DNA of 44,493 bases from IMG/VR virus record IMGVR_UViG_3300025120_000121, positions 1 through 44,493 of that record. One strand, written 5' to 3'. The position numbers and the translations under genes were made by a program. The notes beneath the pieces were generated by a model, which worked only from the letters and a program-made list of their open reading frames with translations, was not told the origin of the DNA and ran no database searches. Shown in pieces: positions 1-44,493 of this stretch. The stretch is from a virus. Every line of letters starts with the position of its first letter. Within the stretch, counting starts at the first letter, position 1.

Positions 1-1
1 T

Positions 2-166
2 AAACAAGCGGACGCCGGACGCCCGCCCCTGATCCAAACGTACAGGAACCGATTCGCGTGGTTTAAAGACCGCCGACCGCATCCAATCGATGAAGTAAAA
101 CGCAACGGCGGGGAAAAAGTGATAGCACTTCCCGTGGTTTCTACAGCCCCACAGCCTACCCACTGA
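2..166 (+). CDS. Partial unknown protein, C-terminal 54 residues
   Basis: A reading frame is open from base 2 to a TGA at 164-166 with no start inside the window, so it would be the 3' end of a gene that begins upstream. The visible peptide is basic in its middle (RNRFAWFKDRRP) and ends in a Pro/Thr-rich tail. The other two plus frames are closed within the first 30 bases. I recognise no family. It lies upstream of the terminase large subunit, where a small terminase subunit is sometimes found, but nothing in the residues supports that assignment. The segment is visibly GC-richer than the rest of the window. It could also be a chance open frame in GC-rich non-coding DNA. Confidence 0.35.
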   Translation, partial: KQADAGRPPLIQTYRNRFAWFKDRRPHPIDEVKRNGGEKVIALPVVSTAPQPTH

Positions 167-409
167 CCGCGGTTTTTAAAACTGGATTCAATCGCACGGC
201 GGGCGGTTTCCGGTTACCGGTTACTGGTTTTTGGCGTGGTTCCGCGGTTTTTTAAGATTTTTTAAGATTCGGCGGGCACACAGCTCTGGGTACAGCAGCA
301 AGGTCCATGTTTCTCACAAATAATGTATAGTATTTTTGTATTAGATACGTTAGTATAGGATAAAGCCCACAGGTACCCTACAGGTACCCTAAGGGTCCCC
401 GGAGCGCGA
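167..409. other. Non-coding leader upstream of terL with short direct repeats
   Basis: I see no gene in this 243-bp stretch. It holds short direct repeats: CCGCGGTTTTT occurs near 167 and again near 243; CCGGTTAC and GGTTACTGG follow one another near 210-227; TTTTTTAAGA is repeated back to back near 250-268; and ACAGGTACCCT is repeated in tandem near 370-390. An AT-rich patch at about 317-362 contains TATAGT and TAGTATAGG elements, but none has a well-spaced -35 partner, so no promoter is called. The ribosome binding site GGAG (401-404) sits 5 bases before the terL start. The repeats could be part of a packaging start or genome-end region, which is inference only. Confidence 0.4.
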
Positions 410-1867
410 ATGGAAGCACAAGAAGTAACCTCGAAACGATTAAAGCTTGAATTAAGGCTAGAGCAGTTAAAAAAAATAGATTATTCACAAAATAATTTTT
501 TACATTTTGTGAAGTCTATGTGGCCTGAATTTATTGCAGGGGCCCATCATAAAATTATATCTGACAAGCTTGAAGACATTGCAAGCGGTAAACTAAAAAG
601 ATTGATTGTTAACATGCCCCCGCGACACACGAAGTCTGAGTTTGCCAGCTATCTCTTTCCAGCGTGGATGATCGGCCGTAAGCCGACAATGAAAATTATA
701 CAGGCGACACACACAACAGAACTTGCTGTCAGTTTTGGTCGTAAAGTAAAAAACCTTCTGGAACGTGACGAGTACAAGGAAATATTTCCAGACGCACATC
801 TATCTGTTGACAGTAAGGCATCTGGTCGTTGGGATACAAAAGCCGGCGGCATGTATTACGCCGTGGGTGTCGGATCAAACCTAGCGGGTCGTGGTGGAGA
901 TCTTATTGTTATTGATGACCCACACTCGGAACAGACAGCTATGTCAAACTCCGGTTTTGAAGATGCGTGGGAATGGTATACGGGGGGACCCCGACAGAGA
1001 CTACAGCCCGGAGGAGCAATAGTTCTTGTACAGACAAGATGGTCGCTGAAAGATATGACAGGACAGTTGATAAAATCCATGGCCAAGGATCCCCTAGCTG
1101 ACCAGTGGGAGGTTATTGAGCTGCCAGCCATTATGCCCAGCGGCTCTGCCTGCTGGCCGGAATACTGGTCAAAAAAAGATTTAGACTCTGTAAAAGCTTC
1201 TATACCGCCGTCCAAATGGAATGCACAGTACCAGCAAAACCCTACCGGTGAGGACAATGCGATTATTCCCCGTGGCTGGTGGAAACGATGGAAGAAGAAA
1301 AACGTGCCTGACCTAAAATATGTTATACAAAGTTATGATACGGCGTTCACGAAACGCGAAACGTCAGACTATTCTGCCATAACTACATGGGGTGTGTTTT
1401 CTCCTGAAGAAGGCGGACCACCAGGATTAATACTACTGGACAGTAAAAAGGGACGTTGGGACTTTCCAGATTTAAAAGCCAAAGCTTTAGATGAATATGA
1501 GTACTGGGACCCCGACACGGTAATCGTGGAAGCAAAAGCAAGTGGGCTACCTTTGACCCACGAACTACGGAACACGGGTATTCCTGTTGTAAACTTTACG
1601 CCTTCTAAAGGTAATGACAAGGTATCAAGGGTCCACTCGGTATCACCTTTGTTTGAAGCAGGGATGGTCTGGGCCCCCGAAGAGACGTTTGCAGACGAGA
1701 TGATAGAAGAAGTTGCAGCTTTTCCAAATGGAGAGTATGATGACCTTGTAGATAGTATGACGCAGGCTTTAATGCGTTACCGGCAGGGTAACTTTGTAAA
1801 CCTGCCTTCGGACGATTGGGGCGATGACGAATTGAAAGAGACAAGGATAAGGGCTTATTATGGATGA
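410..1867 (+). CDS. terL: Terminase large subunit (DNA packaging ATPase/nuclease)
   Basis: The 485-aa protein has the full two-domain layout of a phage packaging motor. The N-terminal ATPase has a Walker A-type loop PPRHTKS (residues 70-76), a Walker B strand LIVIDDP (165-171) and a coupling motif AIVLVQTRWS (203-212). The C-terminal RNase H-like nuclease shows candidate metal ligands D310 (QSYDTAF), E374 (VIVEAKAS) and D445/D449 (YDDLVDSM). The protein would cut concatemeric DNA and pump it through the portal using ATP. Length is normal for the family. The start at 410 is supported by GGAG at 401-404. It opens the head module and overlaps the next gene by 8 bases, suggesting translational coupling. 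No small subunit was recognised nearby. Confidence 0.95.
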   Translation: MEAQEVTSKRLKLELRLEQLKKIDYSQNNFLHFVKSMWPEFIAGAHHKIISDKLEDIASGKLKRLIVNMPPRHTKSEFASYLFPAWMIGRKPTMKIIQATHTTELAVSFGRKVKNLLERDEYKEIFPDAHLSVDSKASGRWDTKAGGMYYAVGVGSNLAGRGGDLIVIDDPHSEQTAMSNSGFEDAWEWYTGGPRQRLQPGGAIVLVQTRWSLKDMTGQLIKSMAKDPLADQWEVIELPAIMPSGSACWPEYWSKKDLDSVKASIPPSKWNAQYQQNPTGEDNAIIPRGWWKRWKKKNVPDLKYVIQSYDTAFTKRETSDYSAITTWGVFSPEEGGPPGLILLDSKKGRWDFPDLKAKALDEYEYWDPDTVIVEAKASGLPLTHELRNTGIPVVNFTPSKGNDKVSRVHSVSPLFEAGMVWAPEETFADEMIEEVAAFPNGEYDDLVDSMTQALMRYRQGNFVNLPSDDWGDDELKETRIRAYYG

Positions 1868-2123
1868 CTTCATGGATCTTATTCAGTGGATTGGCGGCGA
1901 ACCGTTTGCCGTGGGACTCCACCGAAAAAAAATTTTAGTAGGCGGTTTTGAAAAACTTTCGGATCTTGAAAGAGAAGCTTTGCAATACGAAGCTGACTGG
2001 CATGACAGGTATAATGTCAAAGGCGACCAGTACGGCATGAACTTTCAGAATGGTGGGGTAGTATCTTTACCCGCCGCACAAAAAATAAATAATTATTTTA
2101 ATAAACTAAACAATGGGAGATAA
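1860..2123 (+). CDS. Unknown small protein between terL and portal
   Basis: This 87-aa frame starts inside the last codons of terL (8-base overlap); a second in-frame ATG lies at 1872. The protein is soluble-looking, with an N-terminal hydrophobic/aromatic patch (LIQWIGGEPFAVGL), a charged helix with sequence EREALQYEADWHDRY (about residues 40-54) and an Asn-rich end. I do not recognise the family. Its place in a tight terL-portal operon suggests a packaging or head-assembly accessory. A small terminase subunit is conceivable because of position and size, but no helix-turn-helix is obvious. Confidence 0.7.
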   Translation: MDDFMDLIQWIGGEPFAVGLHRKKILVGGFEKLSDLEREALQYEADWHDRYNVKGDQYGMNFQNGGVVSLPAAQKINNYFNKLNNGR

Positions 2124-2125
2124 GA

Positions 2126-2419
2126 ATGAGTGACGAAGAACAACTTTTAAAAGCAGACGGGTTTGATAAGGCAGTTTTAGGCGTTGGCCGAAGATGCGGC
2201 CAACCGGACCTTTTAGTGTACGATTATCACAAGTGTTGCGAAATACTTGTGAAACGTGATAAGATGACGTATGAAGATGCAATGGAGTTTATGGAATATA
2301 ATGTCGTAGGTGCATGGGTAGGAGAATTAACACCTGTTTTTGTAAATACAGACAAAGAAGAAATAAGTGAACTTTATGATTTATCAGAGGTACAGTTAGA
2401 TGGCAAAACCACCCATTAG
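2126..2419 (+). CDS. Conserved phage protein of unknown function
   Basis: A 97-aa protein with a good ribosome binding site (GGGAGATAAG just before the ATG). The centre reads as one mixed alpha/beta domain with the pattern DYHKCCEILVKRDKMTYEDA (about residues 32-51), then EFMEYNVVGAWVGE. Proteins with this central pattern are familiar as short genes in marine phages and have no assigned function that I know of. There are paired cysteines (CC, residues 36-37) and another at residue 24. It overlaps the portal start by 20 bases, so it is probably co-translated with the portal. Confidence 0.75.
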   Translation: MSDEEQLLKADGFDKAVLGVGRRCGQPDLLVYDYHKCCEILVKRDKMTYEDAMEFMEYNVVGAWVGELTPVFVNTDKEEISELYDLSEVQLDGKTTH

Positions 2420-4835
2420 TTTAATGGACAGAAATGTTCCGGCACAGCTTGATCCGCAAGATCTGGAAGCTGAGATAGAGTTAGAGCTTCCCGGAAGCTT
2501 GGAGCCCAGAGAAATTGGTGAAATAGAAGTTGAGATGGAAGAAGACGGCGGTGCTGTCATTGATTTCGACCCGACAGCCACGGCTGCCGAATCAGCTCCA
2601 CAGGATTTTTTTGGTAATCTAGCAGAAAACATTGATGACCAGCAGCTAAGTACGTTAGCTGGTGAACTGGTAGCGGAGTATGAAGCAAACAAGAGCGGCC
2701 GTCAGGAATGGGAAGATGCTTTTGCAAACGGTCTGGAACTTCTTGGTTTTAATTACAGTGAACGCTCGGAACCTTTCAATGGAGCCACAGGCGTTACACA
2801 TCCGCTGTTAGCCGAAGCTGCTGTGCAGTTTCAGGCACAGGCATTTAACGAGCTGTTGCCAGCAGGTGGTCCGGTAAGAACAAGTATTATTGGAGCGACA
2901 ACAAGGGAAACGGAAGATCAGTCACAGCGTGTAAAAGATTTTATGAACCATTACATTACAAACGTAATGGAAGAGTATACACCTGAGTTTGACCAGATGT
3001 TGTTTTATTTGCCGCTGGCAGGATCTACCTTTAAGAAAGTATATTATGACGGGGCCCTCGACAGGGCTGTCAGTAAGTTTGTACCGGCAGAAAACCTTAT
3101 TGTGCCTTACGAAGCAAACGATTTAGAAACCTGCCCTAATATAACACATACTGTAAAAATAAATTTAAACGAACTACGAAAGCAGCAGATATCAGGGTTC
3201 TATCTTGATATACCTGTATTACCGCAACAGGGTAACAGCAGTTCGTTGACACAGGAGATAAACGAATTAAGCGGTATGGAACCGTCACAGATAGATTATG
3301 ACTGTACATTATTGGAATGTCATGCTGACCTAGACTTAGAGGGTTACGAAGATATGGGTAAGGACGGTGAGCCTACCGGTATAAAGATACCCTATATTGT
3401 GACAATCAGTCAGGATAATGGACAGGTATTGTCTATTCGTAGAAATTATGCAGAAGCAGACCCACAGAAGAAAAAGATACAATATTTTGTACATTATAAA
3501 TTTTTACCCGGTTTTGGGTTTTACGGACTAGGTTTGATACATACTATCGGTGGTCTGTCACGGACCGCGACTGCTGCATTGAGACAGTTGATTGATGCAG
3601 GTACGTTATCTAATTTACCAGCAGGCTTCAAGGCCCGTGGCTTACGGATCAGGGACGATGAGGAACCGCTCCAGCCCGGAGAGTTTAGGGACGTAGATGC
3701 CCCAGGTGGTGCAATAAGAGATTCTTTGATGCCGCTACCTTTCAAGGGTCCCGACCAGACATTATTTCAGTTATTAGGTTTTGTTGTTCAAGCAGGACAA
3801 CGATTCGCAACTATTACCGACTTAAAGGTTGGTGATGGAAACCAGCAGGCAGCCGTAGGTACTACCATAGCAATGATGGAACAGGGCTCACGGGTCATGT
3901 CTGCTGTACATAAACGCTTGCATTATGCAATGCGTGTAGAATTTAAACTACTTTCTAAAGTTATGGCCGATAGCTTGCCGCCTGAATATCCTTATGCGAT
4001 AGAAGGCGCGGAAGCTACGATCAAAGCACAGGATTTTGATGATCGTGTAGACATCATCCCTGTGTCCAATCCAAACGTCTTTAGTCAGTCTCAGCGTATC
4101 GCGCTTGCTCAGACACAAATGCAGCTAGCAGCACAAGCTCCTGAAATGCATAATATGTATGAGGTGTACCGTGATATGTATGAAGCATTGGGTGTAAGAA
4201 ATATTGATAAATATCTTAACCCACCTGTTTCTCAGGAGCCTGCACCAAAAGACCCAGCACAGGAGAATATGGATGTATTGGATCAAGCCCCCCTTGTGGC
4301 CTTTCAAGGACAAAACCATCAAGCGCATATCATGGCCCATTTGGTTTTTGGCGGTTCGCCTACAGTTAGTGGAACGCCTCCGGTTGCTGTTGCATTACAA
4401 AAACACGTTATGGAACATGTTAAAATCCAAGCTCAAGAACGGGCTATGGCTGAAGTCACTCAAAAAAGAGGACCCCAAACGCAAGAGGGGCCGTCCCAAG
4501 AAGAAATCCTGACTATGGAATCTTTAACAGCACAATATGTGGCTGAAGGGTTGCAGCAGGTTCAGCAACTTAGCCAGCAATTAAGCGGTGCAGGAGCCCC
4601 TGACCCTGTTGTTGAATTAAAACAACAAGAATTACAGCTAAGAGCACAGAAAGATCAGGCCGATATAGAGCGTGAACAAGCTAAATTGCAACTAAAAAGT
4701 AAACAGATCAATCAATCGGGCGATATTTCACGGGAAAGAATACAAAGTCAGGAAAACATGACGGGTGATCGTATCGATGCTGCGAGAGAACGAGAAATTT
4801 TGAAACAACAGGCAAAACAAAGGAGTGGACAATGA
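2400..4835 (+). CDS. Portal protein, P22-like
   Basis: An 811-aa protein, the usual size of P22-type portals of short-tailed phages. An acidic N-terminal extension (residues 1-80) precedes the portal core, which begins near VAEYEANKSGRQEWEDAF and continues with FNGATGVTHPLLAEA (126-140), a region recognisable in marine-phage portals. The C-terminal third is rich in Gln and Ala and forms long helices (about 690-811), fitting the barrel/coiled-coil end of P22-type portals. The ring it forms is the DNA entry channel and the docking site for TerL and the adaptor proteins encoded at 13304-15333. The start at 2400 gives a 20-base overlap with the preceding gene; its stop overlaps the next start as ATGA. 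Confidence 0.9.
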   Translation: MAKPPISLMDRNVPAQLDPQDLEAEIELELPGSLEPREIGEIEVEMEEDGGAVIDFDPTATAAESAPQDFFGNLAENIDDQQLSTLAGELVAEYEANKSGRQEWEDAFANGLELLGFNYSERSEPFNGATGVTHPLLAEAAVQFQAQAFNELLPAGGPVRTSIIGATTRETEDQSQRVKDFMNHYITNVMEEYTPEFDQMLFYLPLAGSTFKKVYYDGALDRAVSKFVPAENLIVPYEANDLETCPNITHTVKINLNELRKQQISGFYLDIPVLPQQGNSSSLTQEINELSGMEPSQIDYDCTLLECHADLDLEGYEDMGKDGEPTGIKIPYIVTISQDNGQVLSIRRNYAEADPQKKKIQYFVHYKFLPGFGFYGLGLIHTIGGLSRTATAALRQLIDAGTLSNLPAGFKARGLRIRDDEEPLQPGEFRDVDAPGGAIRDSLMPLPFKGPDQTLFQLLGFVVQAGQRFATITDLKVGDGNQQAAVGTTIAMMEQGSRVMSAVHKRLHYAMRVEFKLLSKVMADSLPPEYPYAIEGAEATIKAQDFDDRVDIIPVSNPNVFSQSQRIALAQTQMQLAAQAPEMHNMYEVYRDMYEALGVRNIDKYLNPPVSQEPAPKDPAQENMDVLDQAPLVAFQGQNHQAHIMAHLVFGGSPTVSGTPPVAVALQKHVMEHVKIQAQERAMAEVTQKRGPQTQEGPSQEEILTMESLTAQYVAEGLQQVQQLSQQLSGAGAPDPVVELKQQELQLRAQKDQADIEREQAKLQLKSKQINQSGDISRERIQSQENMTGDRIDAAREREILKQQAKQRSGQ

Positions 4836-4996
4836 GCAAAGTTCGTATTGTTACCGGAAAAGCAAAGGTAAAAATGATAAATGACGACCAAAGCTATAAG
4901 TTAAAGCAGGTTTCTGTACCAAAAGGGCCTTTAAAGAAGAAAAAAGCCCTTGGAATGGGTGCAGCGAAGCGTGGCGGTGACTATTTAGGCGTGTAA
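4832..4996 (+). CDS. Small lysine-rich protein (54 aa)
   Basis: A short gene starting in the ATGA overlap with the portal stop (4832-4835) and ending TAATG, which also contains the start of the next gene. The start has AGGAG upstream within the portal gene (4820-4824). The protein is strongly basic, with a KKKK tract (about residues 35-38), a Gly-rich end and the C-terminus GGDYLGV. Tight coupling on both sides, with perfect TAATG/ATGA junctions, makes it a real gene despite its length. Function is unknown; a DNA- or RNA-binding virion component is a guess based on charge only. Confidence 0.75.
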   Translation: MSKVRIVTGKAKVKMINDDQSYKLKQVSVPKGPLKKKKALGMGAAKRGGDYLGV

Positions 4997-5328
4997 TGTC
5001 TGAAAAAAAGCTACAAGAAGGCAGTAGATACTTAAAACATGACCTTGATGGTGATGGAATTGTAACGGACGAAGAAATAGCCCGTGAAGAACGAATTATT
5101 CGTTTGGAAAACAATGATAAGATGCAGGACCAGCAGCGTATGCTTTGCTGGGTGTCTTCCATATCTTCCATAGTGTTAATTGTAGTAGTAATGTCACCTC
5201 TTATTCCAAATGCAAGGGTAGAAATGGTCACAGCTTTACTTTCTACCTATGTTGTAGCAAATTTAGGTATTGTAGCAACATTTATGGGTACGACTGCTTT
5301 TACAAGGTCAAAAGAAAATGGTAAATGA
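4996..5328 (+). CDS. EF-hand membrane protein, possible holin-like
   Basis: A 110-aa protein with a canonical calcium-binding EF-hand loop near its N-terminus: D16-L-D18-G-D20-G-I22-V-T24-D-E-E27, with all side-chain ligand positions filled. A charged helix follows (residues 27-48). Two hydrophobic segments (about 51-70 and 78-100) are separated by the short polar turn PNARVE, ending in a basic tail. The layout predicts a cytoplasmic or periplasmic calcium-sensing head on a two-pass membrane hairpin, a topology also seen in small holins. The role is not known. It overlaps neighbours by 1 base upstream and 4 bases downstream, so it is co-translated with the small-gene cluster. Confidence 0.8.
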   Translation: MSEKKLQEGSRYLKHDLDGDGIVTDEEIAREERIIRLENNDKMQDQQRMLCWVSSISSIVLIVVVMSPLIPNARVEMVTALLSTYVVANLGIVATFMGTTAFTRSKENGK

Positions 5329-5507
5329 TATGGGTATTGATAGTAATTTTACATGGAACGGATATACAAGAACGTGTTTTTTTCTCAGATCTTAACACAT
5401 GTCTCTCCTTTGCCGAAAAAATACGGGCACAGAACACGCACCAGCAAACTGCGTTTTCCCAAGTTTATGTCACGACTTACTGCGTTCCTCAAAAGGAAGG
5501 ACAATGA
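5325..5507 (+). CDS. Small protein with N-terminal hydrophobic segment
   Basis: A 60-aa protein that starts in an ATGA overlap with the EF-hand gene. Residues 1-10 (MIWVLIVILH) are hydrophobic and short for a full signal peptide. The rest is a soluble helix/strand domain with two cysteines (C26, C53) that could form a disulphide if exported. Short proteins of the type MIWVLIV...KIRAQNTHQQTAFSQ are familiar from marine phages but have no known function. A longer overlapping frame (to 5541) exists here but lacks such features and is taken as a shadow. Its place between two membrane proteins suggests an envelope role, possibly in lysis. Confidence 0.65.
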   Translation: MIWVLIVILHGTDIQERVFFSDLNTCLSFAEKIRAQNTHQQTAFSQVYVTTYCVPQKEGQ

Positions 5508-5537
5508 AGATCCTAAATACTTAAAAGGAAAAAGTAA

Positions 5538-5738
5538 ATGATGGAACAAACAATAAGTGACGTAGAAAACTTAACTAAAACCGTTAATTTTAATGAGGGT
5601 GGTGGTAGTGATGTTGAAGCTGGTATACAGTTTATTTACCACATGCGAGAGCACTTGGTTGATATTGGAATTGCGACAGTATATGGTTTAGCTGTATACG
5701 CACTGTTTTTATGGATTACTAAAACAATAAAGGGGTAA
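5538..5738 (+). CDS. Single-pass membrane protein (66 aa)
   Basis: The protein has an acidic/polar N-terminal half with GGGSD and one hydrophobic segment (about residues 42-61, IGIATVYGLAVYALFLWITK), ending KTIKG. The start could be either of two adjacent ATGs (5538 or 5541), preceded by AAAGGAAAAAG. An N-terminal soluble part and a C-terminal membrane anchor resemble small holin or antiholin components, but the sequence alone does not prove this. It belongs to the same run of membrane and basic mini-genes after the portal. Confidence 0.7.
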   Translation: MMEQTISDVENLTKTVNFNEGGGSDVEAGIQFIYHMREHLVDIGIATVYGLAVYALFLWITKTIKG

Positions 5739-5741
5739 CAA

Positions 5742-5918
5742 ATGGCTGTAAAGGGATTTAGAAAACCAAAATCAAGTGGAGGAAAATCAACTCCAAAAAA
5801 CAAAGCATTATACTCAAGAGTTAAATCCGAAGCAAAACGTAAGTTTGATGTATATCCTAGTGCTTATGCAAATGCTTGGCTTGTTAAGACATACAAGAAA
5901 AGAGGCGGAACTTACTAA
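5742..5918 (+). CDS. Small basic protein (58 aa)
   Basis: A short gene preceded by AGGGG (5731-5735) and ending TAATG, shared with the next start. The N-terminal 35 residues are Lys/Ser/Gly-rich and probably disordered. The C-terminal half has a defined pattern, VYPSAYANAWLVKTYKKRGG, which I have seen in small proteins of marine phages and giant viruses. Its function is unknown. The conserved aromatic end and basic charge suggest it binds nucleic acid or another acidic partner inside the virion. Confidence 0.75.
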   Translation: MAVKGFRKPKSSGGKSTPKNKALYSRVKSEAKRKFDVYPSAYANAWLVKTYKKRGGTY

Positions 5919-6169
5919 TGGCTAAACCACAGGGCGGCCTGACTAAATGGTTTAAAGAAGATTGGCGCGATGTAAAGACAGGAAAAAAATGTGGTCGATC
6001 TGGTAAAGAAAAAAAGAAAAGACCATATCCTGCTTGCAGACCTGCCGCCGTTGCTGGTAGAATATCAAAATCAGAAGCTCGTAAGAAAACAGGATCGGGT
6101 AAAGTCAAATGGTCTGTAACAGCTTCGGGGCGTAAACGTAAGCCAATGAGAAAAACAAAGAAAGCATAA
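5918..6169 (+). CDS. Small basic Cys-containing protein, DUF5872-like
   Basis: An 83-aa, highly basic protein. Its core runs from LTKWFKEDWRDVKTGKKCGR through KKKRPYPACRPA to a Ser/Lys-rich end with KVKWSVTASGRKRKP. The two Cys-containing segments (C26 within KKCGR and the later PACRP) and the KWFKEDW opening match my memory of DUF5872-type proteins in marine phages and other aquatic viruses; that label is unchecked. Two cysteines are too few for a classical zinc finger alone. It overlaps both neighbours by 1 base through TAATG junctions and is part of a run of basic proteins likely made together with the head. Confidence 0.75.
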   Translation: MAKPQGGLTKWFKEDWRDVKTGKKCGRSGKEKKKRPYPACRPAAVAGRISKSEARKKTGSGKVKWSVTASGRKRKPMRKTKKA

Positions 6170-6456
6170 TGGCACGAAAACCAGACAAACAACCACCTAA
6201 GACTAAAAAGTATTATCGCTCTACCAAATCTGGTGCGGGTATGACAAAGGAAGGTGTTGCCAGATACAGGCGTGAAAACCCTGGCAGTAAATTAAAAACA
6301 GCGGTCACGGGTAAGGTTAAAAAAGGCAGTAAGGCTGCAAATAGACGTAAATCATATTGTGCAAGATCATTAGGTCAGTTGAAAAGAAGTTCAGCAAAGA
6401 CAAGAAATGATCCTAATTCAAGAATTAGACAAGCAAGAAGAAGATGGAAATGTTAA
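6169..6456 (+). CDS. Small arginine/lysine-rich protein, DUF6321-like
   Basis: A 95-aa protein that is extremely basic throughout. The ordered part reads GAGMTKEGVARYRRENPGSK, then KTAVTGKVKKGSKAANRRKS, a single YCARS segment and the C-terminus RIRQARRRWKC ending in Cys. This order (GxTxxGVAxYRRxNPGSKLxTAVT ... RRKSxCxR ... RxWxC) is one I recall as a conserved family in cyanophages, pelagiphages and some giant viruses (DUF6321, label from memory). No function is established. Charge suggests nucleic-acid binding. It ends the first small-gene run; a 141-bp structured gap follows. Confidence 0.8.
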   Translation: MARKPDKQPPKTKKYYRSTKSGAGMTKEGVARYRRENPGSKLKTAVTGKVKKGSKAANRRKSYCARSLGQLKRSSAKTRNDPNSRIRQARRRWKC

Positions 6457-6597
6457 TATATGAGGAAGGTTCGCAGGGGTGCCTGCCTTCCTCACCAGTT
6501 ATGAGGGGTGTTTGTGTATTTTAACTTTAACTTTATTTAGAGTAGATATTTTATACAAATGGTAAGGCAGATACCCCTCACCAAATAAGGAGTTAAT
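6457..6597 (+). promoter_or_regulatory. Structured leader upstream of the holin candidate
   Basis: No gene fits in this gap. It contains a local hairpin at 6461-6494: TGAGGAAG pairs with CTTCCTCA and GCAGG with CCTGC around a GGTG loop, with a 4-base bulge. There is no following T run, so it is not a standard terminator. The downstream segment 6561-6582 can instead pair with parts of the hairpin (AAGGCAG with CTGCCTT, and ACCCCT with AGGGGT) or with TGAGGGGT at 6502-6509. The region between is AT-rich (TTTAACTTTAACTTTATTTAG), with no confident promoter. AGGAG at 6587-6592 is the ribosome binding site of the next gene. Confidence 0.5.
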
Positions 6598-7005
6598 ATG
6601 TTAGGACTAGGAAGTATAATAGGGCCAATAGGTTCATTAGCCAGTACGTGGTTACAAGGACGTGTTGATAAAGCTAAAGCAGAAACAGATGTTAAGGTAG
6701 CTAAAGCCAAAGCCGAAGCAAAGGTTTACGAGACGGAAGCAACATCTAGTTTTCTTAATGAGCAAGCTCTTACAAATCAAATGGGTGAAAGTTGGAAGGA
6801 CGAATTTTGGAGCCTGATTTTTGGGGCAATCCTTGTGGCCTCCTTCCTGCCTTGGACCCAACCATTTGTTAAGGAAGGTTTTGTTTTCTTAGAACAATCC
6901 ACGCCAAATTGGTTCGCCAACATGTTATATATAATAATAGGAAGTTCATTTGGATACCGCTTTGGTAAGCAAGGCTTACAGATGATAAACAAGAAAGGTA
7001 AGTAA
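6598..7005 (+). CDS. Holin candidate, GTA_holin_3TM-like
   Basis: A 135-aa protein. An amphipathic Lys/Ala-rich helix (residues 20-50, repeated KAKAE and VAKAKAEA) is followed by MGESWKDEFWSLIFG (62-76) and hydrophobic segments at about 72-90 and 103-122, ending in a basic tail. The WKDEFW element just before the first membrane segment and the IIIGSSFGYRFG near the last match the three-helix holin family first named from gene transfer agents, as I recall it. Such proteins form the inner-membrane lesion that releases endolysin. It has its own leader and good ribosome binding site. The matching endolysin candidate lies far away at 35007. Confidence 0.7.
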   Translation: MLGLGSIIGPIGSLASTWLQGRVDKAKAETDVKVAKAKAEAKVYETEATSSFLNEQALTNQMGESWKDEFWSLIFGAILVASFLPWTQPFVKEGFVFLEQSTPNWFANMLYIIIGSSFGYRFGKQGLQMINKKGK

Positions 7006-7133
7006 TGGCTGTTAGAAAAATAAAAAAAGTAATCAAAGGTTTAAAAAAAGCATCTAAGTTACATGCAGCACAGGCTAAAACGCTTGGGTCAATAGTAAAA
7101 AACAAAAAATCAAAAGGTTATAAAAATAAATAA
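7005..7133 (+). CDS. Very small basic protein (42 aa)
   Basis: A short gene linked to both neighbours by TAATG overlaps. The peptide is about one third Lys/Arg: RKIKKVIKGLKKASKLHAAQ, followed by KTLGSIVKNKKSKGYKNK. It would form an amphipathic basic helix with a disordered basic tail. The pattern LKKASK-HAAQAKTL is familiar from tiny genes of marine phages. Function is unknown. Its position between the holin candidate and a helical protein, and the perfect start/stop overlaps, support it as real. Confidence 0.7.
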   Translation: MAVRKIKKVIKGLKKASKLHAAQAKTLGSIVKNKKSKGYKNK

Positions 7134-7333
7134 TGAGCGAAACTTATCACTTTCTAGAACATGTTAAAAAAATAATTGCAAGTAAGCGTTCTCAGGTGCT
7201 TGACATCTTATCTTCGGATGGTGTAAAGAATATGGAACACTACAAGGAACTTATGGGAAACCTAAGTGCCTTAGAATATATTGAACAGGAACTCAAGAGC
7301 CTGCTAAATAAACAGGAGCAAATGGATGAATAA
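7133..7333 (+). CDS. Small helical protein, unknown
   Basis: A 66-aa protein predicted to be nearly all helix, with heptad-like spacing of Leu/Ile in LEYIEQELKSLLNKQEQ (about residues 46-62). The conserved-looking N-terminal part is HFLEHVKKIIASKRSQVLDIL. It overlaps the previous stop by 1 base and the GroES-like gene by 8 bases. Short coiled-coil proteins in this position of marine phages have no assigned role; an oligomerisation or assembly helper is plausible only from context. Confidence 0.75.
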   Translation: MSETYHFLEHVKKIIASKRSQVLDILSSDGVKNMEHYKELMGNLSALEYIEQELKSLLNKQEQMDE

Positions 7334-7745
7334 ATCTTCAGCGGTAGATATAAAACCCGCATATGTAAACTCAAATGATCTAGTTTTAGATCCAAAACTT
7401 ATAGCAAAACCTTTATTAGAGAGAATGCCTACACCGACAGGGTGGCGATTATTAGTATTGCCATACAAAGGTAAGGGTAAAACAGAAGGTGGCATAATAC
7501 TTCCCGACAAGGTTGTGGAAGAAAACCAAATATCTACCCAAGTAGGATATGTTTTAAAGATGGGCCCTCTTGCCTATAAAGATAAAACAAAATTTGAAAC
7601 CGGACCGTGGTGTCAGGAAAAAGACTGGGTAATATTTGCACGTTATGCTGGATCACGTTTTAGAATAGATGGTGGCGAAGTAAAAATTTTAAATGATGAC
7701 GAGATATTGGCAACAATAGCAAACCCTGAAGATATATTACATTGA
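7326..7745 (+). CDS. GroES-like co-chaperonin
   Basis: A 139-aa protein of the 10-kDa chaperonin fold. After a 35-residue N-terminal extension come PTGWRLLVLPYKGKGKTEGG with IILPDK (about residues 37-61), matching the first GroES strand, the mobile-loop region and the following strand. A C-terminal strand DGGEVKILNDDEILATI (about 117-133) matches the conserved GroES end. It would cap the host GroEL and alter its cage, most likely to fold the capsid protein, as T4 gp31 does for its capsid protein. Location immediately before scaffold and capsid genes supports this. Confidence 0.88.
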   Translation: MNKSSAVDIKPAYVNSNDLVLDPKLIAKPLLERMPTPTGWRLLVLPYKGKGKTEGGIILPDKVVEENQISTQVGYVLKMGPLAYKDKTKFETGPWCQEKDWVIFARYAGSRFRIDGGEVKILNDDEILATIANPEDILH

Positions 7746-7752
7746 GGATAAA

Positions 7753-8646
7753 ATGGCAGAACAACAAGCTGAATTAGATTTAGAAGTAGAACCAAGACAA
7801 GAAAGCGTAGAGATTGAAGTTGACGAAAAAGGCGACAAACAGGAAACTTCCTCTAATGTCGAGGTTGAGCAAGATAATGAACAAGAGCAAGCGGTATCCG
7901 AATCGAAGAAACGTATTGATCGCCTTACTAAAAAAATGCGTGAAGCAGAAAGGCGTGAACAAGCTGCTATCGATTATGCTAAAAAGGTAAAGCAGGAAGC
8001 AGATAGCCTTAAAGGGCGTTTAAAAACGCTAGACCAAGGATATGTTACAGAGTATTCCCAAAGAGTAGATAGTGAGTTAGCTTCTGCTGAAGCGTCTTTA
8101 AGACAGGCAATGCAGTCAGGAGACACAGACGCTACTATTGAAGCTCAAAAGAAGTTATCTGAATTATCGGTAGCTAAAGAACGTGTTAGGCTTGCAAAAG
8201 CGCAACAACCTTCAGAAGAGACAGTGCAGGAAGCGCCTGCAGTGCAACCACAGCAGCCAGCACCTCAGTATCAACAACCGCCACAACAAAAACCTGACCC
8301 AAAAGCTGAAGGCTGGGCTCAGAAAAATAATTGGTTTGGTCAAGACGAGGCCATGACTTATGCTGCTTTTGGTATACATAAAAAATTAATTGAAGAAGAA
8401 GGGTTTGACCCGAAGACAGATGAGTACTATAGTGAATTAGACGAGCGATTGAAGACAGAGTTTCCTCATAAGCTTGGCAATAACGGAGATGGAAGCCGAA
8501 GACCCGCCCAAAATGTAGCTTCCGTTACAAGAACCGCTAAAGGAACAGGGCGCAAAAGAAGAGTCAAGTTAAACGCCAATCAGGTTGCAATAGCAAACAA
8601 GTTGGGTGTACCACTTGAAGAATATGCAAAATACGTTAAGGAGTAA
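7753..8646 (+). CDS. Capsid scaffolding protein candidate
   Basis: A 297-aa protein with a very acidic, disordered N-terminus (residues 1-50, Glu/Gln-rich), a long helical coiled-coil region (about 55-150, with KKRIDRLTKKMREAERREQA), a Gln/Pro-rich linker (about 155-185) and a basic C-terminal domain ending in a helix-turn-helix-like NANQVAIANKLGVPLEEYAKY. The composition, the place just upstream of the capsid genes and the basic C-terminal capsid-binding region are typical of internal scaffolds. The direct sequence signal is composition rather than a catalytic motif. No protease motif is visible. Ribosome binding site GAGGATAAA precedes the start. Confidence 0.75.
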   Translation: MAEQQAELDLEVEPRQESVEIEVDEKGDKQETSSNVEVEQDNEQEQAVSESKKRIDRLTKKMREAERREQAAIDYAKKVKQEADSLKGRLKTLDQGYVTEYSQRVDSELASAEASLRQAMQSGDTDATIEAQKKLSELSVAKERVRLAKAQQPSEETVQEAPAVQPQQPAPQYQQPPQQKPDPKAEGWAQKNNWFGQDEAMTYAAFGIHKKLIEEEGFDPKTDEYYSELDERLKTEFPHKLGNNGDGSRRPAQNVASVTRTAKGTGRKRRVKLNANQVAIANKLGVPLEEYAKYVKE

Positions 8647-8650
8647 ATAA

Positions 8651-9139
8651 ATGTCAGAAACAATTACAGAAATAGATGTGAACGGCGTAGATCGCACTCC
8701 TCGCGCTAATAAGACTAGAGACAAGCAAACGCGGCGTAAGCCTTGGGCACCGCCGTCAATACTAGAAGCACCGCCTGCGCCCGATGGTTATCGGCATAGA
8801 TGGATACGAGCAGAAGTTCGAGGCTTTGACGACACGAAGAATATTTCTTCTAGATTGCGTGAAGGTTATGAATTAGTTCGTAAAGATCAATACCCGGATT
8901 TTGAAGCTCCGGTTGTAGACTCAGGTAAATATGCAGGTGTTTTTGGACAAGGAGGTCTAGTCCTTGCAAGAATACCAGAAGAAACGATCCAAGAGAGAAA
9001 TGAGTATTTTAAGGAAAAAACTCAAGATCAAATGGATGCAGTAGATTCTGATATGATGCGAGAAAATTCTCATTCAACCATGACGATTAGCAAACCTGAT
9101 CGTCAATCAAGAGTAACTTTTGGTGGTCCTAAGAAATGA
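8651..9139 (+). CDS. Conserved head-region protein, unknown
   Basis: A 162-aa soluble protein. A basic, Arg/Lys-rich N-terminal segment (about residues 14-32) precedes PPAPDGYRHRWIRAEVRGFDDTKN (two or three strands), REGYELVRKDQYPDF, a Gly-rich turn (GVFGQGGLVLARIPEE) and a charged helix containing EYFKEKTQDQMDA. The order is one I associate with a short gene lying between scaffold and capsid genes in marine phages; I know of no experimentally defined role. It is likely a capsid assembly or minor head protein. The following 32-bp gap carries a strong AAAAAGGAGA ribosome binding site for the next gene. Confidence 0.75.
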   Translation: MSETITEIDVNGVDRTPRANKTRDKQTRRKPWAPPSILEAPPAPDGYRHRWIRAEVRGFDDTKNISSRLREGYELVRKDQYPDFEAPVVDSGKYAGVFGQGGLVLARIPEETIQERNEYFKEKTQDQMDAVDSDMMRENSHSTMTISKPDRQSRVTFGGPKK

Positions 9140-9171
9140 TCACCTGCTATTTAAAAAGGAGACAATAAAAA

Positions 9172-9804
9172 ATGGCAAACACTTTAACTGGTGGCTATGG
9201 TCTTCAACCAATTGGTTTAGTGGGTAGTGCTATATATAATAACGGCACAACTCAGTATGAGATTGCAAGTAATTACACAACAGCTATATACAACGGCGGG
9301 ATCGTATGTCCAGCTTCTACAGGAACAATCATAATATCAGATCAAGCGATTGCTCCTCTAGGTGTATTAGGTGGTGTAAACTATGTGGACTCAACAACAA
9401 AAAAACCAACTTGGCTGAATTACTGGCCCGGATCAAACAGCGTTAGCGTTGACACAAATCATCCTGTCAAAGCTTATGTTTACGATAATCCTATGCAATT
9501 GTTTAAAGTTGTTGCAGATGGAACTAATACTAACAGAGCTACTGCTTTAGCTGACATTTTTGTTAATTGCGATATGGCAGCTGTAAATGGTGGTAGTACA
9601 AATACCGGTAAATCTTCCGATATGTTAGATATTAGTACAGCAGCTACAACAAATACACTTGATGTTAGAATTGTAGGTCTTGTAGACGACCCTGCAAATG
9701 CAGATTATTCTGCTGTTGGACATCAATACATTGTTAGGCTTAACGGTCACTTTAACAGCGGTACTACCATTGCAGTTGGTACTTACGCAACAACTGGTAT
9801 ATAG
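9172..9804 (+). CDS. Head decoration or minor capsid protein candidate
   Basis: A 210-aa protein rich in Thr, Asn, Gly and Ala with almost no charged helix, predicted all-beta. It opens ANTLTGGYGLQPIGLVGSAI and contains the conserved-looking KAYVYDNPMQLFKVVADGT (about residues 100-118). A protein of this look commonly precedes the major capsid protein in marine podoviruses. A trimeric capsid decoration or cementing role is inferred from position and beta composition. It has a strong AAGGAG site 12 bases upstream, fitting a high-copy virion protein. Confidence 0.7.
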   Translation: MANTLTGGYGLQPIGLVGSAIYNNGTTQYEIASNYTTAIYNGGIVCPASTGTIIISDQAIAPLGVLGGVNYVDSTTKKPTWLNYWPGSNSVSVDTNHPVKAYVYDNPMQLFKVVADGTNTNRATALADIFVNCDMAAVNGGSTNTGKSSDMLDISTAATTNTLDVRIVGLVDDPANADYSAVGHQYIVRLNGHFNSGTTIAVGTYATTGI

Positions 9805-9814
9805 GAGAGCATAA

Positions 9815-10720
9815 ATGGCAATATCTAGAGCACAACTAGCAAAAGAGCTAGAACCTGGTTTAAATGCACTCTTCGGAATGGAATATGACCGTTATGAGAA
9901 TGAGCATTCAGAAGTTTTTGATGAAGAAACTTCCGATAGAGCATTTGAAGAAGAAGTGATGTTGGCTGGTTTTACTACAGCACCTGTGAAAGAAGAAGGT
10001 TCAGCAATAACTTTTGACTCTGCACAGGAGACATATACAGCTCGTTATACAATGGAAACTATCGCATTAGCTTTCTCTATTACAGAAGAAGCTATCGAAG
10101 ATAATTTGTATGATAGGTTAGCGTCTCGCTATACTAAAGCTTTGGCAAGATCAATGGCACAAACTAAGCAAATTAAGGCTGCGTCTATTTTAAACAACGC
10201 ATTTAGCACAGCATTTCCAATTGGAGATGGAGCTGCTTTATGTTCATCAGCGCACCCATCTTTAAGCGGAAATCAAAGAAATCAGTTAAGTACCCCTGCG
10301 GATCTTAACGAAACTTCTCTTGAGCAGATGCTAATTGATATTTCGGGTATCACTGACGAGCGTGGTTTAAAAGTTGCAATCAGAGGCACAAAACTGATTA
10401 TTCCAAAAGAACTTCAGTTTATTGCTGAAAGATTGATGGCAACTAATTTGCGTGTTGGTACAGCAGATAATGATCTTAATGCAGTAAAGAGCATGGGTAT
10501 GCTCCCACAAGGCGCTGCTATTAATCATTTCTTAACTGACACTGATGCGTATTTTATTAAAACTGATGCACCTAACGGCTTTAAATTATTTAACAGAAGC
10601 CCAATTAAGACAGCTATGGAAGGCGACTTCGATACAGGAAACATGAGATTTAAGGCAAGAGAAAGATATTCTTTTGGCGTATCTGACTGGCGTTCTGTGT
10701 TTGGCACAGCTGGTGCTTAA
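9815..10720 (+). CDS. Major capsid protein
   Basis: A 301-aa protein. The N-terminal helix (AISRAQLAKELEPGLNALFG) is followed by acidic EYDRYENEHSEVFDEET, a beta segment with FDSAQETYTARYTMETIALA (about residues 68-87), a long helix (RSMAQTKQIKAASILNNAF), a Ser/Gly-rich loop with CSSAHPSLSGN (about 146-156) and a C-terminal beta domain ending FGVSDWRSVFGTAG. The CSSAHP...G loop and the overall order are those of HK97-fold capsids in this group of phages. Chaperonin partner, scaffold and a strong downstream terminator all fit the most abundant virion protein. Ribosome binding site TAGGAGAGC precedes the start. Confidence 0.88.
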   Translation: MAISRAQLAKELEPGLNALFGMEYDRYENEHSEVFDEETSDRAFEEEVMLAGFTTAPVKEEGSAITFDSAQETYTARYTMETIALAFSITEEAIEDNLYDRLASRYTKALARSMAQTKQIKAASILNNAFSTAFPIGDGAALCSSAHPSLSGNQRNQLSTPADLNETSLEQMLIDISGITDERGLKVAIRGTKLIIPKELQFIAERLMATNLRVGTADNDLNAVKSMGMLPQGAAINHFLTDTDAYFIKTDAPNGFKLFNRSPIKTAMEGDFDTGNMRFKARERYSFGVSDWRSVFGTAGA

Positions 10721-10740
10721 ATAAATTTTTTAACAAGTGT

Positions 10741-10770
10741 AAAAGGGCGGCTTGCTAGTCGCCCTTTTTT
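10741..10770 (+). terminator. Rho-independent terminator after the capsid gene
   Basis: AAAAGGGCG (10741-10749) pairs with CGCCCTTTT (10760-10768) around a 10-base loop, directly followed by more T residues. It is 20 bases past the capsid stop codon and would end or reduce transcription after the head genes, setting their transcript level apart from the following decoration and tail genes. The flanking A run could also allow function on the other strand. Confidence 0.88.
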
Positions 10771-10835
10771 ATTATATAGTTTAGAAAACCTTGACTACAA
10801 TAATGTAGACATTTGCCACGACAAGGAGAAATAAC

Positions 10836-11462
10836 ATGGCTAACACAACTTTTTCAGGACCAGTTCGTTCAGAGGGCGGCTTTACTTCCGTAAGTAAAAG
10901 CTCAACAACTGGTGCTTTTACAACGCTCTCAAGCATTAGTTCAACTGGTGTAACTTCATTTGACGCAAACACTTTATCCACAGAAGCTGGAACAGGTATT
11001 ACTACAGGTTCGGGTACTATTTACAGAAGTGCTGTGCAAAGAATAGGCGGTATCATTACAACAAAAATTTTAATTGACTTAACTGGTTTAAGATCAACCG
11101 GATCTGGTGACATCATTGGTGTTAACGGAACAGCATTAGTTTGTCATATTGGACAGATTACTGCTGCACAAAATGGAACTATCTTAACGGGTAGCATGGA
11201 ATGTTTTGAGGCTCCAGCAGGTGGCGATCCAGACATCAATATTCACTCAGCTACAGAAAGCACTGGTGTTGAAGATGGAGCAATCTCTGGTCTTTCTGAA
11301 ACACTTCTTGTTAATTCTGGTGACGCAACACTGGGTAGTAAAGTTTTCTTTGCAGCTGTTCCAGCAGCGGATGAGTTTTTATATCTTACAACTGGTGCGG
11401 CAACTGATGCAGACTATACAGCAGGTAAACTTTTCATTGAATTGATGGGTTACGCAGCTTAA
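10836..11462 (+). CDS. Virion beta-rich protein, possible head fibre/decoration
   Basis: A 208-aa Ser/Thr/Gly-rich protein. The first 55 residues read like a fibre or linker sequence (SVSKSSTTGAFTTLSSISST). A globular beta domain follows, with VQRIGGIITTKILIDLTGLR, then CHIGQITAAQNGTILTGSM, and a C-terminal strand KLFIELMGYAA. Homologous-looking genes follow the capsid gene in many marine phages and are called structural. It may be a head fibre or decoration protein; no enzyme motif is seen. It begins a new transcript segment after the terminator, with AAGGAG 7 bases before the start. Confidence 0.65.
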   Translation: MANTTFSGPVRSEGGFTSVSKSSTTGAFTTLSSISSTGVTSFDANTLSTEAGTGITTGSGTIYRSAVQRIGGIITTKILIDLTGLRSTGSGDIIGVNGTALVCHIGQITAAQNGTILTGSMECFEAPAGGDPDINIHSATESTGVEDGAISGLSETLLVNSGDATLGSKVFFAAVPAADEFLYLTTGAATDADYTAGKLFIELMGYAA

Positions 11463-11472
11463 TTATAATTGA

Positions 11473-11494
11473 GTGGGGAGTTTATTCTCCCCAC
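11473..11494 (+). terminator. Hairpin between two structural genes, weak terminator
   Basis: GTGGGGAG (11473-11480) pairs perfectly with CTCCCCAC (11487-11494) around a TTTATT loop. The sequence after it is ATATTTAGG rather than a true T run, so full termination is doubtful. It may act as a partial terminator, a processing site or a 3' end stabiliser between two beta-rich virion genes. The next ribosome binding site (AGGAG) begins 7 bases after the stem. Confidence 0.5.
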
Positions 11495-11511
11495 ATATTT
11501 AGGAGAATTAT

Positions 11512-12114
11512 ATGGGAAGTTCAGACGTAAAAGCCTTGACAGTTAGTGATGAGAACGCTTCTGATGACGATAGATTGGTTACCGCAGCTAGACCAAACAC
11601 TTCTGCTACAATGGCCAACACTACTTTTGCAGGAGGGGCTGCTAGAAATGTTATAGTAACAACTACTGGCACAGGTGACAATGCTAAGACCTGTACAATT
11701 ACAGGAACTGATGTATTTGGGACAGCTATGACAGAAGTTATTACTTCAACAGGATCAGCAGAAGCTGTTGCAGGAGAAAAATTATTTTTAACAGTGTCTG
11801 CGGTAGAGTGTTCCGCACAATACGCAGCTAATATAAAAGTAGGTTCTGGCACACTTTGTTCTCAAGCCATAGGAGGCGGGGGCCGGGTTAGATTAAAAGG
11901 TTTTTCTATTGTTTCCGGTGGAACTGCTGGAACGATAGAGTATATAAACGGAACGCCCGAAAGCGGGACTACTTTGTTTAAATCAAGAACAATAGGCACT
12001 GCTAACACTGTTATTGATAGAACAATACCAGAGCAAGGGGTCTTATTTGATAGCGGTTTATCCGTTAAATATACTTTAGACACCTCTGACATGATGACTT
12101 TTTTCTTTGCGTAA
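11512..12114 (+). CDS. Beta-rich structural protein, unknown
   Basis: A 200-aa protein of Thr/Gly/Ala-rich beta strands. A recognisable stretch is ARNVIVTTTGTGDNAKTCTI followed by TGTDVFGTAMTEVI (about residues 44-78), a pattern found in repeated beta proteins of phage capsid or tail. Cys residues are scattered (C62, then two near 100-119). It sits in the block of decoration-like genes between capsid and adaptors, and its end overlaps the next gene by 1 base (TAATG). No specific function can be read. Confidence 0.6.
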   Translation: MGSSDVKALTVSDENASDDDRLVTAARPNTSATMANTTFAGGAARNVIVTTTGTGDNAKTCTITGTDVFGTAMTEVITSTGSAEAVAGEKLFLTVSAVECSAQYAANIKVGSGTLCSQAIGGGGRVRLKGFSIVSGGTAGTIEYINGTPESGTTLFKSRTIGTANTVIDRTIPEQGVLFDSGLSVKYTLDTSDMMTFFFA

Positions 12115-12338
12115 TGGCAGTTAAAAGAAAAATGACACAAGAAGTTAAGTTAGAGGTTACTTTAGCTCGTTTGGAAGAACGTGTTGAAGCTCTTCAAGAA
12201 GATATGAAAGAAATGCGTTCAGACATGGTTCAACTTAGAGAAACCGCCAGTCGTTGGCGAGGTGCTTTTTGGGTTATGATGGGTGTAGCAGGGGGTATTG
12301 GAGTCCTTGCAAATTTAACAGTAAATTGGTTTAAATAG
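12114..12338 (+). CDS. Coiled-coil plus membrane anchor protein, XhlA-like layout
   Basis: A 74-aa protein. Residues 8-47 form a heptad-patterned coiled coil (LARLEERVEALQEDMKEMRS); residues 48-70 are a membrane segment (WRGAFWVMMGVAGGIGVLAN). An N-terminal coiled coil and C-terminal membrane helix is the layout of XhlA/hemolysin-type lysis accessory proteins, and the turn TASRWRGAFW is in keeping. I do not see enough identity to name the family firmly. It is transcriptionally far from the muramidase and the other membrane proteins. Confidence 0.65.
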   Translation: MAVKRKMTQEVKLEVTLARLEERVEALQEDMKEMRSDMVQLRETASRWRGAFWVMMGVAGGIGVLANLTVNWFK

Positions 12339-12347
12339 GAGAATAAA

Positions 12348-12629
12348 ATGGCAATGAAGAAAGTACCTGCAAAAAGTAAAGGTTTAAAAAAATTACCTAC
12401 AGCGGTTCGTAATAAAATGGGTTTTATGAAGAAAGGTGGACCTGTTAAAAAGAAAAAAGGATATGCTAAAGGTGGACCTGTTAAACCTAAAAAAATGATG
12501 GCCGGTGGTGCTATGAGAAAAAAAGGTTACGCTAAAGGCGGTAAGGTAACACCTAAAAAAATGATGGGTGGGGGCGCTATGCGAAAGAAAATGATGAAAA
12601 AAGGCGGAGCCGTTAAAAGCAAAAAATAA
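12348..12629 (+). CDS. Lys/Gly/Met repeat protein
   Basis: A 93-aa protein of low complexity. From residue 36 two 22-residue units follow each other (KKGYAKGGPVKPKKMMAGG... and KKGYAKGGKVTPKKMMGGG...), then a third partial copy. Glycine pairs separate lysine clusters, so it is probably disordered and strongly positively charged. Such KGG/RMQEGG proteins are frequent between tail genes of marine phages, with no known function; a nucleic-acid or membrane-binding virion filler is only a guess. Starts after AGGAG. The repeat is also visible in DNA (12453-12584). Confidence 0.7.
   Translation: MAMKKVPAKSKGLKKLPTAVRNKMGFMKKGGPVKKKKGYAKGGPVKPKKMMAGGAMRKKGYAKGGKVTPKKMMGGGAMRKKMMKKGGAVKSKK
12453..12584 (+). 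repeat. Two tandem 66-bp imperfect repeats
   Basis: Two consecutive 66-bp units encode 22-residue repeats inside the Lys/Gly/Met protein. They differ at several third positions and a few codons (for example GTT versus AAG, GCC versus GGT), so they are old or diversified duplications rather than a fresh slip. Confidence 0.7.
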
Positions 12630-13303
12630 TGCCGTACCTTCAAAGTAATATCCCTCATTTTAAATGTTGGGTTAGAAGGGAATATACCTGTAATCATCAA
12701 AAGTATCATGGAGAGTTTTTACACGCCATGGCTATAGCGGTTACTACTATTCCTAATCGTTGTTTAAGTTTTCAACTTGTTTTTACAGGTTGTGAAACAG
12801 ATGGAACAAAAAATCCAAATGTTCACGGTGGAGCAATGTGGGCAAGAATGCCCATAACCGCTTTAATGGCAGACATAACCGTTGAAGAATGGCCAATACC
12901 TATGGCAACACATGATGCTCAACCTTGGGATTGTGCTTCTCACACGCATGCTGTTTATACCATGGACAGAGCTACTCCTTGCCCCTGGTTAGCTAAAATA
13001 GGTGGAGAGATGTACCCTGCAAAATATTTATTTACAGTTGATTATACCGACAGTGAGATAGCGGATGATCCTGCCCAACACAAGCAAAGTCATGTAATGT
13101 ATTTATTGGACGCGGGTGAGTGGACAGGTAATCTTGTAGCATTGCCAAATAATCGAGTTCGTGTTACACATCCAGCATGGTTTGAAACAGGACAAGGGGC
13201 ACCAGATTTTTTACCTTCGCAGTATATACATTACTCCAAATCTGATTTAGACTATACACTAGACGTAAATAAAATTTTTGATAACTTGTACAGCGAGGAA
13301 TAA
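12629..13303 (+). CDS. Conserved phage protein, unknown
   Basis: A 224-aa soluble protein with a start overlapping the previous stop by 1 base. It is rich in His, Trp and Cys (CWVRREYTCNHQKYHGEF; later HDAQPWDCASHTH and RATPCPWLAKIGGEMYPAKY). The pattern of paired Cys/His near residues 12-27 and 93-115 could hold metal, but no standard zinc motif is evident. A gene like this lies among head-tail genes in several marine phage groups. Position between decoration and adaptor genes suggests a virion or assembly protein. No catalytic motif recognised. Confidence 0.7.
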   Translation: MPYLQSNIPHFKCWVRREYTCNHQKYHGEFLHAMAIAVTTIPNRCLSFQLVFTGCETDGTKNPNVHGGAMWARMPITALMADITVEEWPIPMATHDAQPWDCASHTHAVYTMDRATPCPWLAKIGGEMYPAKYLFTVDYTDSEIADDPAQHKQSHVMYLLDAGEWTGNLVALPNNRVRVTHPAWFETGQGAPDFLPSQYIHYSKSDLDYTLDVNKIFDNLYSEE

Positions 13304-13972
13304 ATGGCTTTATCAGCATCAACTAATTTTGAACCTGCGGTTGACGAGTATATAGAAGAAGCTTTTGAACGATGTGGCTTAGAGGTAAGAACAGGCTATG
13401 ACCTTAAAAGTGCTAGAAGGTCTTTAAATTTAATGTTGGCTGAGTGGGCTAACCGCGGTTTAAATCAATGGACAATTGAACAAAGAACACAAACGGTAAC
13501 AGCAGACGACACCGAATACTCTTTGGGAACGGATGTCATTGATATACTATCTATTGTAGTTAGAAGAGGTAGCACAGATTTTAATATGGCTCGTATTAGC
13601 CGGGACGTTTACTCATCTATACCTACTAAAACAACTACGGGTAGACCTACTCAATTTTTTCTTGATCGGCAGATAACTCCTAATCTTAAAATTTGGCCAG
13701 CTCCTGAAAACAGCACAGATGTTATACGTTACGATGCTTTAACTAGAATGAATGATGCGGACGCAGCTCAAAACACCTTAGAGATACCTTTTCGATTTTA
13801 TCCTTGTTTAACAGCAGGTTTAGCCTATTACATTTCACTAAAAAGAGCACCCGAAAGAATACAACTTTTAAAAAACGTGTACGAAGAGGAATTTGACAGA
13901 GCTATGGCTGAAGACAGAGATAGATCTTCTTTTAATATTACTCCGAGTATGGATTATTATAAGGTGGGATAA
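13304..13972 (+). CDS. Head-tail adaptor, P22 gp4-like
   Basis: A 222-aa protein. The N-terminal helical part has VDEYIEEAFERCGLEVRTGY followed by DLKSARRSLNLMLAEWANRG (about residues 33-52) and the beta part with SLGTDVIDILSIVVRRG (about 72-88). This is the known look of tail accessory proteins that dock under the portal (P22 gp4 and T7 gp11 class). C-terminal helices include LTAGLAYYISLKRAPERI. It would join the portal dodecamer to the tail. It is immediately followed, with a 1-base overlap, by another head-tail protein and the SU10-type adaptor. Confidence 0.75.
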   Translation: MALSASTNFEPAVDEYIEEAFERCGLEVRTGYDLKSARRSLNLMLAEWANRGLNQWTIEQRTQTVTADDTEYSLGTDVIDILSIVVRRGSTDFNMARISRDVYSSIPTKTTTGRPTQFFLDRQITPNLKIWPAPENSTDVIRYDALTRMNDADAAQNTLEIPFRFYPCLTAGLAYYISLKRAPERIQLLKNVYEEEFDRAMAEDRDRSSFNITPSMDYYKVG

Positions 13973-14478
13973 TGGGTTTCTCTTCAGGAAAAAATGCTTA
14001 TTTTATTTCCGATAGAAGCGGCTTAAAGTTTTCGTATAAACAAAAAGTAAAAGAGTGGAATGGTTCTGTTGTAGCTAAATCTGAATATGAGTCAAAACAC
14101 CCACAATTAAACCCAAGACCAAAAAAAGCTGACGCACAAGCTTTAAGAGATGCTAGACCATCTAGAACAGAACCTGCCATTTTAGTTTTATTAAGACTTA
14201 ATCCTTTTACAACCGGTACAGCGGGTCAGGCAACAACTACAATAACAGTTCAAGAACATGCTCACGGGCGTTCTGTTTCTAGCTCAATTCGTTTTAGAAG
14301 CGTAGCCCCTTTTGATGGAATAACGTCTGCTATTATGGAAAATTCTTCTGGATATTCTATAGCGAGCGTGGTAGATGAAAACAATTACACTGTTTCTGTA
14401 TCCGGAACGGCTGTTACAGGTTCTACAAAAGGTGGTGGTAGTATAGCTTCTGCTGGACCTGTTACTTTGGAGAACTAA
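13972..14478 (+). CDS. Conserved head-tail region protein, unknown
   Basis: A 168-aa protein with two parts. The N-terminus, SSGKNAYFISDRSGLKFSYK then VKEWNGSVVAKSEYESKHPQ (residues 4-45), is a pattern I recall from short cyanophage and pelagiphage genes at this position and includes a conserved Arg/Asp turn. The C-terminal 100 residues are Ser/Thr/Gly-rich beta, like a small tail-attached domain. The N-terminal ESKHPQLNPRPK stretch is basic. Function unknown; tight overlap with both adaptor genes (1 base, then immediate succession) argues for a head-tail connector role. Confidence 0.7.
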   Translation: MGFSSGKNAYFISDRSGLKFSYKQKVKEWNGSVVAKSEYESKHPQLNPRPKKADAQALRDARPSRTEPAILVLLRLNPFTTGTAGQATTTITVQEHAHGRSVSSSIRFRSVAPFDGITSAIMENSSGYSIASVVDENNYTVSVSGTAVTGSTKGGGSIASAGPVTLEN

Positions 14479-15333
14479 ATGAGTTATACATTAACAACAT
14501 TAAAAACAACTATACAGGATTATACAGAAAACACAGAAACTACTTTTGTTTCCCATTTAAGAGATTTTATTAGATCTACAGAAAATCGTATATTTAAAAT
14601 GATTGATTTTGATGTATTTCGTAAAAATGTTACCAGTGCCGTTTCTTCTTCTGACAGGTTCTTATCTGTTCCAGATGATTACTTAGCATCATTTAGTTTG
14701 TCTATAACTAACTCTAGTAATATTGAATTTTTGTTAGAGAAAGATGTAAACTTTATACAAGAGTACAATCCAAATGCATCAACAACAGGTGTGCCTAAAT
14801 ATTATGCAAAGTTTGATGTAAGTAATTTTATATTAGCTCCAACACCAAACAGTAATTATTCTGTTGAACTTCATTATTATTATAAACCAACCAGTTTAGC
14901 GGACAGTACAATAGTCTTGACCGTAGGTGCCGCGAGCAGTTTTGCGGTAAACGAAGTAATCACAGGGACCTCTAGTGGTGCTACCGCTACAATTAGTTCT
15001 AAGAATGATGGCACAAATCAGTTAACAATAGTGGTTCCAACAACCGCTTTTACAAATGGTGAAACAGTAACAGGTGGCACAACCGCTCATAGTTCTGCCA
15101 TATCTGCCATATCAAGCGACACTACAACAACATGGTTAAGTAAGAATGCCTTAAACGCAATGCTTTACGGATCGCTCGTAGAAGCGTATATTTTTATGAA
15201 AGGTGAACCGGATATGATGCAGTTGTATGAGAAAAGGTTTATGGAAGAAATAAGTAGATTAAAAGATTTAGGTGAGGCTAGGGAGAATGCTGATGCTTAT
15301 AGGCAAGGATTACCTAGAAGACCAAGGACATAG
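14479..15333 (+). CDS. SU10-type / gp11-like adaptor protein with inserted beta domain
   Basis: A 284-aa protein. Residues 1-140 carry the helical/beta adaptor core (TLTTLKTTIQDYTENTETTF; FRKNVTSAV; LSVPDDYLASFSL; DVNFIQEYNPNASTTGVPKY). The C-terminal 70 residues resume the core (TTTTWLSKNALNAMLYGSLV, then EAYIFMKGEPDMMQLYEKRF). Between them, residues 142-215, lies a Thr/Gly-rich beta stretch with ITGTSSGATATI and FTNGETVTGGTT. The core fits the phage adaptor family linking portal and tail. The extra domain is not part of the usual length as I know it. A Ser/Arg-rich tail ends the protein. Confidence 0.78.
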   Translation: MSYTLTTLKTTIQDYTENTETTFVSHLRDFIRSTENRIFKMIDFDVFRKNVTSAVSSSDRFLSVPDDYLASFSLSITNSSNIEFLLEKDVNFIQEYNPNASTTGVPKYYAKFDVSNFILAPTPNSNYSVELHYYYKPTSLADSTIVLTVGAASSFAVNEVITGTSSGATATISSKNDGTNQLTIVVPTTAFTNGETVTGGTTAHSSAISAISSDTTTTWLSKNALNAMLYGSLVEAYIFMKGEPDMMQLYEKRFMEEISRLKDLGEARENADAYRQGLPRRPRT

Positions 15334-15343
15334 GAGATAAAAC

Positions 15344-15778
15344 ATGGCAACCTCAAATGCAGCAACCAACTATTTAGAAAGAAGATTATTACATTATATC
15401 TTCAAGAATAACTCGTTAAGTTTTGCAAGTCCTGGTGACAGCATTTATGTAGGACTAGCAACAGCCGTATCTGCCGCTGAAACAGGTTCAGTAACAGAAG
15501 CTAGTTTTGGTGGATATGCTAGACAACAAGTAGCAGCAGCAAGTTGGACAACAATAGGTGCTGACTCAACAGACGCACAGACAGCCAAGAACACAAGTGC
15601 AATTGATTTTCCAGCTAAGACAGATAGTGGGACACAAACAATAACTCATGTGATTATAACTGATGCAAGTTCAAGTGGTAACACATTGTTTGTTGGAGAA
15701 TTAGATGCAACTAAGACACTAGCAGAGGGTGACATATTTAGAATTAACGCAACAAACTTGAGTATTGAGTTGAAATAA
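15344..15778 (+). CDS. Small tail fibre protein
   Basis: A 144-aa, Ser/Thr/Ala-rich beta protein. It shows NYLERRLLHYIFKNNSL (helix), the strand SIYVGLATAVSAAETGS, FGGYARQQV and a late ITHVIITDASSSGNTLFVGE. The order YVGL-x-TA...G-x(n)-GGYARQ...THV is that of a small phage tail fibre family that I know from several phage groups. It probably sits at the base of, or beside, the large fibre encoded next, with which it shares a 1-base overlap (TAATG). AGGAGATAAA provides its ribosome binding site. Confidence 0.65.
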   Translation: MATSNAATNYLERRLLHYIFKNNSLSFASPGDSIYVGLATAVSAAETGSVTEASFGGYARQQVAAASWTTIGADSTDAQTAKNTSAIDFPAKTDSGTQTITHVIITDASSSGNTLFVGELDATKTLAEGDIFRINATNLSIELK

Positions 15779-18700
15779 TGGCTTTAGTAATAAAGGATAG
15801 AGTTAAAGAAACCACAACCACTACAGGCACTGGAACATATACGTTAGCTGGTGCAGTAAGTGGGTTTGAGACTTTTACTGCTAACCTTAGTAATTCAGAT
15901 ACAACGTATTATGTTTGTACAGACAATACTGACTTTGAAGTTGGTTTAGGTACGTTTACATCTTCTGGAACTACATTAGCTAGGACAACCATATTAGCAA
16001 GTTCTAACTCTAACAATGCTGTAAGCTGGTCATCAGGAACAAGAAGTGTCTTTATGACATATCCTGCTGACAAAGCAGTGTTTGAAGATGCAAGTGGTCA
16101 TGTATCTATTCCACATGATTTGTTTATTGCAGGTGGTTTGATTGATCTTAAAAATGATGGTGGTGCTGTATCACAGATTAAGTTCTATTGTGAAAGTTCA
16201 AATGCTCATGCACAAACACTTATTGGTGCACCACACTCAGAAAGTGCGTCAAATACTTTAACACTCCCAAGCACTGGTGGTAGTGCTCGTTTAGTTTCAA
16301 CAGCTTCAACGGCTACACTAACAAACAAAACACTGACTTCTCCTAAAATAAACGAAGATGTAGCACTTACATCAACAGCTACAGAGCTAAACTTGTTAGA
16401 TGGTGTATCTGGTCTAGTTCAAGCTGATTTTACTAAATTAGCTGCTATTGATTCTTCTGCTACAGAGTTGAACCTGCTTGATGGTGTATCTGGTTTAGTA
16501 CAAGCTGATTTTACTAAACTTGCCGCAGTTGACTCTACAGCTACAGAACTTAATATTGTAGATGGCAATACCTCTGTAGGAACAACGGCTATAGCAAGTG
16601 GAGATGGCATTGTAACCAATGATAGTGGTACAATGCGACAGACTAATATTGATACGTTTGATACATACTTATCTGCAACAACAAAAACACTAACAAATAA
16701 AACTTTAACATCAGCAGTTCTAAACACTGGCGTAAGTGGCACAGCCATTCTTGATGAAGATGATTTGTCTACAGATTCAGCCACGCAGTTAGCAACACAG
16801 CAATCAATTAAAGCATATGTCGATGCTCAAAAAGCAGATATGCAGTTTGTTTTAGAAGATGGTGATGGTACAGAAGTTCAGATTACTAAAGATAGTGAAG
16901 TTAAGTTTGTAGAAGGTGGTGGTTTAGATATAAACTGGACAGATACTTCTACTGGTTCAGATGGCGATCCTTATGATTTAACATTTACTGTTAATGCCGC
17001 TCAAACTGGCATCACATCTGTAGTTAACACAAGTTTAGAAATAGGTAGAGATGCAGACAACAGAATAAAGTTTGGCACAGATAATCAAATTATTTTTGAA
17101 GTATCTGGTGGTGATAATGTAATATTTAAGGCAAGTGGAGAGATAGAAGCTAGTTCCTTAGATATTAGTGGCGATGCAGATATTGACGGCACACTAGAAG
17201 CTGATGCGATAACAGTTGGTGGAACAGCACTCAACACTGTGATTGCAGGAGTAACAGTTACAAATGCAACAACAGCAGCAGTAGCAACAACTGTAACAAT
17301 TAGTGACAATGAAAGCACAAACGAAGAAAATGCAGTTATCTTTACGGCAGGTGGCGATGTAGATGGTGGTAATATAGGATTAGAAAGTGATGGTGATTTA
17401 ACCTATAATCCAAGCACAGGAACTGTATCAGCAACGATATTTAAAGGCAACATTGATGCCGTTGATGGTGACTTTGACGGCACACTGGAAGCAGATTCGA
17501 TTACAGTAAATGGAACTGCTTTAGCGACAGTTATTGCAGGAACAACAGTGACTGATGCTACAAACTCTGCCCATGTTTTAGTAACTGACAATGAAAGTAC
17601 CAATGAAGAAAATCTTATTACTTTTGTAGAAGGTGCTACTGATAGCACAGGTAATGTTGGTTTGGAAATGGATGGTAACCTTTCTTATAATCCAAGTACA
17701 GGTACAGTAACGGCTACAGTATTTAAAGGCAATATAGATGCTGTAGATGGCGATTTTGATGGTACGCTAGAAGCAGATGCCATCACTATTGGCGGTACAG
17801 GAATAGGTTCTATCTATAGTGCAATAGCAGGTAGTTCTAATATTGTTACAACAGGTGCATTAAACGCAGGATCAATCACTAGTGGATTTGGTGCTATAAA
17901 TAATGGTGCAAGTAATATTACAACAACTGGTGTTGGTACATTTGCATCGTTAGATATATCTGGTGATATAGATGTTGATGGTACAGCTAATTTAGATGTT
18001 GTGGATATTGATGGTGCATTAACGCAAGATGGTGGAGCAGTATTTAATGAAGCATCTGCTGATGTAGACTTTAGAGTTGAGTCAAATGGTAGTGCCAATA
18101 TGTTGGTTGTTGATGGTGGGAACGACCAAGTTAACATAGGTTCTGATGCTGATTTAACAAATGGGCAAATATTTAATATTAATGGAACATATGGTGGTAC
18201 AGGGTCAGCAGCCGCTAACATTATGTTTTTTGGAACAGGCACAGATGCTTATCCATCAATGCAAATACTTAACTATTCACATGATGACCAATCAATAAAC
18301 TTTGATGCTTGGTATAATAATGGATGGAAAAGTTCTGATGCAGGTTCACAGTTTCAAATAGTAAAAAGAAGTGATAATTTTAATATTAGAGCAGAAAATG
18401 GTATAGCAGCAGGAAGTGCAGTCACATGGGTAAATCATTTTAATATAGCTACAGATGGTACATTAACTGCAACAGATACATCTATTGGTTCTATATCAGA
18501 TCAAAGGTTAAAAAAGAATATTCAAGATTACACATATCCATTAGATAATTTTAAATCTTTAGCAACAAAAATATTTGATTGGGAAAACCCAAAACTTCAT
18601 GGAAGCACAACACAACAAATAGGGTTTTTAGCACAGGATGTTGAGAGTTTAGATAGTAGATGGGTACGTGATTTTAAAATTGACGAAGATAGCCCAGATG

Positions 18701-18840
18701 CATCTTTGTTAGATAGTGATTTAATTTCCAAAGCAAGTAGGTTAGGTGAAAAAGATGCGATGTACGTTTCTGTAATTCAACAACTAATAACAAAGATAGA
18801 AACATTAGAAACAAAAGTCAAAGCGTTGGAGGATGCGTAA
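15778..18840 (+). CDS. Large tail fibre with S74 intramolecular chaperone
   Basis: A 1020-aa fibre. The N-terminal domain (residues 1-140) reads like a virion attachment domain. The shaft is made of repeats: a 27-residue unit (TELNLLDGVSGLVQADF...) about 2.4 times near residues 200-262, and a 94-97-residue unit starting at GTLEADAI(T) three times (from residue ~470). The C-terminal 113 residues start at D908 with DQRLKKNI and continue to IGFLAQDVESL and a trimeric coiled coil (VIQQLITKIETLETKVKALE). This is the peptidase S74-type self-cleaving chaperone that trimerises and is released. It recognises the host surface. The catalytic Ser lies just before D908 (IS-DQR). Confidence 0.9.
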   Translation: MALVIKDRVKETTTTTGTGTYTLAGAVSGFETFTANLSNSDTTYYVCTDNTDFEVGLGTFTSSGTTLARTTILASSNSNNAVSWSSGTRSVFMTYPADKAVFEDASGHVSIPHDLFIAGGLIDLKNDGGAVSQIKFYCESSNAHAQTLIGAPHSESASNTLTLPSTGGSARLVSTASTATLTNKTLTSPKINEDVALTSTATELNLLDGVSGLVQADFTKLAAIDSSATELNLLDGVSGLVQADFTKLAAVDSTATELNIVDGNTSVGTTAIASGDGIVTNDSGTMRQTNIDTFDTYLSATTKTLTNKTLTSAVLNTGVSGTAILDEDDLSTDSATQLATQQSIKAYVDAQKADMQFVLEDGDGTEVQITKDSEVKFVEGGGLDINWTDTSTGSDGDPYDLTFTVNAAQTGITSVVNTSLEIGRDADNRIKFGTDNQIIFEVSGGDNVIFKASGEIEASSLDISGDADIDGTLEADAITVGGTALNTVIAGVTVTNATTAAVATTVTISDNESTNEENAVIFTAGGDVDGGNIGLESDGDLTYNPSTGTVSATIFKGNIDAVDGDFDGTLEADSITVNGTALATVIAGTTVTDATNSAHVLVTDNESTNEENLITFVEGATDSTGNVGLEMDGNLSYNPSTGTVTATVFKGNIDAVDGDFDGTLEADAITIGGTGIGSIYSAIAGSSNIVTTGALNAGSITSGFGAINNGASNITTTGVGTFASLDISGDIDVDGTANLDVVDIDGALTQDGGAVFNEASADVDFRVESNGSANMLVVDGGNDQVNIGSDADLTNGQIFNINGTYGGTGSAAANIMFFGTGTDAYPSMQILNYSHDDQSINFDAWYNNGWKSSDAGSQFQIVKRSDNFNIRAENGIAAGSAVTWVNHFNIATDGTLTATDTSIGSISDQRLKKNIQDYTYPLDNFKSLATKIFDWENPKLHGSTTQQIGFLAQDVESLDSRWVRDFKIDEDSPDASLLDSDLISKASRLGEKDAMYVSVIQQLITKIETLETKVKALEDA
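16381..16560 (+). repeat. 81-bp tandem repeat in fibre shaft
   Basis: Starts of the repeated ACAGAGCTAAAC-type segment occur at 16381, 16462 and 16543, an exact 81-bp period. The encoded unit is a 27-residue block containing TELNLLDGVSGLVQADFTKL. The third copy is partial (TELNIVDG). The copies are close in sequence, so this shaft could grow or shrink by recombination. Confidence 0.8.
17185..17790 (+). repeat. Long-period (282-291 bp) repeats in fibre shaft
   Basis: The segment encoding DGTLEADAIT or its variants begins at 17185, 17476 and 17758. The periods are 291 and 282 bp (97 and 94 residues). Each unit contains an SDNESTNEEN-type stretch and then YNPSTGTV-ATxFKGNIDAVD. Only the first two copies are full length; the third runs into the next shaft segment. 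Confidence 0.75.
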
Positions 18841-19332
18841 ATGAGTAATGCAAGAAATCTTTCAAATCTGTTAGTAAAAAACAGCACACCAATAGTAAAT
18901 GTTCATAATGCTAATGCACAAAGCTTTAGTGCAACAACCTTTACAAATGTTACTTTAGATACTGAAACTATTGATACTCAAGGTAATTTTGCTAGTAGTG
19001 CTTTTACTGTTCCAGATATTGGAAGGTATATGATTATTGCAACTTGTGAAGTTAATTGTGATGATGCAGATGAATTAGTTAGAGTTACTACAAGATTAAC
19101 AAAAAAACCTTCTGGTGGTAGTCATGCTGGTGTAGCAGGAACAGAACAGAATTTTTTTAAATCTCACGATGCTGATGAAAGTTTTACTCGTGCAGCTCTT
19201 ACAACAACTTTTGCATATACGTCAGCAGTAAATGATGAATGGAAATTACAAGTATTTGGAAATGCTGGAGGTGGTACAATGACAGTTCAAGCTGAAGGTG
19301 CATCATTTATAGCGTTTAAAATTATAGGATAA
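18841..19332 (+). CDS. C1q/TNF-like virion head domain protein
   Basis: A 163-aa protein beginning NARNLSNLLVKN and then a beta jelly-roll type sequence: TFTNVTLDTETIDTQGNF, FTVPDIGRYMIIATCEV (about residues 55-71), many beta strands with spaced aromatic residues and a final FIAFKI. The order FDTxxxDxxxxF...FTVPxxGxY is that of C1q-like trimeric domains found at tips of phage fibres. It starts immediately after the stop of the long fibre. It may be a separately encoded fibre tip or a receptor-binding accessory. The domain assignment is by pattern only. Confidence 0.65.
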   Translation: MSNARNLSNLLVKNSTPIVNVHNANAQSFSATTFTNVTLDTETIDTQGNFASSAFTVPDIGRYMIIATCEVNCDDADELVRVTTRLTKKPSGGSHAGVAGTEQNFFKSHDADESFTRAALTTTFAYTSAVNDEWKLQVFGNAGGGTMTVQAEGASFIAFKIIG

Positions 19333-19341
19333 AAATAGCTA

Positions 19342-19938
19342 ATGGCAATATCAAAGATAGATGCAACCACTGCTTTAAGTAATAATGCAATGGTTCTTCT
19401 TAATACAACTACAGTTTCTTCTAGTTCAACACAAGCAAATGTAACTTTTAATTCATCTTTAATAACTGATGCATATATAGATTACAAAATTGTATTTAGA
19501 AATATTACTGCGGTAACTGATAGTCAAAGCTTTTATCTTCAGCCATCAATAGATAATGGCAGTAACTATAATCTTCCTATTGAACAAATACTTATGTACC
19601 ACGATTTAAAGGCTTCAAATGCTACTGGTGTTGCAACATCTCCTAATGATGAAAATCAATTTTATATAATGGCTTCACTTTCAAATGTAGCAAGCGAAGG
19701 GAGTAATGGAGTTATTGAACTTGTGGGTTTAAGACAGACTACTACAAGTCTTAAAGGATTATTTTGGAACTCAATGGGTGGTATTGCATCTTCTACTGGT
19801 CACGATAGTGGAAATGACTATTGGTGGAATGGTGCTGGTAAAATAATAACCTCATCTGCAATAAACAATATAAAGTTAGTTTTGGCAAGTGGCAATATTA
19901 AACAAGGTACATTTAGTTTATATGGGGTAAAAAAATAA
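19342..19938 (+). CDS. Tail-associated receptor-binding candidate
   Basis: A 198-aa beta-rich protein without a recognised enzyme motif. It starts AISKIDATTALSN, has YIDYKIVFRNITAVTDSQSF (about residues 46-65), many short strands and the C-terminus ILLASGNIKQGTFSLYGVKK-like pattern (actual end KLVLASGNIKQGTFSLYG). This ending is typical of small cyanophage and pelagiphage tail proteins of the type with a jelly-roll fold. Its place after the fibre and C1q-like genes, followed at 1-base overlap by a fibre chaperone, suggests receptor binding. Certainty about the role is moderate. Confidence 0.6.
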   Translation: MAISKIDATTALSNNAMVLLNTTTVSSSSTQANVTFNSSLITDAYIDYKIVFRNITAVTDSQSFYLQPSIDNGSNYNLPIEQILMYHDLKASNATGVATSPNDENQFYIMASLSNVASEGSNGVIELVGLRQTTTSLKGLFWNSMGGIASSTGHDSGNDYWWNGAGKIITSSAINNIKLVLASGNIKQGTFSLYGVKK

Positions 19939-20222
19939 TGAAAAAAAGTGTTAATGGTGTTGAAATTGAAATGACAGATGCAGAGATTGCATCAAGAGAA
20001 GCTGAAGAAAAAGCAAATCAAGCAAAAGAGCCAAAGCAAAGAATGGCTTGGTTAAGAGATAAAAGAAATACCCTATTAGCCGAAACAGATTGGATGGCTA
20101 ACTCTGATATAACAATGAGTGACGCTTGGAAAACATACAGACAAGCGTTAAGAGATATTACTAAAACAGAGCCAACAGATATGGCTTTAAGTAATATAAC
20201 ATTTCCAACTAAACCGAGTTAA
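19938..20222 (+). CDS. Tail fibre assembly chaperone candidate
   Basis: A 94-aa protein. Its middle and end, MAWLRDKRNTLLAETDWMA followed by WKTYRQALRDIT and ITFPTKPS, match the LRxxRNxLLxxTDW...WxxYRQxLRD...P pattern of the phage tail assembly chaperone family (Pfam Phage_tail_APC, as I recall). The N-terminal part is an acidic helix. Such proteins usually sit directly after the fibre gene they help fold and trimerise. Here it follows three fibre-type genes and precedes a second long fibre. Confidence 0.75.
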   Translation: MKKSVNGVEIEMTDAEIASREAEEKANQAKEPKQRMAWLRDKRNTLLAETDWMANSDITMSDAWKTYRQALRDITKTEPTDMALSNITFPTKPS

Positions 20223-20224
20223 TT

Positions 20225-20698
20225 ATGCTTGGTTTTAGTGCTTTATCAGAAAACCCTATTAGTAGTGTTAATAAGGTACTAGAACTATCAGCATCAATGA
20301 CAGGTTTAGCCGTTTCATCATCTGCTGCGGCTGGTACGCTTGTTGGTACAAGTACGATGTCTTCATCTGCTACACAGACATCAACTGGAGTTGGGATATT
20401 TGTCAGTAGTTCAACTCTTGATTCATCTTCTGTAGCATCGTCTTCTGCTGTTTTTGTAAAAGGATCAACATTAGAAACAGATTTATTGTCATCTTTTGTG
20501 CAGACAACAAATGGTATTGGTATATTAGTTGGCACATCAACACAAGATTTTAACTTGACACAGACAGCTACTGGTGAATTATTATTTACAGAAATCGTTC
20601 CGAGTGTTACTGTGACGTATACAGAGATTACACATACTGGTGATACTTGGACAGATATTACACATACAGGTGACACTTGGACAGATATTACACCATAG
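20225..20698 (+). CDS. Ser/Thr-rich virion protein with terminal repeat
   Basis: A 157-aa protein with very low charge and high Ser/Thr/Val content. It opens MLGFSALSENPIS, continues as irregular beta repeats (GTSTMSSSATQTSTGVGIF and variants, about every 25-35 residues) and ends with the tandem decapeptide ITHTGDTWTD twice. The MLGFSALSE-P-S start is familiar from marine phage tail genes; no function is known. A fibre-bundle or spacer role is inferred. It lies 2 bp after the chaperone gene. Confidence 0.65.
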   Translation: MLGFSALSENPISSVNKVLELSASMTGLAVSSSAAAGTLVGTSTMSSSATQTSTGVGIFVSSSTLDSSSVASSSAVFVKGSTLETDLLSSFVQTTNGIGILVGTSTQDFNLTQTATGELLFTEIVPSVTVTYTEITHTGDTWTDITHTGDTWTDITP

Positions 20699-20707
20699 GA
20701 GTTATTA

Positions 20708-22636
20708 ATGGCTAGTTCGTATACATCAAATAATGGGTTAGAAAAGATAGGTACAGGCGAACAAGCTGGTACTTGGGGAGCTACAACCAATACAAATTTC
20801 GATATAATTGATAGAGCTATCAATGGTGTTGGTGCTATTGATATTGGGTCTGGAACAACACATGATCTAACGACAACAGATGGTACTTTATCTGATGGTC
20901 ATTTTAAAGTTCTTGTTTTAGGTGGTAGTCCTAGTGGAACAAATACAGTAACTATAGGACCAAATGACCAAGACAAATTATATTTTATAAAAAATGGTAC
21001 AAATCAATCTGTAATTATTAAACAAGGTTCTGGTGACACTGTTACAATTGCAGCGAGTAAAACTGCGATTGTTTTTGCAGATGGAGCAGGTTCTGGTGCA
21101 GCCGTTACACAAATAGAAACTGGCTCAGAGGACTTTACAGCAGACCTTTCTGTAAAAACTAGTGATGGTGCTTTGTTAACATTACAAACATCTGACACGA
21201 CCATTACAGATGGTGATGTTCTTGGTGCATTACAGTTTCAAGCACCGAATGAAGCTGATGGAACTGATGGTATTATAGTATCAGCCGCAATTGCAGCCGT
21301 AGCCGAAGATACTTTTGCTGCTGATAACAACAAGACAAAACTTAGTTTTAGAACAGGAGCCTCCGAAGTTGCCGCAGAAAAGATGGCTTTGGATAATGGA
21401 GGTGATTTAAAAATACTTACGGATGGTGCTAGTCTATTTTTTGGGGCAGATTCAGAAATAGAATTAAGACACGTTGCAGATGACGGTCTTATTTTAAAAC
21501 ATGTTGGTACAGGAGATGGGAAAGAACCCTCACTAACTTTTCAAGCTGGAGATAATGACATTGCAGCGGATGATGTTCTAGGTGCAATATACTTTCAAGC
21601 TCCCGATGAAGGGGCTGGGACTGATGCAATTTTAGTTGCCGCAGGTATTGAAGCAATATCAGAAGGTGATTTTAGTGCAACTAGTAACGCAACAAAACTC
21701 AGTTTTAAAACAGCAGTTACTGAAACAGCTACGGAAAAGATGACTTTATCAGGTGCTGGTATTCTTGATGTTACTAGTGAAATAAATGTTGCTTTTTCTG
21801 GTGGAACAACAAGAGCTGCAATTATGGATGGTTCTGCAACACAAGGTGCTGCTATTGCAGGGCAAGATAGTGGTTTTGCTGTTGCCAATGGTTTTGTTTT
21901 AGAATGTAACCGAACTAATGATGATGGAGATGTAATAATAATAAAAGGGCAAGGAACTGGAGAAGGTAGTATATCAGTAAGTGGAAGCACAGTTTCTTTT
22001 AATGCATTTACAGGCAGTCACTGGTCAAGATTAACAGATAATTCTAAACCAACTATATTGCGTGGTACAGTTGTAGAAACGATTGACGAGATGTGTGATT
22101 GGTATCATCTTGAATTTACATATCCTGAAATAAAATATAAAGAAGGTGAAAAAAATATACCTAATGACAAAAAAGTAGGCGATGTCAGACACGCAGCAAA
22201 TACAGTTAAAAAGCCTTATGAAAAACCATCTGATGTAAATGTAGGTGATACTGTTCAATGGACAGACAAAGATGATGGTGACAAAGTATATGATGCAACA
22301 GTAACTTTAACAAAAGATGTTAAACACGTTAAATGTAAAATATCGGATACTGCTGATTGTACAAATGTATATGGTGTCTTTATGGCTTGGGATAATGACG
22401 ATGATACCGTCAATGATATGTATGTTAACGCAGTTGGAACATCACTTGTAAGAATACACAAAGACCAAACAGTTGCCAAAGGTGATTTGCTTTCATCTAA
22501 TGGTGATGGCACAGCCAAAAAACAAGGTGATGATATTATTCGCACCAAGACTATTGGTAAAGTTTTAACAAACCTAAAACAAGAAACATATAGTGATGGT
22601 TCATATACTGTTCCATGTGCATTGTATTGTGGATAG
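20708..22636 (+). CDS. Second large tail fibre
   Basis: A 642-aa fibre. An N-terminal attachment domain (residues 1-140; ASSYTSNNGLEKIGTGEQAG, TWGATTNTNFDIIDRAI) is followed by two ~70-residue repeats (162-233 and 282-353; VLGALQFQAP... and VLGAIYFQAP...). A distinct C-terminal domain (about 435-642) has the start FTGSHWSRL and the late YGVFMAWD, DLLSSNGDGTAKK and GKVLTNLKQ, with five or more Cys (for example MCDW, HVKCKI, PCALYCG). This end resembles self-processing C-terminal domains of phage spikes (G2-type), but I could not confirm a catalytic residue. It follows AGGAG with a clear start. Confidence 0.75.
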   Translation: MASSYTSNNGLEKIGTGEQAGTWGATTNTNFDIIDRAINGVGAIDIGSGTTHDLTTTDGTLSDGHFKVLVLGGSPSGTNTVTIGPNDQDKLYFIKNGTNQSVIIKQGSGDTVTIAASKTAIVFADGAGSGAAVTQIETGSEDFTADLSVKTSDGALLTLQTSDTTITDGDVLGALQFQAPNEADGTDGIIVSAAIAAVAEDTFAADNNKTKLSFRTGASEVAAEKMALDNGGDLKILTDGASLFFGADSEIELRHVADDGLILKHVGTGDGKEPSLTFQAGDNDIAADDVLGAIYFQAPDEGAGTDAILVAAGIEAISEGDFSATSNATKLSFKTAVTETATEKMTLSGAGILDVTSEINVAFSGGTTRAAIMDGSATQGAAIAGQDSGFAVANGFVLECNRTNDDGDVIIIKGQGTGEGSISVSGSTVSFNAFTGSHWSRLTDNSKPTILRGTVVETIDEMCDWYHLEFTYPEIKYKEGEKNIPNDKKVGDVRHAANTVKKPYEKPSDVNVGDTVQWTDKDDGDKVYDATVTLTKDVKHVKCKISDTADCTNVYGVFMAWDNDDDTVNDMYVNAVGTSLVRIHKDQTVAKGDLLSSNGDGTAKKQGDDIIRTKTIGKVLTNLKQETYSDGSYTVPCALYCG

Positions 22637-22675
22637 ATATAACAAAGTTAAAAGTGGAGGATACAGGAAAAGAAT

Positions 22676-25000
22676 ATGCCCTTAACAAAATTACAATTTA
22701 AACCAGGTATTAACAGAGAAATTACTTCGTACAGCAACGAAGGTGGTTGGGTTGATGGTGATAAGATACGTTTTCGTTTTGGTTATCCAGAGAAGTTTGG
22801 TGGTTGGGAGAAGATGTCACCTAATACCTATCAAGGTACAGCAAGACGATTACATAACTGGTTAGCACTTGATGGATCAAACTTTCTTGGTATTGGTACA
22901 CATCTTAAATATTATATAGAAGAAGGTGGTACATTTAATGATGTAACACCAGTTCGTTTAACAACAAGTCTTGGTGACGTAACTTTTTCTGCAACAAACG
23001 GATCAACAACAGTAACGGTTAATGAAACTAATCATGGTGCCTCTGAAAATGATTTTGTTACTTTTAGTGGTGCTGCAACTTTAGGTGGTCTTGTAACAGC
23101 TAGTATACTCAATGCCGAACATAAGATCGTGTCTGTATTAAATGGCAACTCTTACACCATAACAGTAAGTGTAACAGCAAATTCATCCGATACTGGTAAT
23201 GGTTCTTTTACAGATGCTACGTGTGACTACAATAATGACCCAACTATAACAATGGACGCTACAGGTTCTCTTGTTGCAAGTGGAACAGTAAGTGGCACGG
23301 GAATACCAGCAGGTGCAACAGTATCTTCTATTACAGACTCAACAACATTTGAACTTAGTGCATCTACTACGGGTGGTTCAGTAACAAATGGAACTTTAAC
23401 TTTTAATAATTCAAAAGCAGTATATCAGATTAATACAGGTTTAGATTCACAAGTAGGTGGTACTGGTTGGGGTGCAGGACTATTTGGTGGTACAACGGCA
23501 GGTGCTTTGACAACACAGTTAAACGAAGCCTTAGATAACAGTGAGACAGCCGTTGATGTTGATGATGAAACAGGCATTACAACAGCTAACGATGTTATAC
23601 TCGTTGATGAAGAACTGATGATTGTAACAGCAACAACAGATGACAATACACTTACTGTCACAAGAGGTCATAGTGGTACAACAGCCGTAGCTCACGATGA
23701 CAATACAATTGTTAGACTTGCTGTAGGCAATGCGTCATCAACAGATGATTTTACTGGTTGGGGTATTGCAGCTGTAAGCGGTACAACTCGTGAGATACGA
23801 ACATGGTCACATGATAACTTTGGTGAAGATTTATTGATAAACCCTAAAGATGGTGCGGTTTATCTGTGGGATAAAACAAATGGTCTTTCTACACGAGCCG
23901 TGGAACTTGGTGATTTAGCAGGTGCAGCTAACACACCGACAATTGCAAAACAAGTTCTTGTGAGTGATATCGATAGACATGTGCTTTGTTTCGGTACCAA
24001 CACATATGGAACCACGGTCCAAGATCCATTAATGATACGATGGTCCAATCAAGAATCTGTCACGAACTGGACAATTAGTTCAGACACAACTGCTGGTAGC
24101 TTGAGACTTGGATCTGGGTCGAAGTTTGTACAAGCCATAGAAACAAAACGTGAGATACTCGTATATACAGATACATCATTACACTCGTTACGTTTTATTG
24201 GGGGCGATTTTGTTTTTGGTATACAACAGATTGCATCAAACATTACAATTATGGGTCCAAAAGCTGCTGTTGCTACAGAGGATATAGTGTTCTGGATGGG
24301 ACGAGATAATTTTTATATATATGCCGGTGGGACACAAACCTTACCATGTACTGTTAAAGACAAAGTGTTTCTTGATTTTAACAATGCGCAACGTGATAAA
24401 GTTGTGGCCGGAGTAAATTCAGAGTTTGGTGAGGTTATATGGTTTTATCCGTCTGAGTCTAATTCATTAAATAACGGTGGCACGGGTGGTATAGATAAGT
24501 ATGTTGTCTATAACTATAATGAAAAAGTCTGGTACTTTGGTAATTTAGCTAGAACAGCATGGATTGACAGGGGTATACGGAACTTTCCTATTGCTGCTTC
24601 GTCTTCTTATTTATACAATCATGAAAATGGTTATGATGACGATGGTTCTGCAATGACATCATTTATTGAGTCAGCACCAATGGATATAGGTGACGGTGAT
24701 AGATTTAGTCTTATACAAAAAGTTATACCCGATTTAACTTTTGAGGGCTCTGTTAACCAAAGCACACCTGCAGCAAACTTTACTTTAAAAGCAAGGAATG
24801 AACCCGGAGAAGATTACGGTAATACGTCTGCTGGCACGGCAACGCGAACAGCAACTTCTCCTGTAGAATTATTTACAAATCAAATTGATCTACGGGTAAG
24901 AGGACGATCTTTTGCTTTACGGGTTGATTCCGATGCAACAGGTATGAAATGGAAGTTAGGATCCCCAAGGGTTAATCTTAGACCAGATGGGAGACGTTAA
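22676..25000 (+). CDS. Tail stabilisation protein, P22 gp10-like
   Basis: A 774-aa protein. The conserved opening (QFKPGINREITSYSNEGGW, residues 7-25, then DGDKIRFRFGYPEKFGGWEK) and the end (RGRSFALRV, WKLGSPRVNLRPDGRR) are those of the phage stabilisation protein family (P22 gp10, T7 gp12 class). It plugs DNA and joins the tail to the fibre base. Two Thr/Gly-rich stretches, near residues 182-246 and 274-348, interrupt the core and look like added small beta domains. Good AGTGGAGGAT ribosome binding site. The stop overlaps the next gene start by 1 base. Confidence 0.85.
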   Translation: MPLTKLQFKPGINREITSYSNEGGWVDGDKIRFRFGYPEKFGGWEKMSPNTYQGTARRLHNWLALDGSNFLGIGTHLKYYIEEGGTFNDVTPVRLTTSLGDVTFSATNGSTTVTVNETNHGASENDFVTFSGAATLGGLVTASILNAEHKIVSVLNGNSYTITVSVTANSSDTGNGSFTDATCDYNNDPTITMDATGSLVASGTVSGTGIPAGATVSSITDSTTFELSASTTGGSVTNGTLTFNNSKAVYQINTGLDSQVGGTGWGAGLFGGTTAGALTTQLNEALDNSETAVDVDDETGITTANDVILVDEELMIVTATTDDNTLTVTRGHSGTTAVAHDDNTIVRLAVGNASSTDDFTGWGIAAVSGTTREIRTWSHDNFGEDLLINPKDGAVYLWDKTNGLSTRAVELGDLAGAANTPTIAKQVLVSDIDRHVLCFGTNTYGTTVQDPLMIRWSNQESVTNWTISSDTTAGSLRLGSGSKFVQAIETKREILVYTDTSLHSLRFIGGDFVFGIQQIASNITIMGPKAAVATEDIVFWMGRDNFYIYAGGTQTLPCTVKDKVFLDFNNAQRDKVVAGVNSEFGEVIWFYPSESNSLNNGGTGGIDKYVVYNYNEKVWYFGNLARTAWIDRGIRNFPIAASSSYLYNHENGYDDDGSAMTSFIESAPMDIGDGDRFSLIQKVIPDLTFEGSVNQSTPAANFTLKARNEPGEDYGNTSAGTATRTATSPVELFTNQIDLRVRGRSFALRVDSDATGMKWKLGSPRVNLRPDGRR

Positions 25001-25191
25001 TGGTATATGGTAATTTAGGTGTAACACCACCAAGACTTCCCGAACCACCCATTGAATTTGGTAGAGATCCTTTGGTAACATCTAGCTATGTTATGGATTT
25101 AGTTCGTTCTTTAGAAGTTTTTATTAATCAACAACAAAGTTCAGAAACAGAAGAAAAATTAGAAACAATTAGTTGGTTTATGGGACAATGA
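25000..25191 (+). CDS. Small unknown protein after gp10-like gene
   Basis: A 63-aa protein starting in the TAATG overlap with the tail gene stop. Its first third is Pro-rich (NLGVTPPRLPEPPIEFG), followed by a helix (YVMDLVRSLEVFINQQQ) and a short end (LETISWFMGQ). No family recognised. Overlaps at both ends (1 base and an ATGA) make it part of the tail operon. Possibly a tail-tube accessory. Confidence 0.7.
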   Translation: MVYGNLGVTPPRLPEPPIEFGRDPLVTSSYVMDLVRSLEVFINQQQSSETEEKLETISWFMGQ

Positions 25192-25508
25192 CAGTACGGT
25201 ATAAAAATGCTAAAGCAGATTTGACTACAACTAATGCAACGGCTGTGTTAACACCTGCAAATGCTACTACCGCTATAATAAAATCAATATTAGTGTCAGA
25301 AGATAGTGGAAATGCAGATACAATTACGCTAACTATTACAGCAGGTAGTGATGTGTTTAGTTTGTTTAAAGTAAAAGCCGTTAGTGCAAATACAACAGTT
25401 GAGCTTTTAACAGCACCTTTGGTACTAGCAGAGTCAGAGATATTAAAAGCAACTGCAGCTACAGCAAATCGTTTACATGTGGTTGTAAGTTATATGGAAA
25501 TAAGTTAA
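25188..25508 (+). CDS. Small all-beta protein, unknown
   Basis: A 106-aa protein starting with the ATG at 25188 in an ATGA overlap. A TTG 15 bases upstream is a longer alternative but is less likely. It shows regular Thr/Ala/Val-rich strands (VRYKNAKADLTTTNATAVLT, ATTAIIKSILVSEDSGNAD, FSLFKVKAVSANTTVELL, HVVVSYMEIS). The order TITLTITAGSDVFSLFK...LAESEILK is an Ig-like or jelly-roll sandwich pattern seen in small phage tail proteins. Likely a virion component; no specific role. Confidence 0.65.
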   Translation: MTVRYKNAKADLTTTNATAVLTPANATTAIIKSILVSEDSGNADTITLTITAGSDVFSLFKVKAVSANTTVELLTAPLVLAESEILKATAATANRLHVVVSYMEIS

Positions 25509-25517
25509 GGTAGGTTT

Positions 25518-26921
25518 ATGCAACAGGGTATATCATCATTTGTAAATAGCAAACCAGATTATGAGCTTGATCCGATAGGCATAGCGTCTTTCCAAGATCA
25601 TGCAGAAAAGCTTGCTAACATGGGTCGTAATGGCGACACCTATATTGTTCATGCGGCCGAAGGCGAAACTGTTTTGCCTATGGAAGTATTAGATGCAAAC
25701 CCACAGCTAAAGAACATGTTGTTTACACAAATGCGGGACATGGGCATCGAACCAGAACGCTACATTGTAGGTAGTGATCTTAACTCTATTAATCCTATTA
25801 CAGGACAACCAGAGTTTTTTCTTAAAAAGATATTTAAAGGTTTAAAGAATGTAGGTAAGGCCCTAAAGAAAAATGCATCAGTTGTTTTACCTATTGCTTT
25901 AAATTATTTAGTTCCCGGAATGGGTAGCACCCTTGCAGGCACGGTGGGCGCGGGTATTGGAAGTTTGATAGAAGGCGATGACCCAAGAGAAGCTTTTAGA
26001 AGTGCAGCCCTTGGTGGTTTGTCTGGCGCAGCCTTGGCTCGTTTAACAGGTGGACCGGGTGCTATTGATAGTGACATACAAAGGAGTTTAAATTTCGGTA
26101 AAGATTTAGTGGGTGGTTCTGGTTTTGATCCGGGAACTTTTAGAAACCCTTTTACAGAAGCGCAACAATACTTTGCTTCTGGCACAACAGAAGCTGAGAA
26201 ATTTGCTGACCCTACAAATTTTAAGTTTCCGGAAGGGCAAAATTTAGGTGCAAGTATTCCTGAAACAAACACTAGTTATTTTAAAAGTCCTTTTGCCAAA
26301 CCACCAACAATAGATGAAATTATTAAATCAGATAGTTTTAAAGAAAAAATAACAGGTATTCAATCTTTAACTGATGGTAAAATTACACCAGATGCTCTCC
26401 TATTACAGGATTTTTATTTAAAACTAGCTCAAGCTGAACAAAAAAAATTAGCACCTAGCTTCTTACAAAAATATGGCGTACCGCTTGCAGGTATAACGGG
26501 TGCTGCTGCGTTAGGCGGGTTCTTTAGTGCACCTGAAGAAGAACCCGAAGAGGAGATATTGACAGGACAAGATTTGATTGATGAGGATCCTGACAAGTAT
26601 TATATTGATGTAGCAGCACAACCCTTTGTAGATCAAAGTCAAGTGGCCAGTGCTTATGGCATACCGTCTTTGCCTGAAATGTCGCCATACCCAATGCCTA
26701 CTTTTAATGCAAACAAAGGTGGGGCGGCTTATCCAAGACGAACAGGTGGTATAGGACCGGGTTTAGGTTCTGGTACAAAAGATGATGTTCCTGCAATGCT
26801 TACAGATGGTGAGTTTGTAATGACAAGAAAAGCTGTTAAGAACGCAGGCAACGGTAGTTTAAATAAAGGCATAAAGAATATGTACTCTTTGATGCGTAAT
26901 CTTGAAACAAGGAGAGCGTAA
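25518..26921 (+). CDS. Conserved marine-phage structural protein
   Basis: A 467-aa protein. It opens with GIASFQDHAEKLANMGRNGD, then TYIVHAAEGETVLPMEVLDA and ERYIVGSDLNSINPITGQPEF, a run of conserved blocks I know from many cyanophages and pelagiphages. The middle is hydrophobic and Gly/Ala-rich (VVLPIALNYLVPGMGSTLAG and further), likely membrane-active or amphipathic. The end has GPGLGSGTKDDVPAMLTDGE, FVMTRKAVKNAG (about residues 412-448), a motif repeated in many phages. It may be a DNA ejection or tail-associated protein. It overlaps the next gene by 1 base. Confidence 0.75.
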   Translation: MQQGISSFVNSKPDYELDPIGIASFQDHAEKLANMGRNGDTYIVHAAEGETVLPMEVLDANPQLKNMLFTQMRDMGIEPERYIVGSDLNSINPITGQPEFFLKKIFKGLKNVGKALKKNASVVLPIALNYLVPGMGSTLAGTVGAGIGSLIEGDDPREAFRSAALGGLSGAALARLTGGPGAIDSDIQRSLNFGKDLVGGSGFDPGTFRNPFTEAQQYFASGTTEAEKFADPTNFKFPEGQNLGASIPETNTSYFKSPFAKPPTIDEIIKSDSFKEKITGIQSLTDGKITPDALLLQDFYLKLAQAEQKKLAPSFLQKYGVPLAGITGAAALGGFFSAPEEEPEEEILTGQDLIDEDPDKYYIDVAAQPFVDQSQVASAYGIPSLPEMSPYPMPTFNANKGGAAYPRRTGGIGPGLGSGTKDDVPAMLTDGEFVMTRKAVKNAGNGSLNKGIKNMYSLMRNLETRRA

Positions 26922-27862
26922 TGGCTGAGACAGTAATATCAAGAGAAGCTCCTGACATAGAAGCCATGAAGCTTGCCTTGATGCAGGCGGGTATTGATTT
27001 AACAAAAGAGGGTATGACACTACCGCAACAACAGATAGCCGATATGTCTGGGTTGCAGAAACTTGCTACACAGTACGCGGGTCAGGGTATTGGTTCATAC
27101 ATGCCTTATTTACAAGGTGCTAGTGACTTATATGGTCAGGGCGGAAATATGTATGGCAGTGCCGCAGACATGTATAAACAATCAACCGGTAAATTTGATC
27201 CTACTTCTTACCAGCAATTTATGGATCCTTACACGGAAGAAGTTATTAAACAGCAATATGCTGACATAAATCGTTTAGGCGGTCAGCAGCAACAAGGTTT
27301 ATCTGATGCGGCTGTACAGGCAGGTGCTTTTGGTGGTGGCAGGCAAGCTATTGGGTCAGCGGAGATTGGTAGAAATGTTCTTGACCAACAATCACGGACC
27401 GGAAGCCAGTTAAGATCGCAAGGTTTTCAACAGGCAATGGGTAGTGCTATGTCTGATTTTCAAAACAGAATGGGTAGATTAGGTTCTGCGGCAGGTGGTT
27501 TAGGTAACGTAGCTGGTGGATTAGGCAGTACAGCAGGCGGTTTAGCCACGTTAGGTGCGTCTATTCCCGGATTAAAACAACAGGAACTTGGTTTTCTTTT
27601 TGATATGGGCGGTAGGCAACAGGCACAACAACAAGCAGGTCTTGATGCTCTTTACCAAAATCAACTTAAACAACAAATGGAGCCTTATCAAAGATTAGGT
27701 TTCTTGTCTGACATATTTCAAGGAGCTCCTTCTTCACAAATGCAATTTACAACAGGCACAGCACCAGGGTCTGGTGTTTCTCCTTTCCAACAATACCTTG
27801 GTTATGGTATAGGTGGATTAAGTGCCGTATCTGGTGCTAATAAATTAGGATTGTTTGGATGA
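26921..27862 (+). CDS. Gln/Gly-rich internal virion protein candidate
   Basis: A 313-aa protein rich in Gln, Gly and Ala with no catalytic signature. It includes TSYQQFMDPYTEEVIKQQYA (about residues 90-109), GAFGGGRQAIGSAEIGRNVL and repeated AAGGLGNVAGGLGSTAGGLA (about 190-209). This composition is typical of internal or ejected head proteins of marine podoviruses. The Gly-rich repeat could make a flexible or membrane-inserting segment. It overlaps the next gene by an ATGA. Possible role: part of the trans-envelope ejection channel. Confidence 0.7.
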   Translation: MAETVISREAPDIEAMKLALMQAGIDLTKEGMTLPQQQIADMSGLQKLATQYAGQGIGSYMPYLQGASDLYGQGGNMYGSAADMYKQSTGKFDPTSYQQFMDPYTEEVIKQQYADINRLGGQQQQGLSDAAVQAGAFGGGRQAIGSAEIGRNVLDQQSRTGSQLRSQGFQQAMGSAMSDFQNRMGRLGSAAGGLGNVAGGLGSTAGGLATLGASIPGLKQQELGFLFDMGGRQQAQQQAGLDALYQNQLKQQMEPYQRLGFLSDIFQGAPSSQMQFTTGTAPGSGVSPFQQYLGYGIGGLSAVSGANKLGLFG

Positions 27863-30837
27863 GCGTTTTAAGAAGACAAATGTTCCAACAAGGCGGACCG
27901 GTCACGGCTCCCGAAGCAGCTGCTGTTCAGCAAGGTGCCCAACAAGTTATGGGACAAATCAATCAAGAGATAGACACCTCCCAAAACTTTGAACAGATGA
28001 TTAACGCAACACGCGGTGAGGCGGCTCCAATAGAAGATCGTTACCGTGAACTAGCTACTATTGTAGGTCCGGAAGATGCTATGCAGACACCTGAATCTGT
28101 TTTAGCTTTGGCACAGCCTGTTATTGAAAACGCATTGGTTGATGAAGGCATTGGTGGTTTGGCGCAAGAACAAATGTCGGGACCTGTCGGTCCTGAAATG
28201 TCAGGCGGTATTATGGAAATGACACAGCCTGTGCAACAATTTCAAAAAGGTGGGGCTGCATTAAGTGATTACTATCAAGCAAACTTACCACTTATTCAAG
28301 AAATTTTAGGTTCAGAAGATGTAAAAAAACAGGCACAAGGACAAGCCTTATTGGACATAGCTCAAAGAGCTTTCTTATTTGGTAGCGGTGTAAATCCTGC
28401 AACAGGTAAACCTTATGGTGAAGATGAAACGGAAGCACAAAAACTTGCTGGCTTTTTAGCATCAGCGACCACGCCTATTGGTGAACAGCTATCCGTATAC
28501 AATCAAGCTAAAGCCGCAGAAAGATCAAAAGCTCTTGACATGGCTATTACACAAAAAGCAGCTGCAGGTAAAGAAAAGAAAGTGGAGCTTTTGAATGTTA
28601 TGTCAGCAGAAGGTACAGTTTTAGCTTCTTTAAATAAAAATGATGCAAAATTTGAAGAGAACTTTAATAAATTAAAAGAATTAAATTCTGGTGCATATCT
28701 TGCTAAATTACCTACAGGGGCTTTGACAAAAGCCAGTGTTGCACAAGAAATGGACCAAGTTTTTGTTGATGGTGCGTTTCAAGGTTTTATAAATATAAAA
28801 GATCCAAATGTAAATAAGCTTATTACAAAATTAAAAACAGAAAACCCTACTAAAACTATACAAGTACTTGACAAACCACCACCACCTTTTACGCCTGTTG
28901 TTACTTTTAATGATGATGGAAAAGCTGCTGTTTCCATTTCAAACAGCCAATTAAGCTCAAATTTATCTTTAGGTTTTACTGAAGAAAATAACCCAAAACC
29001 AAGCAAGTTTTTATCTGAAAAAGTTATAATGTACAATAATAAGGGTCAAGCTGGAATTGCTACAACAGACGCTGAATTACAAAGATTAATAAAAACACAT
29101 CCTAATCAAAATAAGCCAACAGCCTTTACATCAAAAAGATTGTGGAAAATTTCTGAAGACGGTATAATTCAATCTGAAAGTAAGGTTGCAACTAACATTG
29201 GAGAACAAGCTACTTTAATTCAATCTGGTTTTAGTTCAGAAACACCGCCAGAATTTTATGAAGAAAAAGTTGTTTGGAAAAATGATAAAGATTTTAAAGT
29301 TGTTAAATCACAAGGAGAATACTCAACAGCTTTAGATGACGGTTATGTTTTTGAAAACAAACAAGAACCTTACGAAGCAAAGATATACTTTAATCAAAAG
29401 GGTAAACATGTAGTATCTAAATCTAATGAAGAGTTAGAAGCTAATTTTAATGAAGGATTTATATATCTAACGAAACCAACTCCTTTTAAGCCAATTGTAT
29501 TGTTTAATGAAGATGGTAAAAAAGCAGTTGTTGAAAATTTTGAAAACGTAGCAAAAGTTATGAAAAAAGGTTTTGTTCTTGAGAATAAACCAGATCCTTA
29601 CCCAATGACGGTATTGTTTAATAACGATGGTGAAGTTAAAATTGCTACTTCTAAAAAAGTGCATGAACAAGCTTTAAAAGATGGATTCTTGCATGACAGT
29701 ATTCAGAAACCTGGAGCTCCTGCTATTCACGATGTTTTTAATGACCAAGACACTTTTGTGGGATCCTATGATTTAAATAATGTGGAAGACTTAAAACGAT
29801 TTAACACATTGAAAGAATTACCAAATTACAGGGTTTATAAAACAGGTGTAAGACCTAAGACACCAGATGTTACTCCAAACCTTAAAGTAGTTAGATACAT
29901 AGGAGATCATCCATTAAAAGGAACAAGTGGTAATTTTGATGCTAATAGTGAAGACGGAAAACAAATTATAGAATTTGCTACAGCTAATCCAGATCAAGCA
30001 CAACTTTTTAATTTAAAAACAGAAGATCAACCTAAAGAAACACAAACTGCTTATTATGTTGAAATGGACGGCGCTGGACAAATTGTTGTTTCTAATGATG
30101 CCGGTAAAACATTTACTAAAAACGGTCAAGTTTATCAACTAAGCGATTATAAAAATGAAGTTTCTGGTTTTCCATTAAACAGTAGAAATACTTTTGAAGT
30201 ATTTCAAAAACTAAAAATTAGTAAACAAGCAAAACAACAATTAGAAGAACTTGATTTTGAGATTATGTCTCAAATAGGAATGTCTGCAGCAGATGCAGCT
30301 GCTTTAACAAATGCATTAGATCAAGTAAGACAAGGTACAGGTTTTTATGCACAGGTACAAAGACTTATAAATTCTGGTAGTTCGATAATCCCTCAAACTA
30401 TAAGAGGAAAACCTTGGTTTGAAGATAAACAACAAGCTAATAATTATGTAAAATCAGTTAATTTATTAGTTCGTTCTGCTCTTACTTTAAGTCCTAGATA
30501 CGCAGTATATGATTTAAAATTAGTTCAAGAAGTATTACCCGATACTAACTCTTTTTTAACGACCCCCACTACCGAAGCTAATAAGTTAATTAATGTAAAA
30601 CAACTTTTATTTGAACAAAAAACTAAAAATTTAAAATTTTTACAAGAAGGTGGTTTAACTACCTCAGATACTAATTTATTAAGATCTAAAAATTTAGAAA
30701 TTAGTAGAGCCTTAGAATTGTTGAGCGGTGTTCCATTATATGGTAATAAAATTAAACAACATTATAGCTCTGATTTTATGAAAGAATTAAAAGAAAAATC
30801 TAAAAAAATTCTCGATAAAACAAAAGGAAAGATTTAA
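27859..30837 (+). CDS. Large internal virion protein with seven-fold short repeat
   Basis: A 992-aa protein. The N-terminus (RQMFQQGGPVTAPEAAAVQQ) and helices to about 335 match what I know of ejection-type proteins. Residues ~340-612 hold about seven tandem units of 37-43 residues (strand, NxxG turn, polar stretch, helix, GF/GY, acidic-Pro linker). Examples are VLFNEDGKKAVVE and VLFNNDGEVKIAT. The C-terminal 350 residues are mainly helical (SALTLSPRYAVYDLKLVQEV, then EANKLINVKQLLFEQKTKN). No enzyme motif was seen. It is probably carried in the virion and ejected with DNA. Starts in an ATGA overlap. Confidence 0.7.
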   Translation: MSVLRRQMFQQGGPVTAPEAAAVQQGAQQVMGQINQEIDTSQNFEQMINATRGEAAPIEDRYRELATIVGPEDAMQTPESVLALAQPVIENALVDEGIGGLAQEQMSGPVGPEMSGGIMEMTQPVQQFQKGGAALSDYYQANLPLIQEILGSEDVKKQAQGQALLDIAQRAFLFGSGVNPATGKPYGEDETEAQKLAGFLASATTPIGEQLSVYNQAKAAERSKALDMAITQKAAAGKEKKVELLNVMSAEGTVLASLNKNDAKFEENFNKLKELNSGAYLAKLPTGALTKASVAQEMDQVFVDGAFQGFINIKDPNVNKLITKLKTENPTKTIQVLDKPPPPFTPVVTFNDDGKAAVSISNSQLSSNLSLGFTEENNPKPSKFLSEKVIMYNNKGQAGIATTDAELQRLIKTHPNQNKPTAFTSKRLWKISEDGIIQSESKVATNIGEQATLIQSGFSSETPPEFYEEKVVWKNDKDFKVVKSQGEYSTALDDGYVFENKQEPYEAKIYFNQKGKHVVSKSNEELEANFNEGFIYLTKPTPFKPIVLFNEDGKKAVVENFENVAKVMKKGFVLENKPDPYPMTVLFNNDGEVKIATSKKVHEQALKDGFLHDSIQKPGAPAIHDVFNDQDTFVGSYDLNNVEDLKRFNTLKELPNYRVYKTGVRPKTPDVTPNLKVVRYIGDHPLKGTSGNFDANSEDGKQIIEFATANPDQAQLFNLKTEDQPKETQTAYYVEMDGAGQIVVSNDAGKTFTKNGQVYQLSDYKNEVSGFPLNSRNTFEVFQKLKISKQAKQQLEELDFEIMSQIGMSAADAAALTNALDQVRQGTGFYAQVQRLINSGSSIIPQTIRGKPWFEDKQQANNYVKSVNLLVRSALTLSPRYAVYDLKLVQEVLPDTNSFLTTPTTEANKLINVKQLLFEQKTKNLKFLQEGGLTTSDTNLLRSKNLEISRALELLSGVPLYGNKIKQHYSSDFMKELKEKSKKILDKTKGKI
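28876..29694 (+). repeat. Seven tandem ~38-43 residue protein repeats
   Basis: Within the 992-aa protein, the motif beta-strand/NxxG turn recurs at residues near 347, 388, 428, 471, 508, 547 and 585. The spacing is 37 to 43 residues. The shared pattern is hydrophobic strand, N-x-x-G, about 10 polar residues, short helix and a G-F/Y pair, then a Pro-containing linker. Nucleotide identity between copies is low, so these are old duplications. Confidence 0.7.
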
Positions 30838-33800
30838 ATGGCTGATCCCGGTGGCCCCTACGTTATACCTGAAGAAACGCTTGCCGAAGCTCAATATGAG
30901 TTTACGCAAGGAGAAATGGATAATTTTAGAAAAATTTTTAAAGAAGATTCGTCCGCTATTTTAGCACAATCTTTAACTAGCATAGCTCAAAATATCTCTC
31001 CAGAGTTTAGTTATCGTAAATTAAAAAATGGCAGCTCTCTTTATTTTGATCAAGATTATCATGGAGATGCTTTTAAGGGCAGCCCAACAGAAAGACGTTT
31101 TTCTGACGATGATATTATTTCGTTACTAAGTAACGCGGAAAAAGTAGGTTTTTTTGAAGCAGCTGCAAAAAAAGCTCCTACTGCGGTAGCAACCACCGGA
31201 GCTTTTGGTTACGGTTTTGGAACAGGCGTAAAAGTACAGCAGTATATTCCGCCGGTAAACTTACCAGCTATGGTTTTAAAGAGTGCTATTCCCCCTATTT
31301 TTGGTGCAGCTGCTTCTGTAGCTACAAATATATTTGGTGAAAAAGTTGCAGAACCTGCTTTAGGTTTAGATACAATCGCAACCCCTGACAGCGTTACAAG
31401 AAAACTTATGGGTGAGGTTTTCGCTTATGGTGCTTCTGGTCCGATACTTAACTTTATGGCTAAAGGAAAAGAAATTAATTTAGACGCGGCTAGTTACGTT
31501 TCTTCATTGTTACCATATGCTGCAAAAACTAAACTTGGAGAAATGGTTACAGGCGCAACAGGTTTTATTGAACCAAGTGGACGATACACGCTTCTTGGAG
31601 CAAAATATTTAGGAGCATCCGCTGACGAATTGTCAAGGCTTAAAAAAAATAGAAAGATACCAACAACAGTAAAATTACTTTCTGCTATTGAAAAATTTTA
31701 TAATGGTGTTGGAAAAGATTTAACTAACAAAAGTGTTTCTGGTCAAGTAGCTAATATTTTAGGTGAGGTAGCTTTATCTGGATCAGCTGCTTTAGGAGCG
31801 GGAAGTGCACAAACGGTTATACCTGATTCAAACGCTGCTCAATTTGGAGGAGAGTTTGCAGGTGCAGCCGTACCTGCTGTGTTTGCAAAAAGGTTTGCGG
31901 ATCTTGGTCCTAAATTAGCAAACGTAGTAAAAAATTCGTACACAGCGATTAAAGAACAAGGTATTCTTGCTGCCACAGGAAGAGGTGCAAAAGTTGTTTT
32001 TGGAGAAGCCCAAGAAAAAAGAAAGTTATCGTCTGCTAAGTTTATTTTAAATAAACTTAAAAAAGCAGGATATGACGATGAGCAGATTAATTTAATTATT
32101 GAGGAACTTGATCAAGTCCTCACTCCAGAGGACATGAAAAAATTTGTTGATTTAGAGGGTAATATAATTCAACCTACTGCTGGTTTAATTTCGTCAAACC
32201 CTATAATTAAATCTCTTGAAAATTCTATTGCAACTCGATTGGGTGGTGAATTTGGACAAGATCAATTACAAATGTTTAATAAACTAAATTCTTCTTTAAA
32301 AGCACAAGTAGAATCTTTGGTTTTGTTAGGTGATAGAGAGGCCTTAGATTTAGCAGGTGAATTACAAAAAACACGATTTGAGTTATTGCTGTCAAATGAT
32401 CAAATTGGAGCTATTAACAATATGATGGTAGCTTTAGACCAAGTTAAAAAAACAGACTCTATGTTTGCAGGTGATAACATAGAGTTATCAACAAGATTAA
32501 ATGACGTTATACAAGGTTCTATAGATAAAGCTCGTGAGCTAGAAAGAGAGTTTTGGAATGCAATACCTAACTTTGATTTAGATGTAGATGATTTAAACAG
32601 TTTAGAGTTTATACAATTCTTTAACAGCGGTGCACCTAATACAAAAGAATTTAAAGCAGAGTTTTTAAATAAAAATCCTGTAATAGGTTCTTTTATAAAA
32701 AGAAAATTAAAAGAATTTGGTGTTGTAGATCCTTTAGAAGAAATTGTTACACCCTCTGATACTTTTAAAGTAGATCCTCAAATTAAAAGAGTTGAGGACG
32801 ATATAGAAACACAATTTGGTGAAAAAATAAAAAGTGACTACGATTTAATTTTAAATGCAATAGGTCTTAGAAATGAAAGCGCAGGAGAGTTATTTACAGG
32901 CGTAGGAGGTGTTTTCCCTTCTGGATCAGTACCTCAAAATATTTTAGATATAGCTGATCCTGCCGAAAGAGTTCTTGAAGCTATAAAACTTCAAGAAAAA
33001 AAATTAAAAGGTAGAGCAGGCGATAAGGTAAGATTAAATGAGCTTTTAGAAGTTAAAAAATATGCTTCTAAGTTATCTCAATTAGAGAGAATTAAAAAAC
33101 TAGACAAAACTAAAAAAGAAACTTTTGAAACCGAATTATTAGAAGAAACTCCTGAAGAACCACCTAAAATAACATTTCAAGAATTAAGAGAAGCTAGAAC
33201 TTCTTTATTAAAAAAAGCTAGAACTCTTTTAGCGCAAGGTGACAGAGCTGAAGCAGCTTTTAATTTTAAACTGGCAAGTAAAATATTAAATGATTTAGAT
33301 AATGTAGCTCCGGACGATACTATAGAATATAATAATGCACGAGCTTTTAGTGCCGCTTTTAATGATTTTTTTACAAGAACTTTTGTTGGGGATATTAAAC
33401 AAAAAAGTAAAAACGGCGGGTTTGTTATGATCCCTGAGTTACTAGCTAAAAATTTACAAATGGGCGGAACGGACCCAACCTACATGAGAGTAAAACAAAT
33501 TACGGATGTAGGTAATTTTTTAAGAGATCAAGATATAGAGGGTGCCGAAAACATAAGTAGTACTATTTCGGGCACATTAGAAATGATTTTAAGGAATGCA
33601 AGAAGCAGTGCTTTTGATAAGTCAAAAGTTACAAAATTGCCAAATGGCGAAGAAATAGTAGTTGAAGGTGCTTTTAATCCTCAAAAATTACAAAAATGGT
33701 TAGAAGATAATAAAAAACTGTTAACGCCTGATAATGAAAATAATTATGCTGGTTTTCCTTCTATACAACAAGACATACAAGCAGTAATTGATGGAAACAT

Positions 33801-35004
33801 TTCATACGAAAAAGTTTTAGGAAAAAATAAAAACCGCCTTAAAAAAGCTTTTGAGGCTATGAGCTTTATGCGACTAACAGATGACAGAGAAAGTGCTACA
33901 AGTTTGGTTACTCAAGCCTTGGCCAGTGGAAACAAACATCCGATTAAGTCGTTAAAACAGTTACGAAACATAGCTAGAGGTGCTAGGGGTCCAAATGGAG
34001 AAAGGTCCGAAGCAGCTGTATCAGAAGCTATGTCCGGTCTTCGTTCATCTATTTTAGAATATGCAATGGAAAAAGCATCAGCGGGAGCGGGACGGGGTAA
34101 GTTTGACGCAAGTAAAATGAAAGCTATTTTGTTTGAAAGTTTACCTAATGCGGTATTACCTCCTAAATCTGGAACCTTTAAAACGGCAGGTGAGTTTATC
34201 ACAGGACCAAAAATTGGTGCAAAAACTACTTTATCTGAGCAAATGGTTCAGTTGGGAATTTCCACCTCTGACGAGATAAATAACGTAAGAAATGCTTTAA
34301 ATGAAATAGAAAAATTACAAATAACGGCAGCTTCTCCCGGTGGTTTAGCGGATCTTACAAATGACCCAAATGCTTTATTTGATTTTTATTTAAGAATAGC
34401 TGGTTCAGCGGTGGGTACAAGATTACAAAAATTAGTTGTTCCCGGAGGCACAGGAGCGGGTTCTTTGGTCGCAGCAGGAGCGGGTTCAAAATTTTTTAGA
34501 GAGTTTTGGAACGCTAATATGCCAAGCAATCTTGAAATGGATGTTATGGCTCAGCTGATGAAAGATCCTCAAATGTTAGCTTTAATGTTAAAAAAAGCAA
34601 AAGATCCTGCAAAAGCTAAACCAATTATTACTGCAATAAAACAGCTTATGGTAGAGGTTGGTCTTATTCCAGCCAAAGTATCTACAAGGTTTGCTCCGGC
34701 TGAAATAAGCGATACTTTACAAAAAGAAGATTTAGATAAATCTTTAGAAGAGTCTGAAATATTACCAAAGGAATTTTATAAAAGAATTACAGGAGAGGGA
34801 GCTTTGGATGTTTCTTCTTTAAACAAACCACCACCACCTGAAATGATTAGTCCGTCTTTAGCATCTGCTTCACCTATACAACCAATAACGGGTCTAGGCG
34901 CAAACCAAAACCAAAGGTCCAAGCTCGCCGCAGCTTTTCCTTTTGATATTACATCCGATATTGACCGCATGAAAAAAGCGGGTATCGGATCACTTATGGG
35001 ATAA
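30838..35004 (+). CDS. Giant internal virion/ejection protein (1388 aa)
   Basis: The largest gene in the window. It has two hydrophobic Ala/Gly-rich areas (about residues 108-165 with TTGAFGYGFGTGVKVQQYIP, and about 305-350 with SAALGAGSAQTVIPDSN...GAAVPAVFAKRF), then a long charged helical body and a C-terminal region with VGTRLQKLVVPGGTGAG and an amphipathic helix MAQLMKDPQMLALMLKK. No transglycosylase or other catalytic motif is visible. Size, two membrane-like zones and helical body suggest the large ejection protein that forms a path through the host envelope (T7 gp16 role by analogy). GGAAAG precedes its start. Confidence 0.65.
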   Translation: MADPGGPYVIPEETLAEAQYEFTQGEMDNFRKIFKEDSSAILAQSLTSIAQNISPEFSYRKLKNGSSLYFDQDYHGDAFKGSPTERRFSDDDIISLLSNAEKVGFFEAAAKKAPTAVATTGAFGYGFGTGVKVQQYIPPVNLPAMVLKSAIPPIFGAAASVATNIFGEKVAEPALGLDTIATPDSVTRKLMGEVFAYGASGPILNFMAKGKEINLDAASYVSSLLPYAAKTKLGEMVTGATGFIEPSGRYTLLGAKYLGASADELSRLKKNRKIPTTVKLLSAIEKFYNGVGKDLTNKSVSGQVANILGEVALSGSAALGAGSAQTVIPDSNAAQFGGEFAGAAVPAVFAKRFADLGPKLANVVKNSYTAIKEQGILAATGRGAKVVFGEAQEKRKLSSAKFILNKLKKAGYDDEQINLIIEELDQVLTPEDMKKFVDLEGNIIQPTAGLISSNPIIKSLENSIATRLGGEFGQDQLQMFNKLNSSLKAQVESLVLLGDREALDLAGELQKTRFELLLSNDQIGAINNMMVALDQVKKTDSMFAGDNIELSTRLNDVIQGSIDKARELEREFWNAIPNFDLDVDDLNSLEFIQFFNSGAPNTKEFKAEFLNKNPVIGSFIKRKLKEFGVVDPLEEIVTPSDTFKVDPQIKRVEDDIETQFGEKIKSDYDLILNAIGLRNESAGELFTGVGGVFPSGSVPQNILDIADPAERVLEAIKLQEKKLKGRAGDKVRLNELLEVKKYASKLSQLERIKKLDKTKKETFETELLEETPEEPPKITFQELREARTSLLKKARTLLAQGDRAEAAFNFKLASKILNDLDNVAPDDTIEYNNARAFSAAFNDFFTRTFVGDIKQKSKNGGFVMIPELLAKNLQMGGTDPTYMRVKQITDVGNFLRDQDIEGAENISSTISGTLEMILRNARSSAFDKSKVTKLPNGEEIVVEGAFNPQKLQKWLEDNKKLLTPDNENNYAGFPSIQQDIQAVIDGNISYEKVLGKNKNRLKKAFEAMSFMRLTDDRESATSLVTQALASGNKHPIKSLKQLRNIARGARGPNGERSEAAVSEAMSGLRSSILEYAMEKASAGAGRGKFDASKMKAILFESLPNAVLPPKSGTFKTAGEFITGPKIGAKTTLSEQMVQLGISTSDEINNVRNALNEIEKLQITAASPGGLADLTNDPNALFDFYLRIAGSAVGTRLQKLVVPGGTGAGSLVAAGAGSKFFREFWNANMPSNLEMDVMAQLMKDPQMLALMLKKAKDPAKAKPIITAIKQLMVEVGLIPAKVSTRFAPAEISDTLQKEDLDKSLEESEILPKEFYKRITGEGALDVSSLNKPPPPEMISPSLASASPIQPITGLGANQNQRSKLAAAFPFDITSDIDRMKKAGIGSLMG

Positions 35005-35006
35005 TT

Positions 35007-35537
35007 ATGAAAGAAAACTTTGATGAATCTTTAAAAATGTTACTTGTGCACGAAGGAGGTTGGAGCTCACATCCAAAAGATCCTGGCGGCAGCACAATGA
35101 AAGGAGTGACCAAGAAAGTATATGAAGAATACTTGGGTCGAGCCTGTACTGACGAAGACCTTAGAAACATAGAAGATGAAGAGATTGCAGATATATACAA
35201 GAAGCGTTATTGGGACAAAATAAAAGGTGATGATTTACCAGACGGCGTTGATTGGGCTGTGTTTGATTGGGCTGTAAACAGCGGACCTTCAAGAGCAGCC
35301 AAAGCTTTACAACGCTGTGTAGGCGCAACAGTTGACGGGGTCATCGGGCCAAAGACCGTGGGTCACGTAACAGATATACCGGCAGAGAAGACAGTTGAAT
35401 TTCTTGCATCTGAGCGAGAAAAGTTTTATCGTTCCCTTAATACCTTTGATACTTTTGGCAAAGGTTGGTTAAGACGTAACGAAGAAACCAGAGAAAAGGC
35501 AGTTGAAATGGCTATAAAGGAAAAAGACAATGGCTGA
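35007..35537 (+). CDS. Endolysin, GH108-type N-acetylmuramidase
   Basis: A 176-aa protein. The N-terminal catalytic domain has HEGGWSSHPKDPGGSTMKGV (residues 15-34) with the candidate catalytic Glu at E16, and YKKRYWDKI (about 65-73). The C-terminal peptidoglycan-binding part has VFDWAVNSGPSRAAKALQRC followed by VDGVIGPKT. This order (EGG ... DPGG-T--GVT ... Y--YW ... NSG...AAK-LQ...DG-IGP-T) is that of the glycosyl hydrolase 108 / PG_binding_3 proteins. It would cut cell-wall glycan for lysis. No signal peptide, so a holin is required. It overlaps the next gene by 8 bases. Confidence 0.9.
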   Translation: MKENFDESLKMLLVHEGGWSSHPKDPGGSTMKGVTKKVYEEYLGRACTDEDLRNIEDEEIADIYKKRYWDKIKGDDLPDGVDWAVFDWAVNSGPSRAAKALQRCVGATVDGVIGPKTVGHVTDIPAEKTVEFLASEREKFYRSLNTFDTFGKGWLRRNEETREKAVEMAIKEKDNG

Positions 35538-36081
35538 ATTTGATGGAGTAAATGTTCCCGAAGGTATTGCCTCTCTTTTGCGTGAAGATAAAGAAAGAGA
35601 GAAGAGATTTAACACAGATCCAGATTTTCCGGTAGAAACCAATCGTGCAATGATTTTGTATAACGACAAAGGCGAAGGAACTTTTGTAAAGGGTGAAAGT
35701 CAAATATTAGAAGCTATAAAAAATGGTTATTTTTACACCGCGTCTACCGTTCCAGATGTAACTCCAACAAAAGATTTTGGAGAAAAAATTTACGAAAGTG
35801 GTTTTTTTGAACGCCCTATAAAAAATATGGCAGAAGCCATGGAACAAACTAAAAATGAAGAAAGAAGCAGGGCTATGAATTTTGAAAACTATGATCCTGT
35901 TGTTGGCAGTGCAAGCGGTTATGAATTTTTTAATGCTCCACGATATTTAACCCGACCTTCAAATATCTTTGAAACAATTGGTCCCATGGATACAGTTAGA
36001 CGATATAACCCTGAAAAAGATGAAATGCTACCAAAATCAAGACCTACCATGGCTGAAATATTAATGGAACAAGGAGAATAA
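35530..36081 (+). CDS. Unknown protein with one copy of the virion repeat
   Basis: A 183-aa protein. Residues 41-76 (MILYNDKGEGTFVKGESQ, then ILEAIKNGYFYTASTVPD) repeat the strand-NxxG-helix-GY/F pattern found seven times in the 992-aa virion protein. The rest is polar, with a C-terminal motif PKSRPTMAEILMEQGE that has a counterpart in the next gene. I know no family. It follows the muramidase with an 8-base overlap. A virion association through the shared repeat is inferred. Confidence 0.75.
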   Translation: MAEFDGVNVPEGIASLLREDKEREKRFNTDPDFPVETNRAMILYNDKGEGTFVKGESQILEAIKNGYFYTASTVPDVTPTKDFGEKIYESGFFERPIKNMAEAMEQTKNEERSRAMNFENYDPVVGSASGYEFFNAPRYLTRPSNIFETIGPMDTVRRYNPEKDEMLPKSRPTMAEILMEQGE

Positions 36082-36082
36082 A

Positions 36083-36532
36083 ATGGCTGAAGGAATTATG
36101 GAATTAATAGACTCAATGCCGGATGAAGGACCACCAGCAGATGCGGGTGATACAAGCAGTCCTAATTTTGGTCAAGGCATGTCCATACCGCAAATGTATG
36201 AAATACTTGAACCTTTAGCAAGAATGATTGCTGAACAAACGGGTGAGGATGTACAATCTATATTACAGGAAATGATTACGGACCCTACCGCTATTGGCAG
36301 AGCTAAAAGTATGTTAGGAATGGATGAAACAACACCTTTTCCAAATAACATTAGAGAGCCTATGCAAACACCACAAACACAAGGCATACCCTCAACTGTT
36401 TTTGAAAATATGAGCCCTGCTCAACAAAGTAAAATTTTAGGAATGGGTGATACTATTACTAATATAGATTTACCTCAAGGAAGACCCACCATGTCTGAAA
36501 GGTTGCTTTCACAAATGTCTTTGAAGGATTAG
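36083..36532 (+). CDS. Unknown protein with shared C-terminal motif
   Basis: A 149-aa protein with an acidic, Pro/Gly-rich N-terminus (PDEGPPADAGDTSSPNF), an amphipathic helix (YEILEPLARMIAEQTGEDVQ, about residues 39-58) and a C-terminal LPQGRPTMSERLLSQMS. The end is like the one of the previous gene (RPTM[A/S]E-x-L-x-x-Q), suggesting a common peptide-binding partner. No catalytic residues recognised. A good AAGGAGAATAAA site lies directly upstream. Confidence 0.7.
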   Translation: MAEGIMELIDSMPDEGPPADAGDTSSPNFGQGMSIPQMYEILEPLARMIAEQTGEDVQSILQEMITDPTAIGRAKSMLGMDETTPFPNNIREPMQTPQTQGIPSTVFENMSPAQQSKILGMGDTITNIDLPQGRPTMSERLLSQMSLKD

Positions 36533-36535
36533 TAA

Positions 36536-37321
36536 ATGCCCGTAACAATTAGTGGTGGTAAATTTGGTTCTACATTAAGCTCAGATCCCGATGCACAGAA
36601 GACACAAGTAAATCAAGCTAAAAAAGATTTAGATGATTTACAAAGACAAATAGCCGCCGGAGAACTTAGAAAAGGTTCTAAAGATGTTATGAAAGAGCTT
36701 AACCGTCTTGAAAAGATGGGCATTGCTACTTTTGGAACAGGCCTACGCGGTTTAGACACAGCGGGTAGCGGTGATAAACCCTACACAAGACAGCAGTACC
36801 AACGTCTTATTAATGCTTTGTACGATCCATCACAAAGAGATTTTGATCAAGATACTATCTATCCTAATGAATTTGCCGCAACTCAACAAAAATTAACCGC
36901 AGCGGATTATGAAGACTATGTTCAAGGACGCGAAGAACGCTTAAAAGATAGTTTGTTGGGTAAAGGTATTGGAGCGTTACAAGGAATGTTTAATCCTATT
37001 GGTTCGGGTATTAAAGCTGCACAAGACTATTTAGGTGGCATCATGCCTTTTCTTCAAAGACAAAATCCCGCCTACTATAGTTATTTGCAAAAAGGTTTAG
37101 CTCCACAAAATGACCAACAAATACCACTTATGCTTGCCGGTATAGGATCACTGCCTGTTAATCAAACAGAACCTGTAGACAGTTCTACTGTCATGTCAGA
37201 CTTTGCATTAACACCCAATGAGGTTGCCTTTAACAACCCAACTGTAGCCGGCTCCGATATAATTAATTCTAATCAGTTATATCCAATGTTAAACTATCCA
37301 ACTTTCAATACTCTCTCCTAA
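36536..37321 (+). CDS. Unknown protein at the end of the rightward late block
   Basis: A 261-aa protein. Residues 25-60 are a charged coiled-coil-like helix (QVNQAKKDLDDLQRQIAAGE). The middle has RQQYQRLINALYDPSQRDFD and a Gly/Ala-containing amphipathic part (KGIGALQGMFNPIGSGIKAA, about 143-162), and the C-terminus is Asn/Pro/Thr-rich. No recognised family. Its last 33 bases overlap, on the opposite strand, the end of the SNF2-type helicase gene. It is the final gene of the late transcript visible here; no terminator was seen after it. Confidence 0.7.
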   Translation: MPVTISGGKFGSTLSSDPDAQKTQVNQAKKDLDDLQRQIAAGELRKGSKDVMKELNRLEKMGIATFGTGLRGLDTAGSGDKPYTRQQYQRLINALYDPSQRDFDQDTIYPNEFAATQQKLTAADYEDYVQGREERLKDSLLGKGIGALQGMFNPIGSGIKAAQDYLGGIMPFLQRQNPAYYSYLQKGLAPQNDQQIPLMLAGIGSLPVNQTEPVDSSTVMSDFALTPNEVAFNNPTVAGSDIINSNQLYPMLNYPTFNTLS

Positions 37322-38725
37322 CACCTGACCTGCAATATCAATCTTGTCGCGTAAAGCATTGATTATCTTCTCATCTATAGTGCCAGGTGATATCAGATCA
37401 ATATATGTTACTTTCTTTTTCTGTCCGATACGATGCGCCCTGTCTTCGCTTTGCAATCGTATTTCTAGATCATAACTGTTAGAATAGTAAATCACGGTGC
37501 TCGCGGCTGTGAGCGTTAAGCCAAAACCACCTGTACGCGGTTGACCAATAAAAAACCGTGTTGTTTCGTCTTCCTGAAAGTTCTTAACAATTTGCTGTCG
37601 TTCTTCCTGTGGCGTCTGACCATAATAGGTAATCACACTTTCTTCTCCAAACTCTTTGGCTAACGCATCACGGATCGCGGTTATGTCATGTACAAAAGAA
37701 GCCCATATAATAACTTTGCCACTTGTTTCATTTAGTATGTCAACCAGTTCTGTTATACGATTAGAACTTATACTGCGGATTGTTTCATCATCATCCTTGA
37801 TAAACCCGCAACATATCTGCTGTAGACGCATAATCTGTGTAAGCACACTAGATGTAGTAGACAGCATGCCATCCTGAAATAACGTCAGGGCAAGTTTTTT
37901 CATCTCGCCATAATGTTTTTTCTGATCATCTGTCAAAGGTACATTACGTCTTACAAATATTTTATCTGGTAAATCAAGACAATCCTTCTTCAGTACACGA
38001 CTACTAAATGCTTCTATCTTTTCATTGAGCTCATCTAATCTCTGGTAACCGGCTATCTCCTGAAAAGATCGATGCCCCATTGTTCTACGTTTGACCACGG
38101 CATACCGGCCTTGAAAGGCATAGTAACTAGCAAAACCAAGTAACTTGTCTGACAGAAAAGCAACTTGAGAAAACAAATCCATAGGTGACTTTGTAACAGG
38201 AGATCCTGTCAGGATACGTTTATAGCTACAAAGCTGACCCAAACTAACAACATTCCTTGTACGCAGGGCCTTTCTATTCTTAATTGTTGTCGATTCGTCT
38301 ACCACCATCATGCTATTCGGAAATTTACGAAACAGCCATTTAGCCGTCTCAGAGCCCTTTATTGTAGATAAAGCTTCTATGTTCATTACAAACAGTTTTA
38401 GGTGCCCTGTAGCCTCCACAAAGTCCAAGAACTCTTTCTTGTAAGTCTGTGTAATGTTAGATTGCCAACGCAACACGATGTTTTTTATATGGTCTGGTAA
38501 ATGCTGTGGTATTTCTTTATACACCCAGTTATCGTAAACACCTTTAGGTGCTATAATAAAAGCAGCTTCTATCTTTTCAGTTTGATACAGGTGACCAATG
38601 GTATCGATTGCAACCTTTGTTTTGCCTGTTCCCATCTCCATAAACAGTGCAAAGTTTTGTTTGTCTTTTGACTGGTTAAAAACTTTTAATTGGTGGTCGT
38701 ATGGTTTTGTTTTAAATTTATACAT
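37289..38725 (-). CDS. SNF2/DEAD-type superfamily 2 helicase
   Basis: A 478-aa protein, the only confident gene on the minus strand. Motif I is MEMGTGKT (residues 29-36), motif II DEST (143-146) and motif III LTGSPVTKSP (172-181). The C-terminal half has GGFGLTLTAASTVIYYSNSY and QSEDRAHRIGQ (motifs V-VI), ending in a SPGTIDEKI segment. These are the marks of SNF2/RapA-like ATPases that move on double-stranded DNA. Phage copies are usually grouped with replication. It is transcribed leftward, opposite to and head-to-head with the replication genes starting at 38822. Ribosome binding site is weak (AAAGAGA). Confidence 0.92.
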   Translation of the reverse strand: MYKFKTKPYDHQLKVFNQSKDKQNFALFMEMGTGKTKVAIDTIGHLYQTEKIEAAFIIAPKGVYDNWVYKEIPQHLPDHIKNIVLRWQSNITQTYKKEFLDFVEATGHLKLFVMNIEALSTIKGSETAKWLFRKFPNSMMVVDESTTIKNRKALRTRNVVSLGQLCSYKRILTGSPVTKSPMDLFSQVAFLSDKLLGFASYYAFQGRYAVVKRRTMGHRSFQEIAGYQRLDELNEKIEAFSSRVLKKDCLDLPDKIFVRRNVPLTDDQKKHYGEMKKLALTLFQDGMLSTTSSVLTQIMRLQQICCGFIKDDDETIRSISSNRITELVDILNETSGKVIIWASFVHDITAIRDALAKEFGEESVITYYGQTPQEERQQIVKNFQEDETTRFFIGQPRTGGFGLTLTAASTVIYYSNSYDLEIRLQSEDRAHRIGQKKKVTYIDLISPGTIDEKIINALRDKIDIAGQVLGESIESWIV

Positions 38726-38743
38726 TTTTTTTCTCTTTAGTTC

Positions 38744-38771
38744 TTGACAATGCGATTGTATAGGATTAAAT
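38744..38771 (+). promoter_or_regulatory. Rightward sigma-70-like promoter for the replication genes
   Basis: A perfect -35 TTGACA at 38744-38749 is followed after 16 bp by TTAAAT (38766-38771). The second box matches the -10 consensus at only 4 of 6 positions. It lies in the intergenic region before the first rightward replication gene; the start would fall near 38778, with GGAGG at 38811-38815 as ribosome binding site. Confidence 0.5.
38747..38759. promoter_or_regulatory. 13-bp perfect dyad (operator-like)
   Basis: ACAAT-GCG-ATTGT forms a 5+3+5 perfect inverted repeat. It overlaps the -35 of the rightward promoter and the -10 of the leftward promoter, a position where a bound dimer would block both. 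No repressor gene is seen in the window. Confidence 0.45.
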
Positions 38772-38783
38772 AAGAAAAATCAA
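38755..38783 (-). promoter_or_regulatory. Leftward sigma-70-like promoter for the SNF2 gene
   Basis: On the minus strand, TTGATT (38783-38778) is followed, after 17 bp, by TACAAT (38760-38755), a 5 of 6 match to the -10 consensus. Transcription would start near 38748, about 22 bases before the helicase start codon. Its elements interlock with those of the rightward promoter. Confidence 0.5.
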
Positions 38784-38821
38784 GAGTAGAAATACTTTTT
38801 AACAACGGACGGAGGACCACG

Positions 38822-39400
38822 ATGCAAGATGATATAGCATCCCTTATGGAAAGCGATGTTGCTGAAAAAGCTTCCTCATCTCTAATTGTTGGAGATGTGC
38901 AACTCAAACAGGCCGCAAATCTTGCGGCTTTGATTAAAACTGAATCAGAACATGTAAAGGTTTTAGAAGAAAACTTAAAAGAGTGTAAGAAGAACCTTAT
39001 GAAGTTAACCGATGAGGACTTACCTCAACTTCTAACCGAACTTGGTATGTCCAGTTTTAAGATGGCTGATGGTTCATCAGTCGAGATCAAGAAAACGTAT
39101 GGAGCTTCCATTCCTGTAGATAATCGGATACAGGCTTTTCAATGGTTACGCGATAATGGCTTTGGCGATATTGTCAAAAATGTTGTTGCCTGTAACTTTG
39201 GCATGGGTGAAGACAACCAAGCAGATAGTTTTTTTGAGATGGCAAAAGACAAAGGTTTTGTGCCAGATAAGAAGACTGAGGTTCATTCCTCAACACTTCG
39301 GGCTTTTGTAAAAGAGCGTGTAGAAAATGGAGACGAGTTCCCAATGGATTTATTTGGGGCTTTTATCGGTCAACGAGCTGTAATTAAAGGAGGAAAATAA
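38822..39400 (+). CDS. First rightward replication-region protein, unknown
   Basis: A 192-aa protein. Residues 25-70 form a long helix with coiled-coil character (AALIKTESEHVKVLEENLKE, then CKKNLMKLTDEDLPQLLTEL). The C-terminal part is mixed alpha/beta, with VEIKKTYGASIPVDNRIQAF and QWLRDNGFGDIVKNVV (about residues 94-130), ending AFIGQRAVIKGGK. The end is a pattern I have met in early-region proteins of marine phages. No function is established; being first after the switch-like promoter and next to a candidate ssDNA-binding protein suggests a replication or recombination accessory. GGAGG is 6 bases before the start. Confidence 0.75.
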   Translation: MQDDIASLMESDVAEKASSSLIVGDVQLKQAANLAALIKTESEHVKVLEENLKECKKNLMKLTDEDLPQLLTELGMSSFKMADGSSVEIKKTYGASIPVDNRIQAFQWLRDNGFGDIVKNVVACNFGMGEDNQADSFFEMAKDKGFVPDKKTEVHSSTLRAFVKERVENGDEFPMDLFGAFIGQRAVIKGGK

Positions 39401-40167
39401 TGTCAAATGCAGTAAAGACTAAGGGCGACACTAAAGTTGCTACACTAGATATGGATATGTTTGAGCAAGATGCGGGTGCGGGATTAAATAATCTTGGTAC
39501 TGAGGATTTAGCTCTACCTTTCCTAAAGGTATTGTCAAAGCAAAGTGATGAGCTTGATGATATAGATGGCGCAAAAGCCGGTGACATTTTAAATACTGTT
39601 ACCAATACTTTGTACAAGGGTAAAATTAATGTTGTGCCCTGTGCGTACCAAAGGCGTTTTATTCAATGGCAACCAAGAGGTACCGGATCAGGTGCACCTG
39701 TCGGTATCTTTAATCCTACGGATGATATGCCTGAGACAAGCCGTTCTTCTGAAGATAATAAAGAATATCTTACAGATGGTAGCGGAGACTATATGGAACA
39801 AACCTGTCAATGGTATGTTAAAGTAGTTGAAGATGATGGTACTTCGTCTAATGCATTGATTGCCATGAAGTCAACACAACTTAAAAAATCCCGTAAGTGG
39901 ATGTCTATGATTATGTCTAGACAAATGACTGGTAAGAACGGACCTTTCACGCCACCTATGTATTCACACGTTTACTCTCTTACAACGCATGCTGAAGAAA
40001 ACAGCAAGGGTAAATGGCATGGATGGGAAATGTCTTTAGAAAAACAAGTTGGGGATATTAATCTTTATAACTCAGCAAAAACATTTGCTGAGTCGGTTGA
40101 TAAAGGTGATGTCAACGTCAAGCACACCCAAGAGGGCGAAGGTCAAAACGAAAATATTCCTTTTTAA
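39400..40167 (+). CDS. Candidate single-strand DNA-binding protein
   Basis: A 255-aa protein. Its body has LPFLKVLSKQSDELDDIDGA, INVVPCAYQRRFIQWQPR (about residues 76-93), the aromatic/charged patch YMEQTCQWYVKVVEDDG, a basic LKKSRKWMSMIMSRQ segment and a final acidic, disordered tail ending NENIPF. The ending is like the DDDIPF tip with which bacterial single-strand binding proteins recruit partners. Many exposed aromatics and Lys/Arg would fit DNA binding. Family identity is not certain. It starts in a 1-base overlap with the previous gene and is followed by a strong terminator. Confidence 0.65.
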   Translation: MSNAVKTKGDTKVATLDMDMFEQDAGAGLNNLGTEDLALPFLKVLSKQSDELDDIDGAKAGDILNTVTNTLYKGKINVVPCAYQRRFIQWQPRGTGSGAPVGIFNPTDDMPETSRSSEDNKEYLTDGSGDYMEQTCQWYVKVVEDDGTSSNALIAMKSTQLKKSRKWMSMIMSRQMTGKNGPFTPPMYSHVYSLTTHAEENSKGKWHGWEMSLEKQVGDINLYNSAKTFAESVDKGDVNVKHTQEGEGQNENIPF

Positions 40168-40179
40168 CTTTGCTTAACT

Positions 40180-40206
40180 GTGGCGGGGCAACCCGCCACT
40201 TTTTTT
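40180..40206 (+). terminator. Strong rho-independent terminator before the primase gene
   Basis: GTGGCGGG (40180-40187) pairs with CCCGCCAC (40192-40199) around a GCAA tetraloop, followed by seven Ts (40200-40206). It lies 12 bases past the stop of the candidate ssDNA-binding gene and 10 bases before the primase start, so the upstream genes could be made in excess over the primase. Confidence 0.9.
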
Positions 40207-40216
40207 GGGTGTATAA

Positions 40217-41749
40217 ATGTCAATAAAAAAGTTTGCCACAATCTTTGACGGCTTGGAAGAAGCCTTTGGTACGTTTGAAATACAAAAGCAAAATGCCAGT
40301 GGAAAGAGCATGGGTCAGGCAAGGATTGTTAGAGAAGAAAGAACCAGTGATAATTGGAAGGGGCACCTAAGTGGTAAAGGTGATTCTGTTGGTATTATTC
40401 CTATTAATGCTGAGAATAAATGTAAATGGGGTTGCATCGATATAGATCAATATAATCTAGATCATAAGAACCTTATTTCAAAGATTAGAGATTTAAAGCT
40501 ACCCTTGGTAGTTTGTCGCTCCAAGTCAGGCGGTGGCCATGTGTTTTTATTCTGCAAAGAATGGATGCCGGCTAAAGAGTTACAGCAAGTTTTAAAACAT
40601 CTTGCTTCTGCACTTGGCTACAGCGATTGCGAAATATTTCCAAAACAGGTCAAGTTGCAGTTAGATCGTGGGGATGTAGGTAATTTTTTAAACATGCCCT
40701 ACTACAACGCTGAGAGTGGCTTACGCTACGCTATCAAAGATGATGGATCTGCGGCTACGCTCAAAGAGTTTTTTGCCCTGTATGATAAATATGTTCAGAC
40801 AAAAGAACAGATACTTGCTTTAGAAGTTGATAAAACCAAGACGATGCCGGCACCGGATGGTCCACCATGTATACAGCATCTTTGCACACAGGGCTTTCCG
40901 GAAGGGACACGGAACAACGGTCTTTTTAACTGTGGTGTTTACCTTCGTAAAGCTTTTCCGGATACCTATGAGACAGAACTACTTAGCTACAACATGAAAT
41001 ACATGAGCCCACCGCTTCCCTTGAGTGAGGTTAACATCATAGCAAAACAGCTTAACCGCAAAGACTACGCTTACAAGTGCACCGATGCACCAATAAAAGA
41101 TTTTTGTAATAAAGAAGTTTGTAAGACAAGAAAGTTTGGGGTAGGCAACTCTGCCAACCAAGCGACACTTGCCAATCTTCGTAAATACGCTTCTATACCG
41201 CCTATATGGTTTATGGATGTAAATGGAGAGCCTTTGGAGCTTGACACAGATAGTCTGCTTAACCAGAATGCTTTCCAAAAGTGTTGTGTAGAACAGCTAA
41301 ACTTTCTACCGCCCACGGGCTCCAAGCCTATGTGGGAGAACCGCATGAATGCTTTGTTGCAGAATATGACAGAGACAGAAGGTAGTGTTATAGAAACATC
41401 TACCGATAGTTCTATTGATGGAGCCTTCTACGAATACTTGGAGGACTTCTGTCGTAACATGCAGACAGCACAGGACAAGGAAGAGATACTACTACGCCGT
41501 CCATGGACAGATGAAGAGCAGAACCTGACTTACTTTCGCCTTCGTGACTTTGAAAACTTTCTCAAGCGTAATCGTTTCTTTGATTTTAAGACACATAAGA
41601 TAGCCCAACGCCTACGGGACATAAACGGCGAAGCACAAGTATTAAGAATAAAAGGACGTTTGGTGCGTGTATGGGTCATACCCGCATTTGACAAAACTGT
41701 AACCGATTTAGATCCACCTGATTTTAGTGATGGGGAGGCCCCGTTTTAA
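40217..41749 (+). CDS. Archaeo-eukaryotic-type primase (TOTE-like)
   Basis: A 510-aa protein. The N-terminal part has the AEP-type catalytic motifs: the acidic pair in GCIDIDQYN (D75, D77), SKSGGGHVFLF (S104-H108) and GNFLNMPYYN as the third motif. The central region has a Cys-rich element (CTDAPIKDFCNKEVCKTRKFG), as in primase C-terminal domains. The C-terminal part is helical with an acidic tail ending DGEAPF. It would make primers for the family A polymerase next door. The start follows a terminator by 10 bases and uses GGGTG as a weak ribosome binding site. It overlaps the helicase start by 1 base (TAATG). Confidence 0.82.
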   Translation: MSIKKFATIFDGLEEAFGTFEIQKQNASGKSMGQARIVREERTSDNWKGHLSGKGDSVGIIPINAENKCKWGCIDIDQYNLDHKNLISKIRDLKLPLVVCRSKSGGGHVFLFCKEWMPAKELQQVLKHLASALGYSDCEIFPKQVKLQLDRGDVGNFLNMPYYNAESGLRYAIKDDGSAATLKEFFALYDKYVQTKEQILALEVDKTKTMPAPDGPPCIQHLCTQGFPEGTRNNGLFNCGVYLRKAFPDTYETELLSYNMKYMSPPLPLSEVNIIAKQLNRKDYAYKCTDAPIKDFCNKEVCKTRKFGVGNSANQATLANLRKYASIPPIWFMDVNGEPLELDTDSLLNQNAFQKCCVEQLNFLPPTGSKPMWENRMNALLQNMTETEGSVIETSTDSSIDGAFYEYLEDFCRNMQTAQDKEEILLRRPWTDEEQNLTYFRLRDFENFLKRNRFFDFKTHKIAQRLRDINGEAQVLRIKGRLVRVWVIPAFDKTVTDLDPPDFSDGEAPF

Positions 41750-43290
41750 TGTTTAGAATATTCGGACCACCAGGGACTGGTAAGACTACAACGCTATTGA
41801 ATATGGTAGAGAAGCAGATGGAAGACGGCATACTACCCAGTCAGATTGCTTTCTTGGCCTTTACACGAAAAGCTGCGAAAGAAGCAAGGGAACGTGCATC
41901 GAAACGATTTAAGCTTAACATGGATAAAGACCTGTTTTATTTTAAAACTCTTCATAGCTTTGCTTTTGCCATGTCCGACATACAATCGACACAGCTTATG
42001 AAAAACGATCACATGGACGAGCTTAGTACTATTATAAAGTTTAATCTTAGAGGTTCCCAAAATGGAAGCTTTGGGGATACACCGACTGTCAGCGAAAATC
42101 CTATTATGCGTATCATACAGTTAAGCCGTTTACTGAGAGAGCCTTTGGAAAATACTTACCGGCGTGTGTCTTTCTCAGCTGACTTTACACCTTTTATAGA
42201 GGTAGACTATATAGCCAAGTGCTATCGAAAGTATAAGAAACAGCGATATCTTTTTGACTATACCGATATACTGGAGCGGTTTGTCGAGAAGGAAGGCTCT
42301 TTCTGTCCTAACTTTAAAGTATGTTACATAGACGAAGCACAGGACTTGTCGCCTCTGCAATGGGAAATGATAGAATTTATTAATAAACGCTCTGATAAAA
42401 TGTATCTTGCCGGAGATGATGACCAAGCTATTTATCGATGGGCGGGTGCTTCTGTTGAATCGTTTATATCGATGCAAGGTGTATCCGATCATTTACTACG
42501 TTCCTATCGTGTTCCTAAATCAGTACACCGCGTAGCTGACAGGATAGTCCGGCGTATAAAAAACAGACGCTCCAAGCTCTATACACCAAAGGAAGGTTCT
42601 GCGGGTTTGGTTAAACGTGTCTCAGCCCCAAGCTCTGTCGATATGAGTGAAGGCGAATGGCTTGTACTGGCACAATGTAATTATATGCTCATATCAATAG
42701 CAGACATGTTGAGAAGTCAGGGTCTGCTTTTTGAGCTACATGGCAAACGGAGCATAAGCGATAAGATTACAACAGCTGTCCGTGCGTGGGAAACATTACG
42801 AAACGGCAAACAGATTGATCTACAATCTGTGAAAACGATGTATACCTACATGCGAACCAATACACGCGTAAAACGTGGGTTTAAAAAAATTACAGCGACC
42901 ACGGAGAACCCGTTGTACAGTATTGAAGACTTACAACAAAACCACGGCCTTCTTGCCAATGTCGGTATGATATGGCATGTGGCCTTAGACGGGTTGCCTG
43001 AAACTGAGTCTGCGTATCTTACGGCCATGCTTCGTAGGAAAGAAAAGATTACAAGCGAACCACGGATCAAGGTTTCTACCATACATGGTGCCAAGGGCGG
43101 AGAAGCTGACAATATTCTGCTTCTGACTGATATCTCACCAACAGCGGACAATTCTCGTCTTGCGGGAGACGAACATGCCCAACAGCTAGACGATGATCTA
43201 CACCGGTTATTCTATGTAGCCGTAACACGAACCAAAGAAAACCTTTATCTGGTAGACCCAGATGACCAACTAAGGAGTTATTCAATATGA
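41749..43290 (+). CDS. Superfamily 1 UvrD-type helicase
   Basis: A 513-aa protein. Motif I is GPPGTGKTTT (about residues 6-15), with FLAFTRKAAKEARERA (motif Ia), FKTLHSFAF, YIDEAQDLSPLQWEMI (motif II), LAGDDDQAIYRWAGA (motif III) and SYRVPKSVHRVADRI (motif IV). Near the C-terminus are STIHGAKGGEADNILLL (motif V) and RLFYVAVTRTKENLYLV (motif VI). This is a complete set for a UvrD/Rep-like 3'-5' helicase. It unwinds DNA in replication and is encoded directly with the primase by a TAATG overlap and ends in an ATGA with the next gene. Confidence 0.92.
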   Translation: MFRIFGPPGTGKTTTLLNMVEKQMEDGILPSQIAFLAFTRKAAKEARERASKRFKLNMDKDLFYFKTLHSFAFAMSDIQSTQLMKNDHMDELSTIIKFNLRGSQNGSFGDTPTVSENPIMRIIQLSRLLREPLENTYRRVSFSADFTPFIEVDYIAKCYRKYKKQRYLFDYTDILERFVEKEGSFCPNFKVCYIDEAQDLSPLQWEMIEFINKRSDKMYLAGDDDQAIYRWAGASVESFISMQGVSDHLLRSYRVPKSVHRVADRIVRRIKNRRSKLYTPKEGSAGLVKRVSAPSSVDMSEGEWLVLAQCNYMLISIADMLRSQGLLFELHGKRSISDKITTAVRAWETLRNGKQIDLQSVKTMYTYMRTNTRVKRGFKKITATTENPLYSIEDLQQNHGLLANVGMIWHVALDGLPETESAYLTAMLRRKEKITSEPRIKVSTIHGAKGGEADNILLLTDISPTADNSRLAGDEHAQQLDDDLHRLFYVAVTRTKENLYLVDPDDQLRSYSI

Positions 43291-43562
43291 AGAAACCATT
43301 AATTTATGTAACTTGTGCCACGGCTACCGAACCAATCAATATAAATATACTACACAATGATGGTAGTGGTAATTTTGTCCGTTATGATTTAGATCCTTAT
43401 AAAGCTCTAACCATAGCCGCAGATTTAATTCAATTCTATAAATGGAAAGCAAAAGAAGGACTAACTGATGACTTTACAAATGGCAATGTTCACTCCAAAG
43501 ACGGAATGGATACCTCCAAGCGAATTACCCGACCTATCAAAAGCAAAAGAAATAGCGATTGA
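43287..43562 (+). CDS. Small unknown protein overlapping the polymerase start
   Basis: A 91-aa protein that starts in an ATGA overlap with the helicase gene. Residues 1-60 form a compact domain (LIYVTCATATEPININILHN; YKALTIAADLIQFYKWKAKE), and the last 30 residues are basic and polar. The last 95 bases are read in a different frame by the polymerase gene. I do not recognise a family. Since the overlap is long, the C-terminal part may be under constraint from the polymerase frame. Probably real, given the tight coupling. Confidence 0.65.
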   Translation: MKKPLIYVTCATATEPININILHNDGSGNFVRYDLDPYKALTIAADLIQFYKWKAKEGLTDDFTNGNVHSKDGMDTSKRITRPIKSKRNSD

Positions 43563-44493
43563 TGTAGAAACACGCGATCCTAACATAAAAACCTTAGGCC
43601 CCGGATGGGCTCGTAAAGATGGTGAGATAGTCGGGTATGCTGTTGCAACCTCCGAATGGAAAGGGTATCTTCCCGTATCACATTATGGCGGGGGTAACCT
43701 TGATAAACGCATTATCGAAAACTGGTTACGGCCCATGTTGGGTTCACCCGCCACCAAAATCATGCACAATGCACAGTATGACCTTGGTTGGCTACGGGCG
43801 ACCGGCTTTGAAGTCAAGGGACGTATCATTGATACAATGCTTACAGCTTCCTTACTGGACGAAAACAGGTTTAGCTACAGCCTGAACGCTCTATCTTACG
43901 ACTATCTCAACAAAACCAAGTCAGAGAAAGCTTTGCAAGAAGCTGCGAAATCTTTTGGTGTAGACCCGAAAGCAGAAATGTGGAAGCTACCGGCCATGTA
44001 TGTTGGTCCTTACGCAGAGACAGATGCAGAGTTAACACTAGAGTTATGGAACATCTTTAAGAATAAGTTATCCGAAGAAGAGCTATGGACAGTCCACGGC
44101 TTGGAGACAGATTTACTTCCTTGTCTTGTCGATATGACCTTACGCGGAGTGCGTATAGATTTAGATGGCGTAGAGAGAACCAAGCAACATCTTCTCAAGG
44201 AAGAAAAGAAAACCTTGTCACAGATAAAACATGTTGTTGGCTTTGACGTAGAGATATGGGCGGCTCAGTCGCTTGCCAAAGCCTTTGATGAAGTGGGCCT
44301 TGCCTATCCCAAGACAGAAAAAAAGGCTCCTTCGTTTACAAAAGCCTTTCTGTCAGAGAGCAAACATGACCTACCACAACTGGTTGTCCGTGCAAGAGAG
44401 CTTAATAAAACCAATGGTACGTTTATTACAACGATACAAAAGCATGTTGCCCATGACGGACGTATCCACAGTCATATCAATCAGATACGATCT
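43468..44493 (+). CDS. DNA polymerase I family, N-terminal exonuclease part (cut by window end)
   Basis: The frame is open to the last base, giving 342 residues, so the gene is truncated here. The visible part is a DnaQ/Klenow-type 3'-5' exonuclease: ExoI AIDVETRD (D32, E34), ExoII HNAQYDLGWL (N101, D105) and ExoIII YAETDAELT (Y182, D186). A Pol I-type helical region follows (EEELWTVHGLETDLLPCLVD and MTLRGVRIDLDGV), and the polymerase domain must continue beyond the window. The start at 43468 has GAAGGA 7 bases upstream; later in-frame ATGs at 43480 and 43486 are possible. It would be the replicative polymerase. Confidence 0.92.
   Translation, partial: MTLQMAMFTPKTEWIPPSELPDLSKAKEIAIDVETRDPNIKTLGPGWARKDGEIVGYAVATSEWKGYLPVSHYGGGNLDKRIIENWLRPMLGSPATKIMHNAQYDLGWLRATGFEVKGRIIDTMLTASLLDENRFSYSLNALSYDYLNKTKSEKALQEAAKSFGVDPKAEMWKLPAMYVGPYAETDAELTLELWNIFKNKLSEEELWTVHGLETDLLPCLVDMTLRGVRIDLDGVERTKQHLLKEEKKTLSQIKHVVGFDVEIWAAQSLAKAFDEVGLAYPKTEKKAPSFTKAFLSESKHDLPQLVVRARELNKTNGTFITTIQKHVAHDGRIHSHINQIRS

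Follow-up and report, generated by a model that had tools for sequence, protein, structure and literature searches.

Predicted interlaced divergent sigma-70-type promoters between replication genes in a family of ocean phages

Genes and predicted promoters at the junction

The window, by which we mean the entire 44,493-bp stretch of phage DNA analyzed here, carries genes for a terminase and a portal protein, a leftward SNF2 helicase gene, and rightward genes encoding a gp33-like protein, a gp34-like protein, a primase and a UvrD-type helicase. The SNF2-type helicase gene (37289..38725, minus strand; PF00176/PF00271, phrog_62) makes up the leftward transcription unit and, in agreement with the initial annotation that described it as the only leftward gene of the window, is the only convincing one. 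An intergenic gap of 96 bp (38726-38821) separates it from the first rightward gene, which encodes a DUF7307 / Pam3 gp33-like protein (38822..39400, plus strand; PF23984, phrog_2378) and is followed by the gene for a Pam3 gp34-like protein (39400..40167, plus strand; PF23977). The genes on both sides of this junction belong to replication or DNA metabolism. Translation signals are found on either side of the gap, with a GGAGG ribosome-binding site for the gp33-like gene (38811..38815, plus strand) and a probable one, AAAGAG, for the helicase (38733..38738, minus strand). The gp33-gp34 unit is closed in the window by a strong predicted intrinsic terminator located between gp34 and the primase gene (40180-40199, within 40180-40206; plus strand; an 8-bp stem with seven G-C pairs followed by seven Ts), and similar structures occur in 54 of 136 distinct relatives.

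Within the gap, two predicted host-type promoters face in opposite directions. The rightward one consists of a -35 box TTGACA (38744..38749, plus strand), of which TTGAC is invariant in 54 aligned relatives, and, after a 16-bp spacer, a weak -10 box TTAAAT (38766..38771, plus strand; four of six consensus positions) with a predicted start at about 38778. The leftward one reads TTGATT (38783-38778, minus strand), 17 bp, TACAAT (38760-38755, minus strand), with a predicted start at about 38748; its -10 box matches the place of a conserved TATA block in the relatives, and its -35 box is a weakened form of their CTTGACA, seen on the plus strand as TGTCAAG and invariant in the same 54. These box assignments uphold the initial reading of TTGACA and of TTGATT-17 bp-TACAAT, except that the rightward -35 and leftward -10 boxes had been described as physically overlapping, which is incorrect since 5 bp (38750-38754) separate the two hexamers. 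It is the RNA polymerase footprints of the two promoters that would interlock within 38744-38783, with the named hexamers themselves lying apart.

Scanning for single promoters does not rise above background (23 promoter-like sites versus 23.5 in shuffles), but the interlocked divergent pair scores 19 out of 24, a value equalled by just one of 300 shuffles. Both promoters in the window are mediocre, with TTAAAT as rightward -10 and TTGATT as leftward -35, and this counts against the interpretation that we prefer below. The decisive evidence for predicting interlocked promoters is comparative.

The same segment had been noted for a perfect 13-bp dyad, ACAAT-GCG-ATTGT, proposed as a shared control site for both promoters. 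The dyad is indeed present (38747..38759), yet its arms comprise only 5 bp around three bases, and we judge it to be a chance occurrence. When the gap is shuffled by dinucleotides, 65% of the shuffles contain a repeat with 5-bp arms and a spacer of 0-8 (15% contain one with a spacer of 3), and the dyad is retained in one of 55 non-redundant relatives. On these grounds we rejected it as a shared operator, and the conserved operator dyad within the promoters that would mark a lysogeny switch is likewise missing.

Conservation among relatives

Relatives were gathered by searching with the helicase and the gp33-like protein, and independently by searching a viral collection with the DNA pattern TTGAC-N11-AT-N7-TAT-N8-GTCAAG, which uses no protein information. 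About 105 of the 119 parsed matches to the DNA pattern come from loci where the helicase gene, the gp33-like gene or both are present as well. Among 99 distinct helicase-selected junctions, the orientation is divergent in all 94 where a gp33-like gene is detectable. Exact inverted TTGAC...GTCAA arms are present in 59 of the 99, compared with a shuffle mean of 0.2 and maximum of 2, and in 70 of the 99 when one mismatch is allowed, compared with six in shuffles. One or both arms are missing in roughly 29-40 of the 99 despite the same gene order, which speaks against the interpretation favored below.

Alignment of 54 non-redundant elements, oriented by their genes and with five off-junction matches left out, gives invariant columns at 0-4 (TTGAC), 25-27 (TAT) and 35-41 (TGTCAAG), with variable spacers and near-perfect rotational symmetry. 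The rightward -10 columns read TATTAT, TAATAT, CTATAT or TTATAT, all sharing the invariant TAT. The set had been selected for TTGAC and the TCAA core, and many of its 54 loci came from the search with the DNA pattern, which includes TAT and AT (columns 16-17); we therefore take the 59 of 99 as the unselected evidence. In the comparison that the initial annotation had suggested, the interlock of the promoter cores is strongly conserved in the relatives and the dyad is not; the interlocked divergent pair stands, with occupancy by one polymerase at a time as its probable consequence.

Sequence comparison shows the two-way arrangement to be retained throughout a large family of ocean phages, with relatives found among SAR11 single-cell genomes; the arms are present, for example, in 023Pt_psg01 and in the SAR11 single-cell contigs L194-L196. 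It consists of two divergent genes whose predicted promoters occupy the same DNA, as in the class of overlapping divergent promoters, the copy in the window being a weaker example. The relatives also conform to the alphaproteobacterial sigma-70 consensus CTTGAC-N17-CTATAT (PMC2873474), with CTTGAC, spacers mostly of 16-18 bp and a -10 box of the TATAT type, to which the window copy conforms only in part.

Some other junctions were noted in the course of these searches. An apparently different phage group (L087, L107, L108, L132, L173 and L190) also has the TTGAC-N31-GTCAAG pattern. Two leftward genes, one of them resembling a MoxR-type ATPase, flank it in L108, so a rightward promoter there would be antisense. 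The phage HTVC027P is related more distantly and shares the gene order; its junction (L071 / L068) has a 49-bp gap without TTGAC arms, centred on GTATATAATAC, which looks like a shared -10 region.

Arm-gap registers and the 5′ end of the rightward mRNA

The gaps between the arms fall into three registers of 22-24, 26-28 and 30-31 bp, within which most boxes keep their own -35/-10 spacer of 16-18 bp. Several gap-27 and gap-28 members are exceptions, with best spacers of 15 or 19, and weigh against our preferred interpretation. To place the labels on the helicase tree, a minimum of five changes is required for gap-23 and of seven for gap-27. Since arm spacing varies by lineage, the element is ill suited to be one rigid dimer operator, and the registers fit two mirrored sigma-70 promoters better than a single fixed operator. 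The window copy, with a gap of 30 and ATCAA as its right arm, is a clade-specific weakened form; ATCAA is common to the small clade of the window (L001, L002, L273, L275 and L299), where it represents a predicted weaker helicase -35 box.

At the predicted 5′ end of the rightward transcript lies a leader hairpin, AAGAGTA-GAAA-TACTTTT (38782..38799, plus strand), and no other convincing copy occurs in the window: the covariance model matches 38779-38811 with 32.5 bits and an E-value of 7e-7, and the next best match in the window has an E-value of 0.72. Most relatives in the window's half of the tree have the hairpin at this position too. In a 25-sequence alignment, 88% of the cells pair and there are 14 two-sided changes as compared with 3.1 in shuffles; we base the covariation on this alignment, because a larger tally is biased by hairpins having been chosen for their pairing. 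No Rfam family matches the leader in the window. In a search of six relatives, the sole Rfam match, to SorY in L009 (5306-5382), is away from the leader and probably due to chance (E-value of 0.006, 32.7 bits against a gathering score of 111).

The registers differ in the form of this 5′ end. Among gap-31 members, 16 of 18 have a predicted rightward leader of 39-56 nt, and the leaders of this register open with a hairpin. With gaps of 23 and 24, 12 of 14 members have their predicted start 0-1 nt from the start codon. Distances of 0-2 nt are observed in L003, L004, L314, L317, L319, L325, L337, L341 and L343, all with gaps of 23-24, and also in L192, L196 and L324 with gaps of 27; examples of such near-zero leaders are GTCAAGTATG and GTCAATG. 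Given these distances, the rightward mRNA is probably leaderless in these phages.

Possible roles of the junction

We consider it probable that 38744-38783 is a constitutive, mutually exclusive bidirectional sigma-70-type promoter that co-expresses both halves of the replication module in a lytic phage, with no choice of fate. Two antiparallel host sigma-70-type promoters would be interlaced in 40 bp, with the -35 boxes outermost on opposite strands and the -10 boxes inside, and with predicted starts that in the window are about 30 bp apart and point away from each other. The leftward promoter would transcribe the SNF2 helicase gene, and the rightward promoter would serve the gp33-gp34 unit and, through terminator read-through, the primase and helicase genes. 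With coinciding sites, a polymerase that binds would serve one direction at a time, so that relative box strength sets the output ratio; host polymerase would thereby drive both halves in a proportion that depends on how strong the promoters are relative to each other and on their excluding one another, with the helicase side presumably weakened (TTGATT) in the lineage of the window. The hairpin near the 5′ end of the rightward mRNA probably protects the mRNA or sets its translation.

The initial annotation had suggested a lysogeny-style or early/late switch, and this was not supported. The repressor gene and integrase that would go with a lysogeny switch were looked for as HTH_3 (PF01381) and PF00589 in 20 related records, including three deposited as complete genomes, and were found in none, with positive controls, though most of the records may be fragments. 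Replication and DNA-metabolism genes lie on both sides of the junction, and HTVC027P is described as lytic (PMC12753301). For these reasons a lysogeny switch was rejected, and co-expression from host polymerase is the likeliest role. A search for a T7-like phage polymerase found none, and its control was also blank. An unrecognised regulator may sit in an unsequenced part of the genome or among the unknown genes.

In an explanation that we regard as unlikely, the long inverted repeat TTGAC...GTCAA is the binding site of a dimeric protein of phage or host, which picks leftward or rightward transcription. The rotational symmetry of the element would suit a dimer, and the overlapping divergent promoters of plasmid pLS20 do switch under a regulator with unequal effects on the two (PMC4207663), but the lineage-dependent arm spacing is unlike that of a rigid operator and the conserved columns are those of the sigma-70 boxes. 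The lack of HTH_3 and integrase matches and the replication genes on both flanks also count against this regulated choice. We give still less credence to the repeat being mainly a replication or packaging signal with a secondary likeness to promoters. The position between two replication units and the symmetric, A+T-rich DNA speak for it, but the arms are exact host-type -35 cores with matched -10 boxes, and the start-codon distance tracks the predicted starts in the gap-23, gap-24 and gap-31 classes. That the boxes merely arose by chance in A+T-rich DNA, as the background-level results for single sites and for the small dyad could suggest, we find very hard to credit, being contradicted by the conservation (59 of 99 junctions against 0.2 expected) and by the rarity in shuffles of a divergent pair scoring as high as that of the window.

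Beyond the co-expressing bidirectional promoter itself, we raise as a tentative possibility, one that we consider less likely than not, that a deeply conserved phage promoter evolves through discrete geometric registers (gaps of about 23, 27 and 31 bp), and that the register governs how the two promoters interfere as well as what the rightward mRNA looks like at its 5′ end, with no leader at 23-24 and a hairpin leader at 30-31; this would be a self-contained, regulator-free device for setting ratios. The conserved interlocked promoter offers a defined site at which to test the use of host polymerase by a phage without an identified polymerase, and the junction allows testing of whether promoter interference alone sets gene ratios. 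Two more features that can be tested are the hairpin of the leader and the starts predicted to be leaderless.

Comparison with known systems

In the Pc/Pr pair of plasmid pLS20, divergent promoters overlap and polymerase at one excludes polymerase at the other; switching there also needs a regulator (PMC4207663). The phage junction resembles Pc/Pr in having two antiparallel sigma-70-type promoters on the same DNA, with one polymerase presumably bound at a time. In pLS20, however, the boxes coincide exactly (the Pr -10 on the Pc -35) and one promoter, a weak one, depends on the regulator Rco, whereas the phage boxes are mirrored, are both often near consensus in the relatives, span 33-41 bp and have no known regulator. 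The lambda-type PR/PRM lysogeny switch, compared in the same study, also has close divergent promoters; unlike it, the phage junction has replication genes in both directions, and no repressor, operator array or integrase was found with it.

The bidirectional promoters of Escherichia coli and Salmonella studied by the Grainger group (PMC12825309, PMC10268837) are similar in their pseudo-symmetrical DNA, bound by polymerase in two orientations that exclude each other, and in E. coli they compete only under strong transcription (PMC12825309). Their starts are separated by 7-25 bp, and their -10 boxes overlap reciprocally in a shared -10 region. The phage junction falls outside this class, as about 30-38 bp lie between its predicted starts (38748 and 38778 in the window) and its -10 boxes are separate (38755-38760 and 38766-38771).
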